This document shows positions 1 through 64,000 of a stretch of DNA of 64,000 bases, one piece after another. The stretch is from Pseudomonadota bacterium (lineage in GTDB: Bacteria > Pseudomonadota > Gammaproteobacteria > Xanthomonadales > SZUA-38). The stretch's first letter is position 1. The number at the start of each line of letters is the position of its first letter. Location of the stretch: contig JBCCCR010000006.1 in the NCBI GenBank assembly GCA_039033415.1, positions 1 through 64,000 of the forward strand, in the 5' to 3' direction. A model generated the notes under the pieces. The model worked only from the letters and a program-made list of their open reading frames with translations, had not been told where the DNA came from and did no database searches. A program made the position numbers and the translations under genes.

Positions 1-1036
1 CCGAGGCCAGGGCAGCCTCATCGTCGTGTGTAAACACCGCACCCGTATCCCGGCCGGCAATCATGTCAGGGCCGCAACCGACGCGATCACTGACAAGAGC
101 GGGCAATCCCCGGGAAAAGGCTTCGTTCACCACCAGGCCCCAGGTTTCGGTAATCGACGGGAGCACCAGCAGATTGGCAGCCGCGTAGATTGCCGGCAAG
201 GCCCCCTGATTTCTGAACCCGAGCATGTGAACCTGAGGGTCATCTCCGATCGCTTCACGCAGCTTACCTTCCAGTTCACCGGTGCCGACAAAAGCGAGGG
301 CCGCCCGACCCAGCCGCGCGCGGCGAAACGCTCTGAGCACCAGGAGCGGGCGTTTGATCGACTGCAGCTTGCCGACAAACAGCACCAGCGGCTGCGAGCG
401 ATCGAGCGTTAAGCGCTGGCGCCAGGCGGCCGCCTCCTCCCGGACCTCTTGTGCCGGGCAAAAATGATCGGGATCCACGGCCGGCGGTGAACGATGAAGG
501 TGCTGGTCGTCGATACCATGATGGCGAAAATAGGCGAGGTTGTGCTGACCGACAAACAGTGCACCAGCCAGACTTTGGAAGGCGCGACGAATCACGCCAT
601 CGGCAAGGCGGCGACGCAGCCCGTCCGGTCGCGCCAGCAGCGTTGAATCGCCGCGAAGCCAGGTATTCGCCGGCAGCCTTCCGCGGATCATAGCCGGCAG
701 AATGCTTTCGTAGCGATAGGTCATCAGCAGCGTAGCCGCAGGTCCGTAGCGCGCGAGCGCTGGCCAAAGCGCCGGATTGCGCAGGCCACGGAAATGATGA
801 GTTCCCGGGTCAGCGGCGGTGTTTTCGACAAACTCGCAGTCGTAACCGCTGAGCAGCGGCGTATCCCAGGTGACGGATTGACCAAAGCCGGGGTCCGCAC
901 CATCGCGACTGGCCGGATTGTCCAGATAGAACACTCGCAGCGCCGCATCGAGATTTGCTGAAAGCCAGCGAAACCATGGGGCAAAGTACTGAATCGGGTG
1001 TGAGCATACAACCGCGAGTTTTTGCTGACCCGTCAC
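1..1036 (-). CDS. Glycosyltransferase family 4, C-terminus cut by window edge
   Basis: The reading frame is open from a GTG at 1036 to base 1, about 345 residues, so only the C-terminal end is missing. The N-terminus (KLAVVCSHPIQYFAPWFRWL) is a typical GT-B first strand. Later segments LVLFVGKLQSIKRP, FVGTGELEGKL and VLPSITETWGLVVNEAF are the nucleotide-sugar half of GT4 enzymes, with the E-x7-E region near the visible end. It probably adds a sugar to a lipid-linked exopolysaccharide unit at the cytoplasmic membrane. The GTG overlaps the TGA of the upstream polymerase gene (GTGA), so the two are translationally coupled. Donor and acceptor cannot be read from sequence. Confidence 0.85.
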   Translation of the reverse strand, partial: MTGQQKLAVVCSHPIQYFAPWFRWLSANLDAALRVFYLDNPASRDGADPGFGQSVTWDTPLLSGYDCEFVENTAADPGTHHFRGLRNPALWPALARYGPAATLLMTYRYESILPAMIRGRLPANTWLRGDSTLLARPDGLRRRLADGVIRRAFQSLAGALFVGQHNLAYFRHHGIDDQHLHRSPPAVDPDHFCPAQEVREEAAAWRQRLTLDRSQPLVLFVGKLQSIKRPLLVLRAFRRARLGRAALAFVGTGELEGKLREAIGDDPQVHMLGFRNQGALPAIYAAANLLVLPSITETWGLVVNEAFSRGLPALVSDRVGCGPDMIAGRDTGAVFTHDDEAALAS

Positions 1037-2499
1037 ACCGCCACCGGTCGCGACTGATAGATGTTCGCCGTCAGCGGCCCACCGACAAACCGGAACAACA
1101 GAAACAATACGATGATGCTCATTAAGGTGCCGCCCACCATCTTCACGGCAGCCACCTCCAGGATCAGGGTATTGAGGATGATGACCACCGCAGCGCCCCA
1201 CACGAGGTCCGAGCGCCCATAGCGAATAATGAGCTGCGAGATCGCCGCGACCACCAGATAGCCCCAAAGGAAGATCGGGACAAACATGCCTAGCGCGCCA
1301 AAATCGATATAACTCTCCGCCATATAGCCCAGGCTGATCGATGTCCCTTCGAAGCTCGATGCGAGAAGCAGACCGGTGTAGTACATCGTTTGTTCTGAGT
1401 CAGAGGGCAGCGGCGGTTTGTTGGGAAACAGAATGCGCGGCGTAAAAACATGAGTCACCGCGCGCCACCAAAGACGTCCGTTTTCGTAGGGTCGAACCTG
1501 CGGCACGTGGATCAGGGCATTGGCAAAATAGTCTACGTAGGCGATTCTGTCCGCGAGCTGCCCAACGGCCTGGCGGTAAGCCTCGGCCTCGGTGGCCGCA
1601 GCCAGATCGAACGCGTTCAAAATGCTTTCCCCGGTGCTGCGGGTGATCACCTGCTGACCGGTTCCCCGGTTCAAAAACTGTCGCTGGTCGACCTTAATCG
1701 CCGTCCAGAACACGGCCAAAACCAATCCGATTGAGACGATGCCAAAGCCGGCGGCAACACGGCGGAATTCAAAGCTCGGCCGGCAAAAAAAGTAGGCCAG
1801 CGCCAGGACCAGGATGACCTCTTTCCAGGCGGAAAAATAGGCGGCAAAACCGAGCACAATTTCGAGACCGCAGACCGCAATCAGCCACCCGTAGCCTCTT
1901 CGATCCCGCAAGACCTGACAGGCCAGTGCAAAAACAAATGCCCACTTGAGATCGATCAGCGGCAGGATGATCTGAGTCACGCTGCCCGGCAGCAGGTACT
2001 GCAAGCTCTTGAGGACACTCGAGACCGCAATCGCGGCACCGGTGGCCATGAGCAGTCGCAGGCGCACCTGGTCTGAATCTACGGGGCCCGCTTCCGGCGC
2101 TTCGCCAACCCGTTCCAGTCGCTGTGAAAACTGGAGCTGGGCCACTGCAAAACCCGCGATCAAAGCCAGCAAACCGATGAGGGTCAGCCCGGTTGCCTCA
2201 CTCAGTGCGCCCATGACGGGGTGCTCAGCGCCGAAGGAGCCTTCGACCAGCATATCGTCAAGCGGGATTCCGAGCACGTTGGCATGCAGCAATTTCGTGC
2301 TGGCCTGCAGCCACTGATAAACCACTACCAGCATCACCAGCGGCGGTTCGTTGGTGCGCCACAGCATTACAAAGGCAATCCCCAGGATTCCAAATGCCAG
2401 CAACGTCAGCGGATAATTCACCAGCGGGGCGCGAATGAGAATAAAAAGGAGCGGGATACAAAGCAATCCCAGGATTCGAAGCTGCGCGCTATAACGCAT
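1033..2499 (-). CDS. Wzy-like polysaccharide polymerase / O-antigen ligase-type membrane protein
   Basis: A highly hydrophobic protein of about 488 residues with around ten or more predicted membrane helices and a long periplasmic loop in the C-terminal half (roughly residues 270-400). This topology is typical of Wzy/O-antigen polymerases, which join repeat units in the periplasm. No short catalytic motif is diagnostic, so the call rests on topology and its place among glycosyltransferases. I prefer the ATG at 2499 (MRYSAQLRIL) because GGAG lies 8 nt upstream; an in-frame ATG at 2523 would add eight residues. It overlaps the preceding gene by 11 nt and the next by 4 nt, inside one EPS operon. 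Confidence 0.7.
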   Translation of the reverse strand: MRYSAQLRILGLLCIPLLFILIRAPLVNYPLTLLAFGILGIAFVMLWRTNEPPLVMLVVVYQWLQASTKLLHANVLGIPLDDMLVEGSFGAEHPVMGALSEATGLTLIGLLALIAGFAVAQLQFSQRLERVGEAPEAGPVDSDQVRLRLLMATGAAIAVSSVLKSLQYLLPGSVTQIILPLIDLKWAFVFALACQVLRDRRGYGWLIAVCGLEIVLGFAAYFSAWKEVILVLALAYFFCRPSFEFRRVAAGFGIVSIGLVLAVFWTAIKVDQRQFLNRGTGQQVITRSTGESILNAFDLAAATEAEAYRQAVGQLADRIAYVDYFANALIHVPQVRPYENGRLWWRAVTHVFTPRILFPNKPPLPSDSEQTMYYTGLLLASSFEGTSISLGYMAESYIDFGALGMFVPIFLWGYLVVAAISQLIIRYGRSDLVWGAAVVIILNTLILEVAAVKMVGGTLMSIIVLFLLFRFVGGPLTANIYQSRPVAV

Positions 2500-3598
2500 A
2501 CACTGAACTCCAGCCAGCTTCAAAAGCCCGCTCGATATCTTCTGCCGAACGGCGCGCAGCCTCGCCCATGCTCAAAACAGTGTTCGGTGTCTCACTGAGG
2601 CTCTTGAGGGCGGATACCAGACTAGGGACCTCCGGAGCTTCACAGATCAATCCGTCTACAGACTGCGAGATCAGCTCCGGTAACCCGCCTCGGGGATAGA
2701 CCACCGAGGCGACCCCCGCCTTTTTTGCCTCAATGACGACCGCACCCAGGCCCTCTTCGACCAAAGACGGCACCACCAACACATCACAGCCGATCAAGAA
2801 AGCTGTCACATCCTCGACAAACCCCTCAAAGGACAGCCAGGAAGCGGACCCGTGGCGCTTGGCAAGCGCATCCCAGAATGCACTAGCTCTTCCGGCTACT
2901 CGAAGCTGAAACTCGACGCCGGCCTCGTGTAGCGTGTCGCAAGCCTCGAGCAGATGGTCGATGCCTTTATGGTGCTCAAGCTGACCAACAAAACCCAACA
3001 CCAGGCCAGCCCTTTTGATCGGCGCGGCGACATCGGACTGGCGTGGTCGGACAAAGGGCCGTGACCAAATGGTCGTCAGCTTCTCTGGCGGACAACCCAA
3101 CTCTCTGAGACGGCAGGCAATGTGGTCGGAGATAGCGACCACTCGATTGACGCGCGCCAAACACACACGCCACAGCAGGCGGTGAGCCATGGTGTGAGAA
3201 ACCGGCGTATCCCCGCAGCGCAAGATCAGCGGTTTTCGAACGATCCACAGCAGCGGCAGAAAATTCAGCAGTGTCTCGGGATTGGAGATCTGCAGGGCGT
3301 TGATCGGAGTACGTCGCAGCCGGAGTGCCAGCTGTAGGTTCGCCTTCAAAATTACCACCAGAGCGGTCATCCATTGCAGCCACGTGGTGCTGCGTCCAAG
3401 TCGATCGTAAAAGTCGAGCTCGCACCAGGGTAAACCTAGCGATTCCAGGTGAGGCACCACCTGTTGACGACCCCAGTGCTCGTGTATCGCCACCATCACT
3501 TGTTCGCCGCGGCTCTGGAGGTGTTGCATTACGTCGATATTGCCGCGTTCGCGACCAAACAAGACGATGCCATCCAGCAACAGCATCACCCGCTTCAT
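2489..3598 (-). CDS. Glycosyltransferase family 4
   Basis: A 369-residue GT-B glycosyltransferase. The C-terminal Rossmann half shows LGFVGQLEHHKGIDHLLEAC (donor-side strand and loop) and VVPSLVEEGLGAVVIEAKKA, the E-x7-E-like segment that contacts the nucleotide sugar. The middle (VVAISDHIACRLRELG) is the inter-domain region usual in GT4. It likely acts on a lipid-linked EPS intermediate at the inner membrane. The ATG at 3598 overlaps the TGA of the preceding glycosyltransferase (ATGA), so the genes are coupled. The sugar specificity is not inferable. Confidence 0.85.
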   Translation of the reverse strand: MKRVMLLLDGIVLFGRERGNIDVMQHLQSRGEQVMVAIHEHWGRQQVVPHLESLGLPWCELDFYDRLGRSTTWLQWMTALVVILKANLQLALRLRRTPINALQISNPETLLNFLPLLWIVRKPLILRCGDTPVSHTMAHRLLWRVCLARVNRVVAISDHIACRLRELGCPPEKLTTIWSRPFVRPRQSDVAAPIKRAGLVLGFVGQLEHHKGIDHLLEACDTLHEAGVEFQLRVAGRASAFWDALAKRHGSASWLSFEGFVEDVTAFLIGCDVLVVPSLVEEGLGAVVIEAKKAGVASVVYPRGGLPELISQSVDGLICEAPEVPSLVSALKSLSETPNTVLSMGEAARRSAEDIERAFEAGWSSVYAL

Positions 3599-4629
3599 GC
3601 GAGCATCTCCTCATAGACGGCTAGGTAACGTTGTGTGATGACCGGGACGTCAAACGCCTCTAGCGCCCGCGTCCGACACGCCCGGCGATCGATTTCTTCA
3701 AGCCTACTGACGGCCGCGACGCCGGCAGCAATATCCTCGATCAGAAAACCATGGCGTCCATGCTCAATGATTTCCGGGGTCGCCCCTCGCGGACAGGTGA
3801 TCACGGGCGTCCCGCTGGCAAGGCTTTCGGCAAAGACGATGCCAAACGGTTCATTCCACTGGATGGGCACCACCATCGCGGCTGCCTGGGTGAGCAGCGC
3901 CTGCTTTTGCTCGTCGTTGACCGGGCCGATGTACTCGATCTGCTCGTCACATTCCGCTATTACCTGTGAATCGAAGTAACGGCGCTCAGGCCCCTCTTCC
4001 GCGTGATTGCCCGCGATCAGGAGACGCCGGCCTGATTCGCGCGCGATCTGAATCGCCAGGTGAGCCCCTTTGATCGATTCAACTCGACTCAGAAAAACCA
4101 GCGGCGCATCCGTCCCAACTCGATCGCTCCAGTTGTAGTCTGCGCACCGCACACAGTTGTGTACCGCGTGCCAGGTACCGGCGCTGGCCCGGCCGCGGCT
4201 GGCGATGTAGCCGCTGCAGCCGCTGAATCGGAGGCGTCCTCCAAGCCAGCGGCTGGCCAGTGAGATTGTCCGCCCGGTGGGTTCGCGCTGGTAGCACATC
4301 AGACTCGGCACCGCCCGCATGCTCCCGCTGAGCGCCGCTTGCATCAGATAGGCCAGGCGCGAAAAGCTGTGCACGAGGTCCGGTTGAAAGTCGCGAGCGG
4401 CGTTCGCCAGCGCACGTCCATTCCGCCAGTGTGCGAGGCTGCTTGCCGGGTGGGTATCAGCCCATCCAAAGCGCTCGGTCGGAGCCGTCGAGTCCGGGTG
4501 TGCCAACAGTCCGACATCGTGACCCAGCTGGAGGAGTTCGTCAGCCAGCTGCGCAATGACCCGCTCGATGCCGCCGTAGAGCGTGGGCGGGACAGGCAGA
4601 AAGGGATCCGCGGTGAGAAGAACTCTCAC
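3595..4629 (-). CDS. Glycosyltransferase family 4
   Basis: A 344-residue GT-B enzyme starting at GTG 4629. The N-terminus PTLYGGIERVIAQLADELLQLGHDV carries the glycine-rich acceptor-domain loop typical of GT4. The C-terminal half has PLVFLSRVESIKGAHLAIQ and the donor-binding NEPFGIVFAESLASGTPVI with the E-x7-E spacing. A role in assembling the EPS repeat unit is inferred from position. Its GTG overlaps the TGA of the upstream gene (GTGA), and its own stop overlaps the next ATG. Confidence 0.85.
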   Translation of the reverse strand: MRVLLTADPFLPVPPTLYGGIERVIAQLADELLQLGHDVGLLAHPDSTAPTERFGWADTHPASSLAHWRNGRALANAARDFQPDLVHSFSRLAYLMQAALSGSMRAVPSLMCYQREPTGRTISLASRWLGGRLRFSGCSGYIASRGRASAGTWHAVHNCVRCADYNWSDRVGTDAPLVFLSRVESIKGAHLAIQIARESGRRLLIAGNHAEEGPERRYFDSQVIAECDEQIEYIGPVNDEQKQALLTQAAAMVVPIQWNEPFGIVFAESLASGTPVITCPRGATPEIIEHGRHGFLIEDIAAGVAAVSRLEEIDRRACRTRALEAFDVPVITQRYLAVYEEMLA

Positions 4630-5885
4630 GACGCCAGCGCCTCCTTGACGCGCTCCAGGAAAACTTTGGATTCGATGTCCCAGTTGAAGCGGTCGCTAAA
4701 ATGCCTCAGGGCGGCGGCGTGTCCGCGGCCCGTGCACACAACCTCTTCCAGCCATCGGCTCACCGGTTCGGACACCGGTGGATCGTCCAGCAGATGCACG
4801 GCGTCGGTGAGCTCCGGCGCCAGCGCGAGATGGGCTGCCGTGGGAGTGAGCAACGTTGGAAGACCTGCGGCCAGGTAGGTAAATATCTTGTTCGCCAGGC
4901 ATATATCCTTGTTGACCGGTTGGCGGTGCTCCAGCGCCAGGCCACAATGATGTCCCGCCGCCAATTCAAATAACGCTTCAGGGGCGAGGAGGGACATGAG
5001 CGTCAACTCAACGCCACAAGCCTGAGCCTCACGCCGCAGTGTCGCGTCAAAGCCCGGTATCGGTCGTCCCACCAGCGTCAACTCGAGCGGTCTTTCGAGC
5101 GCCGCACAGAGCTTTGGCGCGAGCGCGAGAAAACCGTCGAGCCCACGATCCGGTCCAATCGTCTGCGAGAACCAGAAAAACCTGACCGGATCACCGGGGC
5201 CCAGCGGGGGTATGATTTGCGGCCGCTCTCGATTCGGGCTGAACACGTTGAGCAGCACCGTCGGTTGAAGGCCGTAGCGTTGGGTCAGCGCATTCGCAAT
5301 ACCCGGCGAGGCGGCGCTGACGTAGCGGGCGTCCGGGAGGTACGCCGACTCCAAAGCCTCTCGCAGGCGCCGGTCGAACGACTGGCTCTCGTCGAGCTCA
5401 TCAACATGGCTATCCTCCGCGTCAAAGGCAAAACCGGCGCCGGTTTCCCGCGCGACCGTTGCGGCCGCCGGCAGCGCCGCGAGATTGTGCGCAATCGCCA
5501 GCGCAAAGGGTGCCGAAGCGGTTGCGTTTTGTCGCCGCAGGGTGTTCCGCAGGCGGCGGCAGTCAGGATTCAGGGCCTCCGCAAGGTGCCACGCCCTGGG
5601 TCGACAACCGAGGCGAAACAGCAGCGCTACCCAGGCCCGATAACTCTTTTGACGCAGCCTGAGCAGAATCCGCGGCAGCCGTCCAAGCCGGCTGAGGCGA
5701 AGCCCGTCCGCGAGGGCTGGTTCGTCCATCTGCTCATCCAACTCCGCGAACCAAGGTACCTGCGCCGAGGTGACGGTACGGACGGAAAAGTTGGCCCGAT
5801 GCAGTGCGGTCAGCTCCTTGACCAATCGTGGGTTTGACGAGAAGTGTCCCGGGCTAACCAGGCAGATGGTGGGCACATCAGGCAT
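4626..5885 (-). CDS. Glycosyltransferase, GT4-like
   Basis: A 419-residue protein with GT-B character: the N-terminus TICLVSPGHFSSNPRLVKEL, a middle FDAEDSHVDELDE acidic segment, and a C-terminal half with VRFFWFSQTIGPDRGLDGFL and NKIFTYLAAGLPTLLTPTAA. It resembles the group of GT4-like enzymes in which the E-x7-E region is less conserved, so the family is less certain than for its neighbours. It sits between GT2 and GT4 genes in the EPS operon with an 8-nt overlap upstream and a 4-nt overlap downstream. Role in repeat-unit assembly is inferred. Confidence 0.75.
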   Translation of the reverse strand: MPDVPTICLVSPGHFSSNPRLVKELTALHRANFSVRTVTSAQVPWFAELDEQMDEPALADGLRLSRLGRLPRILLRLRQKSYRAWVALLFRLGCRPRAWHLAEALNPDCRRLRNTLRRQNATASAPFALAIAHNLAALPAAATVARETGAGFAFDAEDSHVDELDESQSFDRRLREALESAYLPDARYVSAASPGIANALTQRYGLQPTVLLNVFSPNRERPQIIPPLGPGDPVRFFWFSQTIGPDRGLDGFLALAPKLCAALERPLELTLVGRPIPGFDATLRREAQACGVELTLMSLLAPEALFELAAGHHCGLALEHRQPVNKDICLANKIFTYLAAGLPTLLTPTAAHLALAPELTDAVHLLDDPPVSEPVSRWLEEVVCTGRGHAAALRHFSDRFNWDIESKVFLERVKEALAS

Positions 5886-6876
5886 GCGGCGCCTTTCGGG
5901 CTGTTCGTCGCTGACCGAACTGGCGGTAGCCTAGATCGTAGACCGTCGCCTGGAGTCGTCGGGCCAACCGCCAGCCCAGGGGGCCGGCCAAGCGTCGTAC
6001 CCACCGCCCGCCACCCACCGCCGGCTGAAAGTGGCCGTGGTCTCGAGCACTGACCTCGCAGCTCAGGCTTAAGTCAGGCGCGTAGGGGTAACACTCGACC
6101 GCCAGCCGCGACCACGCCGCGGCGAGTGCGGATCGGACTGCGTCCGAGTCCTCAACAGCAAGCAGCTGCCGCCCTATCAGCTCGAGCGCCGTGACCGCCG
6201 ATTTGAAGTGGGACGCCGACCGCCCCGCGCTCAGCGTCTGGTCGCTGCCCGATCGATAAAAGCTGAGCGCACGGGCCGAAAAGCCCACCTGATCCGTCGC
6301 CAGCATCAGCCGCGCAAAATATTCGCCGTCGTCGTTGAGCGACAGCGCTGGATTCCAGGGACCAACCCGCTCGACCAGCGACCGGGATGCCAGCCAGGCA
6401 GCGGGCTGAATCATCAGGTTTTGCGACAGCGCAGCGATCTGCCAGGACACCGGGGTTTGCGGGCGCCACAGGTCGTCGGCGACCACCTGAGGGACCGCTG
6501 GAGGCTCATCGACAAACCGACACCACGAGCCGGCGGTGAGCTCGACGGACGGGCTTGCCGACAGGTAGTCGAACTGGTGTCGAAGCTTGTCTCGATGGAG
6601 AAGATCATCAGCATCCACGAAGCTGATCCAGCGGCCCCGCGTTTCCGCTAAGCCCCGATTCCGGGCGGCTGCTGCGCCCTGGTTGTTCTGCTTAACGATC
6701 CTCAAGCGCTGATCGGACACCACCAGTGTATCCACCGAGCCGTCCGTTGAACCGTCATCAACCACAATCACCTCGAAGTCTGAAACGGTTTGCGCCAGGA
6801 TCGACTCGATGCAGGGCTTGAGCCACTCACCGGCGTTAAAGGCCGGAACGATGACCGAGACTCGCGGATCGGTCAC
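5878..6876 (-). CDS. Glycosyltransferase family 2
   Basis: A 332-residue GT-A enzyme. VSVIVPAFNAGEWLKPCIES is the N-terminal strand; EVIVVDDGSTDGSVD binds the nucleotide; SFVDADDLLHRDKL contains the D-x-D metal site. The C-terminal 90 residues are basic and end in RRTARKAPHA, probably resting on the membrane surface. It likely transfers an activated sugar, by inversion, to the growing EPS unit. It overlaps the preceding GT2 by 4 nt. Donor unknown. Confidence 0.88.
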   Translation of the reverse strand: MTDPRVSVIVPAFNAGEWLKPCIESILAQTVSDFEVIVVDDGSTDGSVDTLVVSDQRLRIVKQNNQGAAAARNRGLAETRGRWISFVDADDLLHRDKLRHQFDYLSASPSVELTAGSWCRFVDEPPAVPQVVADDLWRPQTPVSWQIAALSQNLMIQPAAWLASRSLVERVGPWNPALSLNDDGEYFARLMLATDQVGFSARALSFYRSGSDQTLSAGRSASHFKSAVTALELIGRQLLAVEDSDAVRSALAAAWSRLAVECYPYAPDLSLSCEVSARDHGHFQPAVGGGRWVRRLAGPLGWRLARRLQATVYDLGYRQFGQRRTARKAPHA

Positions 6877-7805
6877 GGCCGCTCCTCCACCGGCCGTTTT
6901 CCCAGCCAGCCAATCGCGCGCTCGCGCAGCCTAATGGCAACCCGCGGCGCGCGGCGTGCCAGCCATCGGTAAGCCGCGTGACCTTCACCCGGGCCCTGTC
7001 CAGCTAGCTGGCTTGCCAGCAGCGCCGCACGGTCGGCGACACGCCAGTCCTTGAGCGATGCCGCCACGGCGCTGATCTGCCAAAGCCGGGTGGAAATCGC
7101 CGAGTGATGTCGCGGCCCCGATTCCGCGGCCGCCTGGGCCATCACCTCAAATTGCGCTGAAACACAGGCCTGCTGAGCGGCTCCCGACATCGACCCAGGT
7201 ACCCGGTAGTTGATCACGTGGATGGATTGAAGCGCCCGGAATTTGAGGCCCCCGCGCGCCAGTCTGCAATGGAACGCCTGGTCCTCGTTAAACAGCTGCC
7301 GATCAGGAATCTGGTAGCCGCCGGCGGCGAGCACAGACCGACGGCGGTAAACACCGCAGATGGCGTTGATGGGCTCTTCGATCGTATAGGCAACCGGATC
7401 GTCCACGAGTGCTGCGTCATCAAATAAACGTCTGGCGAGGAGCGAACCGTTTTGATGTTCCCGATATTCATAACCGCTGAGAAGCACGTCAATCTCGGCG
7501 CCCATGGCCGCCAAATTGGCGGCCACAAAGTCCGGTCTTAAACCGTCGTCAGCGTCGTGAAAATGAACCAGGTCACACGCCGTTGCCTCCAGCAGCCGAT
7601 GCTTGCCCAGGGAACAACCGACGTTCTGATCGCTGCGGAGGACCCTGGCGCCGAGACGTTTTGCCAGGGCGCCTGTCCCATCGGTGCTGGCGTCGTCATG
7701 AACCCAAATCTCATCGAAGGGCTGGGTCTGCCGGGCCGCATCCTCCAGCAGCCGGGGCAGAAACTCAGCGGCGTTGTACGCGGGAATACAGAGCGCCAGG
7801 CTCAT
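6873..7805 (-). CDS. Glycosyltransferase family 2
   Basis: A 310-residue GT-A protein. LALCIPAYNAAEFLPRLLED, IWVHDDASTDGTG and LVHFHDADDGLRPDF give the three usual GT2 landmarks, the last holding the D-x-D site. I set the start at ATG 7805 because it overlaps the upstream stop as ATGA and begins exactly at the conserved first strand; the frame extends further upstream but that part (Arg/Gly/Ala-rich) is only the antisense of the upstream gene's frame. It is the second of two adjacent GT2 genes, not close copies of each other. Confidence 0.86.
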   Translation of the reverse strand: MSLALCIPAYNAAEFLPRLLEDAARQTQPFDEIWVHDDASTDGTGALAKRLGARVLRSDQNVGCSLGKHRLLEATACDLVHFHDADDGLRPDFVAANLAAMGAEIDVLLSGYEYREHQNGSLLARRLFDDAALVDDPVAYTIEEPINAICGVYRRRSVLAAGGYQIPDRQLFNEDQAFHCRLARGGLKFRALQSIHVINYRVPGSMSGAAQQACVSAQFEVMAQAAAESGPRHHSAISTRLWQISAVAASLKDWRVADRAALLASQLAGQGPGEGHAAYRWLARRAPRVAIRLRERAIGWLGKRPVEERP

Positions 7806-9112
7806 CGCTGCAGCCCCAGCCGCTGCGCGCCCCGTTCGACCAGCGCTTTGGCCAGGTCGCGACCGGCAAAATTTTGCGCCAGATCCCCCGCGCCGGTCAG
7901 ACCGCCGGCGCTGTCGAGCACGCTTCGCCATAGCTCGACCGGTCGCGCAAGTCGTTCGGTGCCGGCCACTCGCTCGTAGAATTCAACATGTCTGCGCGCC
8001 TGGTTCGCGGGGTCGAGCTGTTCGGCCACGGCGGCTCTTGCGGCAGCGCCCATAGCTTCGCGCTCAGCAGGTCTTTGCGCCAGACAGCGGCCAAGACAGT
8101 CCGCCAGCGCGGCCGGGTCCTCCGCCTCGAACCGGAATCCGTTTACGCCATGCTCCACAAGTTCCGAGGCGCCGGCGCCGCCCGACACAATGGCCGGAAT
8201 CCCGGAGGCCATCGCCTCCACAACCGTAAAATTGAAGACATCCCAGCTCGAGGGAACGACGACAAAAGCGGACTCGCGGCGGCGCTCCGCGAGCTCCGAC
8301 GGCGGAACCATGCCGCGGGGCAGCAGCCGGCTTCCCCAGCAATCGGGAAAGCGTTTGCCCATCAGCTCCGACATGGAGATTGGTTTTCCATCGAGCCGTG
8401 TGGGCATGTCCCGGCCGTACCAATCGAGCTGTGCATCCGGCACCCGCTCCATCGCCTGCAGCAAAACCTCAACCCCTTTCCAACGCTGAATCTTGCCGCT
8501 GACCAAGGCCCGACCTGCGCCACCGCCGCTCTCAGCGAGCGGATACGGCGGCCGGATCACCGACACCGTTTTTCCCAGCAGCGCCGACCAGCGATCAGCG
8601 TTTGCGTCAGCGTAGGTGACGAGTCCGTCAGCCCAGGTTAAGCCAAGCTGCTCAATCAGTGCCGTCACGGTCTGGAAGACCCGCTCTCCGGGCAGCTGCT
8701 CAGCGTCAGCGATCTGGCTGAGGCTGGCGTGCAGCCGCACGGCCAGCGGCGTGTCACTTTCCAGCCAGGGCATGAACCCCAGCCCCCAATCGCAGCACTC
8801 AACCACGTCAAAGGGCTGTTCTCGCGCCGCCTCATCAACCTGTTGTTTCAACGCCCAGGCCGCAGCCAGATGGCGGTCGAGCCCAGCCAGCGGCTTCAGA
8901 TGCGCGAAGCGCTGAAGGTGCTGTTGATAGATCCGATTTTGGAGGCCGTGCGCAAAGGGTTCTTGCGGCTCTTCGTCGATGACCGAACTGCTGCCGACAA
9001 AAACCTGCACATCGTGCCCGAGGCTGATCAGCTCGGGCACAAGATGTCGATAGTACGTAGCGATCCCACCGGCGACCTCACCCCACTCAGGAATGATCAA
9101 CGCCAGCCTCAC
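7802..9112 (-). CDS. Glycosyltransferase family 4
   Basis: A 436-residue GT-B enzyme. LALIIPEWGEVAGGIATYYR is the N-terminal acceptor domain with the glycine loop. ALVSGKIQRWKGVEVLLQAM and FVVVPSSWDVFNFTVVEAMA form the donor-binding half. It belongs to the EPS operon, overlapping both neighbours by 4 nt, and probably adds one sugar of the repeat unit. It is longer than the other GT4 genes here because of about 60 extra C-terminal residues (LARPVELWRSVLDSAGG onward) of unknown role. Confidence 0.86.
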   Translation of the reverse strand: MRLALIIPEWGEVAGGIATYYRHLVPELISLGHDVQVFVGSSSVIDEEPQEPFAHGLQNRIYQQHLQRFAHLKPLAGLDRHLAAAWALKQQVDEAAREQPFDVVECCDWGLGFMPWLESDTPLAVRLHASLSQIADAEQLPGERVFQTVTALIEQLGLTWADGLVTYADANADRWSALLGKTVSVIRPPYPLAESGGGAGRALVSGKIQRWKGVEVLLQAMERVPDAQLDWYGRDMPTRLDGKPISMSELMGKRFPDCWGSRLLPRGMVPPSELAERRRESAFVVVPSSWDVFNFTVVEAMASGIPAIVSGGAGASELVEHGVNGFRFEAEDPAALADCLGRCLAQRPAEREAMGAAARAAVAEQLDPANQARRHVEFYERVAGTERLARPVELWRSVLDSAGGLTGAGDLAQNFAGRDLAKALVERGAQRLGLQR

Positions 9113-10797
9113 GCCACCACCTTCCGATCAGCCTGCAGCGCAAGCTGTCCGTCTTTGATTTCAAAAACCTCACCACACGGGGCCAGCAGCGCTTTGCGGT
9201 GCGTGATCACCAGCACGGTCGCCTTTCCGCGAAGCTCGGTGATCGCGCTGATAATGTCCCGTTCGGTGGCATCGTCCAGCGCTGACGTGGCTTCGTCGAA
9301 AACCAAAAACTCGCGCTGATGAAAAAGCGCTCTGGCAATTGCCAACCGCTGTCGCTGGCCGCCCGAAAGCCGCTGGCCGCGATCCCCCAGCGGCTCGTCC
9401 AGACCGCGCGGCAGCTCCTCCAGCAAATCGCCCAGCGCCGCCTTGCCAAGCGCTTTCTCGACCGCCGCATCTACCGCTCGCCCGGACCGATCATCCAGCG
9501 TGATATTGGTTCGGAGCGAATCATGAAACAGGCACGGGTCCTGCGGGATGTAGGCGCAGCGTCGAGTCCAGGAGAGGTTGTCTTCGGTCAGCGGCGTGCC
9601 GTCGACTGTCATCACCCCCGCTGTCGGCGAAAGCAGCCCCAGCAGCAGGTCGCCCAGCGTACTTTTGCCGGACCCGGAAGGGCCGACGATGCCGCAGCAG
9701 CTGCCCGGCTCGATGCTCAGACTCACATCCCGAAGCGCCGCCACCTCGCTGCCGGGATAACAAAAACTCACGCGTTCGAGAATGAGCTCAGGCAGACGCC
9801 CAGTGGCGGGCGGCGGCGCGTTCAGATCGGCGGCGGGCAACCGCAGGTCAGTCGCCAGCCTGCCCAGCACGGGGCGATTGGCCCGCAGCAGATTCACCTG
9901 ATTTGCCACCGACGTTGCGGCAGGAATCAGCCGGATGCTGGCAACGCCGAAGGTTCCCAGCGTCGCCATCGCCGCAGCCAGAGATTCCGGACTTCGGCCA
10001 GCCCACAGCGCCGCCCCGAGCATCAGGGTGACCACCGCCAGCTCCAGCGCGCTGCGCGGAACCGTCTGCAGCGCGTTCTGAAGGGCCGTTGCTTCCGCCT
10101 GCTCCGCTGCGGCCTGCTCCAGCCTGCGACAGAAAAGACGCTGCGAACCTAAAACCCGCGCCTGCTTTAACGCCGCCAGGCTGTTGCCGACGGTTTGCAC
10201 CACCCGCTCATAGCGTCGAACGATGCGCTCAGCGTTTTGACGCATCGGCCGTCGGGTTACCAGGTTCACCAGCAGCACGGTAACGCCGATCAGCATGCCC
10301 ATCGCAACGGCAACCGGAGGGCTCAGAAAAACCAGAAAAAGGCCAAGCGCCAGCAGGACCAGGCCGTCTGCAATCAACCGAAGCAGCGCGTTGAGTACGT
10401 TCCCGCTGTAAAGCGCCACCTCGTAGAGCAGCGTGTTGGTCAACTCGGCCTCGCTGCGCTGCAGATGGAAAGCCCAGGGCTGAAGGAGATACTGTTTCAG
10501 CAGCCTGGACATCAGCAGGGCGCGATGATGATCACTGAAGCGCACAATGGTGCGCTGCAGATAGAAGCCGGCAACCGCCCGCAGCGCAAAAGCCAGAAGA
10601 ATGGCGATGCCCAACCAGATCGGCGTACCGCCTGTCGGCTGTTCGGAGGACGAGAACGCGCTGCCGACGAAGGGCGCAATGAGGCTCACACCCAGCAGAT
10701 CGAGCGCTGCCGCGGTCAGCATCACGCCCACCACCCAGGGAATCCGCCGCAGCTGGTCGCCCAGCACGGTAGCGAGGTCTCGCCAGAGCCCGGTCAT
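9109..10797 (-). CDS. ABC exporter (fused TMD-NBD), PglK/MsbA-like lipid-linked glycan flippase
   Basis: A 562-residue half-transporter: six membrane helices in residues 1-300, then an ATPase domain with Walker A GPSGSGKST (about 372-380), a Q-loop in YIPQDPCLFHDSLRTNI, signature LSGGQRQRLAIARAL and Walker B FLVFDEATSAL. Length and layout match PglK, the ABC flippase of lipid-linked oligosaccharides in Campylobacter, closely, including the LLGVSLIAPFV segment in helix 1. No Wzx flippase gene is visible in the operon, so this may flip the EPS repeat unit. MsbA-type exporters also export lasso peptides, so a link to the neighbouring lasso locus is possible but unproven. It has 4-nt overlaps on both sides. 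Confidence 0.85.
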   Translation of the reverse strand: MTGLWRDLATVLGDQLRRIPWVVGVMLTAAALDLLGVSLIAPFVGSAFSSSEQPTGGTPIWLGIAILLAFALRAVAGFYLQRTIVRFSDHHRALLMSRLLKQYLLQPWAFHLQRSEAELTNTLLYEVALYSGNVLNALLRLIADGLVLLALGLFLVFLSPPVAVAMGMLIGVTVLLVNLVTRRPMRQNAERIVRRYERVVQTVGNSLAALKQARVLGSQRLFCRRLEQAAAEQAEATALQNALQTVPRSALELAVVTLMLGAALWAGRSPESLAAAMATLGTFGVASIRLIPAATSVANQVNLLRANRPVLGRLATDLRLPAADLNAPPPATGRLPELILERVSFCYPGSEVAALRDVSLSIEPGSCCGIVGPSGSGKSTLGDLLLGLLSPTAGVMTVDGTPLTEDNLSWTRRCAYIPQDPCLFHDSLRTNITLDDRSGRAVDAAVEKALGKAALGDLLEELPRGLDEPLGDRGQRLSGGQRQRLAIARALFHQREFLVFDEATSALDDATERDIISAITELRGKATVLVITHRKALLAPCGEVFEIKDGQLALQADRKVVA

Positions 10798-11849
10798 TGG
10801 GTCATGGTCTCCGCCGTCAATGCGTCGACTTGCGCCCGAAACGCCGGCAGGCCAAATCGTTCCCTCACCGCTGCCGGATCAGCCGGCCGGTTGGTTCGTT
10901 CTCGCAAAGCCTTCAGGATTGAGCGTGCCATATCTTCCGAGGCGACAAATGTCCCGCCGGCGAGGCTCAGCGGGTCGGCGCTGCCGTCCTGACCCAAGCC
11001 CAGCACCGGGCAGCCGCAGGCCAGCGCCTCCAGATAAACGATGCCGAAACCCTCACCGGTGCTCGGCAGCACAAACAGCTCAGCATGACGATAGAGGAAG
11101 TGCAGTTCGGCCCGGGTAACCGCGTGAAGGAAAACCACGCGGTCCGCCACGCCGCAGCGGGCAGCCAAGGCTTCTAGCCTGCCGAGATCGGATCCGCTGC
11201 CGGCGATCACATAGTGCAGGTCGGGCTGATCCTGCAGAACCGAGGACAGCGCGCGGATGACCTGGTCATGCCCCTTGTATCGTTCCTGCGCGTCTAACCG
11301 CCCGACGCTCAGAAGGTAGCGGTCCGGCACCTCTCGCGGCGGCCGGCCCGTTGCCGGCTCAGCGAAACAGTCCTCGCCTACCGTGTTCGGCAGTATCCGC
11401 ACCCGATGTTCCGGCAGATTGGACCAGCTCAGAAAGCGCCGCCTCGTGTAACGGCTGACGGCGGTGACCAGGGAAACCCGAGCCAAACCCGGGCGCCGCC
11501 AGAGCGAAGCGGGCCGCTGCCACGCCTCGATACCATGAAGCTGAAGCCAGAGCGGCAGGCCATGGCGGCCTGCCAGCCAGGCGGCCAGCGGGAGCAAAGA
11601 AAGGTGGCCGCACAGCAGCAGGTCAGGAGGCTGCTCCGCCAGCGCCTGGCGCGCCATCGCAAGATAGCGCCACCGGCCCTTGGCGCTGCGCTGCCGCAGA
11701 CCGGAAGACTCATAGTCACCACCGCCGGTTGCGAGTACCTCAACGCGGTTGGCTGGCCCCAAAGCCAGACTGGTCAGCCAGTGGCGATTGAATTCCTGGA
11801 TACCGCCGCGGGCGTTGAACGCCTCGGTGACCAAAGCTAGAACCTGCAC
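10794..11849 (-). CDS. Glycosyltransferase family 4
   Basis: A 351-residue GT4. FNARGGIQEFNRHWLTSLAL is a characteristic acceptor-domain loop; YLLSVGRLDAQERYKGHDQV and VLPSTGEGFGIVYLEALACG form the donor site with a clear E-x7-E. The start is GTG 11849: AGGAG lies 5 nt upstream and the protein then begins at the first conserved strand (VQVLALVTEAF). It overlaps the asparagine synthetase gene by 13 nt. It probably adds a sugar early in EPS unit assembly; specificity unknown. Confidence 0.86.
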   Translation of the reverse strand: MQVLALVTEAFNARGGIQEFNRHWLTSLALGPANRVEVLATGGGDYESSGLRQRSAKGRWRYLAMARQALAEQPPDLLLCGHLSLLPLAAWLAGRHGLPLWLQLHGIEAWQRPASLWRRPGLARVSLVTAVSRYTRRRFLSWSNLPEHRVRILPNTVGEDCFAEPATGRPPREVPDRYLLSVGRLDAQERYKGHDQVIRALSSVLQDQPDLHYVIAGSGSDLGRLEALAARCGVADRVVFLHAVTRAELHFLYRHAELFVLPSTGEGFGIVYLEALACGCPVLGLGQDGSADPLSLAGGTFVASEDMARSILKALRERTNRPADPAAVRERFGLPAFRAQVDALTAETMTQ

Positions 11850-13567
11850 TGCAGCTCCTGCGCCCAATGGCGCGCCCAGCCCGCGCCTGGGTGGCCACGC
11901 CATTGGTCCAGCGGCGTGGTGAAGCCCGTCTTGGGTCGCTCAAAGAGCGTTTCCGGCAGGAGGTCCGCCGCGGTCCGCAAGAGATCAGTTTTATTGAAGC
12001 GCACTCCCCCCGCCAGCTGCTGTAGCGACGTATCAACATACGGCACCCGGATCTCAAGCGAGTGACTCATCCCCGCCCAGTCCGCATCACGCAGCAGCTG
12101 ATTCTTGAGGTAAAAACCCTGCTCTAACGCGCTGACTGCGGCCGCTGGATTGCTCTCTCGCCGGGCCCGCTGGTCCATGCGGCCCACCAGGTTGAGGCGC
12201 CTCAGCCCCTCGCGCGCCGCCGAGCGCCCCATCAGCCCGGGAAGCTCCCAGGGCATAAACAGACCGCGCTTCAACAAATAAGCCCCGCCCAGACTCTCGC
12301 CATACTCGAGCATGCCGGCGGCCTTAGGCGACAGCCCCAATACCGAACAGATTGGCCCCAGCGCCGTTCGAAGCAGGCGGCCCAGGCCCGGCACCCAGCT
12401 CGCCCAGGATGCCTGCCGGTGCCATCGAGGAACATCCGAAAACGACGGATAGCCCGCGAACAGCTCATCGGCGCCCAGGCCGGATAGCGCTGTCTTCCAG
12501 CCGGCTTTTGCCGCCGCGCCCGCCACAATCCAGGTGTTGAGGCCGTCGATACTCGGTTGATCCATGGCCGACAGCACCTTCGGCAGGTCTCGCTCAAACT
12601 GTTCCCGAGCGTAGTAAGACACCTGGTGGCGCACGCCCAGGCGGCCGGCGATCTGGCGCGCCAGCGTCACCTCGTCACGGTCACTGTTGCGGTATTCGGC
12701 AAAGCCGACAGTCAGCGCCTCAAGCTTCGGATTCTGCCGACTCGCCAAGGCCGCCAAGACGGCACTGTCGATGCCCGCCGACAGAAAAACGCCGACGGGA
12801 ACGTCGGCCACGAGGTGTGCCTTGATCGAGTCCTCGACTGCCGCTTTGAGATCTGCCGGTCGATTCCCGTTCGCGTTCGAAGGCTCGCTGAGGAAGGAAA
12901 CCGGCGCTGCTGGCCCGGTAGGACCGCAGCGTTGGTAGTGACCCGCCGGCAGCGGGCGAATGGCACGATACAGCGTAAAGGGTTCAGGGATGCTGCCGGT
13001 CAACAGAAAGCCGGCCTGGCCGGCCGGGTCCAGTTCGCGGGAAACCGCTCGGCTGGTCAGCAGCGCTTTCACCTGACTGGCGAAACGCAGCTGCCAGCCG
13101 TCGTCCGCAACGTAAAGGGGCTTGATGCCAAAGTGATCCCTAGCGAGCAGCAGCTCACGCGTCTGCTGGTCCCAGAACGCCAGTGCAAACATGCCGCGCA
13201 GTCTGCGCAGCGCATCACTCCCGTGCCTGCGTAACAGCTTCAGCAAGACCTCCGAATCGCTGCTGGACCGAAACCGCTCGCCGTCCGCCGTCAGCTCCTC
13301 CCGCAGCTCCTCATAGTTAAAGATTTCGCCGTTGAAGCACAGGACGAAGCGGCCGCAGCCGCTGACCATGGGCTGCCTACCCGCCTCGCTCAGATCGATG
13401 ATGCTGAGACGCCGATGGCCCAGCACCAGCCGGTGGTCTGCCGACTCCCAAAGCCCACAATCGTCAGGGCCCCGACGGGTCATCGCGTCGCGCGTCGTCG
13501 CCGCTTCCACCGGATCCACATCCGGCGCGCTGCGGTGGTACGCGTAGATGCCGTTAACGGCGCACAT
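11837..13567 (-). CDS. asnB: Asparagine synthetase (glutamine-hydrolysing), EPS-linked
   Basis: A 576-residue two-domain amidotransferase. Cys2 directly after the initiator (MCAVNGIYAYH) is the glutaminase nucleophile, and FNGEIFNYEELREEL is part of the Ntn domain. FLSAGIDSAVLAAL (about 261-274) is the PP-loop that activates Asp with ATP, with Ala replacing the first Gly of SGGxDS. The start at ATG 13567 is fixed by the need for Cys2. Such genes are common in EPS and O-antigen clusters, where they may amidate a sugar carboxylate, but making free asparagine is equally possible. It retains glutaminase residues, unlike the lasso cyclase at 19174. It overlaps the MarR gene by 14 nt. Confidence 0.9.
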   Translation of the reverse strand: MCAVNGIYAYHRSAPDVDPVEAATTRDAMTRRGPDDCGLWESADHRLVLGHRRLSIIDLSEAGRQPMVSGCGRFVLCFNGEIFNYEELREELTADGERFRSSSDSEVLLKLLRRHGSDALRRLRGMFALAFWDQQTRELLLARDHFGIKPLYVADDGWQLRFASQVKALLTSRAVSRELDPAGQAGFLLTGSIPEPFTLYRAIRPLPAGHYQRCGPTGPAAPVSFLSEPSNANGNRPADLKAAVEDSIKAHLVADVPVGVFLSAGIDSAVLAALASRQNPKLEALTVGFAEYRNSDRDEVTLARQIAGRLGVRHQVSYYAREQFERDLPKVLSAMDQPSIDGLNTWIVAGAAAKAGWKTALSGLGADELFAGYPSFSDVPRWHRQASWASWVPGLGRLLRTALGPICSVLGLSPKAAGMLEYGESLGGAYLLKRGLFMPWELPGLMGRSAAREGLRRLNLVGRMDQRARRESNPAAAVSALEQGFYLKNQLLRDADWAGMSHSLEIRVPYVDTSLQQLAGGVRFNKTDLLRTAADLLPETLFERPKTGFTTPLDQWRGHPGAGWARHWAQELQCRF

Positions 13568-13904
13568 GGCCTTCCTCGGACGTGCGGTCAACGTCATGCC
13601 GCAGCTCAGCCTTGAGACGCTCAATCTCCCGACGAAGCGACTCCAGTTCGTGGGTCTTATGCTCCAGAAAGGCCGCCGCCGCCAGCCGCCGTGCCTGGCG
13701 CCCCTGGGCGGTGACGCGGTAGCGTCGAGGTTTGCCCAGTCCAACATCCGTCTCCGGGACGATCATGCCGGTATCCACGAGGGCTTTCAGGCAATAGTTG
13801 ACCTTACCCAGGCTGATCTCCAGCCGTCGGGCGAGCACACGCTGACTGCAGCTGGGCTGATGCTCCAGCAGCTTGAGCAGACGGTAATGGATTTCTTGAT
13901 GCAT
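13554..13904 (-). CDS. MarR-type EPS-associated transcriptional regulator
   Basis: A 116-residue protein with an N-terminal winged helix (HYRLLKLLEHQPSCSQRVLA, then EISLGKVNYCLKALVDTGMI) and a C-terminal coiled coil (about 75-105). This matches the family of short MarR-like regulators found at the head of EPS operons. I chose ATG 13904 because family members start at this point; an in-frame ATG at 13925 would add seven residues. Neither has a clear Shine-Dalgarno sequence. It is the first gene after the ops element, so it is probably co-transcribed with the EPS operon and may regulate it. DNA target unknown. Confidence 0.8.
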   Translation of the reverse strand: MHQEIHYRLLKLLEHQPSCSQRVLARRLEISLGKVNYCLKALVDTGMIVPETDVGLGKPRRYRVTAQGRQARRLAAAAFLEHKTHELESLRREIERLKAELRHDVDRTSEEGHVRR

Positions 13905-13930
13905 CGATCGAATCAACGCGTGCATGGAGG

Positions 13931-13942
13931 CACGCTACCGCC
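13931..13942 (-). promoter_or_regulatory. ops (operon polarity suppressor) element, RfaH recruitment site
   Basis: On the minus strand this reads GGCGGTAGCGTG, identical to the Escherichia coli ops consensus, preceded by CAGG as in the JUMPstart sequence. It lies in the non-coding gap between the RfaH-like gene (ends 13990) and the first EPS gene, in the transcribed orientation. In known systems RNA polymerase pauses at ops, RfaH binds the exposed non-template strand, and stays with polymerase to suppress Rho termination and aid translation. Function here is inferred from the exact match, position and the adjacent rfaH-like gene. Confidence 0.88.
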
Positions 13943-13989
13943 CTGCAGTGTGCTGTCGCGCACCGCACGGCAAAGGCAGCTGCCGAACT

Positions 13990-14499
13990 TCAGCGAGCTG
14001 CGCGAAGGCTGTCAAGCGGCAGGGAAACCCGCCGCGACTGGCCCAATAATTCCACCAGGAGCCAGGCTCGGGCGTTGCCGTCCGCCGCCTGAAAAATGCC
14101 TCGGAGCCCGGCCATCGGGCCACCAAATACTTCAACCGGATCACCGGCGCTCAGCGCTGGCTGGTCCAGCCTGACCAGCCCGGTGTCGGGACAGGTGGCC
14201 GCCTGCAGCCCCGAAATCACCCAGCCAGGGACCTGAGCAGGCTCCGTGCCGAAGCGCACCAGCCGCGAAACACCAAAGGTTGAATCGATCGGCGCCAGCA
14301 CCTGCTCCTGGGTGACGGCCACAAACAGATAGCGGGCAAAAAGCGGCTGCGCCGCCCGGCGAACCCGCCGACGCCGCAGCGGGTTTCGAGCCATGGGCAG
14401 GTAGGTCTGGTATCCCTGACGGTCCAGCTGCTCCCTGGCGCGCTCCTCGCCAGCGACCTTACTCTGAACCAAAAACCAAGTGTCTTTATTTAAAATCAT
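13990..14499 (-). CDS. rfaH: RfaH-like transcription antiterminator (NusG family)
   Basis: A 169-residue NusG-family protein. The N-terminal NGN domain starts at TWFLVQSKVAGEERAREQL and continues GYQTYLPMARNPLRRRR and PLFARYLFVAV. The C-terminal KOW region is GDPVEVFGGPMAGLRGIFQAA. The L-x-x-Q-G-Y-x-x-Y-L-P pattern and basic linker match specialised NusG paralogues (RfaH/LoaP type) rather than general NusG. The start is set at ATG 14499 (MILNKDTWF), matching family length; an in-frame ATG at 14532 would add 11 residues. It lies 48 nt upstream of an exact ops site and so probably drives read-through of the 14-kb EPS operon. Confidence 0.85.
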   Translation of the reverse strand: MILNKDTWFLVQSKVAGEERAREQLDRQGYQTYLPMARNPLRRRRVRRAAQPLFARYLFVAVTQEQVLAPIDSTFGVSRLVRFGTEPAQVPGWVISGLQAATCPDTGLVRLDQPALSAGDPVEVFGGPMAGLRGIFQAADGNARAWLLVELLGQSRRVSLPLDSLRAAR

Positions 14500-14535
14500 A
14501 GGCTTGGGGCATAATCCTAAAGTAGAAAACACCGT

Positions 14536-14552
14536 TGTTCAACGCTTGAACA
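14536..14552. promoter_or_regulatory. Perfect inverted repeat upstream of rfaH-like gene, possible operator
   Basis: TGTTCAA-CGC-TTGAACA is a perfect 7-bp inverted repeat with a 3-bp spacer, about 37 bp ahead of the ATG at 14499. The position and symmetry fit a dimeric repressor or activator site in the rfaH promoter region. The cognate regulator is not known; the EPS MarR protein is an obvious candidate. No convincing -35/-10 pair was identified nearby. Confidence 0.45.
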
Positions 14553-14713
14553 CATCCATCGGCATTCAACGAAGATTTCTTCAGTCACAGCGCTGACGAA
14601 AGCGCCGGGCGGAAAGAAAAGCGCCCCACCCTTAGCCCATTCTTATCGGCCAGATGGTCTCGGGTTTTTAGCGCTGGTGGGACCCGATGCGCAGGGCACC
14701 GCAGGATTAAGGG

Positions 14714-15724
14714 TCAGTCAGAGAATTGATCTTTGTGTTTCAGGCGATGCTGCAGCCACTGCCAGGCGGTCTCGATCAGCGGCTCGATCTCCAGGTATTC
14801 CGGTTCCCAGCGCAGCCGATTGTGAGCGCGGGTCGCGTCAGCGACCAGTTTGGGCGGATCACCGGGTCGCGCTGCGCCGTCGACCACGGGGATATCCTTG
14901 CCCGTCACCCGGCGCGCCGCATCGATCACCTGCCGCACGGAATAACCGCGACCCATCCCAAGGTTATAGGTTTGGGTGCCGCCACCGCCGTCAAGGGTTT
15001 CCAGCGCCAGGACATGCGCTTTTGCCAGATCGTTCACGTGGACGTAGTCCCGAATGCACGTGCCGTCCTCGGTATCGTAGTCCTGCCCGAACACCGTAAC
15101 GTTCTCCTTAAGCCCGGCAGCCACCTCGAGGAGCAGCGGAATGAGGTGGGTCTCCGGCTCGTGCAGCTCCCCGATGTCACCCTGCGGGTCCGCGCCGGCT
15201 GCGTTGAAATAGCGCAGCGAGGCCGACTTGAGGCCATAAGCCGAACCGTAGTCGCGCAGCGCCTGTTCGATGACCAGCTTGGTTCGGCCGTAGGGGTTAA
15301 TCGGGAACTGCGGGTGCGCCTCGGGAATGGGGATCAGGCGGGGTTCACCATAGGTGGCGCAGGTGCTGGAGAACACCATCTTGTCGACCTTGTGACGCCG
15401 CATGCTGTCGAGCAGGTTCAGCGTGCCAACCACGTTGTTCCGGTAATAGCGCTGCGGGTCTCTCACCGATTCGCCGACATAGGCCAACGCTGCGAAGTGG
15501 ATCACCGCAATCGGCTGATACTCGACCATCACCCGGTCGATCACCTCCGGCATCAGCAGGTCGCCCTTGATCAAGGGACCCCATTTCACGGCCCACCGAT
15601 GGCCGGTCGACAGATTATCGAGGACCACCGGGCGATACCGCGCTCGCTTGAGGACCTTGCAGGTGTGGGACCCGATGTAGCCGGCGCCGCCGGTCACCAG
15701 AACTGTGGGTTTGCCGTCACTCAT
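14714..15724 (-). CDS. galE: UDP-glucose 4-epimerase
   Basis: A 336-residue extended short-chain dehydrogenase. GGAGYIGSH (about 12-20) binds [12 protein letters not shown] supplies the catalytic Ser/Thr, and [13 protein letters not shown] contains the YxxxK pair. [16 protein letters not shown] and [14 protein letters not shown] are classic GalE segments. It interconverts UDP-glucose and UDP-galactose in the cytoplasm, supplying galactose for EPS. ATG 15724 is used because the conserved N-terminus ([13 protein letters not shown]) begins there; it overlaps the decarboxylase stop by 8 nt. It is last in the ugd-uxs-galE run. Confidence 0.93.
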
Positions 15725-16697
15725 CGCCATTGCCCAGCAGCCGATCGAAATACTCGATGGTTCGGCCCAGGCCCTGCCGGAGCTCCACCTTCGGCCGCCA
15801 GTCAAGCGCCTGCTCGGCCAGCTCGATCCTGGGCTGACGCTGGGTCGGATCGTCCTGCGGCAGCGGACGGTATTCGATGGGGCTACTGCTGCCCGTCAGC
15901 TCAATCACCAGCTCCGCCAGCTCCCGGACGGTGAACTCACCCGGATTGCCGATATTGACCGGCCCGACAAAGTCTTCGGCCGAGCGCATGAGCCGCAGCA
16001 GCCCGTCGATCAGATCGTCCACATAACAGAACGATCGGGTTTGGCTGCCATCGCCAAACAACGTCAACGGCTCGCCGCGCAGCGCCTGGACCACAAAATT
16101 CGACACGACCCGACCGTCTGATGGGTGCATGCGTGGCCCATACGTGTTGAAAATCCGAGCGACCTTAATCGGCAGCGCGTGCTGCCGGTGATAGTCAAAA
16201 AACAGCGTCTCAGCACACCGTTTTCCCTCGTCGTAACACGACCGAGGCCCGATCGGATTCACCCGGCCCCAATAGGATTCGGGCTGCGGGTGCAGTTCGG
16301 GATCCCCGTAGACCTCGCTGGTGGATGCCTGGAGGATACGGCAGCCCAGTCGCTTGGCCAGACCCAGCATATTGATGGCGCCGTGGACGCTGGTCTTGGT
16401 GGTCTGCACCGGGTCACTCTGATAGTGCACGGGCGACGCTGGACAGGCGAGATTATAGATCTCGTCCACCTCAACGTAGAGCGGAAAGGTTACGTCGTGA
16501 CGCAGCAGCTCAAAACTCGAATGATCGAGCAGATGGCGAATGTTGTCTTTTGTGCCGGTAAAAAAGTTGTCCAGGCAGATCACGTCCGCCCCGGCCTCCA
16601 GCAGCTTCTCGCAGAGATGTGAACCGAGAAAACCGGCGCCGCCCGTAACCAGCACCCGCCTCCGGGTGTGATAGCGGCGGCCTTCCGGACTGGTCAC
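15717..16697 (-). CDS. UDP-glucuronate decarboxylase (UDP-xylose synthase)
   Basis: A 326-residue SDR enzyme. GGAGFLGSH (about 19-27) binds NAD; the SCYDEGKR segment (about residue 150) holds the YxxxK pair. [50 protein letters not shown] and [15 protein letters not shown] are hallmark segments of the UXS family. It converts UDP-glucuronate, made by the preceding ugd product, to UDP-xylose, a likely EPS precursor. It overlaps ugd by 4 nt. UXS and related UDP-GlcA enzymes such as epimerases are hard to separate by eye, but these motifs fit UXS best. Confidence 0.9.
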
Positions 16698-18043
16698 GCC
16701 GGCGCTCCTGGAACGGCAACGCTCGCGCCTCGGCCAATCGCGTAGTAGGCAAAACCCTTGCTGGCGGCGTGATCCGGATCATAGAGATTGCGTCCGTCAA
16801 AGATCACCGGCGCCCGCAGCAGGCCCGCCAGCCGCTCAAAATCTGGCGACCAGAAGCTGCGCCACTCGGTCACGATCACCAGTGCATCCGCACCGTCGGC
16901 AGCCTCATAAGCGTCATCGCAGAGCACCAGCGACGGGTGATCACCGTAAATCCGCTGGGCCTCTTCACCCGCCTCCGGATCGTAGGCACGAACCGTGGCA
17001 CCAGCGGCCCACAACCCTTCCATCAGTGTGCGGCTTGGCGCCTCGCGCATGTCGTCCGTATTCGGCTTGAACGCGAGCCCCCAGAACGCAAAGGTTTTGC
17101 CCTCGAGACTGCCGAAATGTGCCCCGATCTTGCCCAGCAGCACCGACTTCTGATCCGCATTGACCGCCTCAACCGAGTTGAGAATGCGTGCCTCGTAGCC
17201 CACTTCCGCCGCGGTCCTCGACAGCGCCTGCACGTCTTTCGGAAAACAGGACCCGCCATATCCGCAGCCCGGATAGATGAACGAAAAGCCGATCCGGGGA
17301 TCGGACCCGATGCCCCGGCGAACCTGCTCGACGTCAGCGCCGACGCGCTCAGCAAGATTTGCGATCTCGTTCATAAAAGAGATTTTGGTTGCCAGCATCG
17401 CGTTGGCGGCATATTTGGTCAGCTCCGCCGAACGAATATCCATGGTGATGATCTTGTCATGGTTGCGATTGAACGGCGCATAAAGGTGTTTCATGCGGGT
17501 CAGCGCGTGCTCGTCGTCGCCTCCGAGCACAATTCGATCAGGCTTCTGGCAGTCTTCGATCGCCGCCCCTTCTTTCAGAAATTCGGGATTCGAAATCACC
17601 CAGTAGTCGATCTCAGCACCGCGCGCCTGCAGCTCAGCGCCCATGGCCTGGCTGACCTGGTCGGCGGTCCCCACAGGCACCGTCGATTTGTCGACGACAA
17701 TCTTTGGCTGATCCATGTGCTCGCCGATCGTCCGCGCGACCGACAGGACGTACTGCAAATCGGCGCTACCGTCTTCATCTGGCGGCGTTCCCACCGCAAT
17801 AAACTGAAACTCGCCGTGGCGAACCGCGCTGGCGGCATCGCTGGTAAACGCCAAACGACCGGCCTTTGCATTGCTGGACACCAGGTGCTCCAGCCCCGGC
17901 TCGTAGATAGGTAGCTCGCCGCGGTTGAGGCCCGCAATTTTTTCTTCGTCCACATCCACGCAGACCACGTGGTTGCCCGCTTCTGCGAGACAGGCTCCCG
18001 TGACCAGACCCACGTACCCGGATCCAAATATCGTGACTTTCAA
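16694..18043 (-). CDS. ugd: UDP-glucose 6-dehydrogenase
   Basis: A 449-residue enzyme oxidising UDP-glucose to UDP-glucuronate with two [13 protein letters not shown] (7-16) is the dinucleotide loop, KSTVPVGT a central motif, [11 protein letters not shown] the substrate segment, and [14 protein letters not shown] (about 258-271) holds the catalytic Cys near residue 266. The start is TTG 18043: AGGA lies about 8 nt upstream and the protein starts at the conserved [11 protein letters not shown]. It heads the ugd-uxs-galE run and is divergent from the lasso locus, with only 57 bp between start codons. Confidence 0.93.
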
Positions 18044-18100
18044 AGCTGAGTTCCTGGTAGATAATGCCCAGGCGTCAATGGTAGAGGTTAGTAAGACGGA
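18044..18100. promoter_or_regulatory. Short divergent promoter region, ugd / lasso locus
   Basis: These 57 bp separate the TTG start of ugd (leftward) from the GTG start of the first lasso-locus gene (rightward). It contains TAGATAATG at 18058-18066, a possible rightward -10, but no good -35 at the right distance, and AGGA of the ugd ribosome site. Promoters for both directions must lie here or reach into the coding ends, so the two operons may be regulated together. Assignment is tentative. Confidence 0.35.
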
Positions 18101-19180
18101 GTGAAACCCGACCCGCAGGCATTCCAGGAGTCCGCAGCAAGAGCGCTGCAACGCGTCCCGGCTGACCGGCCGGTCTCGTTCGACTGGCTGGAGCAGCATG
18201 GGCTTCTCGGCATGGCGTGCGCGTGGGCTAACGAATTGGATCTGCCGACGGACCTTCGCGAAGACCTCCAGGCTTGGCGCAGCGCCTATGCCGCCCAGTG
18301 GCTGAGCTGGCAGCAGTGCTGGCCAGAGGCGCTGGCCGCCCTGGAGGCGCCGCTCGTGCTTAAGGGCGCGGCGCTAAATACCTGGCTCTACCCGGATCCG
18401 ACCCTGCGACCGGTGGGCGACCTGGACATTCTCATCAACTCAGCTGATCGCGAGGCGGCGTGCGACGCCCTGCTCGCCCAGGGCTACCACCCCGAGCTTG
18501 CGGTGGACGGAGACCTGGTGATGACCCAGCAGCGATTTACGCTGGACAACCATCACGGCACCACGTGCCATCTGGATCTTCACTGGCAGAGCAGCAATCG
18601 GTCGGAGCTTGCCGCAGCGCTTTCTTACGAGGCGCTCATCAATCTGAGTGAAGAAGCTTCCCCTGGCCTGAGGGTTCTCACGCCGGCGGCCGCCTGGCTG
18701 CATGCCGCCGCGCACCTGCTGGGTCACCACGCGGATCGACCCGCGATGAAGTGGCTGCTCGACCTGCACCTGATCTGGGAGCTCTTGTCCCCCTCCCAGC
18801 GGTCTGACCTCGTCGAACTGGCAACGAGACTTGGCTTAGCGCCAATCGCCAGCGCGACGCTCGAGCTTTGCTCGGATACGCTAGGCACCCGTTTCTCCGA
18901 GACCGCGCGACACCGCCTGCTGGCCGGCGCACGGCAGCGAACCCGCCACTACGTGTCCGGCCGCTCAACCCTGCTGCAGGACCTGCGCGCACTGCCCCGC
19001 TTCCGCCCCCGCCTACGATATCTTCGGCAGCTGGTTTTTCCGTCGCGCCGCTTCATGGACGCCAGGGGCTTTGGCGGCCACCCGCTCGGCTATCTGCGTC
19101 GGCTGGCCGGAGGCTTGGCGAAGGCGCTGAACCGCGCTCTCGACCGGGGGCGGGCGGACAGCAGGGATCCGAGATGGTAA
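18101..19180 (+). CDS. Nucleotidyltransferase-family protein of lasso-peptide locus
   Basis: A 359-residue protein. [20 protein letters not shown] followed by VGDLDILI is the signature of the NTP_transf_5 family (KG...YP...R..GD-x-D-I-L), with the two Asp as likely metal ligands. TCHLDLHW and the [20 protein letters not shown] region give further polar, metal-type residues. These proteins accompany some lasso-peptide clusters with HprK-like kinases and may tailor the peptide by nucleotidyl or related transfer, but the reaction here is unknown. It starts at GTG 18101 with a weak ribosome site, and its end overlaps the cyclase start by 7 nt. Confidence 0.75.
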
Positions 19181-20961
19181 GCGGCGCGCTGCTCGCGAAA
19201 ATCCATCGTGACCCTGAGCCCAGGAGAAACGACCCAGCAGCGCAGCGGGCCTTCGATGAGCGCCTGGCGCGAGCCCGACTCCGGCTCGATCAGCCTCAGA
19301 AATGTTTCGCGTGGCAGGGCCTCCGTGTCGGCGCACTGGGGCATCCCCTGCGACCGGAAGCGAAGCATGATAACGAAGACTTCGAGCCGCTGATCGAGCT
19401 CGACAGTCGCCACGTCGGGCTGGTGTGGGGGCAGCTCGATCCCGACGGGCCGACGACCCGGGAGGCGCTAGAGCTGTTGGCAGCGCGCGGCCCGCAGGTC
19501 GCCGAATGGTTCAGCGGCAGCTATGTCATGATGCTGATCGATCGGGTCGAGGGGACGCTGCGGCTACTGCGAGATCCGCTGGGGACCCGCGGGGCGTTTA
19601 TTGCGGAAACCGAGGACGCCCGCTGGGTGGCCACCGACGAGCGCATGCTGTGGCCGGATCAACCGCAGCCGGAGCCTGCCTACCTCGCAAGCGTCTTCGC
19701 CGCCGAACCGCCGCCACCGTCACTGTCGCCCATTGCCGGCGTGAGTTCGCTGCCGCCGGGTCACTGGCTGCAGCTTACGCCCGACACGAATCCAACGCCG
19801 CAACGCTATTGGCGCTTTCACTACGACCCGACGGTGCGGCGGCTCAGCGCCGCCGACCAGCGAGAAGGACTGCTGGAAAACCTGCGCAGCGCGGTGGCAG
19901 CCACCCGGTCTGACGGTGATGCCGTCGCCATCAGCGGCGGACTGGATAGCCCGGCGGCGGCAGCTCTGAGTGACCTGCGCCAAGCCCTGACCTATCGGAT
20001 CGAGCGCTGGCCGGAATGTGGGGAACATAACCTGGCGAAGCGGGTTTGCGATGACCTAGGGCTGGCGCTGACCGAAATCGATTGTGACGATGCTGAGCCG
20101 CTCGGCGACGCTTTTGAGAAGACGCCGACCCTCGCCTGCGGTCCAGAGCTGGATGCGTACCAGGCTTTGCGCTGGCGGCTGGCGGTGAGGGCGCGTCAGC
20201 AGGGTCACCGGGGCGTGCTGACCGGCGACTTTGCCGACCAGCTTTACCTGGGGTATCCGTATGCGCTTCGGGACAGCTTTTTTCGCCAGCCGCTGGCGTC
20301 TCTGGGCACGCTGGCCAAACGCTTGCGGGCAACGCCAGCCTTCTGGCGGGACCCAACGGTGCGCCGGCTGGGTCCGCTCAACGGCATTTCCCGCGGCCGG
20401 CGAAGCCCCGTTCGCCCCTGGCTGACGGACCATAGCCGCTCCCTGTTGACAACCGCCGGGCGCGACCACCCGATTTACGGACCGATCACCCAGATCGATC
20501 GCGTGGAAGGCTGCCTCAACAGCAGCACCGCCCGCGCCGCACACCTGGGGTACCTGCAGGGGCTGGCCTGGGGCGTGGAGTATCGGTTTCCTTACCGGCA
20601 GTGGAAGCTGGTGCAGTTTTTCCTCAGCCTGCCGGCCCACTGCTGGCTCGATCCACACACCGGCGCCACCAAACCGGTCACGCGCCAGGCGATGCGGGGA
20701 CGCCTGCCTGCTGCCGTGACGGAGCGGTTGGCCAAGACCAGCCTCGAACCGATGTTTCGCCAGGCGGTCCTCAAAGACCATTGGGACAAGGTGCAGGAGG
20801 CGCTGAGCCTCGCCGAACATTGGCAGCCTTATATAGACCCCGCGTGGCTCGAGGAGCGTCAGCAGAAAAACGACTGGAGCGGGTTCAGCCTCTACGTGCT
20901 GTGGTGCTGCGTCAGTGCAGCAAGATGGCTACAGAATTTCACCGGAAGACACAGAGGCTGA
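19174..20961 (+). CDS. Lasso peptide cyclase (asparagine synthetase homologue, C protein)
   Basis: A 595-residue asparagine-synthetase-like protein. Residue 2 is Val, not Cys, so the glutaminase activity of true AsnB is lost, as in lasso cyclases. SGGLDS (about 254-259) is the intact PP-loop that adenylates a carboxylate. In lasso biosynthesis the C protein activates the Asp/Glu side chain of the core and closes the macrolactam with the core N-terminus. ATG 19174 has GGGA six nt upstream and overlaps the preceding stop. The identity is supported by the adjoining precursor, kinase, B2 and B1 genes. Confidence 0.88.
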   Translation: MVSGALLAKIHRDPEPRRNDPAAQRAFDERLARARLRLDQPQKCFAWQGLRVGALGHPLRPEAKHDNEDFEPLIELDSRHVGLVWGQLDPDGPTTREALELLAARGPQVAEWFSGSYVMMLIDRVEGTLRLLRDPLGTRGAFIAETEDARWVATDERMLWPDQPQPEPAYLASVFAAEPPPPSLSPIAGVSSLPPGHWLQLTPDTNPTPQRYWRFHYDPTVRRLSAADQREGLLENLRSAVAATRSDGDAVAISGGLDSPAAAALSDLRQALTYRIERWPECGEHNLAKRVCDDLGLALTEIDCDDAEPLGDAFEKTPTLACGPELDAYQALRWRLAVRARQQGHRGVLTGDFADQLYLGYPYALRDSFFRQPLASLGTLAKRLRATPAFWRDPTVRRLGPLNGISRGRRSPVRPWLTDHSRSLLTTAGRDHPIYGPITQIDRVEGCLNSSTARAAHLGYLQGLAWGVEYRFPYRQWKLVQFFLSLPAHCWLDPHTGATKPVTRQAMRGRLPAAVTERLAKTSLEPMFRQAVLKDHWDKVQEALSLAEHWQPYIDPAWLEERQQKNDWSGFSLYVLWCCVSAARWLQNFTGRHRG

Positions 20962-20997
20962 ATTGACTTCGGTAGGGTCAGCCGCTACAAACGAGTC

Positions 20998-21153
20998 ATG
21001 AAATCCCGAGAACCCGAGCGCAAGCCGGCGGCCAAGACGCGAAAACCCTACCGCCGGCCCGAGCTGATCCCCCGCGGCGACGTCCGCGACGTCACCCTCG
21101 GTCCAACGCCCGGCGTTGGCGAAAGCGGCAATCCGGGGACGCTGCGTCCCTGA
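20998..21153 (+). CDS. Lasso peptide precursor (A peptide)
   Basis: A 51-residue ORF in the 200-bp gap between cyclase and kinase. Residues 18-27, YRRPELIPRG, match the YxxPxLxxxG leader motif recognised by PqqD-like B1 proteins. Thr33 is at the -2 position before the predicted cut after Leu34. The predicted core is residues 35-51, GPTPGVGESGNPGTLRP: Gly1 and Glu8 can form an 8-residue macrolactam, leaving a 9-residue tail. The cyclase stop is 36 nt upstream and the kinase starts 5 nt downstream. The only in-frame start after the upstream stop is ATG 20998; its ribosome site is weak. The cleavage site and ring are inferred from family rules. Confidence 0.88.
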   Translation: MKSREPERKPAAKTRKPYRRPELIPRGDVRDVTLGPTPGVGESGNPGTLRP

Positions 21154-21158
21154 GCGGC

Positions 21159-22121
21159 ATGGCCGCACGAACCGGGATCGACACACCCATATTCATCGGC
21201 GGTCGCACGTCAGGTTCCGCGCTACCCGACCATCATTACCGCATCGCCGGCCTCGATCTGGCGATTGACCAACCGCTGCCCCATTTCAAGCCTTTTCCTT
21301 TACCGACTGTCGAGTCAGGGTCGGCACGGTTGAGCGTCAGAACTCACGATGGTGCCGACGAGACACAGCGGTCACCGGCGGCCTGGCAACGATCATCCCG
21401 CGGACTGATCGGCCGACGAGAGCGTGACGTTACGATTAGTGGAGCTTCTGCCGCCCTGACGTTAGCGATCGAAGACCTCGGCAACTTTCGAATCGAGCTC
21501 CCCGACCAGCTGTGGTACCCAGCGGGCCTGTCCGCTGAGGCGTTGACCGAAGCGCTTTGCGGCCCCCTGCTCCCGCTGGTGCTCAGCCATCACGATACCT
21601 ACTGTTTGCACGCAGCGGCATTTCGCCACCGCAGCGGCCTCACGCTGCTGCTGGGTTCCAGCGGCGCGGGAAAAACGACCCTGAGCCGGGCGCTCGCCGA
21701 AGCCGGCGCTGGACTCTGGGCTGACGACACCGTAGCGGTGCGCTGTGGCGGCGCTTCCGCGATCTGCCCGGGTCACTACCCACAGCCCAAGTGGCCCCGC
21801 TGGCGAGCGACACTCACGGAGCCGGAGTGTGTGATCACGCACCTGGTGTTCCTGCAGCCCTATAAAACGGGAGACGTTGCGCCCGGCGATGGGTCAGAGC
21901 AAGTCACGGTGACCCCGCTCACGCCGGCTGAGGCCACGTTAGGCGCGGTCGAACACACGCTGACCGGCCGGCTCTTTTCGCCGGAAGGCCTGCGGCGCCA
22001 CCTGCAATTTGCTGCGGCGCTGTCGAAGCGAACCACCGCGTGTCGCCTGAGCTACCCCCAAGAGCCCGCCGCGCTTCCGTCGATGGTGGATTGCCTGAAG
22101 GCCGTAACCCCGTGGCGCTGA
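21159..22121 (+). CDS. HprK-like serine kinase of lasso-peptide locus
   Basis: A 320-residue protein with an HPr-kinase catalytic core. GSSGAGKT (about 166-173) is Walker A; LWADDTVAVRCGG follows with the acidic pair seen in HprK enzymes, and DTYCLHAAAFRHRSG precedes it. In the paeninodin type of cluster such kinases phosphorylate the C-terminal Ser of the lasso precursor. Here the core ends in Pro, so the target would have to be Thr3, Ser9 or Thr14, or another substrate. It starts 5 nt after the precursor stop and its stop overlaps the B2 start. An EPS-associated HprK-related role is an alternative. Confidence 0.82.
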   Translation: MAARTGIDTPIFIGGRTSGSALPDHHYRIAGLDLAIDQPLPHFKPFPLPTVESGSARLSVRTHDGADETQRSPAAWQRSSRGLIGRRERDVTISGASAALTLAIEDLGNFRIELPDQLWYPAGLSAEALTEALCGPLLPLVLSHHDTYCLHAAAFRHRSGLTLLLGSSGAGKTTLSRALAEAGAGLWADDTVAVRCGGASAICPGHYPQPKWPRWRATLTEPECVITHLVFLQPYKTGDVAPGDGSEQVTVTPLTPAEATLGAVEHTLTGRLFSPEGLRRHLQFAAALSKRTTACRLSYPQEPAALPSMVDCLKAVTPWR

Positions 22122-22495
22122 TCAGCCGCATCCGAGCCGCTTGGCTGGTTTCGCGGGCCGCATTCCGCCTGCGCCGGCGCGGATTCCAGACCGCAGCTGC
22201 CGAGTTGCTGGGTCCACCGCCCGGGAGGCTTAAGCGCGCCTGGGGAAGCGACTTGTCGCCGCTAGAGGCTTTTGAACGAACCGCCTTTTTGCCCTGGTCC
22301 ACCTGCCTCAGCCGCTGCGTGGCAGCCGCTTCGCTCCTGCGCCAACGCGGCTACCCGGCCCAGCTTCGGATCGGTACCCAGGTACAGCCGGCATTCTCGG
22401 CCCACGCGTGGATTACGCTTCATGACCGGAGCTGGTCGGAGGGTGATCATCACCCGCTTCAGGGTGCGGGCACCCGGGACTTGTCGCCGCCATGA
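22112..22495 (+). CDS. Lasso peptide leader peptidase (B2 protein)
   Basis: A 127-residue transglutaminase-fold protease. Cys65 in PWSTCLSRCVAAASLLRQRG, His98 in FSAHAWITLHD and Asp105 form the expected Cys-His-Asp triad. In lasso biosynthesis B2 removes the leader, using B1 to bind it. The start is GTG 22112: it overlaps the kinase stop by 10 nt and the protein begins MALISRIRAAW, a normal family N-terminus. An upstream in-frame ATG exists only inside the kinase gene. The downstream PqqD gene overlaps by 4 nt. Confidence 0.86.
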   Translation: MALISRIRAAWLVSRAAFRLRRRGFQTAAAELLGPPPGRLKRAWGSDLSPLEAFERTAFLPWSTCLSRCVAAASLLRQRGYPAQLRIGTQVQPAFSAHAWITLHDRSWSEGDHHPLQGAGTRDLSPP

Positions 22496-22776
22496 CCAGC
22501 AGCGGGTATGTCCTGCCGGATCACGTGATGTGTCAGCGTACGGGTGACGCGATGGTGCTTCTCGATACCCAAAAGGGGCAGTACTTCGAGCTGAACGACA
22601 CCGCCTGCGCGGCGTTTCTGAACTTGCTGGAAGGGAAGACTCTGACGGGAGCCGCCGAACGCCTGGTGGAGGAGTTTGACGTCACCGAAGCTCAGGCCCT
22701 GAAGGACGTGGAGACGCTGCTGGAGGATTTGCTGACCAGCGGCCTGGTGTGCCAGGCCGCCGATCAGGCTGAGTAG
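22492..22776 (+). CDS. PqqD-like RiPP recognition element (lasso B1 protein)
   Basis: A 94-residue PqqD-family protein: MVLLDTQKGQYFELNDTACA is the beta-sheet edge that binds leader peptides, and the C-terminal helices (AAERLVEEFDVTEAQALKDV) form the winged-helix face. As B1 it should bind YRRPELIPRG of the precursor and deliver it to B2 and the cyclase. It starts ATG 22492, overlapping the B2 stop (ATGA). It is the last gene of the locus; no exporter or isopeptidase follows. Confidence 0.9.
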   Translation: MTSSGYVLPDHVMCQRTGDAMVLLDTQKGQYFELNDTACAAFLNLLEGKTLTGAAERLVEEFDVTEAQALKDVETLLEDLLTSGLVCQAADQAE

Positions 22777-22789
22777 TAGCTTCAGTGCT

Positions 22790-22812
22790 GACCCCGGCCG
22801 TCGGCCGGAGTC
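22790..22812. terminator. Hairpin between convergent lasso locus and FKBP gene
   Basis: GACCCCGGCC-GTC-GGCCGGAGTC forms a 10-bp stem with one mismatch and a 3-nt loop, lying between the PqqD stop and the FKBP stop. It has no T-run, so it is not a canonical intrinsic terminator, but its place between converging genes suggests a transcription end or RNA 3' stabiliser for either strand. Confidence 0.4.
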
Positions 22813-22822
22813 AGGACGGCGG

Positions 22823-23527
22823 TCAGCCCTCGATACCGAGAAGCTCCACCTTAAAGACTAGCGTTGAGTTGGGGCCGATCTTGCCCTGGTTTCGTCCGCC
22901 GTAGGCCAGATCTGAGGGAATGCAGAATCGATACTCGCTACCCACCGGCATCAGCTGAAGCCCTTCGGTCCAGCCGGAAATCACTCGATTGAGCGGGAAC
23001 ACAGCCGGCTCGCCGCGGCTGTAGGAGCTGTCGAATTCGGTCCCGTCGATCAGCGTGCCCTGGTAGTGCACCCGCACCGTGTCCGTCGCCTTCGGGCGGG
23101 GGCCGTCGCCGGCGCGCACCACCTCGTACTGCAGTCCCGATGGGGTCACCTGAACACCATCGCGCTGCGCGTTCTCATCCAGGAAGGCTTTGCCGATCTT
23201 CAGATTGTTTTCTGCAGCGTTGGCAAGCTCGAGCCGCTTACGGTCCATCTCTTCGGACTGCAGACGCGTCAGCGTCGCGGCAGCCGCGTCAGACTGGGCT
23301 GTGGAGAGCTGGCTGTCCTTGTCCGCCATCGCGTCCATTGCGCCGGCGGAGAAAGCAGACGGATCCAGGTTCTTGATGCCCATCTCCTGCATACGCACGC
23401 CGATGTCATAGCCCATTTTGTAGCTGAGCTCCGCATCTTCGCCCTGGATATCCTGGGCGACAGCGTTGACGGCCACCAAGGCCGCTGACGCGCAAACGGC
23501 GTGAAAGAGGGTTTTACGTGCGTTCAT
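22823..23527 (-). CDS. FKBP-type peptidyl-prolyl isomerase, exported (FkpA/Mip-like)
   Basis: A 234-residue protein with an N-terminal signal peptide (TLFHAVCASAALVAVNAVAQ), a helical dimerisation domain (about 25-120, starting at ELSYKMGYDIGVRMQEMGIK), and a C-terminal FKBP domain. The last has VRVHYQGTLIDGTEFDSSY and the substrate segment YRFCIPSDLAYGG. It catalyses proline isomerisation and assists folding of periplasmic or outer-membrane proteins. ATG 23527 is preferred: GGAG lies 6 nt upstream, and an earlier in-frame ATG would spoil the signal peptide. It converges on the lasso locus. Confidence 0.9.
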   Translation of the reverse strand: MNARKTLFHAVCASAALVAVNAVAQDIQGEDAELSYKMGYDIGVRMQEMGIKNLDPSAFSAGAMDAMADKDSQLSTAQSDAAAATLTRLQSEEMDRKRLELANAAENNLKIGKAFLDENAQRDGVQVTPSGLQYEVVRAGDGPRPKATDTVRVHYQGTLIDGTEFDSSYSRGEPAVFPLNRVISGWTEGLQLMPVGSEYRFCIPSDLAYGGRNQGKIGPNSTLVFKVELLGIEG

Positions 23528-23640
23528 AGTGGCTCCATCTGCCAAAAAAGGGGTGCATTGTGCCTTAGAGCGCGCATTTGTAAAAACGTTGCATCGGCCG
23601 GACCGTGACTCCTGGCACCCTGTCTCAAGGGCTCAATGGG

Positions 23641-23660
23641 TGTTATAGTTCACTACAACA
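23641..23660. promoter_or_regulatory. Inverted repeat overlapping -10 of the GntR/ABC operon, likely operator
   Basis: TGTTATAG and CTACAACA are inverted half-sites (7 of 8 matching) with a 4-bp TTCA spacer. The repeat includes TATAGT, a good -10 box, about 40 bp upstream of the first gene of the operon. A regulator bound here would block RNA polymerase. The GntR/YtrA-type regulator encoded second in the operon is the natural candidate, giving autoregulation. The -35 is not evident. Confidence 0.55.
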
Positions 23661-23685
23661 CTAAACCGGCAAAGGCAGCCAACGC

Positions 23686-23922
23686 ATGAGCAAGACCGTT
23701 TTCACGCGACCAGGTGTATTGATCGCAGCCGTATTGGGGGCACAGACGTTAGCCCTGGGCATCATGCTGAGCGCCGCCTATCTCATGTCGTCGCTGGGCG
23801 AAAGCGACCAGGTCGTCGACGTCTTTACCAGTGAGTGCATTTCCACCGCCGCCGTCAACGCGCCGGTGGACGGCAAGAAGAGCCGCCGACTGCTGGATCT
23901 GTCTGTGGGCTGGTTGCGCTAA
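23686..23922 (+). CDS. Small hypothetical single-pass membrane protein
   Basis: A 78-residue ORF beginning 23 bp after the palindromic promoter. Residues 10-37 (GVLIAAVLGAQTLALGIMLS and on) form one hydrophobic helix; the C-terminal half is polar with a single Cys (ECISTAAVN). Nothing in it identifies a family. It is the first gene before the GntR regulator and ABC transporter and so may be an accessory subunit or target of that transporter. The ribosome site is weak. It may be real because it keeps a coherent helix and lies in the leader of a clear operon. Confidence 0.5.
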   Translation: MSKTVFTRPGVLIAAVLGAQTLALGIMLSAAYLMSSLGESDQVVDVFTSECISTAAVNAPVDGKKSRRLLDLSVGWLR

Positions 23923-23944
23923 CGCACCAAACGACCCAACCCTG

Positions 23945-24364
23945 ATGCGCCGCCACTGGAACGACAGCCAGCCTATCTACGTGCAGTTGCGCGATCACGC
24001 CATCGCAATGATTCTCGATGGCGTGCTCGGCGACGGCGACCCGCTGCCGTCCGTCCGCACCGTCGCAGCAGACTTTCAACTCAACCCGATCACCGTTTCA
24101 AAAGCGTACCAGAGCCTGGTTGACGACGCGCTGGTGGAGCGCCGCCGCGGTCTGGGAATGTTCGTACGTACGGGCGCCAGGGAGCGCCTGCTGGTGGCAG
24201 AACGGGAGAAATTTGTGGAAAAGGAGTGGCCCGGCGTCCTGGCAAAAATTCAGCGCCTGGGACTCAGCGCAGACCAGCTGATGGCCGGGGGGACCGGTCA
24301 TCAGACGGGCAACGGAGACAACGGAGAATCATCAAAAGGGGAAGCGGATGTCAGCGATCGTTAA
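23945..24364 (+). CDS. GntR-family regulator, YtrA subgroup
   Basis: A 139-residue regulator. The N-terminal winged helix covers about residues 5-75: PIYVQLRDHAIAMILDGVLG, DPLPSVRTVAADFQLNPITV and VERRRGLGMFV. The short C-terminus with no large effector domain marks the YtrA subgroup, which usually controls adjoining ABC transporter genes. I use ATG 23945 because the HTH begins immediately after it; the frame extends upstream but into the previous gene. It overlaps the ATPase gene by 17 nt. It likely binds the inverted repeat at 23641-23660. Confidence 0.88.
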   Translation: MRRHWNDSQPIYVQLRDHAIAMILDGVLGDGDPLPSVRTVAADFQLNPITVSKAYQSLVDDALVERRRGLGMFVRTGARERLLVAEREKFVEKEWPGVLAKIQRLGLSADQLMAGGTGHQTGNGDNGESSKGEADVSDR

Positions 24365-25205
24365 CGCGAACGGGCTGCGAAAGAAATACAAGTCGTCGGT
24401 AGCGCTGGACAACGTCAGTTTTCAGATCGAGCCAGGCCGCATCGTTGGCCTGATCGGTCCCAACGGCGCTGGCAAGACCACCGCCCTCAAGGCCATGCTC
24501 GGCCTGACCAGCTTCGACGGCGAGCTGTCGATCCTCGGAATGGATCCGATGAAGCAGCGCCACGAACTGATGGATCAGGTGTGTTTTATTGCCGACGTTG
24601 CGGTCCTGCCCCGGTGGCTGAAGGTGCATCAGGCGGTGGACTTTGTCGAAGGCGTTCACCCGCGCTTTTCGCGGGAGCGGGCGCTCGGCTTTTTGTCGAA
24701 AACCAAGATCAAGCCCGAGTCCAGGGTCAAAGAGCTGTCGAAAGGCATGATCGCCCAGCTGCATCTGGCCCTGGTGATGTCCATCGATGCCAAGCTGCTG
24801 GTGTTGGATGAACCCACCCTCGGCCTCGATATCATCTATCGGAAAGAGTTTTACTCCAACCTGCTGAACGACTACTTCGACGAAGAACGCACGATCATCA
24901 TCACCACCCACCAGGTGGAGGAAGTGGAGCACATCCTCACTGATCTGATGTTCATCAAAGACGGCAAGATCATCATCGACGCCAGCATGGAGGACATCGC
25001 TGAGCGCTTTGTCGAGGTGATGGTGGCGCCGGAGTCAGCGGACGAAGCCCGGGCACTGAAGCCGATCCACGAACGCTCCGTGTTTGGCAAATTCGTCTTT
25101 CTCTATGACAACGCAGACCAGCTGGCGCTTGCTGAGCTGGGAGAACTGCACAACCCGAGCATCGCGGACCTGTTTGTCGCCACCATGAAGGACGAAGCCG
25201 CATGA
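24348..25205 (+). CDS. ABC transporter ATP-binding protein (YtrB-like)
   Basis: A 285-residue ATPase. GPNGAGKT (about 37-44) is Walker A and LLVLDEPTLGLD is Walker B, with the switch His in TTHQVEE. The signature is LSKGM rather than LSGGQ, a known variation in this subfamily. It pairs with the ABC-2 permease that follows (ATGA overlap). Such GntR/ATPase/permease units often respond to envelope stress or peptide antibiotics, but no substrate can be named. Confidence 0.9.
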   Translation: MSAIVNANGLRKKYKSSVALDNVSFQIEPGRIVGLIGPNGAGKTTALKAMLGLTSFDGELSILGMDPMKQRHELMDQVCFIADVAVLPRWLKVHQAVDFVEGVHPRFSRERALGFLSKTKIKPESRVKELSKGMIAQLHLALVMSIDAKLLVLDEPTLGLDIIYRKEFYSNLLNDYFDEERTIIITTHQVEEVEHILTDLMFIKDGKIIIDASMEDIAERFVEVMVAPESADEARALKPIHERSVFGKFVFLYDNADQLALAELGELHNPSIADLFVATMKDEAA

Positions 25206-26179
25206 AGAGCGTTGCCTTGAGCAGCTTTGGGATGCTGCTGAAACGTGAGTTCTGGGAGAACCGCGGTTCCTTCTGGACCCTGCCGCTGGGCATCGGGGGA
25301 TTTTTTGTCTTTGTCACGGTGGCGCTGCTGACGGCGCTCAGCACGGTGATCAACGAAATTGACGGCGAAAAATTCCTGCTGACCCGGGCGGTCGCCGCCA
25401 TCAAGGAGGTGCCGAAGGATCAGCTTGACGTCTTGTGGGATCTCAACCTTCTTGGATCTTCAGCGATTTACCACCTGATTTTGCTGTTTGTCGTATTCTT
25501 TTATTTCCTGGGGTCGCTGTACGACGATCGCCGGGACCGCAGCTTCCTCTTCTGGAAGTCGCTCCCCATTTCGGACACCAAAACCACGCTTTCCAAGCTG
25601 GTGGCCGGCAGCCTGGTCGCCCCGTTTCTTTGGGTGATAGCGATCGCGCTGATGCACGTTGCCATGCTGATTATCGCCAGCGTGCTGTTTCTGTTCAGCG
25701 ATATACCGGTCTATGAGTATCTGTGGGGGCCGGCCGATCCGCTCAACGTCTGGACCTTTATGCTGGCAGCGTACTTTGTGCAGGCGTTCTGGATGCTGCC
25801 GGTATGGGGCTGGGCGATCCTGGCCTCAGCCTTTGCCCGCTCCAAGCCATTCCTCTGGGCCGTGGCGCCGCCGGTGCTGCTCGGCATTGTTTACCAATGG
25901 ATCACCGCAACCCAATACCTGAGCTTTGACTTCAGCTACTGGCAGGTGCTGGGCAACCGCTTGCTGGGTGGGGTTGTGCCGATCGAATTATCGATCCAGA
26001 ACGATTCGATCCAGGTTGGCACCCTCAGCTTCGACAGTGATGGCGTCACCGAATCGCCAGCCTCCTGGGCCTCGGTCTTCGAACGCTTTGGCCAGGCCGA
26101 CCTGTGGTGGGGCGTCGCCTTCGGCGTTGTCTGCATCGCTGCCGCGATCTACATCCGTCGGTACCGCGACGACGCCTAA
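25202..26179 (+). CDS. ABC-2 type transporter permease
   Basis: A 325-residue membrane protein with about six helices: residues 29-50, 92-109, 138-165, 188-212, 217-236 and 298-320. The sequence ILLFVVFFYFLGSLYDDRRD RSFLFWKSLPIS, split here by a space, marks the first loop typical of ABC-2 permeases. It starts at ATG 25202, overlapping the ATPase stop. It probably forms the membrane part of the exporter with the preceding ATPase. Confidence 0.85.
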   Translation: MKSVALSSFGMLLKREFWENRGSFWTLPLGIGGFFVFVTVALLTALSTVINEIDGEKFLLTRAVAAIKEVPKDQLDVLWDLNLLGSSAIYHLILLFVVFFYFLGSLYDDRRDRSFLFWKSLPISDTKTTLSKLVAGSLVAPFLWVIAIALMHVAMLIIASVLFLFSDIPVYEYLWGPADPLNVWTFMLAAYFVQAFWMLPVWGWAILASAFARSKPFLWAVAPPVLLGIVYQWITATQYLSFDFSYWQVLGNRLLGGVVPIELSIQNDSIQVGTLSFDSDGVTESPASWASVFERFGQADLWWGVAFGVVCIAAAIYIRRYRDDA

Positions 26180-26198
26180 TAACGCCAGGTAAATCCCG

Positions 26199-26220
26199 GC
26201 CTGCCGAACACCCGGCAGGC
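26199..26220. terminator. Hairpin after ABC permease, weak terminator candidate
   Basis: GCCTGCCG and CGGCAGGC form a perfect 8-bp stem with a 6-nt loop, 20 nt past the permease stop and before purB. There is no T-run afterwards, so it may act with Rho, or only as a 3' RNA end. Confidence 0.4.
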
Positions 26221-26251
26221 GGGCACCCACCCTTCGTCGGCGGTATCATAG

Positions 26252-28783
<2,532 letters not shown>

Positions 28784-28787
<4 letters not shown>

Positions 28788-29749
28788 TTACCGACGACTA
28801 TTTTGTAGAGCCAGCCACCTGGCGTTTTGACGAGAGCGCTATCCGGGCGGTACGCACCGAGGTGTTTATCGTCGAGCAGCAGGTACCGGAGGATGAGGAG
28901 TGGGACGACGATGATCCGACGGCGCAGCACTTTCTGGCGCTCGATCAGACGGGCAGCGCGATTGGCACGGCGCGCCTGACGCGGGACGGGAGAATCGGCC
29001 GCGTGGCCGTGCTCAAATACTGGCGAAGGAAAAAAGTGGGTGATGCGCTGCTGCGCGCCGCGGTCGAAGCGGGCAGCCTGCAGCATCTTGGCGAACTGCG
29101 CCTCGCGGCCCAGACGTACGCAACCGGCTTTTACCAGCGCCACGGCTTCGAACCCTACGGTGAGATCTTCCAGGACGTTGGCATCGATCACGTGTGGATG
29201 CGTCGGGAGCTGAGTCCCCCGGCGCCGGCCTCGCCCAGCCTGCACGAGCGCCCTGAAGCCGGAGACCAGAATCCGGGGCGAAGCGACTTCGACGACCGAG
29301 TCAACCTGCTGCGGCAATGGCACGAACAGCTCAAGGCAACGCGCCGGCGGCTGACCATTTTTTCGCGGGACCTCGACCGCCGCGTGCTCGATCAGCCGCT
29401 GCTGATGGAGCAGCTGCGCAGCCTGGCGGTCTGTGATCTTCGCCCACAGATCCGAATCCTGGTCCTGGACTCAGGCGCAGCGGTCCAGGCCTGTCACCCG
29501 CTGATCGCCCTCGCTCAACGCCTGCCCAGCGTCATTCAGATCCGACGCCCGGCCAAGGATCACCAGGACTACCCCAGCGCCTTCTCGGTAGGTGATGAAC
29601 ACCACCTGCTGCTGCGTCCCTTCGGAGACCAGTTCGATGGCTACAGCATGCTGTGGCACCGGCGGGAAGCACGGCGCCAGCTGGAGCTCTTTGACCCCAT
29701 GTGGGAGGCCGCCAGCCCCGATCCAAACTTCCGCCGGCTGGCGCTTTGA
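28784..29749 (+). CDS. GNAT acetyltransferase with C-terminal DUF domain
   Basis: A 321-residue protein. The first 145 residues are a GNAT domain: RAVRTEVFIVEQQVPEDEEW, AIGTARLTRDGRIGRVAVLK, YWRRKKVGDALLRAA (acetyl-CoA loop) and YQRHGFEPYGEIFQDVGIDH. Residues 180-320 form a second domain (LLRQWHEQLKATRRRLTIFS to LWHRREARRQLELFDPMWEA) that resembles the DUF7931 type found with these enzymes in gammaproteobacteria. The substrate is not known. It begins ATG 28784, overlapping the roxA stop. Confidence 0.8.
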
Positions 29750-29776
29750 ACTAGCGCCATTTTCGCAGACGCAAAA

Positions 29777-29794
29777 CCTCAGCTGAGGTATACT
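29777..29794. promoter_or_regulatory. Palindrome adjoining -10-like box upstream of sucA
   Basis: CCTCAGCTGAGG (29777-29788) is a perfect 12-bp palindrome, followed directly by TATACT (29789-29794), a close match to a -10 hexamer, 30 bp before the sucA GTG. A regulator bound to the palindrome could obstruct the promoter spacer. No convincing -35 was seen, so the promoter call is tentative. Confidence 0.4.
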
Positions 29795-29824
29795 TCCGCC
29801 GCTTAAGGAAAGGATAAAAACCAC

Positions 29825-32677
29825 GTGAGCAAAAGGCTCGACGAGCTGCTCCAGACCTCCCATCTGGCCGGCGGCAATGCGACGTATCTCGAAGAACTCT
29901 ACGACGACTATCTGGTCGACCCACACGGGGTCCCGGAACAGTGGCAAAAAGTCTTTCGCGGCCTCGGCGGCAGCAACGATCTGAGGCATCTGCCGGTGCT
30001 TGACCGTTTTGCCGCCCTTGGCAGGCAGAACGGCAAAGCGGCGGGCACCTTTTCCGTCAGCGACGATCTGATCGAAAAGCAGGCCGGCGTGCTGCGACTG
30101 ATCAATGCCTACCGCCTGCGGGGTCACCAGCGAGCCAATCTCGATCCGCTGGAGTTGAGCCCACGTCCCGAAGTACCCGACCTTAGCCTTGCGACCCATG
30201 GCCTGAACGATCAGGATCTGGACACGATTTTCAATACCGGCACCCTCGCCAACGAACACCAGATGACGCTGCGCGATCTGGTGGCGCTGCTCGAATCGGT
30301 CTACTGCACCAGCGTCGGCGCGGAATACATGCACATCACGGACACGGCCCAGCGCCGTTGGCTGCAGGAACGGCTCGAGCGCACCGCCGGACGACCCAAC
30401 TTCTCCAGCGAAGAAAAGATCAGCATCCTCGAGCACCTGACCTCCGCCGAAGGCCTGGAGAAGTACCTTCACACCAAATACGTCGGCCAGAAGCGTTTTT
30501 CGCTCGAGGGCGGCGAATCGCTGATTCCCCTGCTCCACGGGATGATTCAGCGGGTCGGCAGCCAGGGCGTCGAAGAGGTGGTGATGGGCATGGCACACCG
30601 CGGCCGTCTTAACGTGCTGGTCAATATTCTTGGCAAGTCGCCCGCCCTGCTCTTTGAAGAATTTGAAGGTAAGAACGAGAGCGACGACCCGTTCCACGTC
30701 GGCGACGTCAAGTACCACCTCGGCTACTCCTCGGAGCTGGAAACGCCCGGCGGCATCGTTCACATCACCCTGGGGTTCAACCCCTCACACCTGGAGATCA
30801 TCGATCCGGTAGTCGCCGGCTCCGCCCGCGCTCGCCAGACGCGCCGCGGCGACTTTACGCACAAAGAGGTGATGCCGGTTCTGATCCACGGCGATGCGGC
30901 GGTGGCCGGCCAGGGCGTGGTCATGGAACTGTTCAACATGTCTCAGGCCCGAGGTTTTCAGGTGGGCGGCACCATGCACGTGGTGATCAACAATCAGATC
31001 GGGTTCACGCTGAGCAACCCGCTGGACGCCCGCTCGACGCTGTACTGCACGGAAGTGGCCAAGATGGTTCAGGCGCCAATCTTCCACGTCAACGGGGACG
31101 ATCCGGAAGCGGTCATGTTTTGCATGCAGATCGCCTCCGATTACCGCATGGCCTTCAAGAAGGATGTGGTCATCGATCTGGTGTGCTATCGCAGGCTGGG
31201 CCATAACGAGGCTGACGAGCCGGCTGCCACGCAGCCTGTGATGTACAAAAAGATCCGGCAGCTGGAGACCACCCGGGCGCTTTACGCACGGTCGCTGGCG
31301 AACCAGGGTATCCTCGACGGGGCTGGCGATGACAAGATCAAAGCGGACTACCGCGACGCGCTCGACGCCGGGCACCCGGTAGCCGAGATTATCGACGGAC
31401 CGTTTGCCAATCCTTTCACCATCAACTGGCAGCCCCATCTGGACGGTGTTCTCAGCGAACAGGTGGACACAACGGTTTCGAACGAACGGCTGCAGCAATT
31501 GGGTGAGAAGCTGCTAACGCTGCCCGAGGGGTTTATTCTGCACTCTCGGGTTCAGCGCATCATGGACGATCGGCGCAAGATGCTGGCCGGCGACCTGCCG
31601 GTCGACTGGGGCTTCGCCGAAAACCTCGCTTACGCGAGCCTGCTGGAGGAAGGTTACGGCCTCCGACTGGTTGGCCAGGACAGCGGCCGCGGCACGTTCT
31701 TTCACCGGCATGCCGTGCTGCACAACCAGAACGACGGTGAGCTGCATGCGCCGCTCGAGTCCTTTGCGCGTGGCCCGGAATCCGCCGATGAGGCGCACCA
31801 GATTGTCACCATCATCGATTCGCTTCTATCCGAAGAAGCGGTATTGGGCTTTGAGTATGGCTTCGCCAGCTCGGACCCGAGGACCCTGTGCATCTGGGAG
31901 GCGCAGTTCGGTGATTTTGTTAACGGCGCCCAGGTGGTCATCGATCAGTTCATCAGCTCCGGCGAGGCCAAGTGGGGCCGCCTGAGCGGCCTGGTTATGT
32001 TCCTACCCCATGGCTATGAGGGACAGGGTCCGGAGCACTCTTCTGCCAGGCTGGAGCGTTTTATGCAGCTCTGTGCCTTCGACAACATTCAGGTGTGCGT
32101 ACCGACCACGCCCGCACAGATGTTTCACATGCTGCGGCGACAGATGATCCGCGCCACGCGCAAGCCGCTGGTGGTCATGACCCCCAAAAGCCTGCTGCGC
32201 AACAAGGCCTCAACGTCCGCGTTCGCCCGGCTGGGCGACGGTCAGTTCCAGACGGTCATCCCGGATCGCGTGGTCAAGCAGCGCGATCAGGTCGAACGAA
32301 TCCTGCTGTGCTCTGGCAAGGTCTACTACGACATCGTCAGCGAACGCCAAAAGCGCGAGGACTCGCTGATGCCGGTGATCCGGGTCGAGCAACTCTACCC
32401 TTTCCCGCGGGTACTGCTCGGCCGGCTCCTGGCGGACTACCCCAACGCCAAAGAGGTGGTTTGGTGCCAGGAGGAACCCATGAACCAGGGTGCCTGGTAT
32501 CAAATCAAGCACCACCTGCAGGCAACCATCAAGGACCATCAGACGTTGCTCTACTGCGGCCGCTCGGTGTCGCCGTCACCGGCGGCAGGCCGACTGCGAA
32601 AGCACGTTCAGGAACAGGAAGCGCTGGTTGCCGAAGCCCTCACTCCGGGCGGCGGCATCGAGCTAGCGGTGGAATAA
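29825..32677 (+). CDS. sucA: 2-oxoglutarate dehydrogenase E1 component
   Basis: A 950-residue thiamine-diphosphate enzyme, the E1o of the oxoglutarate dehydrogenase complex. Its N-terminal tail contains NATYLEELYDDYLVDPHGVPE, a known E1o motif. The pyrophosphate-binding domain includes IHGDAAVAGQGVVMEL and the metal loop HVNGDDPEAV. The C-terminal domain includes GLVMFLPHGYEGQGPEHSSA. It decarboxylates 2-oxoglutarate and transfers the succinyl group to the lipoyl arm of SucB. It starts at GTG 29825 after AAGGAAAGGATAAAAACCAC. It heads the sucA-sucB-lpd operon. Confidence 0.95.
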   Translation: MSKRLDELLQTSHLAGGNATYLEELYDDYLVDPHGVPEQWQKVFRGLGGSNDLRHLPVLDRFAALGRQNGKAAGTFSVSDDLIEKQAGVLRLINAYRLRGHQRANLDPLELSPRPEVPDLSLATHGLNDQDLDTIFNTGTLANEHQMTLRDLVALLESVYCTSVGAEYMHITDTAQRRWLQERLERTAGRPNFSSEEKISILEHLTSAEGLEKYLHTKYVGQKRFSLEGGESLIPLLHGMIQRVGSQGVEEVVMGMAHRGRLNVLVNILGKSPALLFEEFEGKNESDDPFHVGDVKYHLGYSSELETPGGIVHITLGFNPSHLEIIDPVVAGSARARQTRRGDFTHKEVMPVLIHGDAAVAGQGVVMELFNMSQARGFQVGGTMHVVINNQIGFTLSNPLDARSTLYCTEVAKMVQAPIFHVNGDDPEAVMFCMQIASDYRMAFKKDVVIDLVCYRRLGHNEADEPAATQPVMYKKIRQLETTRALYARSLANQGILDGAGDDKIKADYRDALDAGHPVAEIIDGPFANPFTINWQPHLDGVLSEQVDTTVSNERLQQLGEKLLTLPEGFILHSRVQRIMDDRRKMLAGDLPVDWGFAENLAYASLLEEGYGLRLVGQDSGRGTFFHRHAVLHNQNDGELHAPLESFARGPESADEAHQIVTIIDSLLSEEAVLGFEYGFASSDPRTLCIWEAQFGDFVNGAQVVIDQFISSGEAKWGRLSGLVMFLPHGYEGQGPEHSSARLERFMQLCAFDNIQVCVPTTPAQMFHMLRRQMIRATRKPLVVMTPKSLLRNKASTSAFARLGDGQFQTVIPDRVVKQRDQVERILLCSGKVYYDIVSERQKREDSLMPVIRVEQLYPFPRVLLGRLLADYPNAKEVVWCQEEPMNQGAWYQIKHHLQATIKDHQTLLYCGRSVSPSPAAGRLRKHVQEQEALVAEALTPGGGIELAVE

Positions 32678-32716
32678 CCGTCACCGCCCATCTAACCATC
32701 TGAGGCTGTCTCAACC

Positions 32717-33925
32717 ATGACGCAAGAAATCAAAGTACCGGTGCTGCCGGAGTCCGTATCGGATGCCACGGTTGCCACCTGGCATAAGAAGCCCGGCGAA
32801 TTTGTCCGCCGCGACGAAAATCTGGTGGACCTGGAAACCGACAAAGTGGTGCTCGAGGTTCCCTCGCCTTGCGACGGCACGGTCGCCGATATCAGTGAGG
32901 ATACCGGCGCCCTGGTGACCACCGGTCAGGTGCTGGGCATCGTGGAGGAAGGCGAGGCGCCGGCGGAACCCGCTCCAGCCGCTGAGGCGGCTCCGGCCGC
33001 GGCAGCAGCTCCCGAGGCCGCACCGGCGGCGGAACCCGACCCGGCGCCAGCCGCTCCGGCCGCTGAGAGTGCCAACGCCGACAACCTCAGTCCCTCAGTG
33101 CGCAAGATGGTGACCGAGAACCAGCTCGATGCGGGATCGATCAGCGGGACGGGTCGCGACGGCCGGATCACCAAAGGCGACGTGCTGCGGCATATGGAAG
33201 GCGGTCCGGGAGCGGTCAGTGGCCCCCGACCCGAGGAACGGGTTTCCATGACCCGGCTGCGCCAGCGAATCGCCCAGCGGATGGTCGACGCCAACAACAC
33301 CGCCGCTATGCTGACCTCGTTCAACGAGGTGGATCTTTCGGCCGTCATCGCGCTGCGCAACCAGCACAAGGACCGCTTCGCCGAGCGCCACGGCGTGAAG
33401 CTCGGCTTTATGTCCTTTTTTGTCAAAGCCTCCGCCGAGGCGCTGAAGCGGTTCCCGATCGTCAACGCGAGCATCGACGGTGACGACGTGGTTTACCACG
33501 GCTACCAGGATATCGGTATCGCCGTTGCGAGTGACCGCGGGCTGGTGGTGCCAATCCTGCGGGACGCCGGCCACATGAGCTTCGCGGAAATCGAGCAAGG
33601 GATTCGCACTTACGCCGTCCAGGCGAAAGAGCGGACGCTAAAGCTTGAGGATCTAACCGGGGGCACCTTCACGGTCAGCAACGGCGGCACCTTTGGATCG
33701 CTGCTGTCGACCCCCATCTTGAATATGCCGCAGAGCGCCATCCTCGGGATGCACGCGATCAAGGAGCGGGCGGTGGTCGTCGACGGTGAGGTTGTGGCGC
33801 GGCCCATGATGTACATCGCTCTGACCTACGACCACAGGATCATCGACGGCAAAGACGCGGTCCTGTTCCTGGTGGCCATCAAAGACGCCCTGGAAGACCC
33901 GGCGCGGCTGCTGCTAGACATCTAG
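32717..33925 (+). CDS. sucB: Dihydrolipoyl succinyltransferase (E2 of 2-oxoglutarate dehydrogenase)
   Basis: A 402-residue E2 enzyme. The lipoyl domain is residues 1-80 with the lipoylated Lys43 in LETDKVVLE. An Ala/Pro-rich flexible linker covers about 80-120; the E1/E3-binding domain follows ([28 protein letters not shown]). The catalytic domain ends in the [11 protein letters not shown] motif with the active-site His. It transfers succinyl to CoA. It lies 39 nt after sucA, with lpd 93 nt downstream. Confidence 0.95.
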
Positions 33926-33931
33926 CGGGAG

Positions 33932-33973
33932 GTGCGGCCTATTTTGTCCCGTTGGTGACAGAATCTGCCGCAC
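33932..33973 (+). promoter_or_regulatory. Long two-part stem-loop in the sucB-lpd gap
   Basis: GTGCGGC (33932-33938) pairs with GCCGCAC (33967-33973); inside, ATTTTGTC (33941-33948) pairs with GACAGAAT (33957-33964) with one G-U wobble. The two stems are separated by symmetric CT/CT bulges around an 8-nt loop. This RNA-form structure sits between the sucB stop and lpd start. It probably protects the sucAB 3' end or modulates lpd expression. It has no T-run after it, so full termination is unlikely. Confidence 0.6.
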
Positions 33974-34018
33974 GTCTCTTGAACCCCTAAAAACCTGACT
34001 GCTTCTCGGAGAAGACCC

Positions 34019-35443
34019 TTGGCAGACTATGACGTAATTGTGATCGGGGCCGGACCCGCCGGCTACCCCGCGGCAATTCGCTGCGCCCAGCTCGGCATGA
34101 AAACCGCGATCTGCGATGATTTCAAAAACAAAGACGGCAAACCCTCCCTCGGGGGAACCTGCCTGAACGTGGGCTGCATCCCCTCGAAGGCGTTGCTGGA
34201 TTCGAGCAAACACTTCGAGCATGCAAGCCACACCTACGCGGCCCACGGCATCAGCACCGGCCCCGTGGAAATCAACGTTGGCACCATGATCGGCCGCAAG
34301 GACAAGATCGTGGGGCAGCTCACCGGCGGCATCAAGCAGCTCCTCAAGGGCGCGGGCGTCGATACGTTTGCCGCGCACGGCAAGCTGCTGGCCGGCAAGC
34401 AGGTGGAGCTGACGCCTCTGGACGGTTCCGAAACGCAGACCATCAGCGCTGACAGCGTGATCCTGGCGGTAGGCTCGGTGCCTATCGAGATACCCAACGT
34501 GTCGTTTGACGGGCAATACATCGTGGACAACGCGGGCGCGCTGGACCTGGATAAGGTGCCGGAATCGCTTGGCGTAATCGGCGCCGGCGTGATCGGCCTG
34601 GAGCTGGGCAGCGTTTGGCGACGGCTGGGATCAGAGGTGGTGCTCCTGGAGGCGCTGCCCGACTTTCTCGGCGCGTGTGACCGGGATATCGCCCGGGCCG
34701 CACAGCGTGAGTTCAAGAAGCAAGGCCTGGATATTCGTCTGAACGCCAGAGTCAAATCGGCAGAGGTTAAGGGTGAGGAGGTGCAGGTCACCTACGAGGT
34801 TGACGGCACCGAGCACGTGGTGCCTTTCGACCGGCTGCTGGTGGCTGTCGGGCGACGGGCCAGAACGGAAGGCTGTGTCGATGAAGCCGCCGGCGTGACC
34901 CTGGACGATCGTGGCCGCATCGAGGTGGACGAACACTGCCAGACCGCCGCAGGCGGCGTCTACGCCATCGGCGACGCGGTCCGCGGCCCGATGCTGGCCC
35001 ACAAAGGCACCGAAGAGGGGATTGCGGTGGCTGAACGGATTGCCGGCCAGGCATCCCACGTCAACCTCGACGTGGTTCCCTGGGTGATTTACACCGAGCC
35101 GGAAATCGCCTGGGTGGGTATCAACGAACAGGAAGCCAAGGAACGCGACATACCGATTCGGACTGGGAGCTTCCCCTTTGCCGCGACTGGTCGGGCGCTC
35201 GCCATGGGTGAGACCGCGGGCCTGGTGAAGATGATTGCACACGCCGAAACGGACGAACTGCTGGGCGTTCACATTGTGGGCGCCCAGGCGTCCGAACTGA
35301 TCGCTGAGGCGGTGGTCACCATGGAGTTTCACGGCAGTTCCGAGGATCTCGCGCGCATCGTGCATGCTCATCCAACAATGTCCGAGGCCGTTCACGAAGC
35401 GGCGCTCCACCTGGACGGTCGAGCGATTCACCGAGCGAACTGA
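34019..35443 (+). CDS. lpd: Dihydrolipoyl dehydrogenase (E3)
   Basis: A 474-residue flavoprotein. GAGPAGYPAAIRCAQLG binds FAD; GGTCLNVGCIPSKALL holds the redox Cys pair; GVIGAGVIGLELGSVWRRLG binds NAD; the C-terminal HAHPTMSEAVHEA gives the His-Glu pair of the active site. It reoxidises the lipoyl group of SucB and other 2-oxo-acid complexes. The start is TTG 34019 with GGAG seven nt upstream. It is the third gene of the sucA-sucB-lpd run. Confidence 0.95.
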   Translation: MADYDVIVIGAGPAGYPAAIRCAQLGMKTAICDDFKNKDGKPSLGGTCLNVGCIPSKALLDSSKHFEHASHTYAAHGISTGPVEINVGTMIGRKDKIVGQLTGGIKQLLKGAGVDTFAAHGKLLAGKQVELTPLDGSETQTISADSVILAVGSVPIEIPNVSFDGQYIVDNAGALDLDKVPESLGVIGAGVIGLELGSVWRRLGSEVVLLEALPDFLGACDRDIARAAQREFKKQGLDIRLNARVKSAEVKGEEVQVTYEVDGTEHVVPFDRLLVAVGRRARTEGCVDEAAGVTLDDRGRIEVDEHCQTAAGGVYAIGDAVRGPMLAHKGTEEGIAVAERIAGQASHVNLDVVPWVIYTEPEIAWVGINEQEAKERDIPIRTGSFPFAATGRALAMGETAGLVKMIAHAETDELLGVHIVGAQASELIAEAVVTMEFHGSSEDLARIVHAHPTMSEAVHEAALHLDGRAIHRAN

Positions 35444-35461
35444 ACGGACAAAGTTCAGGTC

Positions 35462-36457
35462 ATGACGCAAACGACGCTCGCATTCCAGATCGACCGCGAC
35501 GGAAAAACCCACCAGGCGGGCCTCAAGGAGCTGCCGGTGCCCGAACTCAACGACGGTGAGGTCCGGATTGCCGTCGAATACTCCAGCGTCAACTACAAAG
35601 ACGCGCTGGCCGGGACCGGAAAGGGTGCCATCCTGCGCCGATTTCCGCTCGTCGGCGGCATTGACCTCGCCGGCAGCATTTCGGCCTCACGCCACGCGGA
35701 GTTCCAGGAAGGGGACGCGGTGCTGACCACCGGCTGCGGCCTGTCTGAGACGGTGGACGGCGGGTATACCCAGATCGCCACGGTCTCGGGTGACAAGGTG
35801 GTCCCATTACCGAAAGGCCTCAGCACGCGCGAGGCCATGGGGCTTGGCACGGCCGGATTTACCGCGGGCCTTTGTCTGCTTCGGATGGAGGCCGTGGGCC
35901 AGGTCCCCGATATGGGGCCGGTTGTTGTCACCGGTGCCAGCGGCGGCGTCGGCACGCTGGCGCTACAGGTCTTCAGCCAGGCAGGCTTTGATGTTCACGC
36001 GATCAGCGGCAAGTCAGCGCGCTTTGACCTGCTCATCGAGCTGGGTGCCAAGCAGTGCGTTTCCCGCCGGGATCTGCACTGGGGACAGCGCCCGCTGGAG
36101 ACGCATCGCTGGGCGGGCGCCGTGGACACCGTCGGTGGCGAAATGCTCGCCGGGCTCACTCGCGTCGTTGCCCCATGGGGCAGCATCGCCTCGTGCGGGC
36201 TGGCCGGCGGCCACGAGCTCCACACGACCGTCATGCCTTTTATTATTCGCGGCATCAGCCTGCTGGGCATCAACTCAGCCGGCTGCCCCATGCCGCTTCG
36301 GCGACAGGTTTGGGAGCGGTTAGCGTCAGACCTGAAACCCGCGCTGCTCGACCAGATCATCACCCGCGAGGTGACGTTGAAGCAGCTTCCAGAGGTGTTT
36401 GAGCTGCTGTTGAGCGGTGAATCGGTGGGCCGAACAGTGGTCCATACCGCGGGCTGA
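35462..36457 (+). CDS. acuI: Acryloyl-CoA reductase-type NADPH oxidoreductase (AcuI/YhdH)
   Basis: A 331-residue medium-chain dehydrogenase without structural zinc. VEYSSVNYKDALAGTGKGAI, PLVGGIDLAGSI, GLGTAGFTAGLCLLRMEAVG and the dinucleotide loop VVTGASGGVGTLAL are present. These match the YhdH/YhfP family, which includes AcuI. It probably reduces acryloyl-CoA or related enones with NADPH; natural substrate is not shown. It is 18 nt after lpd and may be co-transcribed. Specific AcuI identity is inferred from the family. Confidence 0.82.
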   Translation: MTQTTLAFQIDRDGKTHQAGLKELPVPELNDGEVRIAVEYSSVNYKDALAGTGKGAILRRFPLVGGIDLAGSISASRHAEFQEGDAVLTTGCGLSETVDGGYTQIATVSGDKVVPLPKGLSTREAMGLGTAGFTAGLCLLRMEAVGQVPDMGPVVVTGASGGVGTLALQVFSQAGFDVHAISGKSARFDLLIELGAKQCVSRRDLHWGQRPLETHRWAGAVDTVGGEMLAGLTRVVAPWGSIASCGLAGGHELHTTVMPFIIRGISLLGINSAGCPMPLRRQVWERLASDLKPALLDQIITREVTLKQLPEVFELLLSGESVGRTVVHTAG

Positions 36458-36536
36458 ACGGCAGGGCCGCTGGCGTCACTGGGGCCCAATTTGGGGTATA
36501 GTACGACCCAGAAGGAAGGGACCGCTTTACCACAAC

Positions 36537-36902
36537 ATGGCTAAAATCCTCATAGTTGACGATTCGCCATCACAGCTTTACAGCCTGCAAAAGATCGTGG
36601 AAAAACTGGGCCACGACACGCTGACCGCGGAAGACGGAGCGGAGGGGGTCCAGACCGCCAAGGAGCAACTGCCTGATCTTGTGCTGATGGATGTTGTGAT
36701 GCCGAATCTCAATGGTTTTCAGGCAACGCGATCGCTGAGCCGCGACGCGGCAACGGCACACATACCTGTCATTCTGGTCACCACAAAAAACCAGGAAACC
36801 GACCGGGTCTGGGGCTTACGGCAAGGCGCCAAGGGCTACTTGACCAAACCCGTGGATGAAGGCACCCTCGCCGGCACCATTCGTGAATTCATCAATGCCT
36901 GA
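36537..36902 (+). CDS. pilH: PilH-like single-domain response regulator
   Basis: A 121-residue CheY-like receiver. The acidic pair is in ILIVDDSPSQ, the phosphoacceptor Asp is in LPDLVLMDVVMPNLNGFQAT, and the conserved Lys is in KGYLTKPVDEG. The wording ATAHIPVILVTTKNQETDRV and WGLRQGAKGYLTKP is characteristic of PilH in Chp type IV pilus systems. It is a standalone gene here, so the Chp kinase must lie elsewhere. A TATAGT -10-like box lies at 36497-36502. PilG or another receiver is less likely. Confidence 0.85.
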   Translation: MAKILIVDDSPSQLYSLQKIVEKLGHDTLTAEDGAEGVQTAKEQLPDLVLMDVVMPNLNGFQATRSLSRDAATAHIPVILVTTKNQETDRVWGLRQGAKGYLTKPVDEGTLAGTIREFINA

Positions 36903-36941
36903 CCGGCCATAGAGCCAGAAAAAGAAACCAGGAGTTCCCCC

Positions 36942-37421
36942 ATGACGATTAATGTCGGAGACACCCTTCCCGAAGGGTCCTTTGCTGTGATGGACGATGG
37001 CGTCAAAAACGTCTCGACCAAAGAAGTTTTTGAAGGCAAGAAAGTGGTGCTGTTTGCCGTGCCCGGCGCCTTTACCCCGACCTGCTCCGCGCAACATCTG
37101 CCCGGCTACCTGCACAGCTATGACGATCTGCGCGCCAAAGGCGTGAACACCATCGCCTGCCTGTCGGTCAACGACGTGTTTGTCATGAACGCCTGGGCCA
37201 AAGACCAGAATGCGGACGGCAAGGTCCTGATGCTGGCTGACGGCAACGGCGACTACACCAAAGCGCTTGGGCTTGAGCTGGACGCAAGTGGTTTCGGCAT
37301 GGGGCTGCGTTCACAGCGCTTTGCGCTGATCGCCGACAACGGTGTTGTCACCGCGTTGCACATTGAGGACGCCGGCGAGTTCCGCGTCAGCAGCGCTGAG
37401 GCGATTCTCGCCGCCCTGTAA
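36942..37421 (+). CDS. Peroxiredoxin, Prx5-type
   Basis: A 159-residue peroxiredoxin. VLFAVPGAFTPTCSAQHLPG includes the peroxidatic Cys (about residue 48) in the TPTCS motif, and NDVFVMNAWAKDQNADGKVL is typical of the Prx5 subfamily. It reduces hydrogen peroxide and organic peroxides, taking electrons from glutaredoxin or thioredoxin; there is no obvious resolving Cys, consistent with a 1-Cys mode. A terminator follows. Confidence 0.92.
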   Translation: MTINVGDTLPEGSFAVMDDGVKNVSTKEVFEGKKVVLFAVPGAFTPTCSAQHLPGYLHSYDDLRAKGVNTIACLSVNDVFVMNAWAKDQNADGKVLMLADGNGDYTKALGLELDASGFGMGLRSQRFALIADNGVVTALHIEDAGEFRVSSAEAILAAL

Positions 37422-37461
37422 CGATACAACAGGTCAGCAGGCCAGCTGACCTAAGACCCAC

Positions 37462-37491
37462 AAAAAAGCCCCTGTGATCAGGGGCTTTTTT
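37462..37491. terminator. Bidirectional intrinsic terminator
   Basis: A-run, GCCCCTG, TGAT loop, CAGGGGC, T-run: a 7-bp GC stem flanked by six A and six T, so it works on both strands. It lies between the peroxiredoxin gene (plus) and gyrA (minus), which converge on it. Confidence 0.9.
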
Positions 37492-37525
37492 GTGCCAGCT
37501 CGTCTGGCCGATTGACTCACCAAAC

Positions 37526-40171
37526 CTAGGCGTCGGGTTCTGGGCCGGATTCTGGGTCGGGTCTCGGCTCCGGATCGGATGGACCGGCTTCGTCGCCGTC
37601 GCCAGTCTGTCCATCTGCCTCCAGCTCGCTATCCTCGTCCTCGTCTTCCATCGACTCGATTGGCGCAATGCCGACCAGATCTTCTTCGTCGCCGAGACGA
37701 ATCAGCGTGACACCCTGGGTGTTACGACCCTGAACCGAGATTTCTTCCACGCGCGTTCGCACCAGCGTCCCGGCATTGCTGATCAGCATGACCTCATCGT
37801 CATCACAAACCTGAACCGCCCCAACGCAGTCTCCGTTGCGGTCGTTGGTTTGCACCGCAATGACGCCCTGCCCGCCGCGTCGGTGGCTGGGGAACTCTTC
37901 TAACGCCGTCCGCTTACCAAAGCCGTTCTGGGTTGCCGTCAGAATCGCGCGTCCGTCAGCGACGATCATTGAGACCAGCGTGGCGTCATCAGCCAGGCGC
38001 AGACCAATCACGCCCCGAGCCGTGCGCCCCATCGAGCGAACGTCCGACTCGTCAAAGCGAATAGCTTTGCCGGCGCTGGAGAACAACAGAATGTGGTGCT
38101 CTCCGTTGGTGATAGCCACGTCGATCAGCTCGTCGTCCTGCGGCAGATCGATGGCGATGATCCCATTAGCCCTAGGGCGTGAAAACGCTGATAGCGGCGT
38201 CTTCTTGACGTAGCCAGAGCGGGCCGCAAAAAAGACGTACTCACTGTCGAGGAACTCCCGTACCGGCAGGACCGCGTTCACACGCTCACCCTCAGCCAGG
38301 GGCAGCAGATTGACGATCGGTTTGCCGCGCGCAGCTCGAGAGGCCTGCGGCAGCTCAAACACTTTAATCCAGTAGATCTTGCCGTTGGACGTAAAGCACA
38401 GGAGCGTGTCGTGGGTGTTGGCGACAAATAACTTATCGACAAAATCCTCGTCCTTCATACTGGTCGCTGATCGCCCACGGCCCCCGCGTCGCTGGGCCCG
38501 GTAGGCGTCCAGCGGCTGTGCTTTGGCGTAGCCGGCGTGCGACAAGGTCACCACCACATCTTCCTCGCTGATCAGATCTTCGAGGCTCAGACCCGTGTGA
38601 CGCTCGTTGATGACCGTGCGCCGCTCGTCGCCAAACTTTTCTCTAAGGTCTTCAAGCTCCTCACGGATCACCGCCATCAGCTTGTCCGGGTCGGAAAGGA
38701 TTGCCAGAAGCTCGGCAATGGCGTCGAGGATCTCCTCGTATTCCGCCACCAGTTTGTCCTGCTCAAGACCGGTCAGGCGGTTCAGCCTCAAGTCGAGGAT
38801 GGACTGCGCCTGGACCTCAGAAAGCTGATAACCCTCGTCGGACAGACCGAGCGACAGGTCGAGATTTTCGGGGCGAGACGCCTCCGCGCCGGCGCGTGAC
38901 AGCAGGCTCGCCACCACGCCCGGCTCCCAGCGCCGAGACTGCAGCGCCTCGCGGGCCTCCTTGGGTCCGGGTGAGGCTTTGATCACCGCAATGATTTCGT
39001 CGATGTTGGCCAGCGCCACCGTCAGACCTTCCAGGACGTGGGCGCGGTCGCGGGCTTTGCGCAGATCGTAAAGCGTGCGGCGGGTGACCACCTCACGGCG
39101 GTGGCTGATGAACGCCTCCAGGACCTGCTTCAGCGTCAGCAGCCGAGGCTGACCGTCGAGCAGCGCCACCATGTTGATACCGAACACGCTCTGCATCTGC
39201 GTTTGTTGATACAGGTTGTTCAGCACCACGTCCGCGACCTCACCGCGACGCAGCTCGATCACCATACGCATACCGTCCTTGTCGGACTCATCCCGCAGAT
39301 TGGTGATCCCTTCGAGCTTCTTTTCCTTGACGAGCAGCGCAATCTTTTCGATCAGGCGCGCTTTGTTGACCTGGTAAGGCAGCTCGCTGACGATGATCGT
39401 CTGCTTTCCGTTGCGTTCGTCGGTCTCAATCTCGGTGCGGGCCCGGACGTAGATCCGTCCGCGGCCGGTGCGGTAAGCCTCGCGGATACCGGCCGCGCCG
39501 TTGATGATCCCCGCCGTCGGGAAGTCAGGACCCGGCATGTGTTCCATGAGCTCATCGACATCGAGCTCGGGCGAATCGATGAGCGCCAGGGTTGCGCTCA
39601 CCACCTCGGTCAGGTTGTGGGGCGGAATATTCGTGGCCATGCCCACCGCGATGCCCGCTGACCCGTTGACCAGCAGGTTGGGCACCCGCGTGGGCAGCAC
39701 CACTGGCTCGGATTCTGTTTCGTCATAGTTCGGCGCAAAATCGACGGTTTCGCGATCCAGGTCGCGCAGCAGCTCGTGCGCCAACCGCGACATGCGAATT
39801 TCGGTGTAGCGCATGGCGGCCGCTCGATCGCCGTCAACCGAACCAAAATTGCCCTGACCGTCCACCAGCATGTAGCGCATGGCAAACGGCTGAGCCATCC
39901 GCACGATCGTGTCGTAAACCGCCGAGTCACCGTGGGGGTGATACTTACCGATTACGTCACCCACCACGCGGGCAGACTTTTTGTACGCCTTGTTCCAGTC
40001 GTTGCCCAGCTCGGACATGGCATAGAGCACGCGTCGATGCACCGGCTTCAGGCCATCGCGCGCGTCCGGCAGCGCGCGGCCGACAATAACGCTCATCGCG
40101 TAGTCCAGATAGGACTGACGCATCTCGTCTTCTAAATTGACCTTCAGGATTTCTTTGGCCAGTTCAGCCAT
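37526..40171 (-). CDS. gyrA: DNA gyrase subunit A
   Basis: An 881-residue type II topoisomerase subunit. [20 protein letters not shown] holds Ser83 and Asp87, the wild-type residues at the main quinolone-resistance positions, in E. coli numbering. [10 protein letters not shown] holds the catalytic Tyr. The C-terminal domain repeats include [20 protein letters not shown] (GyrA-box type) and beta-pinwheel blades. The tail is strongly acidic ([20 protein letters not shown] and on), as in E. coli GyrA. It introduces negative supercoils with GyrB. The ATG at 40171 is supported by AAAGGT 8 nt upstream. Confidence 0.96.
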
Positions 40172-40652
40172 AGAGTTGACCTTTTCTTATCGTCAAATGG
40201 CGGTGGGTTGCGCAGCCGCGCGGGCCAAAAACCCGCCGATCTGGCAGAATCGACGGCTGCCTGGATGCTTCCCGCAGAAAAACCAGCCCCTCGGGAATGG
40301 ATACCCAATGATCTTTCCGCTAAGGGTCCAAACAGGGCGTCTCCCACTCAGCGCCACTGTAAGCCTTCAGTTCGCGAGATTTTATCATATTCGTCCCTGA
40401 CAAGGGGTATTTTTGATCATGCCTTAGCGGTGCCCACTGCTGTTTTTTTGACCATTCGGCCCCGCGAGCCGTCCCACACAAAATCAAGCGGGCAAGCTCA
40501 GAACTCTACGCTTTTCCGTTCGAAGCGTGTCTACATCCAGCTCTTAGTCGACCAGGCCCACTCCCCGCTTCGGTCGACGGGAAAAGGGGGTTTTCAGGTG
40601 TTTGAGGTCGCGCTTTTGGGTAGACTGGCGTCCTTCATTGAGGGAGCAGAAC
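40172..40652. other. Intergenic region between divergent gyrA and cyclophilin genes
   Basis: These 481 bp hold no convincing gene; one 170-codon frame here has no recognisable domain, a composition unlike its neighbours, and overlaps the cyclophilin start. A small stem GCGGG/CCCGC lies in the gyrA leader. The gyrA promoter and cyclophilin promoter must be in this stretch, but I could not fix a -35/-10 pair for either. Confidence 0.6.
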
Positions 40653-41309
40653 ATGTTGCGAACCATCATGCTGGCGACGGCCCTGAGCTGCACGTCGGTC
40701 CTCGCCCAGGACGGCGCTGAGACCGAAGGCAGCGAAACCGCCGCCGCAGCAACGTTTGTCGAATTCGATACCTCGATGGGTGCGTTTGTCGTGGAGCTGC
40801 TGCCTGAAAAAGCGCCGGTCAGCGTCCAAAATTTTCTTGCCTACGTCGACGATGGGTTCTATGACGGCACGGTCTTTCATCGCATCATCGGTTCCTTTGT
40901 GATCCAGGGTGGCGGCTATACGGCGGAGTTCACCAAAAAACCGACACGAGAGCCGATTACCAACGAAGCGGACAATATGGAGCCCAACGTCAAAGGCACC
41001 CTCGCGATGGCTCGAACCGCGGATCCCCATTCGGCGACGTCGCAGTTCTACATTAACGTTGCCGACAACCTGGCGTTAAACCACACCGGCAAAACCAACT
41101 CCCGAGCGTGGGGCTACGCCGTCTTTGGCCGGGTGGTCTCAGGCATGGACGTGATCGAAGCCATGCGTGTGGTGGACACCGGACCCGGCGGGCCCTTTCC
41201 ACGAGACGTCCCCCGCGAGCCTATCGTCGTCCTGAAGGCCGAAAAGGTTGAGGCCCCGGTAGCGCCGACACCCGAGGCGTTACCCGAAGCGGCGTCAGGA
41301 GATCAGTAG
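40653..41309 (+). CDS. Periplasmic cyclophilin-type peptidyl-prolyl isomerase (PpiA-like)
   Basis: A 218-residue exported cyclophilin. MLRTIMLATALSCTSVLA is a signal peptide. The core includes SMGAFVVELLPEKAPVSVQN, FLAYVDDGFYDGTVFHRIIG, SFVIQGGGY, and SATSQFYINVADN, with the catalytic Arg in the FHRII segment. It isomerises proline bonds in the periplasm. ATG 40653 is chosen because it opens the signal peptide. lpxH follows 6 nt later. Confidence 0.92.
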   Translation: MLRTIMLATALSCTSVLAQDGAETEGSETAAAATFVEFDTSMGAFVVELLPEKAPVSVQNFLAYVDDGFYDGTVFHRIIGSFVIQGGGYTAEFTKKPTREPITNEADNMEPNVKGTLAMARTADPHSATSQFYINVADNLALNHTGKTNSRAWGYAVFGRVVSGMDVIEAMRVVDTGPGGPFPRDVPREPIVVLKAEKVEAPVAPTPEALPEAASGDQ

Positions 41310-41315
41310 CACGCG

Positions 41316-42029
41316 GTGAAACTGTTCGTTTCAGACCTCCACCTCGACCCCACCAACCCGCAGTCGCTAAAGCCGTTTCGAGACTGTCTCGAACGGTACC
41401 GCGACGGGCTGGCTGAGCTTTATATCCTCGGCGACCTGTTCGAATTCTGGATTGGGGACGACTACGTTCCGGCGACGGCAAAAGAGACGGCGGTCCTGCT
41501 TAAGGGTTTGTCCGAACGCGGTGTCGGCGTGTTTTTTATGGCCGGTAACCGGGATTTCCTGCTCGGTGAGGAGTTTGCGAGCCATTGCGGCATGACAATC
41601 CTCGACGATCCGACCGTGATTACCATCAACGGCAAACCCACCCTCCTAAGCCACGGCGATCACTTGTGTACCGACGATCACGTCTATCAGGCGATTCGCG
41701 CAAAGGTTCGCGATCCTCAGTGGCAGCAGGCGGTGCTAGCTCAGACTGTCGAACAACGGCTGGCGATGGCAAACGAAGCGCGAGACGAGTCCCAGCGCCA
41801 TACCGGGGAAGCAGCTGAAGAGATCATGGACGTAAACCCGGACGCCGTCATGTCCTGCATGACTAAAGCGGGCGTCCAGCAGATGATCCACGGACACACG
41901 CATCGCCCGGGCGACCATGCTCTGGTCGTTAACGACGCACCCGCCCGGCGTATCGTCCTCGGTGACTGGTACAAGCCTGAGCACGTTCACATCGCTCTGG
42001 ATGACCGCCTCCTGCCCTTCCCGGGCTAG
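41316..42029 (+). CDS. lpxH: UDP-2,3-diacylglucosamine diphosphatase
   Basis: A 237-residue metallophosphoesterase. The metal-ligand motifs are FVSDLHLDP, GDLFEFWIGDD, GNRDFLLG, SHGDHLCTDD and HGHTHRPGDH. This is the LpxH pattern: it hydrolyses UDP-2,3-diacylglucosamine to lipid X in lipid A synthesis, at the inner membrane. The start is GTG 41316, six nt after the cyclophilin stop. A terminator follows at 42130. Confidence 0.93.
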   Translation: MKLFVSDLHLDPTNPQSLKPFRDCLERYRDGLAELYILGDLFEFWIGDDYVPATAKETAVLLKGLSERGVGVFFMAGNRDFLLGEEFASHCGMTILDDPTVITINGKPTLLSHGDHLCTDDHVYQAIRAKVRDPQWQQAVLAQTVEQRLAMANEARDESQRHTGEAAEEIMDVNPDAVMSCMTKAGVQQMIHGHTHRPGDHALVVNDAPARRIVLGDWYKPEHVHIALDDRLLPFPG

Positions 42030-42129
42030 ATACTTCATGACCGCCTCCTGCCGCCATCTCAAACGCGTTTTGGTCAGGGCTTATGGCCCGCGGTTGAGCA
42101 TCTAAAGGTGCTGCCAAGAAATTGCAGGC

Positions 42130-42161
42130 AAAAAAAAGCCGGGGCAAGCCCCGGCTTTTTT
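42130..42161. terminator. Bidirectional intrinsic terminator
   Basis: A-run, GCCGGGG, CAAG loop, CCCCGGC, T-run: a 7-bp GC stem with A8 on the left and T6 on the right, so it serves both strands. It lies between lpxH (plus) and the IPTL-CTERM protein gene (minus), which converge. Confidence 0.9.
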
Positions 42162-42175
42162 GGTGTTGCTTTGGC

Positions 42176-43429
42176 TTACGCCAGCGGAGCCCGCCGACGC
42201 AGCTGGAAGGCACCGAAGCCTACGAGAGCCAGGGTCAACAGAATCAGACCCCACTCCGTCATGGTCGGAACAATCTCCGGCACCAGGGCGATACCGAGGT
42301 TGATCGTAACCGTGCCGGTGGCGCCGGCGCTGTAGGTACAGGTAGCCACGCCCGTGGGCTGCGGATCGGTCTGGGTAGACGTACCGCTGACGGTCAGTGC
42401 AAACGGCGTGGCCGCGTTAACCGTAGCGGTTGTGGCGCTGGTGATGGCGAAGGCACCCATGCCGTCGTCGGTCAGCACACAAGACACGTCGTACGCACCG
42501 CCGGAGTTGTTGGTCTCCGTGAAGGTCAGCGCACCCGTTCCAGAGTTGCCGCGAGTAACCGGGCCAACGTTGATAGCCGTGGTAGTGCCGCCCGCCGGAT
42601 TCGGATTCGGCGTACCCACAGCGATGTCGCAGGTGATAGCCGTCTCGCCATTCGTCACGGTTGCCGCGCCGGCGGTACATGTATAAGTAGCAGTCGACTG
42701 TCCGACTGTCGCACCTGAGCAGCTGGCGGTGACCGTACCGCTAGCTCCCGGCGCCAGAGACGCAGGCGCCGCCGTAACCGTAATGGAAGCTGAGCCAGTG
42801 ATCGGCCCCAGCGAACAAGAAGGGTTGATCGTCGCGTCGATCATCGCACCGTCGTTGGAGATGGTGATCACGCCTGTACCAGCGGCAGCATTCACGTCGG
42901 CCATCAGTCCGAGAGTAGCCGGCTGAACGTTCAACACACCGGGTCCAGGGCCGTCGGCCGCGGAGATTGTTCCGTCGGTTGAAGTACCAGCGGTGACAGT
43001 GCCACCAGCGAACGCAAAGGCCTCACCGCCCACATCAAGCGAGAAGTCCATCGGCGGCATCACGCCTGCGCCGATCGTAAACGTGATCGAACCCAGGCTT
43101 TGGCCGGTGAGTGCTGAACCGGAGCCGCTGAAGCCGATAACGGTGATCACGCCAGAGCCATTGTCGGAGCAAGATGGGATCGCATCCGGCGGGACAACGT
43201 TCGTGAAACCACCGCAAGCCGACAGGTCTGCGGTCAGGTTTGCGCTGTCGTAAGTGATCGTCCCCTCGAACGAGTCGAGGCTCTGACCACCGTCACTGAA
43301 TGAAAAATCGACCGTAACGCCGGCGCCGGGATTACCGCTGCCTGATCCGATCGTGAAAAACGGCTGGGCGCCAGCCGTCGAGGCCAAAAGAAGCAGCAAT
43401 ATCGCCGCTGTGCTGGACGTAAAACGCAT
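42176..43429 (-). CDS. Secreted cohesin-like protein with IPTL-CTERM sorting signal
   Basis: A 417-residue protein. MRFTSSTAAILLLLLASTAG is a signal peptide. Residues about 25-150 resemble a cohesin domain (SFEGTITYDSANLTADLSAC and on). The middle (about 170-370) is Ser/Thr/Gly-rich with evenly spaced Cys, probably Ig-like beta domains. The C-terminus IVPTMTEWGLILLTLALVGF followed by GAFQLRRRA is a clear IPTL-CTERM signal: recognition motif, membrane helix, basic cluster. Such proteins are processed by an exosortase-type enzyme, not seen here. ATG 43429 is chosen for its signal peptide and an AAGGGG ribosome site. Confidence 0.8.
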   Translation of the reverse strand: MRFTSSTAAILLLLLASTAGAQPFFTIGSGSGNPGAGVTVDFSFSDGGQSLDSFEGTITYDSANLTADLSACGGFTNVVPPDAIPSCSDNGSGVITVIGFSGSGSALTGQSLGSITFTIGAGVMPPMDFSLDVGGEAFAFAGGTVTAGTSTDGTISAADGPGPGVLNVQPATLGLMADVNAAAGTGVITISNDGAMIDATINPSCSLGPITGSASITVTAAPASLAPGASGTVTASCSGATVGQSTATYTCTAGAATVTNGETAITCDIAVGTPNPNPAGGTTTAINVGPVTRGNSGTGALTFTETNNSGGAYDVSCVLTDDGMGAFAITSATTATVNAATPFALTVSGTSTQTDPQPTGVATCTYSAGATGTVTINLGIALVPEIVPTMTEWGLILLTLALVGFGAFQLRRRAPLA

Positions 43430-43518
43430 TGTTATCACCCCTTGAGTTTTTAGAAGTCGCAAAACGACGCCGCCAGAGCATACCACAATCTGACGGCGTC
43501 GGAAGCGTTATCGACTGA

Positions 43519-44019
43519 TTATTTCGCGGAAAATTGGTCTAACTTCTCGTCACTTAGCGCGTCTCGTAGAAGTGATTTATCAAGCATCAGCGTACCGCCT
43601 TCAACCGCTTTACCGTTCGTGTCAGCCATCACCAGGTTTTGAACCTTCAGGCTGCCGAGTTGCTGAGGCGCGACACCGAGGGTGACCGAACCGAGTTCAA
43701 AGGTCGGAAGCACCTCATTGGCGGGGCTGAAAACCAGCACCGTCAGCGTTTTCCGCTCCGCGTTGTACGCGCAGCTGCCAGAGTGGTTGGTGAAGATACC
43801 AGCGGTGCAGTTGCCGGTTTCAATTTTGGCGCTGCCCATACCCTCAAGCTTGATATCGAATTCAAGCGCGGTGACTGCAGACTCGTCGTTCACAAACTCG
43901 AAGCGGAGCTGCGTTTGGTTTCCAGCGGCGAATGGCGTGACCATCAGATCGGCACCAAAGGACGCACCCGAAGCCAGCAGTGACGCAGCAGCCAGCGTTT
44001 TCATCGTGTTTTTCAACAT
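43519..44019 (-). CDS. Secreted cohesin-domain-like protein
   Basis: A 166-residue protein with a signal peptide (MLKNTMKTLAAASLLASGAS) and one beta-rich domain: RFEFVNDESAVTALEFDIKL, TVLVFSPANEVLPTFELGSV and GSLKVQNLVMADTNGKAVEG. The pattern of an early LEFDI strand, then alternating strands with an L-V-F-S turn, resembles cohesin domains. The start is ATG 44019 with AGGAG seven nt upstream; a TTG six nt earlier is less likely. It lies between the IPTL-CTERM protein and a dockerin protein and is probably a partner of the latter. Assignment is by pattern only. Confidence 0.65.
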   Translation of the reverse strand: MLKNTMKTLAAASLLASGASFGADLMVTPFAAGNQTQLRFEFVNDESAVTALEFDIKLEGMGSAKIETGNCTAGIFTNHSGSCAYNAERKTLTVLVFSPANEVLPTFELGSVTLGVAPQQLGSLKVQNLVMADTNGKAVEGGTLMLDKSLLRDALSDEKLDQFSAK

Positions 44020-44060
44020 TTTCAATCTCCTAAACTAGATAGCTATTTGGCTGGCCGCGC

Positions 44061-44870
44061 TTACGGGCAAGCACCGGCGGTCGGACCGAGGCGAATCGCA
44101 ACGATCGCAGAAGCGTCAACGACGTTAATCGTGCCGTCACCGTTAGCATCTGGAGCCCCAGGCGCCGGATTGGTGGTCGGATTCAAACGCTCGGCAACTA
44201 CAGCAGAAGCGTCCACAACGTTAATGGTGCCGTCGTTGTTGGCATCGCCCTGGCACAGCTGGCCAATAGCCGTCGTCCGGCGAGACTCATAGTCGTCAAA
44301 GTTGATGGAGGTGAAACCGCCCAGGCCGTTCACGGCGCCAAACTGAATGGCTTCAACCGTCGCGCTGCCCGTGTCGGTACCGGTGGCGTCCGCGGCATCG
44401 CCGGCGCCGGCGTTGCCGCCAACCCACAGGCTGATCGCGCCGCCGCTGGTCCAGCTGACTTCAATCGGCGTCCAACCCGCGCCAGCGCTAGTGGAAGCTG
44501 CGGTACCCGAAGCCGGCGTGACGGTGACGTTGGATCCCGTCGTCGAAACTGAGAAGACAGGCGTAGATCCGCCCTCATCAGAATAGGCCTCAAAGACCGT
44601 CGCGTCGCCCGATCCGTTAACGAGCACATAAAAACGAACGATCAGCGTTCCTTCCGCTGCAGGTGAGTTGTCTTGCACCCACTGCGTGCCGGAATCCGCC
44701 TGCATGGCGCAGATACCGCCGAAGCGTGAAACGGTCACGGGGTCAGCCGGGCCGCCGACGACTGGGGCTGTGCCGCTCGGTGCCGACCACGCGCTCAGGG
44801 TGCAGGCGCTGGCGACAGAACCGCCGGCGAGCAGGCCGAGTGCAGCAATGCTTGTTGCTAACTTTTTCAT
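44061..44870 (-). CDS. Secreted protein with C-terminal dockerin-type calcium repeats
   Basis: A 269-residue secreted protein. MKKLATSIAALGLLAGGSVA is a signal peptide. Residues 25-200 are a beta-rich, Ser/Thr/Gly-rich domain of jelly-roll or lectin character (LIVRFYVLVNGSGDATVFEA, WTPIEVSWTSGGAISLWVGG). The C-terminus has two dockerin F-hands, GDANNDGTINVVDASAVVAE and PDANGDGTINVVDASAIVAI, each with Asp1, Asn3, Asp5, Gly6 and Asp12 of the calcium loop. Dockerins bind cohesins, and a cohesin-like gene follows. The ATG at 44870 has AGGG seven nt upstream. Confidence 0.85.
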   Translation of the reverse strand: MKKLATSIAALGLLAGGSVASACTLSAWSAPSGTAPVVGGPADPVTVSRFGGICAMQADSGTQWVQDNSPAAEGTLIVRFYVLVNGSGDATVFEAYSDEGGSTPVFSVSTTGSNVTVTPASGTAASTSAGAGWTPIEVSWTSGGAISLWVGGNAGAGDAADATGTDTGSATVEAIQFGAVNGLGGFTSINFDDYESRRTTAIGQLCQGDANNDGTINVVDASAVVAERLNPTTNPAPGAPDANGDGTINVVDASAIVAIRLGPTAGACP

Positions 44871-44985
44871 GGAATAACCCTCTCCTAAGTGATCAATGGG
44901 TGATCTTTTCCCAACTATAGCTGCTCGGAAGCAGCGTTCTCATTAGGTAGAAGCGGATAACACGCAGAAAAAGCGTCACACAATT

Positions 44986-45008
44986 CGAAAAAAGTGCACT
45001 TTTTTTCG
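44986..45008. promoter_or_regulatory. A/T-rich palindrome centred on GTGCAC upstream of divergent genes
   Basis: CGAAAAAAGTG and CACTTTTTTTCG form an almost perfect inverted repeat around GTGCAC, in the 227-bp region between the dockerin gene (minus) and GT2 gene (plus). It could be an operator or the stem of a leader RNA. TATAAG at 45072-45077, close to the GT2 start, is a possible -10 box for the rightward promoter. No regulator can be assigned. Confidence 0.4.
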
Positions 45009-45097
45009 CCGCCCACGGAAAAATGTCAGAAAACATCGATAAAACGTGAAAACCGGTGGTAAAATACACAGTTATAAGGTGCATTTTGGGGACTTAG

Positions 45098-45850
45098 ATG
45101 ACGTCACAACCCGCCCGGGGAGATGTTATCGCATTGCCGGACCGAAAAAACCGGTCCGATTTTCTGGTTGTCATTCCCGCTCGTAATGAGGAACGAACCG
45201 TCGGTGCGGTAGTTAGTGACATCCGCAGTCGCCACCGCTGCTGCGTGGTGGTGGTGGACGACGCCAGCACCGATCGAACGGGCGCAGTCGCCGCCACGGC
45301 CGGTGCGGCGGTCCTCAAACTGCCTTTTTCTATGGGCGCGTGGTGCGCCACGCAGGCCGGCCTGCGCTATGCGCTGCAGTACGGCTACCGCTTTGTTGTG
45401 ACGATGGATGCCGACGGCCAGCATCACGCCCGGTCGGTCAACAAAATCCTTCAGGCGGTTGTCAGCGGCCGGACGGACGTCGCCGTCGGGGCCTGCCCTC
45501 ACCGCCTCAGCGCCGCCAAACGTGTCGCTTGGGCCTATTTTCGGCTCCTGACCCGGCTGTCGATCCGCGATTTCACCTCCGGCCTCCGGGCCTACAACCT
45601 GCGGGCCATCAAGGTGCTTGGGCGCCGCTACGCCAGCCTGCTGGACTATCAAGATATCGGGGTACTCATGCTGCTGCAGCGCCAGGGCATTACGATCGAG
45701 GAATTGCCAGTCACGATGTCCGCAAGAAAAGCGGGCCATTCAAGGGTTTTTAGTTCCTGGTTCGTTGTTGCTCAGTACATGATGCAAACCACGGTGCTGT
45801 GCGTGTCCCGTCTGGGTCCGCGGCGCCGGCACAACGCGGAGGCAGCATGA
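45098..45850 (+). CDS. Glycosyltransferase family 2, dolichyl-phosphate-mannose synthase-like
   Basis: A 250-residue GT2. FLVVIPARNEERTVGAVVSD, CVVVVDDASTDRTGAVAATA and FVVTMDADGQHHARSVNKIL contain the GT-A strands and D-x-D site. RDFTSGLRAYNLRAIKVLGR is the DPM1/GT2 acceptor segment. It probably loads a sugar onto a lipid carrier such as undecaprenyl phosphate. The GGGGA ribosome site precedes the ATG by 6 nt. It overlaps the DUF2304 gene by 4 nt (ATGA), a common pairing. Confidence 0.88.
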   Translation: MTSQPARGDVIALPDRKNRSDFLVVIPARNEERTVGAVVSDIRSRHRCCVVVVDDASTDRTGAVAATAGAAVLKLPFSMGAWCATQAGLRYALQYGYRFVVTMDADGQHHARSVNKILQAVVSGRTDVAVGACPHRLSAAKRVAWAYFRLLTRLSIRDFTSGLRAYNLRAIKVLGRRYASLLDYQDIGVLMLLQRQGITIEELPVTMSARKAGHSRVFSSWFVVAQYMMQTTVLCVSRLGPRRRHNAEAA

Positions 45851-46236
45851 GCTACCAGGTGACCACATCGTTTATTGGCATCTTGCTGGCGGGTGCCATT
45901 CTCTACCTGGTTCGACGCGATCATCTCCATGGTCCGTATGCGCTGTGGTGGCTTGTGGTGGCCGGTATCACAATTGTGCTGGGGCTGTTTCCGCGAACGA
46001 TTGACCTGATTGCCGGGTATACCGGCGTTTCCTATCCGCCAAACCTCCTTTTTTCCCTGGCGATCGGGATGCTGCTGCTGAAAATGCTCAAATCGGACAT
46101 CGAGTCCTCTCGGCACGAGCGACGCATCCGCCGCCTGGGACAAAAAATGGCCATCCTGGCCGAGGAAAACCTCCGGCTGCAGGCTGAGATTGAGGAAGAC
46201 CGAAGCGGCGAAAGCCGGCGCGCTGGCGGCCGCTAG
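45847..46236 (+). CDS. DUF2304 membrane protein
   Basis: A 129-residue protein with three or four helices: about residues 7-20, 33-50, and 66-82. The C-terminal helix is long and charged (SRHERRIRRLGQKMAILAEE and on), probably a cytoplasmic coiled coil. This is the DUF2304 family, which usually accompanies DPM1-like GT2 genes. It may anchor or regulate the glycosyltransferase. ATG 45847 overlaps the GT2 stop; a start further upstream is not needed. Confidence 0.8.
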   Translation: MSYQVTTSFIGILLAGAILYLVRRDHLHGPYALWWLVVAGITIVLGLFPRTIDLIAGYTGVSYPPNLLFSLAIGMLLLKMLKSDIESSRHERRIRRLGQKMAILAEENLRLQAEIEEDRSGESRRAGGR

Positions 46237-46250
46237 CGAGGCTAAGCGCC

Positions 46251-47375
46251 GTGTCGGCGTTGCGGGTTCTTCACGTCGGCAAGTACTTCCCGCCGGTGCC
46301 CGGCGGCATCGAGACCTTTTGTGGCGATCTGTTCGAGGCGTTCGCCGCCACGGACGTTACGTGCGCCATGCTGGTACATCGAAAGGACGGAGTTCCCTTT
46401 CCCGCGTTGCCCCGCCTTTCCGGGGTGACGACGCGTGGAGAGGCGCTGTTCACGCCGCTTGCGCCTGGATTTCCTGCGGCAATCCGGCGTCAGCTAAAAA
46501 GTTTTAAGCCACATCTGCTGCATCTCCATCTGCCCAACCCGGCGGCCTTCGCGGTGTTGGCGATGAAGTCGGCCCGGGAAATCCCCTGGGTGATCAACTG
46601 GCATTCTGACGTTGTGGCCTCCCGGTACCAGTGGCGATTACGGGTAGCCACGCCGCCGTACCGGTTACTTGAGTCGGCGACGCTTCGTCGAGCCGCAGCG
46701 GTTGTGGCTGCCAGCCATGCCTACGCCGCCGGCAGCGACGTGCTCAGTCGCCTTGACCCAGAGAAACTGCACGTCATCCCGTTTGGCATCGATCCCGCGA
46801 GGCTGACCCAACGCGTGCCTGTCACGTGGCCTAGCGCCGGCCTGAAGCTCGCTGCGGTGGGTCGACTCACCTATTACAAGGGCTTCGACCGGCTACTCGA
46901 GGCGATGAGGTCGATGCCCGAGGCGAGCCTGCTGCTGGTCGGAGACGGCCAGGAGCGAGGGCGACTGGAGACGCTGATTGCTACGTGGGGGCTACAGGAT
47001 CGCGTTCGGATGATCCATGACGCGGACGACGCGCTGCGCAACAGCGCCATCGCTGACGCCGACTGCCTCTGCCTGCCGTCGATCGAGCGAACCGAGGCTT
47101 TCGGGATCGTGCTGGTGGAGGCCATGGCCCTGGGGACGCCGGTGATCGCCACCAACCTGCCCGGCTCGGGTGTCCCCTACGTGGTCGGACGCGGCGGTCA
47201 CGGGCTGCTTGCGGAGCCCGACAACGTCCCTTCCCTGGTTGAGCGGCTCAAAGAGATTGCCGGCAGCCCATCATTGCGCGAACAATTCAGTGAGCAGGCA
47301 CGGGCCAACTTCCCGCAATTCCATATCAATCAAACGGTCGAACGCTTCGCCGAGCTTTATCGTCAGCTGTGCTGA
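46251..47375 (+). CDS. Glycosyltransferase family 4
   Basis: A 374-residue GT4. LHVGKYFPPVPGGIETFCGD is the acceptor-domain loop (GGIE). KLAAVGRLTYYKGFDRLLEA, LLLVGDGQERGRLETLIATW and IERTEAFGIVLVEAMALGTP form the donor side, with a complete E-x7-E. It starts at GTG 46251 and ends 13 nt inside the next, convergent gene. It likely works with the GT2 and DUF2304 genes on a surface glycan. Confidence 0.9.
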   Translation: MSALRVLHVGKYFPPVPGGIETFCGDLFEAFAATDVTCAMLVHRKDGVPFPALPRLSGVTTRGEALFTPLAPGFPAAIRRQLKSFKPHLLHLHLPNPAAFAVLAMKSAREIPWVINWHSDVVASRYQWRLRVATPPYRLLESATLRRAAAVVAASHAYAAGSDVLSRLDPEKLHVIPFGIDPARLTQRVPVTWPSAGLKLAAVGRLTYYKGFDRLLEAMRSMPEASLLLVGDGQERGRLETLIATWGLQDRVRMIHDADDALRNSAIADADCLCLPSIERTEAFGIVLVEAMALGTPVIATNLPGSGVPYVVGRGGHGLLAEPDNVPSLVERLKEIAGSPSLREQFSEQARANFPQFHINQTVERFAELYRQLC

Positions 47376-48775
47376 CGCCCCAATAGCACCCAGGCCCATA
47401 AGCCGACCGCCGGCGCCAGATGCAGGGCAAGCCGGTTAGACGCCGTCATCGACTCAGCCCAGACCGCCGCCTGCGTAAAGAAAAAGAGCGCAAACAAAAA
47501 CCCCAGCCCCAGCAGCAGCAGGGAACTCAGGCCGCGTCCGTCGGCGGTATTCCTGGCCTGCCACGCGGCCCAGAGCGCAGCGGGCAATCCGAACAGCCAG
47601 AACAGATGCCAATTCGGCAGATCCAGCAGCGCCGTGATCAGGCTTTGCAGCTGGTTGTCAAAACCCAGCGGGTGACGTCCGAGGTAGGGCAGCTCGATGA
47701 GCGCCGGCGTCATCTTGAAGGTCAGCCCGGCCAGCGAAAGACTAAAGCCGCCGGTCACCAGCCAGAGCACAAACGCGGCGACCGCAGCCGCGATAGCTAA
47801 GAGCCGCCGAGATCTGGGCAGGCGGACCATCATGATCGTCGCCAGCCCGATCAATGCCCACACCACACCCTCCAGCTTCAGGCTACCGACGAGCAGGAGC
47901 GATGCCAGGCTGAGCCACATCGATGCCTTCCCGGCGAGGTGCATCATGAGCGTCGCCACAAAGGTCACCATCGCGGCGGACAGCCAGATGTCCGCATAGC
48001 CGGCGAGCGCCACTTGAGTGTTGAGGATCGGCAGGGTCAACAGGAGAAAGGTCCCGATCATCGACAGCAGCGGCCTCAGATCGGTCAAGCGAGCGGTGCT
48101 GTAGAGCAGCAGCCCCAACGCCAGTGCACAGCTGACCCAGGGCATCCGCGCTGCCGCCGAATCCCAGCCGCCATGCCACTGGGTTATCCAATTCTGAATC
48201 AGTGGCAATGTATCGGGATAGCGCCATGCTTCGTTGGTGTAAACCGTTGGGTCTTCCGTTCGGATCCACTGCTGGAAAGCGACAAATCTCACGTCCGGCC
48301 CGAGCTCGGACCAGACGCGCGCCTTGACGCTCCAGGCGGACCACGCATCCCAGGGATAGACGGGGCGTAGCAAGGCCTCGCTGCCCGCCAGCAGCAGCAG
48401 GGCCAGCAGCCACAGCAGCAGCAGCCACCAGAGAACTCGCTCGGCGGCGCCGCCGAAGCTTTCGGGTGACGCCAGCTCCTCAAAACCCGGGCGGCGCCCA
48501 CGCCGAAGCACCGCAACACCGGCCACGCCCGCAGTCAGCAGGAGCAACACCGCGGCTCCGGGCAGCATCTGGTCGATCCAGCCGGCAGCGCGCAGCAACG
48601 CCAGCAGCAGTGCGGTGAGTCCAAGCCCCACAAAATGACCGGCCGCCATGGACCAGAGAATCGTCATGCGGTCGAGCGACGTCTTTAGCGCACTCATCAC
48701 CAGTAGACCGCCGCAGACCGTTGGGAGCACCAGCGCTGCCAGCGTTAAAGCCCACCATCCCAAAGACGTCATCAT
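47363..48775 (-). CDS. Polytopic membrane protein, GT-C-like, unknown function
   Basis: A 470-residue protein with about eleven to thirteen hydrophobic helices. VYPWDAWSAWSVKARVWSEL, a polar periplasmic loop with the WDAW motif and nearby acidic residues, is like the first loop of GT-C glycosyltransferases. The rest has no motif that I can place. The start is ATG 48775, overlapping the upstream stop (ATGA). It forms a two-gene unit with the next gene and converges on the GT4 at 46251. A lipid-linked-sugar glycosyltransferase is a reasonable guess only. Confidence 0.6.
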   Translation of the reverse strand: MMTSLGWWALTLAALVLPTVCGGLLVMSALKTSLDRMTILWSMAAGHFVGLGLTALLLALLRAAGWIDQMLPGAAVLLLLTAGVAGVAVLRRGRRPGFEELASPESFGGAAERVLWWLLLLWLLALLLLAGSEALLRPVYPWDAWSAWSVKARVWSELGPDVRFVAFQQWIRTEDPTVYTNEAWRYPDTLPLIQNWITQWHGGWDSAAARMPWVSCALALGLLLYSTARLTDLRPLLSMIGTFLLLTLPILNTQVALAGYADIWLSAAMVTFVATLMMHLAGKASMWLSLASLLLVGSLKLEGVVWALIGLATIMMVRLPRSRRLLAIAAAVAAFVLWLVTGGFSLSLAGLTFKMTPALIELPYLGRHPLGFDNQLQSLITALLDLPNWHLFWLFGLPAALWAAWQARNTADGRGLSSLLLLGLGFLFALFFFTQAAVWAESMTASNRLALHLAPAVGLWAWVLLGRQHS

Positions 48776-49950
48776 GGCTTCCGATCCAGCAGCCTCACCA
48801 TCGCTCCGCCCGAGCCGGTCGCCAGTGGCAATACCCGCCACGTCCGGGAACCCAGGGTGAGCAGTCCCCGGCTTACCGGCTCGGTCAACCCAGGCTGGCG
48901 GTACAGAAACACCAAATCGCCGGGGCGTAGCGCCCCCCCAGGTTCAGCCGGAGGAAGGTAAAACGTCGACACGTTTGACGGCCGAAGATGCCATGCCGCC
49001 CGAAGGTTAAAAAAGCGATCGTCGGTAACGACGTGAACGCGATCTCGCGGCTGGATCTTCGGCTGAGCCAGGGCTGCGAGGTCCACCAGGTCGCGGTCAA
49101 ACTGGAAGCGCCGGCGCTCTTCCGGTGACAGCCCGGCGAGGCGATGGCGGGTTTCGCTGACCTGGGCGAACAGGCTGCGGCTCGACTGCAGCTGCAGGAG
49201 AACCGTCGCACCCAGCAAAACGGTCAGCGCTGCGCCGGCCCACAGCTCACGCCGGAGGCCGCCCAGTAGGCAGACCAAGGCGAGGGTGATCACCGCGGCA
49301 CCACCCACCGCCGCGTTCAGGCCAATCCCTTCGTCCAGATCCGGGTACCGACCCAGCGAGCTCACCGACAGCATGGCCCAAGGATCCAGGGCGGACCAGC
49401 CGGTCCAGAGTGCGTCAAGGCGGCCAAGCCAGCTGTCGCCCGCCCAAACGACCGTGTCGAATATGACTGGCTTATCCAGCACCACCGGCGGACTCGTTTG
49501 CGGCTGCGGGTATCCGTAGAGCACCATTTCAGTGATTACGCCCTGCCAGTCGGTCTGGCGGGACATCAGGTAGGATTGCGAGCCGCCATCCGGCACCTGC
49601 AAACGCGTGAAGTAAACCTGCTCCCCGTCCGCACGCTTCCATGCCAGCATCAGCACGTAGTTCAACGGATAGTTCTGCGCCCTCAGCCGAAGGAGAGCCC
49701 CCTGCTCCGCTTCGAAGCTCGTCTGGGCAACCGCGAAGAACTCACCGCTCGAATCCAGCTTGGCAATCGCCAGACTCGAGCCGTCACCCCAGGCAGCGCC
49801 GCGGGACAGCTCCCACGTGTCGACCTCCTGCCATGACTCAGAAAGCTCGCCCGGGTAACCCGGACCGTGCGTGGCGGCTAGCCAGGCCAGCCAGACGCCC
49901 CAGCTTGCAACCAGACAGAGAGCCAGCAGCCAAGCTCTGAGCGGGGACAC
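48772..49950 (-). CDS. Hypothetical membrane protein
   Basis: A 392-residue protein starting at GTG 49950. It has an N-terminal helix (LLALCLVASWGVWLAWLAAT), a beta-rich exported domain (about 40-180), two helices (AAVGGAAVITLALVCLLGGL and AALTVLLGATVLLQLQ), and a second extracytoplasmic part (about 270-390). I do not recognise a family. The pairing with the GT-C-like gene (ATGA overlap) suggests that they work as one unit, perhaps in surface glycan assembly. Confidence 0.6.
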   Translation of the reverse strand: MSPLRAWLLALCLVASWGVWLAWLAATHGPGYPGELSESWQEVDTWELSRGAAWGDGSSLAIAKLDSSGEFFAVAQTSFEAEQGALLRLRAQNYPLNYVLMLAWKRADGEQVYFTRLQVPDGGSQSYLMSRQTDWQGVITEMVLYGYPQPQTSPPVVLDKPVIFDTVVWAGDSWLGRLDALWTGWSALDPWAMLSVSSLGRYPDLDEGIGLNAAVGGAAVITLALVCLLGGLRRELWAGAALTVLLGATVLLQLQSSRSLFAQVSETRHRLAGLSPEERRRFQFDRDLVDLAALAQPKIQPRDRVHVVTDDRFFNLRAAWHLRPSNVSTFYLPPAEPGGALRPGDLVFLYRQPGLTEPVSRGLLTLGSRTWRVLPLATGSGGAMVRLLDRKP

Positions 49951-50018
49951 CAGGGTCAGGGCCCGTCAGGCGACGGGCTGTCGGGATCAATACGACGAAG
50001 CAACAGCCTGGACGGCGG

Positions 50019-51272
50019 TCAGACTCGACCGATTTCCTCGATCAGCGCGTCTGCAAAACCGCTGGTCGACACTTCGGTGGCGCCGGCCATCTGCCGGGCA
50101 AAGTCGTACGTCACAACCTTTCGCTCGATCACCTTGGGGTAAGCCTTGTTGATGACGTCGGCCACTTCCTGCCACCCGATGTGTTCAAACATCATCACGC
50201 CGGAGAGCATCAGCGAACTCGGATTGACCTTGTCTTGGCCCGCATACTTGGGCGCCGTTCCGTGGGTCGCTTCAAAGACCGCTACGTGATCAGCGATATT
50301 GGCGCCGGGCGCAATGCCGATACCGCCCACTTCCGCAGCGAGCGCGTCGGACAGATAGTCTCCGTTCAGGTTCATGGTGGCGATCACGCTGAACTCTGCC
50401 GGGCGCAGCTGCATCAGCTGGAACATAATGTCGGCAATCCGATCCTTGATCACGATCTTACCCTCGGGCGGGCGGCCGTCGTGCTGATCCCAGACCTCGT
50501 CTTCGGTAATGGTCTGCTCACCGAACTCCTCCCGCGCCACCTCATAGCCCCAGTTGCGGAATGCGCCCTCGGTGAACTTCATGATGTTGCCCTTGTGCAC
50601 GAGCGTCACGCTGTCGTGACCCCGATCGATTGCGTACTGAATCGCCTTGCGAACCAGTCGCTTCGTGCCGAAGGCGCTGATGGGCTTCACGCCAAGCCCC
50701 GCTTCCGGGAAGAAGTCGACGCCCATTTCATCACGCAGGAACGCGGCCAGCTTCTCATTCTCCGGCGTGCCACTCTGGAACTCGATGCCGCAGTAAACGT
50801 CTTCGGTGTTCTCCCGAAAAATGACGCAGTCGACCTCTTCCGGCCGTTTCATCGGTGAGGGCACGCCGTTGAAGTACCGCACCGGGCGCACGCAGGCATA
50901 GAGATCCAGCACCTGCCGCAGCGACACGTTCAGCGAGCGAAAACCGCCGCCGACCGGGGTGGTGAGCGGCCCCTTGATCGCCACAACCAGATCTTTGATG
51001 GCCTCCAGCGTTTCGTCCGGGAAATAGTCGCCGTCGTAAAGCCCCGCCGCCTTTTCCCCCAGGTACAGCTCCGCCCAATGCACCTTGCGGCGACCACCGT
51101 AGGCCTTCTCGACCGCTGCGTCCCACACGCGAAGGCTGGCGGCCGTAATATCGCCCCCGATCCCGTCCCCCTCAACAAATCCCAAAATGGGATTGTCGGG
51201 CACGACCAGCTTGTTGTCCCTGACTTCAATCCGGGTGCCATTTTCGGGGTATTTGACGTGTCGATAGCTCAT
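50019..51272 (-). CDS. icd: Isocitrate dehydrogenase (NADP)
   Basis: A 417-residue enzyme. IPFIEGDGIG-type N-terminus ([20 protein letters not shown]), [20 protein letters not shown] with the phospho-regulated Ser region, [38 protein letters not shown] and the C-terminal [20 protein letters not shown] are all as in E. coli Icd. It oxidises isocitrate to 2-oxoglutarate in the TCA cycle. A GGAG site precedes the ATG at 51272. It lies next to purF but is probably separate. Confidence 0.95.
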
Positions 51273-51296
51273 GAAAGCTCCTTGCGAATGGTTGGT

Positions 51297-52775
51297 TCAG
51301 ACCGCCTGGGCGCGGGCTGTTTTAGCTGAGTCAGATCGTTCAACCTCGATCTGACGAAAATATTCGTCCGAAACACCGGTGACGTACTCGTTGGAAAAGC
51401 ACGATGTATCGAAGCGGGTGATGCCGGGGTTGCCCTCGCTGCAGGCTGCCACCAGATCGTCCAGCGACTGGTAAATGAGCCAGTCGGCTCCAAGCGCTTC
51501 CTGGATTTCCTCCTCGCTGCGCTGATGCGCGATCAGTTCCTCCGCCGCCGGCATGTCGATCCCATAGACGTTGGGATAGCGAACGGGCGGCGCCGCCGAC
51601 GCAAAGTAAACCCGACGCGCACCGGCGTCTCGGGCCATCTGGATAATCTGCTTCGACGTGGTGCCGCGAACAATCGAGTCGTCGATAATCAGCACCGTCT
51701 TGCCGCGGAATTCCAGGTCGACCACGTTCAGCTTGCGGCGCACCGATCGCTGACGCTCCTGCTGTCCCGGCATGATAAACGTTCGCCCGATGTAGCGGTT
51801 CTTGATGAACCCCTCCCGGTACTTGACGCCAAGCTGGTGCGCCAGCGGAATCGCCGCGGTTCGAGAGGTGTCGGGGACGGGGATCACGACGTCGATGTCG
51901 TGATCCGGGCGTAGTCGCAGGATCTTCTGAGCGAGCTTCTCCCCCATGCGCAGACGCGCCTTATAGACCGAGATATCGTCCATCATGGAGTCAGGCCGAG
52001 CGAAGTAAACCAGCTCAAAGATACACGGCGTGCAGTGGATTTCGTCCGCGCACTGCTGGCGGAAGCACTCACCCTGCTCGCTGATGAACAGCGCTTCACC
52101 CGGCTGAACGTCGCCGATCAGCTTAAAGCCGAGAACGTCCAGCGCCACGCTCTCCGAGGCGATGGCATATTCCACGCCAGCCTCGGTCTCACGCTGGCCG
52201 TAGACCAGCGGCCGGATACCCCACGGGTCCCGCACGCCCAGTAGCCCGTAGCCGGGAATCAGCGCCACGAAGGAGTAGCCGCCGCGGCAGCGCCGATGCA
52301 GTCCTTTGACCGCGGTAAAGAGGTTTTCCGGTGACAGCGACAGCGCAACTTCAGGGCGGAGCTCATGCGCTAGCACGTTGAGCAAAACCTCCGAATCGGA
52401 ATCGGTGTTGATATGACGCCGATCCGACTCGAACAGCTCGCGTTTTAGCGCCTGGGCGTTGGTCAGGTTCCCGTTGTGGCCAAGCGCGATCCCGAAGGGT
52501 GAGTTGACGTACATGGGCTGAGATTCTTCGCTGGCGTCTCCCCCGGCCGTGGGATAGCGGACGTGGCCGATACCCCAATTGCCCCGGAGCCCCCGCACGT
52601 CGTTAGCGGTGAACACGTCGTTGACGAGACCGTTGCCCTTGTGAAGATGCATCTTGTCACCCGCACAGGTGACGATGCCGGCCGCATCCTGGCCGCGATG
52701 CTGGAGCACCGTCAAACCCTCGTAGAGGGTCGCAGCAACCTCTTCCCGTCCTACAATTCCAATGACGCCGCACAT
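51297..52775 (-). CDS. purF: Amidophosphoribosyltransferase
   Basis: A 492-residue enzyme. Cys2 in MCGVIGIVG is the glutaminase nucleophile. GIGHVRYPTAG and NGNLTNAQALKRELFESDRR are Ntn-domain segments. VLIIDDSIVRGTTSKQIIQM is the PRPP loop of the transferase domain. It makes phosphoribosylamine, the first step of purine synthesis. It lies downstream of cvpA, the usual gammaproteobacterial order. Confidence 0.95.
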   Translation of the reverse strand: MCGVIGIVGREEVAATLYEGLTVLQHRGQDAAGIVTCAGDKMHLHKGNGLVNDVFTANDVRGLRGNWGIGHVRYPTAGGDASEESQPMYVNSPFGIALGHNGNLTNAQALKRELFESDRRHINTDSDSEVLLNVLAHELRPEVALSLSPENLFTAVKGLHRRCRGGYSFVALIPGYGLLGVRDPWGIRPLVYGQRETEAGVEYAIASESVALDVLGFKLIGDVQPGEALFISEQGECFRQQCADEIHCTPCIFELVYFARPDSMMDDISVYKARLRMGEKLAQKILRLRPDHDIDVVIPVPDTSRTAAIPLAHQLGVKYREGFIKNRYIGRTFIMPGQQERQRSVRRKLNVVDLEFRGKTVLIIDDSIVRGTTSKQIIQMARDAGARRVYFASAAPPVRYPNVYGIDMPAAEELIAHQRSEEEIQEALGADWLIYQSLDDLVAACSEGNPGITRFDTSCFSNEYVTGVSDEYFRQIEVERSDSAKTARAQAV

Positions 52776-52898
52776 GGGTTCATGTCATCCTGGAGCGTGG
52801 CAGTTAAGGAGCCCCGGCGGGCGGGGTCCGGCAGTGCGCATTCTGCCGTTTTGGCAGCGCTGTTGGCAAGGCGCAGCGTCGTTGACCGCCGGGCCAGC

Positions 52899-53501
52899 TC
52901 ACGCCGCATCGGGGCTTGCCCCGGCACCATCCCGCGCCGTATCAGAATCCGGCTCATCGCCGCCGGGGAGCGGCAGTTCAGGCAAACCCAGGGAACCCGG
53001 AGGGCCGCCCTTCAGGTAGTCGCTGAAATCTTCCGGGAGATAGCGCGCTGACCACCGGGCCAGCGCTTCGAGTCTCGGCAGCACCAGGGAGTTCTGCCAC
53101 CACGGGTCGGCCGGCAGCGGGGTCAGCGATAGCAGCGAAACGCCGACGACCAGCAGCAGCGCGCCGCGTGCAGCGCCGAAGAACAACCCGAGAAAGCGGT
53201 CGGTGCCCGACAAGCCGGTTTGGCTGATCAGCAGACCAAGCACGTAATTCAGCAGTCCGCCGGCTAGTAGCGTGGCAAAAAACAGGGCGGCAAACGCAAT
53301 CGCCAGCCTCACCGAGGGAACCTCAACCCGCTCGCCGATCAGCGGCGCAACCTGGTCGGCAAACGTAAGTGCCACCCAGACCGCAGCAATCCAGATGGCC
53401 AGGGCCATGAACTCGCGCACAAAACCGCGAAAGAAACTGATCAGCATGGACAGCGCCAGAATCCCGAGGATGGTCCAGTCAGCCCAGTTGAAGGCGTCCA
53501 T
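52899..53501 (-). CDS. cvpA: CvpA family membrane protein
   Basis: A 200-residue protein with four helices: about residues 9-25, 30-48, 63-90 and 104-128, and a polar, mostly disordered C-terminus (about 160-200). NWADWTILGILALSMLISFF and RGFVREFMALAIWIAAVWVA are hallmark segments. It is linked with colicin V export and envelope integrity; the mechanism is not known. It lies between the SPOR gene and purF as in other gammaproteobacteria. Confidence 0.9.
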   Translation of the reverse strand: MDAFNWADWTILGILALSMLISFFRGFVREFMALAIWIAAVWVALTFADQVAPLIGERVEVPSVRLAIAFAALFFATLLAGGLLNYVLGLLISQTGLSGTDRFLGLFFGAARGALLLVVGVSLLSLTPLPADPWWQNSLVLPRLEALARWSARYLPEDFSDYLKGGPPGSLGLPELPLPGGDEPDSDTARDGAGASPDAA

Positions 53502-53532
53502 CGTGAAGGCTGCCGCTTACGGTGCCAGGGCG

Positions 53533-54426
53533 CTAGGGGTGGTCAACGACCATCCCGGAGAGGCCAAACTGCTCACGCAGCCGCTCGCGGGTTGCGCGAG
53601 CCGTGTCCTCGTCGAGTTCCGGACCCACACGAACACGATAACGAGCGCTGGCGCCGGCGCCAGCGTCTGAGAGATGTGCCGAGTAGCCGCCACCACGCAG
53701 CTTGTCGCGGAGCGCCATGGCGTTGCTGCGGCTGTTGAAGCTGCCCATCTGCACCATCCAGCCCTTCAACAGCGCCTGCGCCGCCGGCATTGGCGGGGTT
53801 TCACCCTGGCGCTGTCGAACCGATAGCTCCAGCTCAGGGAACGCTTTGAGCAGGCCTTCCCCGGCATCCAGCGCTCGGTCCCGATCCGGCCACGCACCGA
53901 CGCGAACCCGATAAAGCGCGTTGCTGCCCATTTCAACCTTCTCCTGGTAAGCCTGCCACGACGCCTCCTGCAGCCGGCTGACGAGTCTCGCCGCGTTGGC
54001 GGCGTTGCCGAAGCTGCCAACCTGGAGAACCCAGTCGCCGCCGACGGCCGGCGTTGTTGAGTCCGCGTCGCCGGAGGAAGGCTCCTCCGCGGTTTCCCCG
54101 GTGGGGCTGGGGGCCGGTGTTGTCGTCCGCGCCGGCGCCTGGGCGGTCGTATCAGCGGTCCGCGGCCGCGTGACAACCGGGCGCGCGGGGGCGCTCGTGG
54201 CGGCGGTGTCCGGCACCGACTGGGCGGCCGGCCGCTGGGTCGCCGCCGCCTCGGGGTCCACCGGCAGCAGCCGGGTCTCAAATCGTGCGTCCGGCGGCTC
54301 GGGAATGGCGATCGGCGCCTCGATGGGGCTGCTCGGCGGGCCGTCGAGCAGCATCGGAATAAACGTCACCGCAAAGATCACCAGAACGCTGGCGCCGACC
54401 AGCCGTTGTTTGAGCGCAACATCCAT
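53533..54426 (-). CDS. SPOR domain protein (DedD-like), two SPOR domains
   Basis: A 297-residue inner-membrane protein. LVGASVLVIFAVTFIPMLLD is the anchor helix (about 8-27), followed by a Pro/Ala/Thr-rich periplasmic linker. Two SPOR domains follow: WVLQVGSFGNAANAARLVSR (about 133-205) and WMVQMGSFNSRSNAMALRDK (about 221-295). SPOR domains bind denuded septal peptidoglycan. DedD of E. coli has one; here there are two. Gene order (folC-this-cvpA-purF) supports the DedD assignment. Confidence 0.85.
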   Translation of the reverse strand: MDVALKQRLVGASVLVIFAVTFIPMLLDGPPSSPIEAPIAIPEPPDARFETRLLPVDPEAAATQRPAAQSVPDTAATSAPARPVVTRPRTADTTAQAPARTTTPAPSPTGETAEEPSSGDADSTTPAVGGDWVLQVGSFGNAANAARLVSRLQEASWQAYQEKVEMGSNALYRVRVGAWPDRDRALDAGEGLLKAFPELELSVRQRQGETPPMPAAQALLKGWMVQMGSFNSRSNAMALRDKLRGGGYSAHLSDAGAGASARYRVRVGPELDEDTARATRERLREQFGLSGMVVDHP

Positions 54427-54571
54427 GGAATCAGCAGCCGTTTGTCGTGCGGGATATAGAAAGAATCAGCGGCATGACCTGGGTTTCATCCCTTTAGTTA
54501 ATCGAAGGAGCCGAAAACCGGCGGCAATCCAACAGTATACCTCCAAGACCTTAGAAACCGGTTAACGCCGG

Positions 54572-55840
54572 TCAGGATCCGTTGGCAAGGCCCAGGTGCC
54601 GGGCCGCGAGCTCGACGGTGACAAAAGACCCGGCCAGCAGGAGGCGGTCAGCCGGCTGGAGGCGCGGCAAAACCCAGTCGAGCGCCGCCGCGGGATCGTC
54701 CGCCAGCCTGGCCTTGAGCTGGGGTACACGAACCTTGCCGCGCAGCTGACGCGCGCTCTGGCCGCGTCTGCCCGGCAGGCCACAAAATACAAAGCGGTTA
54801 ATCCGTGGCGCCAGCTCCGCCACAAAACCCTGCGGGGCCTTATCCCTCAGCATACCGAGCACCAGCCAGCTTTCGCCGTCGCAAGGCGTGCTCTCCAGCC
54901 AGCGACGAAGCACGCGCGCCGCGGCGGGATTGTGGCCGACGTCCAGGATCACGTCAGGCTCCTCGGCAACCCGCCACAGTCGCCCGGCGACGCGCGCCTG
55001 GGTCAGACCCGTAGCGACAATCTGCTTAGGGGGCAGCAGCCCGACTCCAGCCAGGGCCGCAAGACAGCCGGACGCGTTGACCAGCTGGTGGTCTCCTGGC
55101 AGAGCCGGTCTGGGTAGCTGCGACAGCTGGTGTTTGCCGTGGGTCCAGGTCCAGCCTCGGTTGGTGACCTGCTGATCAAAGTCTCGGCCCGCAACCCGCC
55201 AGTCCACGCCGGTCCGTCGCGCTGCTTCGTGGAGCCCGGCGGGGGCGGTCGCCTGCGCACAGACCGCCGGCTGTCCGGGGCGAAAGATACCGGCCTTCTC
55301 CACCGCAATCTGGTCGAGCGTATCGCCGAGCCAGTGCATGTGGTCAAAGCCGATGTTGGTGATGAGCGCGAGATCTGGGTCGACCACGTTCACGGCGTCC
55401 AGCCGGCCGCCGAGGCCCACCTCGAGCACGGCCGCGTCCACGCCAGCCTGCTGGAAACAGACAAATGCGGCCAGCGCAGCGTATTCGAAATACGTCAGCT
55501 CGATCTCGCCGCGGGCCTTTTCTACCACCTCCAGGGCATCGATCAGCCGGCGGTCGTCAACCGGCTCGCCGTCGATGGCGATCCGCTCATTAAACCGAAA
55601 CAGATGCGGTGAGGTGAATGTGCCGACGCGGCTGCCGGCGGCGAGTAAAATAGCGGTGAGAATCGCGCAGCTTGAACCCTTGCCGTTGGTCCCTGCCACG
55701 GTGATGACCTTGGGTGCCGGCCGTTGACCACCCAGCCGACGATAAACCTCGCCGACACGATCCAGGCCCAGGGCCATCGTAGCGGGATGGATTCGCGACA
55801 GGTGGTTCATCCACCAGCTGATGGAACGGCCGCGCCCCAT
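54572..55840 (-). CDS. folC: Folylpolyglutamate synthase / dihydrofolate synthase
   Basis: A 422-residue Mur-ligase-family enzyme. ITVAGTNGKGSSCAILTAIL is the ATP-binding loop; TSPHLFRFNERIAIDGEPVD, LEVGLGGRLDAVNVVDPDLA and NIGFDHMHWLGDTLDQIAVE are FolC motifs. It adds glutamate to dihydropteroate and folates. The ATG at 55840 gives the usual N-terminal helix (WWMNHLSRIHPATMALGLDR). It lies between accD and the SPOR gene. Confidence 0.93.
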   Translation of the reverse strand: MGRGRSISWWMNHLSRIHPATMALGLDRVGEVYRRLGGQRPAPKVITVAGTNGKGSSCAILTAILLAAGSRVGTFTSPHLFRFNERIAIDGEPVDDRRLIDALEVVEKARGEIELTYFEYAALAAFVCFQQAGVDAAVLEVGLGGRLDAVNVVDPDLALITNIGFDHMHWLGDTLDQIAVEKAGIFRPGQPAVCAQATAPAGLHEAARRTGVDWRVAGRDFDQQVTNRGWTWTHGKHQLSQLPRPALPGDHQLVNASGCLAALAGVGLLPPKQIVATGLTQARVAGRLWRVAEEPDVILDVGHNPAAARVLRRWLESTPCDGESWLVLGMLRDKAPQGFVAELAPRINRFVFCGLPGRRGQSARQLRGKVRVPQLKARLADDPAAALDWVLPRLQPADRLLLAGSFVTVELAARHLGLANGS

Positions 55841-55869
55841 ATGTGAAGACCCCGCAGCCGACGGTCGGC

Positions 55870-56808
55870 TCAGGCTGGCTCCCGCTCCGTCTCGGGCTCA
55901 CTGGCCGCGTCTTCGGGCGACGCGTCGGGCGTTTCGCTTGACTGGCTGCCTTCCGACTCAAACGGCATCAGGATGGCCAGCAGGCTTGCGATGTGGTCGC
56001 GCAGTTCCCGCCGATCCACAATCATGTCGACAGCACCATGCTCGAGCAGAAACTCGCTGCGCTGGAAACCTTCGGGCAGGGTTTCTCGGACAGTTTGCTC
56101 GATCACGCGCGGCCCGGCAAAGCCGATCAGCGCGCCGGGCTCAGCAATATTCACGTCACCCAACATGCCCAGGCTGGCGGATACGCCACCGGTGGTCGGA
56201 TGGGTCAGCACCGAAATGTACGGCAGGCCAGCGTTGGCCATCTTCCCCAAGACCGCGCTTGTTTTGGCCATCTGCATCAGCGATAGAAGGGACTCCTGCA
56301 TTCTGGCCCCACCCGTCGCGGAAAAATTGATCAACGGGCACGACTGGCTGATGGCCCGCTGAGCTGCCCGGGTAAAGCGCTCGCCCACGACCGAGCCCAT
56401 GGAGCCGCCCATAAACCGAAAATCGAAAGCGGTAGCGACCACCGGCCGACCCTTTATCGTGCCGGCCATCGCGACGAGAGCATCCTTTTCGCCGGTCGCT
56501 TTCTGCGCCTGGCTGATCCGGCTCCGATACGTCTTTTTATCGCGGAACTTCAGCGCATCTATCGGCTCGAGCTGGTCGGCAATCTCCTCGAGACCTTCCT
56601 CATCGAGGAAATTGAGCAGCCGGTTGCGGGCAACGATCGGCATATGGTGACCGCACTTCGAACAGACCATCTGGTCACGCTCAAGCTCCCGGGCATAGAG
56701 CGCAGCCCCGCACTGCTGACACTGCTGCCAGGTTCCCTCGGGTACCCGCTTTTTGCCGGCGCCTTCGGTGCGAATCCGCGAAGGCATCAGCTTCTTCAGC
56801 CAGCTCAT
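55870..56808 (-). CDS. accD: Acetyl-CoA carboxylase carboxyltransferase subunit beta
   Basis: A 312-residue subunit. The N-terminal zinc ribbon is [14 protein letters not shown] and [11 protein letters not shown] (four Cys). The crotonase-type core includes [40 protein letters not shown] and [20 protein letters not shown]. With AccA it transfers the carboxyl from biotin to acetyl-CoA. The C-terminal 30 residues are acidic and low complexity. ATG 56808 overlaps the trpA stop (ATGA). Confidence 0.95.
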
Positions 56809-57683
56809 GAGGGTGCCCCTTCAGCGGCGCCGCGCACCGCGTCAGAAACGGGCGCCTGCGGCGCCTGGCTGTCGGTCTGACCGGTCAGCTCGCGAGCGAA
56901 ATTCTCCGCCACCGCGTTAGCCGCATCAGTCCCGGCATCGTGCATCGACTGCACCAACGCGCTGCCGACAACGACCGCATCAGCCACCCCGGCAAGGGCG
57001 GACACATCAGCGCGGGTTTTGACGCCAAAACCAACCGCCACCGGCAGGTCGGAGCGTTCCCGGATCGAGGCAACACGGCGGGCCACGTCGCTGGTGTCCA
57101 AATTGGCCGCGCCCGTAATGCCCTTGAGGGAAACGTAATAGATGAAGCCCCCCGCCGCTTCAGCGATGGCGCCTAGACGGGCCGCTGAGGTGGTGGGAGC
57201 CACCAGGAAGATCTGCTTCATGCCGAGCGGCGCTGAGTGATCGGTCACACAGCAACACTCTTCAGGCGGGAGGTCGACGATCAGCAGAGCGTCGACGCCG
57301 GCCTTCGATGCATCCTCGCAGAAGCGCTCGAATCCAAAGCGCTCGATAGGATTGAGATAACCCATCAACACCACCGGCGTGCGCTGGTCGCCGCTGCGAA
57401 ATTCTTCGACACAGCGAAGCACGTAAGACATATCCGCCCCGCGCGCCAGGGCCCGTTCACTGGCGGCCTGAATCACCGGCCCGTCCGCCATCGGATCGGA
57501 AAATGGCATGCCTAGCTCCAGCATCGATGCCCCGCCCCGCACCAGTGCGTGCATAGCCGGGACCGTGCTCTCAAGGCCCGGGTCGCCGGCGGTCAGAAAA
57601 CAGACGAGCTCCGGGTCGCCACCGTCACGGGCGGCAAATAGCGCGTCGATGCGATTGTCAGATGCGTTCGCTTCAATGGTCAT
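56805..57683 (-). CDS. trpA: Tryptophan synthase alpha chain
   Basis: A 292-residue TIM-barrel enzyme. [20 protein letters not shown] holds one catalytic acid, [13 protein letters not shown] the other. [13 protein letters not shown] and [17 protein letters not shown] are the phosphate-binding parts. It cleaves indole-3-glycerol phosphate and passes indole to TrpB. It overlaps trpB and accD by 4 nt. The C-terminal tail (residues 265-292) is longer than usual. Confidence 0.94.
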
Positions 57684-58888
57684 AGCGCCAGCCCCTCCAG
57701 AGCCGCAACGGTGTTCACGTCTTTATCGCCGCGCCCGGACAGGTTGACGAGAATGTACTGAGACGGCGACATGTCGGCGGCCATCTTTACCGCGTGCGCC
57801 AGGGCATGGCTGCTCTCCAGAGCTGGAATAATGCCCTCCACCCGACAGAGCTGGTGAAACGCCGCCATGGTTTCAGCGTCGGTGACCGATTCATACCGCG
57901 CCCGGCCGATGTCCTTCAGCCAGGCGTGCTCCGGCCCGACACCCGGGTAATCGAGCCCGGCCGAAACCGAATGGGTCTCGGTGATCTGGCCGTCCGGGCT
58001 ATCCAGAAGATAGGTTCGATTGCCGTGCAGCACGCCCACCTTGCCGGCACACAGCGAGGCCGCGTGCTGACCGGACTCGATGCCGCTGCCAGCCGCCTCA
58101 ACGCCGACCATCTGCACCGCCTTGTCTTCGATAAATGGGTGAAACAGCCCAATGGCATTTGATCCGCCGCCGACGCAGGCCACCAGCGCGTCCGGCAGCT
58201 GGCCGTATTCCTCGAGCATCTGGCGGCGAGCCTCCCGGCCGCAGACCGCGTTGAAGTCGCGAACAAGGAGCGGATACGGATGCGGGCCCGCGACCGTACC
58301 GATGACATAGAACGTGTCGTCAACGTTGGTCACCCAGTCGCGCAGCGCCTCGTTCAGCGCGTCTTTCAGCGTTTTGGAGCCGGATTCCACCGGCCGTACT
58401 TCGGCGCCCAGCAGCTTCATGCGGTAGACGTTGGGCGCCTGGCGTTCAATGTCGGTTGAACCCATGTAGACCACACACTCGAGGCCCAGGCGGGCGGCGA
58501 CGGTGGCGGACGCAACCCCGTGCTGACCCGCACCGGTTTCTGCAATAACCCGCGGCTTTCCCAACGCCTTGGCAAGGAGGGCCTGACCAACCGTGTTGTT
58601 AATCTTGTGAGCGCCGGTGTGGTTCAGGTCCTCGCGTTTTAGCAGGATCTGGGCGCCGCCGACCTGCTGACTCAAGCGTTCGGCGTGGTAAATGGGCGAC
58701 GGTCGGCCTACATAATGGGCCAGATCATGGTCCAGCCGCGCCTGAAATTCCGGATCGGTGCTGAGCCGCTGATAGGCATCGCGCAGATCGTCCAGCGCCG
58801 CCATCAGGGTTTCGGCCACGAAGCTGCCGCCGTAAGGTCCAAAATGGCCTTGCTGATCGGGCCAAACGTAAGGGGTCTCAGGCCTCAT
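57680..58888 (-). CDS. trpB: Tryptophan synthase beta chain
   Basis: A 402-residue PLP enzyme. [20 protein letters not shown] holds the PLP-binding Lys; [20 protein letters not shown] contains the catalytic Glu; [20 protein letters not shown] is the phosphate-binding loop. It condenses indole with serine. It overlaps trpF by 11 nt and trpA by 4 nt. Confidence 0.96.
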
Positions 58889-59501
58889 CTGCGCGTCGCA
58901 CCTGCTCTACAAAACTCGTCATCTTTGTCGGGTCCTTAATTCCCGGTTCGCTCTCTATGCCACTGCTGACGTCCACCGCCCACGGTCTTAGGCTGCGGAC
59001 GCAGGCGTTTACGTTGCCGGGCGTCAGGCCTCCGGCCAGTACCCAGCGTGACCCTCCACTATCGCCGGGAAAGCTAGCAGCGTCAATCGTCTGCCCTGTC
59101 CCGCCGAGCCTGCCCGGCAGGTGGCTGTCAATCAGCAGTTTGCAGGCATCGCCGTAGCGATCCATTTCCTGCGCCGCCACAGACTCGCTGAGGGCTTTCA
59201 CCCAGGGTCGCCCGAACGCCGCGCAGAACTCCGGTGACTCGGTGCCGTGAAACTGCAGGACGTCCGGATCGACCGCGTCGACGGCTTCCTGAACGTCGGA
59301 TCGGGTCGGATTCAGAAACAGGAGAACGCTCTTGACCGGAGGCGTCATAGCCGCCGCCAGCGCTCGTGCCTGGGGAAGAGAAACGCAGCGCGCGCTCTTG
59401 GGGACCAGCACCAGGCCGGCCGCGTCAATGCCGATACTGCATGCGTGCGCCAGATCTTCCTGACGAGTGAACCCGCAAAATTTGATGTGGGTCTTGGTCA
59501 T
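58878..59501 (-). CDS. trpF: Phosphoribosylanthranilate isomerase
   Basis: A 207-residue TIM-barrel protein. [20 protein letters not shown] holds the catalytic Cys, and [20 protein letters not shown] and [20 protein letters not shown] are the phosphate-binding loops with the catalytic Asp. It carries out the third step of tryptophan synthesis. ATG 59501 overlaps the truA stop. Confidence 0.94.
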
Positions 59502-60262
59502 GACGGCAGCTCAAACGCCGCAGGGTACGTCACCATTTCCAGCGTCAGCCCGCACGCGGGCGCCGTCGGCCCGGCGATGGTTCGATCCCGGGACGCCAGC
59601 AGCTCGCCGATCCAGCTCGGCGGTTTTTCGCCGCGGCCAACCACCAGCAGGGAGCCGGCTATGTTTCTCACCATGTGGTGCAGGAAGGCGTTCCCTTCCA
59701 CCTCGATCGTTACCGTGTCGCCAATCTTGGACACCGTTATGTGATGGATGCGTCGAACGCCGTGCCGGGCCTGGCAGGCGGCTGCGCGAAACGCACTGAA
59801 ATCATGTTCACCCACCAAAGCCTGCGCGCCCTGGTGCATCGCCTCAGCCTTGAGGGTCCGTGCCTCCCAGGTGTGAGTCAGTCGGTCGAGTGCGGGCCGC
59901 ACCGGGCGATTGACGATGCGGTACGCATAGCGCCGGGCGCTGGCGGAGAACCGCGCGTTGAAGTCGCTGGAGACGGGGATTGCCCAGATGATCCTGAGAT
60001 CCTCTGGAAGATGGGTGTTGGTGCCCAGCACCCAGGAGCGCATCGGACGATCGGTTGGTGGGTCAAAGTGGGCAACTTGGCAGGCGGCATGCACGCCGCT
60101 GTCGGTGCGACCGGCCCCGATCACCGACACCGGGCCGTCAGCAACCTGTGCGAGAGCGCGTTCCAGCTCTGACTGGACCGTGGGGGTTTGAGCCTGGGTT
60201 TGCCAACCCAAAAACCGGGTGCCGTCGTACTCGACACCCAAGGCGATTCGAGCGGCGTTCAC
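59498..60262 (-). CDS. truA: tRNA pseudouridine(38-40) synthase
   Basis: A 254-residue pseudouridine synthase. VIGAGRTDSGVHAACQVAHF holds the catalytic Asp; LGVEYDGTRFLGWQTQAQTP and EVEGNAFLHHMVRNIAGSLL are the other conserved parts. It modifies positions 38-40 of tRNA anticodon arms. The start is GTG 60262. It is between fimV and trpF, as in Pseudomonas-type order. Confidence 0.94.
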   Translation of the reverse strand: MNAARIALGVEYDGTRFLGWQTQAQTPTVQSELERALAQVADGPVSVIGAGRTDSGVHAACQVAHFDPPTDRPMRSWVLGTNTHLPEDLRIIWAIPVSSDFNARFSASARRYAYRIVNRPVRPALDRLTHTWEARTLKAEAMHQGAQALVGEHDFSAFRAAACQARHGVRRIHHITVSKIGDTVTIEVEGNAFLHHMVRNIAGSLLVVGRGEKPPSWIGELLASRDRTIAGPTAPACGLTLEMVTYPAAFELPS

Positions 60263-60319
60263 CGGCTTGGCCGGATCACGTGCCGACAGAACGCCGGCAT
60301 CACACAGACCACTTCGAAA

Positions 60320-62980
60320 CTAGCTGAGGTTATCGAGCAACCCCTGCGCTTCCTCTTTCTGACTATCGCTGCCTTCGGCCATGACCTCTTCCAGCATGCC
60401 CTTGGCGCCTTCCGGGTCACCCATGTCGATGTAAGCTTTTGCGAGATCCAGCTTGGTGCCAACCGAATCGTCATCACCAAACAGCTCGTCGCTGTCCAGA
60501 TCGAGGTCATCGAGCCCCAGGTCCCCCAGGTCTTCATCCGCAGCTTCAAGCTCAGCCAGCGTATCGCCCGCGTCGTCCACGGTTCCGAGGTCGATTTCAG
60601 CCGTATCCTCAATCGCGCCGCCCGCCGCAACGGCCGCTTCCGCTACTTCGTCGGTGACCGACTGAAGCTCAAACTCGGTGTCTTCCTCAGCGCCCGCGCT
60701 CGCCGTGTTGTCATCGGCCAGAGGCTCATCGCCTAGGTCGAGCCCCTCGCCATCGAGATCAAAGTCCAGGTCGAGGTCATCGCCTGCGTCGTCGTCCGCC
60801 AGCTCAGCGACCGGCTCTGCGTCATCCAGCCCCAGATCCAGATCGTCGCCGCTGTCGGCATCAGCCGCCGGCACTGTTTCGGCGCCGATATCGAGCGACA
60901 GGTCGTCATCCGCATCGTCGACGCCGTCCAGATCAAAATCCAGTCCGCCGTCGTCGTCACCGCCGCTTTCCGCGACGTCAAACTCCAGGTCGGGTTCATC
61001 GAGCGACACCGTCGGCATATCCAGCTCCTCATCAGCGGCCGCCTCAGCCTCCCCGAACAGACCGCTTTCCGGCGCCAGGGTCGCGCCCATGGCACGTACT
61101 TCCATCCACGCAGGGTGAGTCGTTCCGCCGACGCCATCCAACATCGCCTGCGAGGCCTGCACAAACCGGTCCTTGTCCTCCGCGGCGTAAAGTGCCCGAA
61201 GATACGCCAGGTGTGCCTGTGGGCTGTCCGGTTCTTCGCCGGCAGCCGCCTGCAGATCATCCAGGGACGGTGCGTCGAGTTCGACCACGGCAGCGTCGGT
61301 TTCGACGACCGGCAGCTCACTGGTTTCGGGCTCTTGGGCGGTTGCAATGCGATCCACCAGAGAAGCTCCGCCGAGGTCGCCCTCATCATCTTTACCCCGC
61401 CTTGACAGCACGAGGCCGCCGACGCCCAGCAATACGAGAAGCCCCGCACCGCCGAGCACCATGGGGTTCTTGGCTAGCGCCAGTGCTTTGTCCGCCATCG
61501 ATTCTTCGGCAGGTGCGCTGGTCGCCGGCGGAGGGGTCGGGGTTTCGGCCTCGGTTGCCTCCGAGTCGTCTGCCTCCGTGCTGTCTGCCGCGGCAGCTTC
61601 CTGATCCAAAGCCGCCAGCTCCTGGTCGAGGCTCGCGCCGTCCTCAGCGCCGGCGTCGGAGGAAGATCCGGCGTCCGCCATGCTGTCGTCCATCGCGTCA
61701 TCCATGGCGTTGACGCCGCTATCCACAGCTCCCATGGCCTCGTCGACCATCGGATCCGCTGCCGTGCCCAGGTCTGCAACCGCCTGGCCGGTTAGCTCAA
61801 TTTGGTTTTGCAGATCAGCAAGATCGGCATCCTTGAGGGTGATTGTGCGCTCATAGGTACTGATCAGGCGCTCCAGATCGGCGATGCGCGAACGCATCTC
61901 CTCATTTTCCTGGTTGGTGCTGATGAGATCTTCGCGGGAACGGGCGAGGTCATCGCGCAGCTCAGCCAGCTGCGCCCGATTGGCTGCGTCGGAGCCGGAC
62001 TGCCCGGACCCCGTATCGCTGGCGTCGTCACTGGAGCCGCTCGGCGGGACCAGTTCGAGACGAGTTTGCGGGTCCGCAGCCGGCGCTGGGGTCGGGCTAA
62101 CGTAGTCAGCGGTCGCCGCCGACTCAGACACGACCGGCGTGCTGCTGGAGACGTTCTGGCGGTAGCTTTCCCAGGCTTGGTTTTGGGTCCGTACGCTGGA
62201 CAGCGCCTGGGCAACGCTTTGCGAGCTCAGATCGGCGGAATCCGGCATCCGCAGGATTGCGCCTTTTTTGAGCGCGTTGATATTGTCCTGATAGAAGGCA
62301 TCCGGGTTTAGCCGGTACAGCGCCATCATCATCTGATTGATCGTAATGTCACCGGACGAGCGGTAGTCGCGAGCGATTTCCCACAGGGTGTCGCCCCCCT
62401 CCACCTCGTAGGTACCGCCAGCCAAAGACCCCGCCCGGGAACCGGTGCTCGAGCTGCTGCTGGTCGACGGGGCGGGCCGCACGCGATCGGCGGTTGCCGG
62501 CGCTGGTGCGTCCATGGCCGTCGGTCGAGGTGCCGTCTCGCGGGGCTGAGGCGCGGCGGAGCTGACCTCGGCAGCACCGGCCGAAACCGGCGGGTCCAGC
62601 AGCACGACGTATTCGCGCAGCAACCGACCGTTCGGCCAGTTCACTTCGATCAAAAAGTCCACAAAAGGATCGGTCACCGGCTCGTCTGACGTCACGGCGA
62701 TCACGTAGCGGCCTGCCGAGTCAGCCTGCACGGTGAAGGTCAGGTCGACCAGCAGCGCGGCCGCGTCGAGACCCACGCGTTCGAAATCTTCGGGCGCAGC
62801 GAGGCTGACCTCGGTAGACTCGGGCTCGGTGACGTCGTCATAGAGGAGCGCAATCTCGGCCTCGAGCGGCTGATTGAGCTTGGAGCCGACCTGTATTTCG
62901 CCCAGCCCCAGCGACCATGCTGCAAACGGCACCATCCCGACCGCCAGCACCGCCATCTTCCTGATTAGGCTGCTATTCAT
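60320..62980 (-). CDS. fimV: FimV-like peptidoglycan-binding pilus assembly protein
   Basis: An 886-residue protein. MNSSLIRKMAVLAVGMVPFA begins a signal peptide, followed by the FimV N-terminal domain with LGLGEIQVGSKLNQPLEAEI. A LysM domain (about 180-250, YEVEGGDTLWEIARDY) binds peptidoglycan. A coiled coil (about 340-400), one transmembrane helix (about 510-530, LGGAGLLVLLGVGGLVLSRR), a long Asp/Glu-rich stretch and a C-terminal TPR-like FimV motif (DLAKAYIDMGDPEGAKGMLE) follow. It helps type IV pilus secretin assembly and cell-pole organisation. ATG 62980 is preferred (GGGGGA upstream); one at 62995 would add five residues. Confidence 0.93.
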   Translation of the reverse strand: MNSSLIRKMAVLAVGMVPFAAWSLGLGEIQVGSKLNQPLEAEIALLYDDVTEPESTEVSLAAPEDFERVGLDAAALLVDLTFTVQADSAGRYVIAVTSDEPVTDPFVDFLIEVNWPNGRLLREYVVLLDPPVSAGAAEVSSAAPQPRETAPRPTAMDAPAPATADRVRPAPSTSSSSSTGSRAGSLAGGTYEVEGGDTLWEIARDYRSSGDITINQMMMALYRLNPDAFYQDNINALKKGAILRMPDSADLSSQSVAQALSSVRTQNQAWESYRQNVSSSTPVVSESAATADYVSPTPAPAADPQTRLELVPPSGSSDDASDTGSGQSGSDAANRAQLAELRDDLARSREDLISTNQENEEMRSRIADLERLISTYERTITLKDADLADLQNQIELTGQAVADLGTAADPMVDEAMGAVDSGVNAMDDAMDDSMADAGSSSDAGAEDGASLDQELAALDQEAAAADSTEADDSEATEAETPTPPPATSAPAEESMADKALALAKNPMVLGGAGLLVLLGVGGLVLSRRGKDDEGDLGGASLVDRIATAQEPETSELPVVETDAAVVELDAPSLDDLQAAAGEEPDSPQAHLAYLRALYAAEDKDRFVQASQAMLDGVGGTTHPAWMEVRAMGATLAPESGLFGEAEAAADEELDMPTVSLDEPDLEFDVAESGGDDDGGLDFDLDGVDDADDDLSLDIGAETVPAADADSGDDLDLGLDDAEPVAELADDDAGDDLDLDFDLDGEGLDLGDEPLADDNTASAGAEEDTEFELQSVTDEVAEAAVAAGGAIEDTAEIDLGTVDDAGDTLAELEAADEDLGDLGLDDLDLDSDELFGDDDSVGTKLDLAKAYIDMGDPEGAKGMLEEVMAEGSDSQKEEAQGLLDNLS

Positions 62981-63074
62981 TACCGCATCCCCCATACATC
63001 AAATTCAGCACTACTATTAATATGTTACGTAGCACTATTTAGATTAGACATGATAAGCCGGCCTCAACTATAGA

Positions 63075-64000
63075 TTATAAATGACTTTTTACCAATAGCT
63101 CCGCCAACTGGACGCTGTTCAGCGCCGCGCCTTTTCTCACGTTATCCGACACCACCCACAGATCGATTCCGTTCGGATGGGTGAGGTCCCGGCGAATCCT
63201 GCCGACAAACACCGGATCGGTGCCGTCCGCATGGGTTGCCGGCGTCGGATAACCTCCAGCCTCCCGACCGTCCATCAGGACCACGCCCGGCGCTTCCGCC
63301 AGCAGCCCGCGCACGGTATCCAGATCGATCGGTTCCCGGGTTTCCAGATGCACGGCTTCCGCGTGCCCATAAAATACCGGCACTCGAACCGCCGTCGGAT
63401 TCACGCCGATGTCCGGATCCTCCAGGATCTTGCGGGTCTCCCAAACAAGCTTCATCTCTTCGCGCGTGTAGCCGTTGTCCTGGAAGCTGTCGATGTGCGG
63501 CACAACGTTATAGGCGATCTGGTCGCCGAATTTCCGCGGCGTGACGGGTTCACCGGCCGCAAGCTGCGCCGCTTGTTCCCGGAGCTCATCGATACCCTGC
63601 TGACCCGCGCCCGAAACGCTCTGGTAGGTGGCGATGTTAATGCGCCTGATACCCGCCGCCCGTTGGATCGGGGCGAGCGCGACCATCAGCTGCATAGTGG
63701 AACAGTTCGGGTTCGCCACGATATTGCGCTGGCGATACCCGGCCAGGGCGTGCGGATTAACCTCGGCCACCACCAACGGCACGTCGTCGTGCAGGCGAAA
63801 CTCCGACGTGTTGTCCACCACCACGCAGCCGGCCTGCGCAGCCACCGGTGCGAAGCGAGCGGACACCGACCCACCGGCGGAAAACAGCGCCAGCTGAGTG
63901 GTGGAAAAATCGTAGTCTTCCAGCACCTGAACCGGTATCTCCTGACCCCGAAAACGGATGGTGGTGCCCGCGCTGCGGGCGCTGGCCAACGGCACGAGAC
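63075..64000 (-). CDS. asd: Aspartate-semialdehyde dehydrogenase, N-terminus cut by window edge
   Basis: The frame is open to the right window edge, so about 40 N-terminal residues are outside. The visible part begins LVPLASARSAGTTIRF. The catalytic Cys is in NPNCSTMQLMVALAPIQRAA. LFSAGGSVSARFAPVAAQAG, VVDNTSEFRLHDDVPLVVAE and VRVPVFYGHAEAVHLETREP are conserved Asd segments, with the catalytic His in the last. It reduces aspartyl phosphate to the semialdehyde for lysine, threonine, methionine and peptidoglycan precursors. It precedes fimV, as in many gammaproteobacteria. Confidence 0.94.
   Translation of the reverse strand, partial: LVPLASARSAGTTIRFRGQEIPVQVLEDYDFSTTQLALFSAGGSVSARFAPVAAQAGCVVVDNTSEFRLHDDVPLVVAEVNPHALAGYRQRNIVANPNCSTMQLMVALAPIQRAAGIRRINIATYQSVSGAGQQGIDELREQAAQLAAGEPVTPRKFGDQIAYNVVPHIDSFQDNGYTREEMKLVWETRKILEDPDIGVNPTAVRVPVFYGHAEAVHLETREPIDLDTVRGLLAEAPGVVLMDGREAGGYPTPATHADGTDPVFVGRIRRDLTHPNGIDLWVVSDNVRKGAALNSVQLAELLVKSHL

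Follow-up and report, generated by a model that had tools for sequence, protein, structure and literature searches.

What does the operon around a 51-codon reading frame, set between a cyclase-like and a kinase-like gene, produce? A sequence-only reading of the window (the whole 64,000-nucleotide stretch of DNA analysed here) had proposed that this frame encodes an unusually short precursor of a lasso peptide with an eight-residue ring. The frame very probably does encode the precursor of a small lasso-type peptide, and the product of the operon is probably a class II lasso-type peptide, a member of a conserved family, that is phosphorylated at Thr3 and closed by a Gly1-Glu8 ring. We favour this explanation because of the content of the operon, the purifying selection that the core shows, the constancy of positions 3 and 8, the conserved kinase residues and the precedents of BsfK and PsmN. 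The operon is of a known kind; what goes beyond the earlier reading is a family with a near-invariant ring, a candidate phosphosite inside that ring, the pairing of residues 3 and 8, and the dispersal of the pathway genes.

The six genes, in the order N-C-A-K-B2-B1, run in one direction over 18101-22776 of the forward strand with short gaps or overlaps (Table 1). The B2 and B1 models score above their cut-offs and the Asn-synthase-like C adjoins A, which agrees with the proposed lasso-type precursor and its predicted Gly1-Glu8 ring. C matches the lasso cyclase models NF033561 and NF033535 (E 4e-19 and 1e-17) far under both cut-offs, and for its relatives in families f8 and f232 the best model is NF033535, likewise under the cut-off. 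K matches Hpr_kinase_C (E 0.007) and TIGR04352 (E 0.00095), both under cut-off. The B2 translation contains a Cys and a His as in the transglutaminase-like fold, and the solved chain nearest to B1 is TfuB1 (6jx3; E 1.7e-9); searches of solved structures with K alone and with C alone returned nothing useful.

Table 1. Genes of the operon and features of the precursor, in window coordinates
Feature	Coordinates	Strand	Description
N	18101..19180	+	Nucleotidyltransferase family NTP_transf_5; PF14907 E 4.6e-33, above cut-off; GTG start (ORF listing)
C	19174..20961	+	Asn-synthase-like, lasso macrolactam synthetase homologue; PF00733 E 1.2e-23, above cut-off
A	20998..21153	+	Precursor peptide, 51 residues; conserved in congener and further relatives
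YxxPxLxxxG leader motif (YRRPELIPRG)	21049..21078	+	Residues 18-27; Tyr -17, Pro -14, Leu -12
Predicted core GPTPGVGESGNPGTLRP	21100..21150	+	Synonymous-only codon changes against L020; column counts from 25 cores
Thr3 (candidate phosphosite)	21106-21108	+	
Glu8 (predicted lactam acceptor)	21121-21123	+	
Ser9 of core	21124-21126	+	
K	21159..22121	+	P-loop, HprK-like peptide kinase homologue; curated models weak
B2	22112..22495	+	Leader peptidase; NF033537 50.9 bits, cut-off 33; GTG start at 22112 chosen by the analyst
B1	22492..22776	+	PqqD-like leader-binding protein (RRE); NF033530 75.6 bits, cut-off 70

No exporter (D) gene was found within the operon; an ABC ATPase gene (24348-25205) comes after a GntR-type regulator, beyond a convergent FKBP-type isomerase gene. 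This isomerase gene (22823-23545, reverse strand, in the window) converges on the operon end in the window, G001, G002, G003 and G012 (L021-L024), and its being common to five genomes suggests an old shared location. Upstream, a UDP-glucose/GDP-mannose dehydrogenase-type gene and two epimerase-family genes point the other way (14714-18103, reverse strand). These sugar-nucleotide neighbours of N may hint at a sugar donor for N, or may be a mere polysaccharide locus. N adjoins C in all four genomes of the window's family, and lies beside an epimerase-like gene, identified by eye, in two f8 genomes too (L219, L223). A promoter scan found no promoter, and terminator-like sites were no commoner than in shuffled sequences.

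The precursor consists of the leader MKSREPERKPAAKTRKPYRRPELIPRGDVRDVTL and the core GPTPGVGESGNPGTLRP, with Thr33 at -2. Its coordinates, 51 codons, YxxPxLxxxG motif, Thr at -2, core, Gly1 and Glu8, and nine-residue tail (SGNPGTLRP) are as first read, and the mass of about 1573.8 Da then given for the cyclised, unphosphorylated core was recomputed as 1573.7849 (computed [M+H]+ 1574.792). The check proposed with that reading, a search for homologous short frames at syntenic places, found them in a congener and in other genera. In the congener (G001; Lysobacterales MAG JANQOZ010000031.1, locus L020) the orthologue is syntenic and 82% identical, with an identical core. The two genes differ at 21 codons, of which 13 fall in residues 1-22 (nine non-synonymous, four synonymous), whereas all eight in residues 23-51, five of them in the core, are synonymous; whole-gene NG86 values are dN 0.122 and dS 0.379, and the core is under purifying selection. 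Two further genera of the window's family carry the cores GPTPGVGESGNPTNFRP and GPTPGVGESGNSGSLRP, the G003 orthologue has Phe in place of the window's Leu at core position 15, and the YxxPxLxxxG positions are unchanged among the aligned relatives of A. The precursor had been called unusually short, but nine aligned precursors, the window's included, measure 51-63 residues; both its length and its aromatic-poor tail are ordinary within the family.

The extent of this family was explored from a sample independent of the precursor, in which a curated B2 model matched 101 of 398 genomes of the order. The flanks of the B2 and C-search loci, 120 loci in all, were then searched using profiles built up from the genes of the window's operon. 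The resulting precursor profile, A3, matched 36 of the 398 order genomes at E <= 1e-4 (the window's genome included), five of 369 in a class sample (the window, three clear members in f232, which belongs to another order, and one weak partial match) and two of 398 in a phylum sample (the window and one weak match). The three f232 genomes and 30 of the 36 from the order, 33 in all, yielded 25 distinct cores; left out of this count are six genomes of the order (G036, G037, G148, G162, G224, G344), two weak matches from the class and phylum samples (G1116, G525) and the additional copies that G065, G047 and G1120 carry.

Across these 25 cores the ring hardly varies. Gly1, Gly5, Gly7 and Ser9 occur in every one and Gly10 in 24. 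At position 3, 19 cores have Ser and six have Thr; position 8, the predicted ring acceptor, is always acidic (Asp in 19, Glu in six), in line with the eight-residue ring first proposed. Throughout the 25, Ser3 is accompanied by Asp8 and Thr3 by Glu8, and the Thr3/Glu8 type occurs in f232 as well as in the family of the window. The chance value of this pairing, 5.6e-6, ignores relatedness, and one or two changes could explain it; the excluded outliers break it (G036 Thr3/Asp8, G224 Ser3/Glu8, G148 Ile3/Asp8), so that it holds for the inner family only. In family f9 (L033/L184 in G036; L128 in G148), the related cores GGTPGSGDSG and GGISGSGDSG carry long acidic tails, behind a leader one residue shorter. 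The predicted Gly1-Glu8 ring has the size of that in microcin J25 and other lasso peptides with eight-residue rings. The microcin J25 type has a fused B, an exporter D and another leader, and is not known to involve a kinase.

The tail is more variable. The cores are 17-27 residues long, with Arg or Lys at residue 16 in 16 of 25 and Pro at residue 17 in 12; four end in Thr and none in Ser. Some cores have two tail Cys (GGGESGC...GGCP; ...CPGCP; L173, L174, L030, L261), possibly a disulfide-bearing or metal-binding variant. The lack of aromatics in the window's tail had been regarded as unusual, but ten of the 25 distinct cores share it. A tail as small and flexible as SGNPGTLRP, with nothing bulkier than Leu15 and Arg16, could be left unlocked, which would make the product a branched-cyclic, unthreaded macrolactam, and the aromatic-free tails elsewhere in the family fit such a product. 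We regard it as unlikely, however, as homologues of the known lasso B1, B2 and C are all present and the Phe15 of the G003 orthologue is what one expects of a plug.

His151, Ser168, Gly169, Gly171, Lys172, Asp189 and Asp190 of K are invariant over 13 aligned family kinases, and the first loop Gly is Ala in the kinases of L144 and L169. Together with Gly166 and Thr173, these residues stand exactly three positions past the residues named for BsfK of Bradymonas sediminis, Thr173 falling where BsfK has Ser170; this likeness in spacing was read by eye against the positions named in PMC10368454 and is one of named positions only, not of sequences. The kinase profile A4 finds HprK (1jb1) with E 0.0013 across 42 positions, amid many other P-loop proteins, and an AlphaFold model of K from two sequences (pLDDT 31) was unusable. 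In a tree of the order-wide loci, the kinases beside this precursor family form one clade of 23 tips (support 0.988), three of which have no precursor nearby. Four loci with W-xx-P leaders fall outside it, and three of their candidate precursors end in Ser. When f232 and G065 are added, the support of the joint clade is 0.184, so it is not leaned on here. Searches around the kinases of L165, L151 and L082 yielded no precursor; a precursor match lies elsewhere in the genomes of L165 (G037) and L082 (G047), and G051 is absent from the matches.

According to PMC10368454, BsfK phosphorylates Ser3 of BsfA, accepts the S3T variant and is strict for core residue 3; it is inactive on the core alone, the leader being needed, and B1 boosts the reaction, while the mature Bsf lasso was never detected. 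Paeninodin and pseudomycoidin carry the phosphate on a C-terminal Ser, and PsmN adds a hexose to the phospho-Ser of pseudomycoidin (PMC9266682 and, for the phosphate, also PMC8498205). As far as these sources extend, characterised lasso phosphorylation is C-terminal in reviews, with BsfK as the exception (PMC9266682, PMC8498205, PMC10368454). Given the precedents of BsfK, paeninodin and pseudomycoidin, the mature peptide likely bears phospho-Thr3, and N is possibly a glycosyl-type tailoring enzyme that would further decorate this residue; more generally, N may be a tailoring enzyme working on the phosphate. The residues required by BsfK are all present in K, so the phosphorylated [M+H]+ of 1654.7585 is the likelier species, and the mass first given is right for the unphosphorylated core but incomplete. 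Phosphorylation of the paeninodin kind was ruled out because the window's core ends in Pro.

The systems described so far resemble the window's in part. First, the Bsf cluster shares A, B1, B2, C, K and N genes, a predicted ring from Gly1 to residue 8, Ser or Thr at core residue 3 and the lack of a C-terminal Ser, and some Bradymonadales clusters akin to Bsf are also without D or N; in contrast, the window has Thr at -2 (Ile in Bsf, Ile or Val in Bradymonadales clusters), Glu8 rather than Asp8 and no D gene, and the Bsf host is classed with the Deltaproteobacteria (PMC10368454). Second, pseudomycoidin (psm, Bacillus pseudomycoides) likewise has a kinase and an NTP_transf-type N beside the lasso genes, but there a C-terminal Ser bears the phosphate and the hexose. 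Third, the paeninodin/SyanA type shares the HprK-like kinase gene and the split B1/B2, and its kinase acts on the linear precursor, whereas its site is the C-terminal Ser that 0 of 25 family cores possess. Among open-access titles and the beginnings of abstracts, with subscription journals mostly outside that scope, no description of this precursor family or of dispersed lasso genes was found.

Ser9, the first residue past the ring, is as invariant as residue 3 and might be the residue that K phosphorylates in an otherwise identical pathway; it is present in all 25 distinct cores and in L128, a kinase locus whose residue 3 is Ile (it also has Ser4) and whose kinase lies outside the 0.988 clade. 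We judge this improbable, since the kinase loci L092 (GGSQDAKEG), L150 (GGSSGKSEH) and L077 (SGSNTGSDN) have Ser3 but not Ser9, and BsfK is strict for residue 3 (PMC10368454).

With Thr3 as the preferred site, we infer the cleavage, the lactam, the phosphosite and the reaction of N from characterised relatives, as follows. B1 would bind the YxxPxLxxxG leader, and K, aided by B1, would phosphorylate Thr3 on the linear precursor. B2 would then cleave after Thr-Leu (Leu34), and C would link Gly1 with the side chain of Glu8 to form an eight-residue ring, leaving a nine-residue tail with Leu15 and Arg16 as the likely plugs; N may finally attach a further group, perhaps a sugar, to the Thr3 phosphate. 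Counting against this scheme are the scores of K and C under curated cut-offs, the invariance of Ser9, the Ile3 of L128, the failure to detect a mature lasso for Bsf, and the Ile, not Thr, at -2 in Bsf.

The pathway genes are not always together. Within 1.5 kb of A, eight of the 33 loci have C, K, B2 and B1 (G000-G003, G012, G013, G022, G017), two have C, K and B1 (G068, G075), two have C and K (G006, G040), and eight have C alone (G065, G044, G030, G061, G047, G1028, G1120, G920); in 11 f8 genomes K and B2 are there but C is missing, and G166 and G176, with loci at contig ends, have K near A and likewise no C. The assemblies are drafts throughout, with contamination of 7% in G065 and 8% in G191; the loci of G044 and G061 stop at contig ends, and those of G030 and G047 were covered only within 1.5 kb of A. 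In wider flanks of G065, f232 and most f8 loci, the missing genes were still absent. K occurs elsewhere in all four C-A-only genomes searched (G1028, G1120, G920, G065); in the f232 genomes the unlinked K adjoins N and B1 (3/3), and a lone B2 is present in two of the three. In the G920 genome no lone-type B2 was found, its B2 match resembling another type. In f232 the lasso genes occupy as many as three separate loci, one with C-A, one with K, N and B1, and one with a lone B2, the split-gene loci being L173-L175, L178, L179, L181, L186, L187 and L195-L197.

In the f8 genomes G010, G028, G107, G112, G132 and G147, the single cyclase match lies on a contig other than that of A. The cyclase gene of G112, read by eye, comes after mreC, mreD, a penicillin-binding protein gene, rodA, mltB and rlpA, and that of G010 comes after an rlpA-like gene, its best model being a lasso cyclase under the cut-off. 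At the f8 loci L034 and L028 the sole cyclase-like gene (L034:3904-5568, reverse; L028:1296-2969, forward) stands behind an rlpA-like gene, apart from A-K-B2, that of L034 being preceded, by eye, by the rod-shape genes mreC to rlpA.

Whole-genome searches of 25 precursor genomes found PF14907 (N) in 20 and a B1-like gene in 23, the f8 B1 matches being weaker; such PF14907 or PqqD-like genes away from the precursor need not serve the lasso pathway. The idea that N accompanies only Thr3/Glu8 cores, which arose because N is missing from clusters of the Ser3/Asp8 group, was dropped on the same count. Of 151 relatives, all 18 that have a cyclase match carry the precursor, compared with 10 of the 133 that lack one, and a B2 match is present in 31 of 36 precursor genomes, relatedness being uncorrected in both; A3 was built from loci reached via C and B2, so these co-occurrence figures are only partly independent. 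The genes, dispersed in several families, are apparently kept. The kinase and cyclase trees recover family-level groups such as f8, f11 g13 and f232, and their backbones are poorly supported, so that vertical inheritance of the system is no more than suggested.

An ordinary secreted lasso antibiotic, with K and N dispensable and a mature product free of phosphate, would accord with the weak recognition of K by curated models and with the fact that, to our knowledge, most characterised lasso peptides are unphosphorylated. It is very unlikely: the kinase residues named above do not vary over the 13 kinases, K lies with or near A in 25-27 of the 33 loci (25 within the 1.5-kb flanks) and was found unlinked in the four C-A-only genomes searched for it, and the operon lacks an exporter gene. 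That A is a chance reading frame, as its shortness and the leader model NF033521 (16.9 bits, not reaching the cut-off of 19) could be taken to mean, is ruled out for practical purposes by the place, frame and core shared with other genera and by core changes in the congener that are synonymous only.

The pattern G-x-[ST]-x-G-x-G-[DE]-S is near constant over at least six families and two orders. A constant ring with dispersed but kept genes fits a cellular molecule (a signal, a cofactor-like compound or an envelope factor) better than a fast-evolving antibiotic. We therefore suggest, tentatively and with less confidence than we attach to the product itself, that the window holds a member of an old, largely vertically inherited gammaproteobacterial phospho-lasso system making a conserved cellular molecule. 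If so, lasso pathways exist that cluster-based mining cannot see, and their producers are missed, and the near-invariant ring and the dispersed, kept genes would point to an endogenous role for a lasso peptide. The family itself, whose candidate phosphosite lies inside the ring in evolutionary pairing with the ring-closing residue, allows a direct test of whether phosphorylation precedes cyclisation and how the two are coupled.

A TonB-dependent receptor-like gene, recognised by eye, lies directly upstream of C-A at two f232 loci (L178:3467-5680, L179:3260-5503). A second N-K-B1 triad of another kind is present at L228 (G001:C5), L229 (G000:C22) and L230 (G003:C104), and is perhaps the 'HPr-rel-A' cassette named in NCBIfam.
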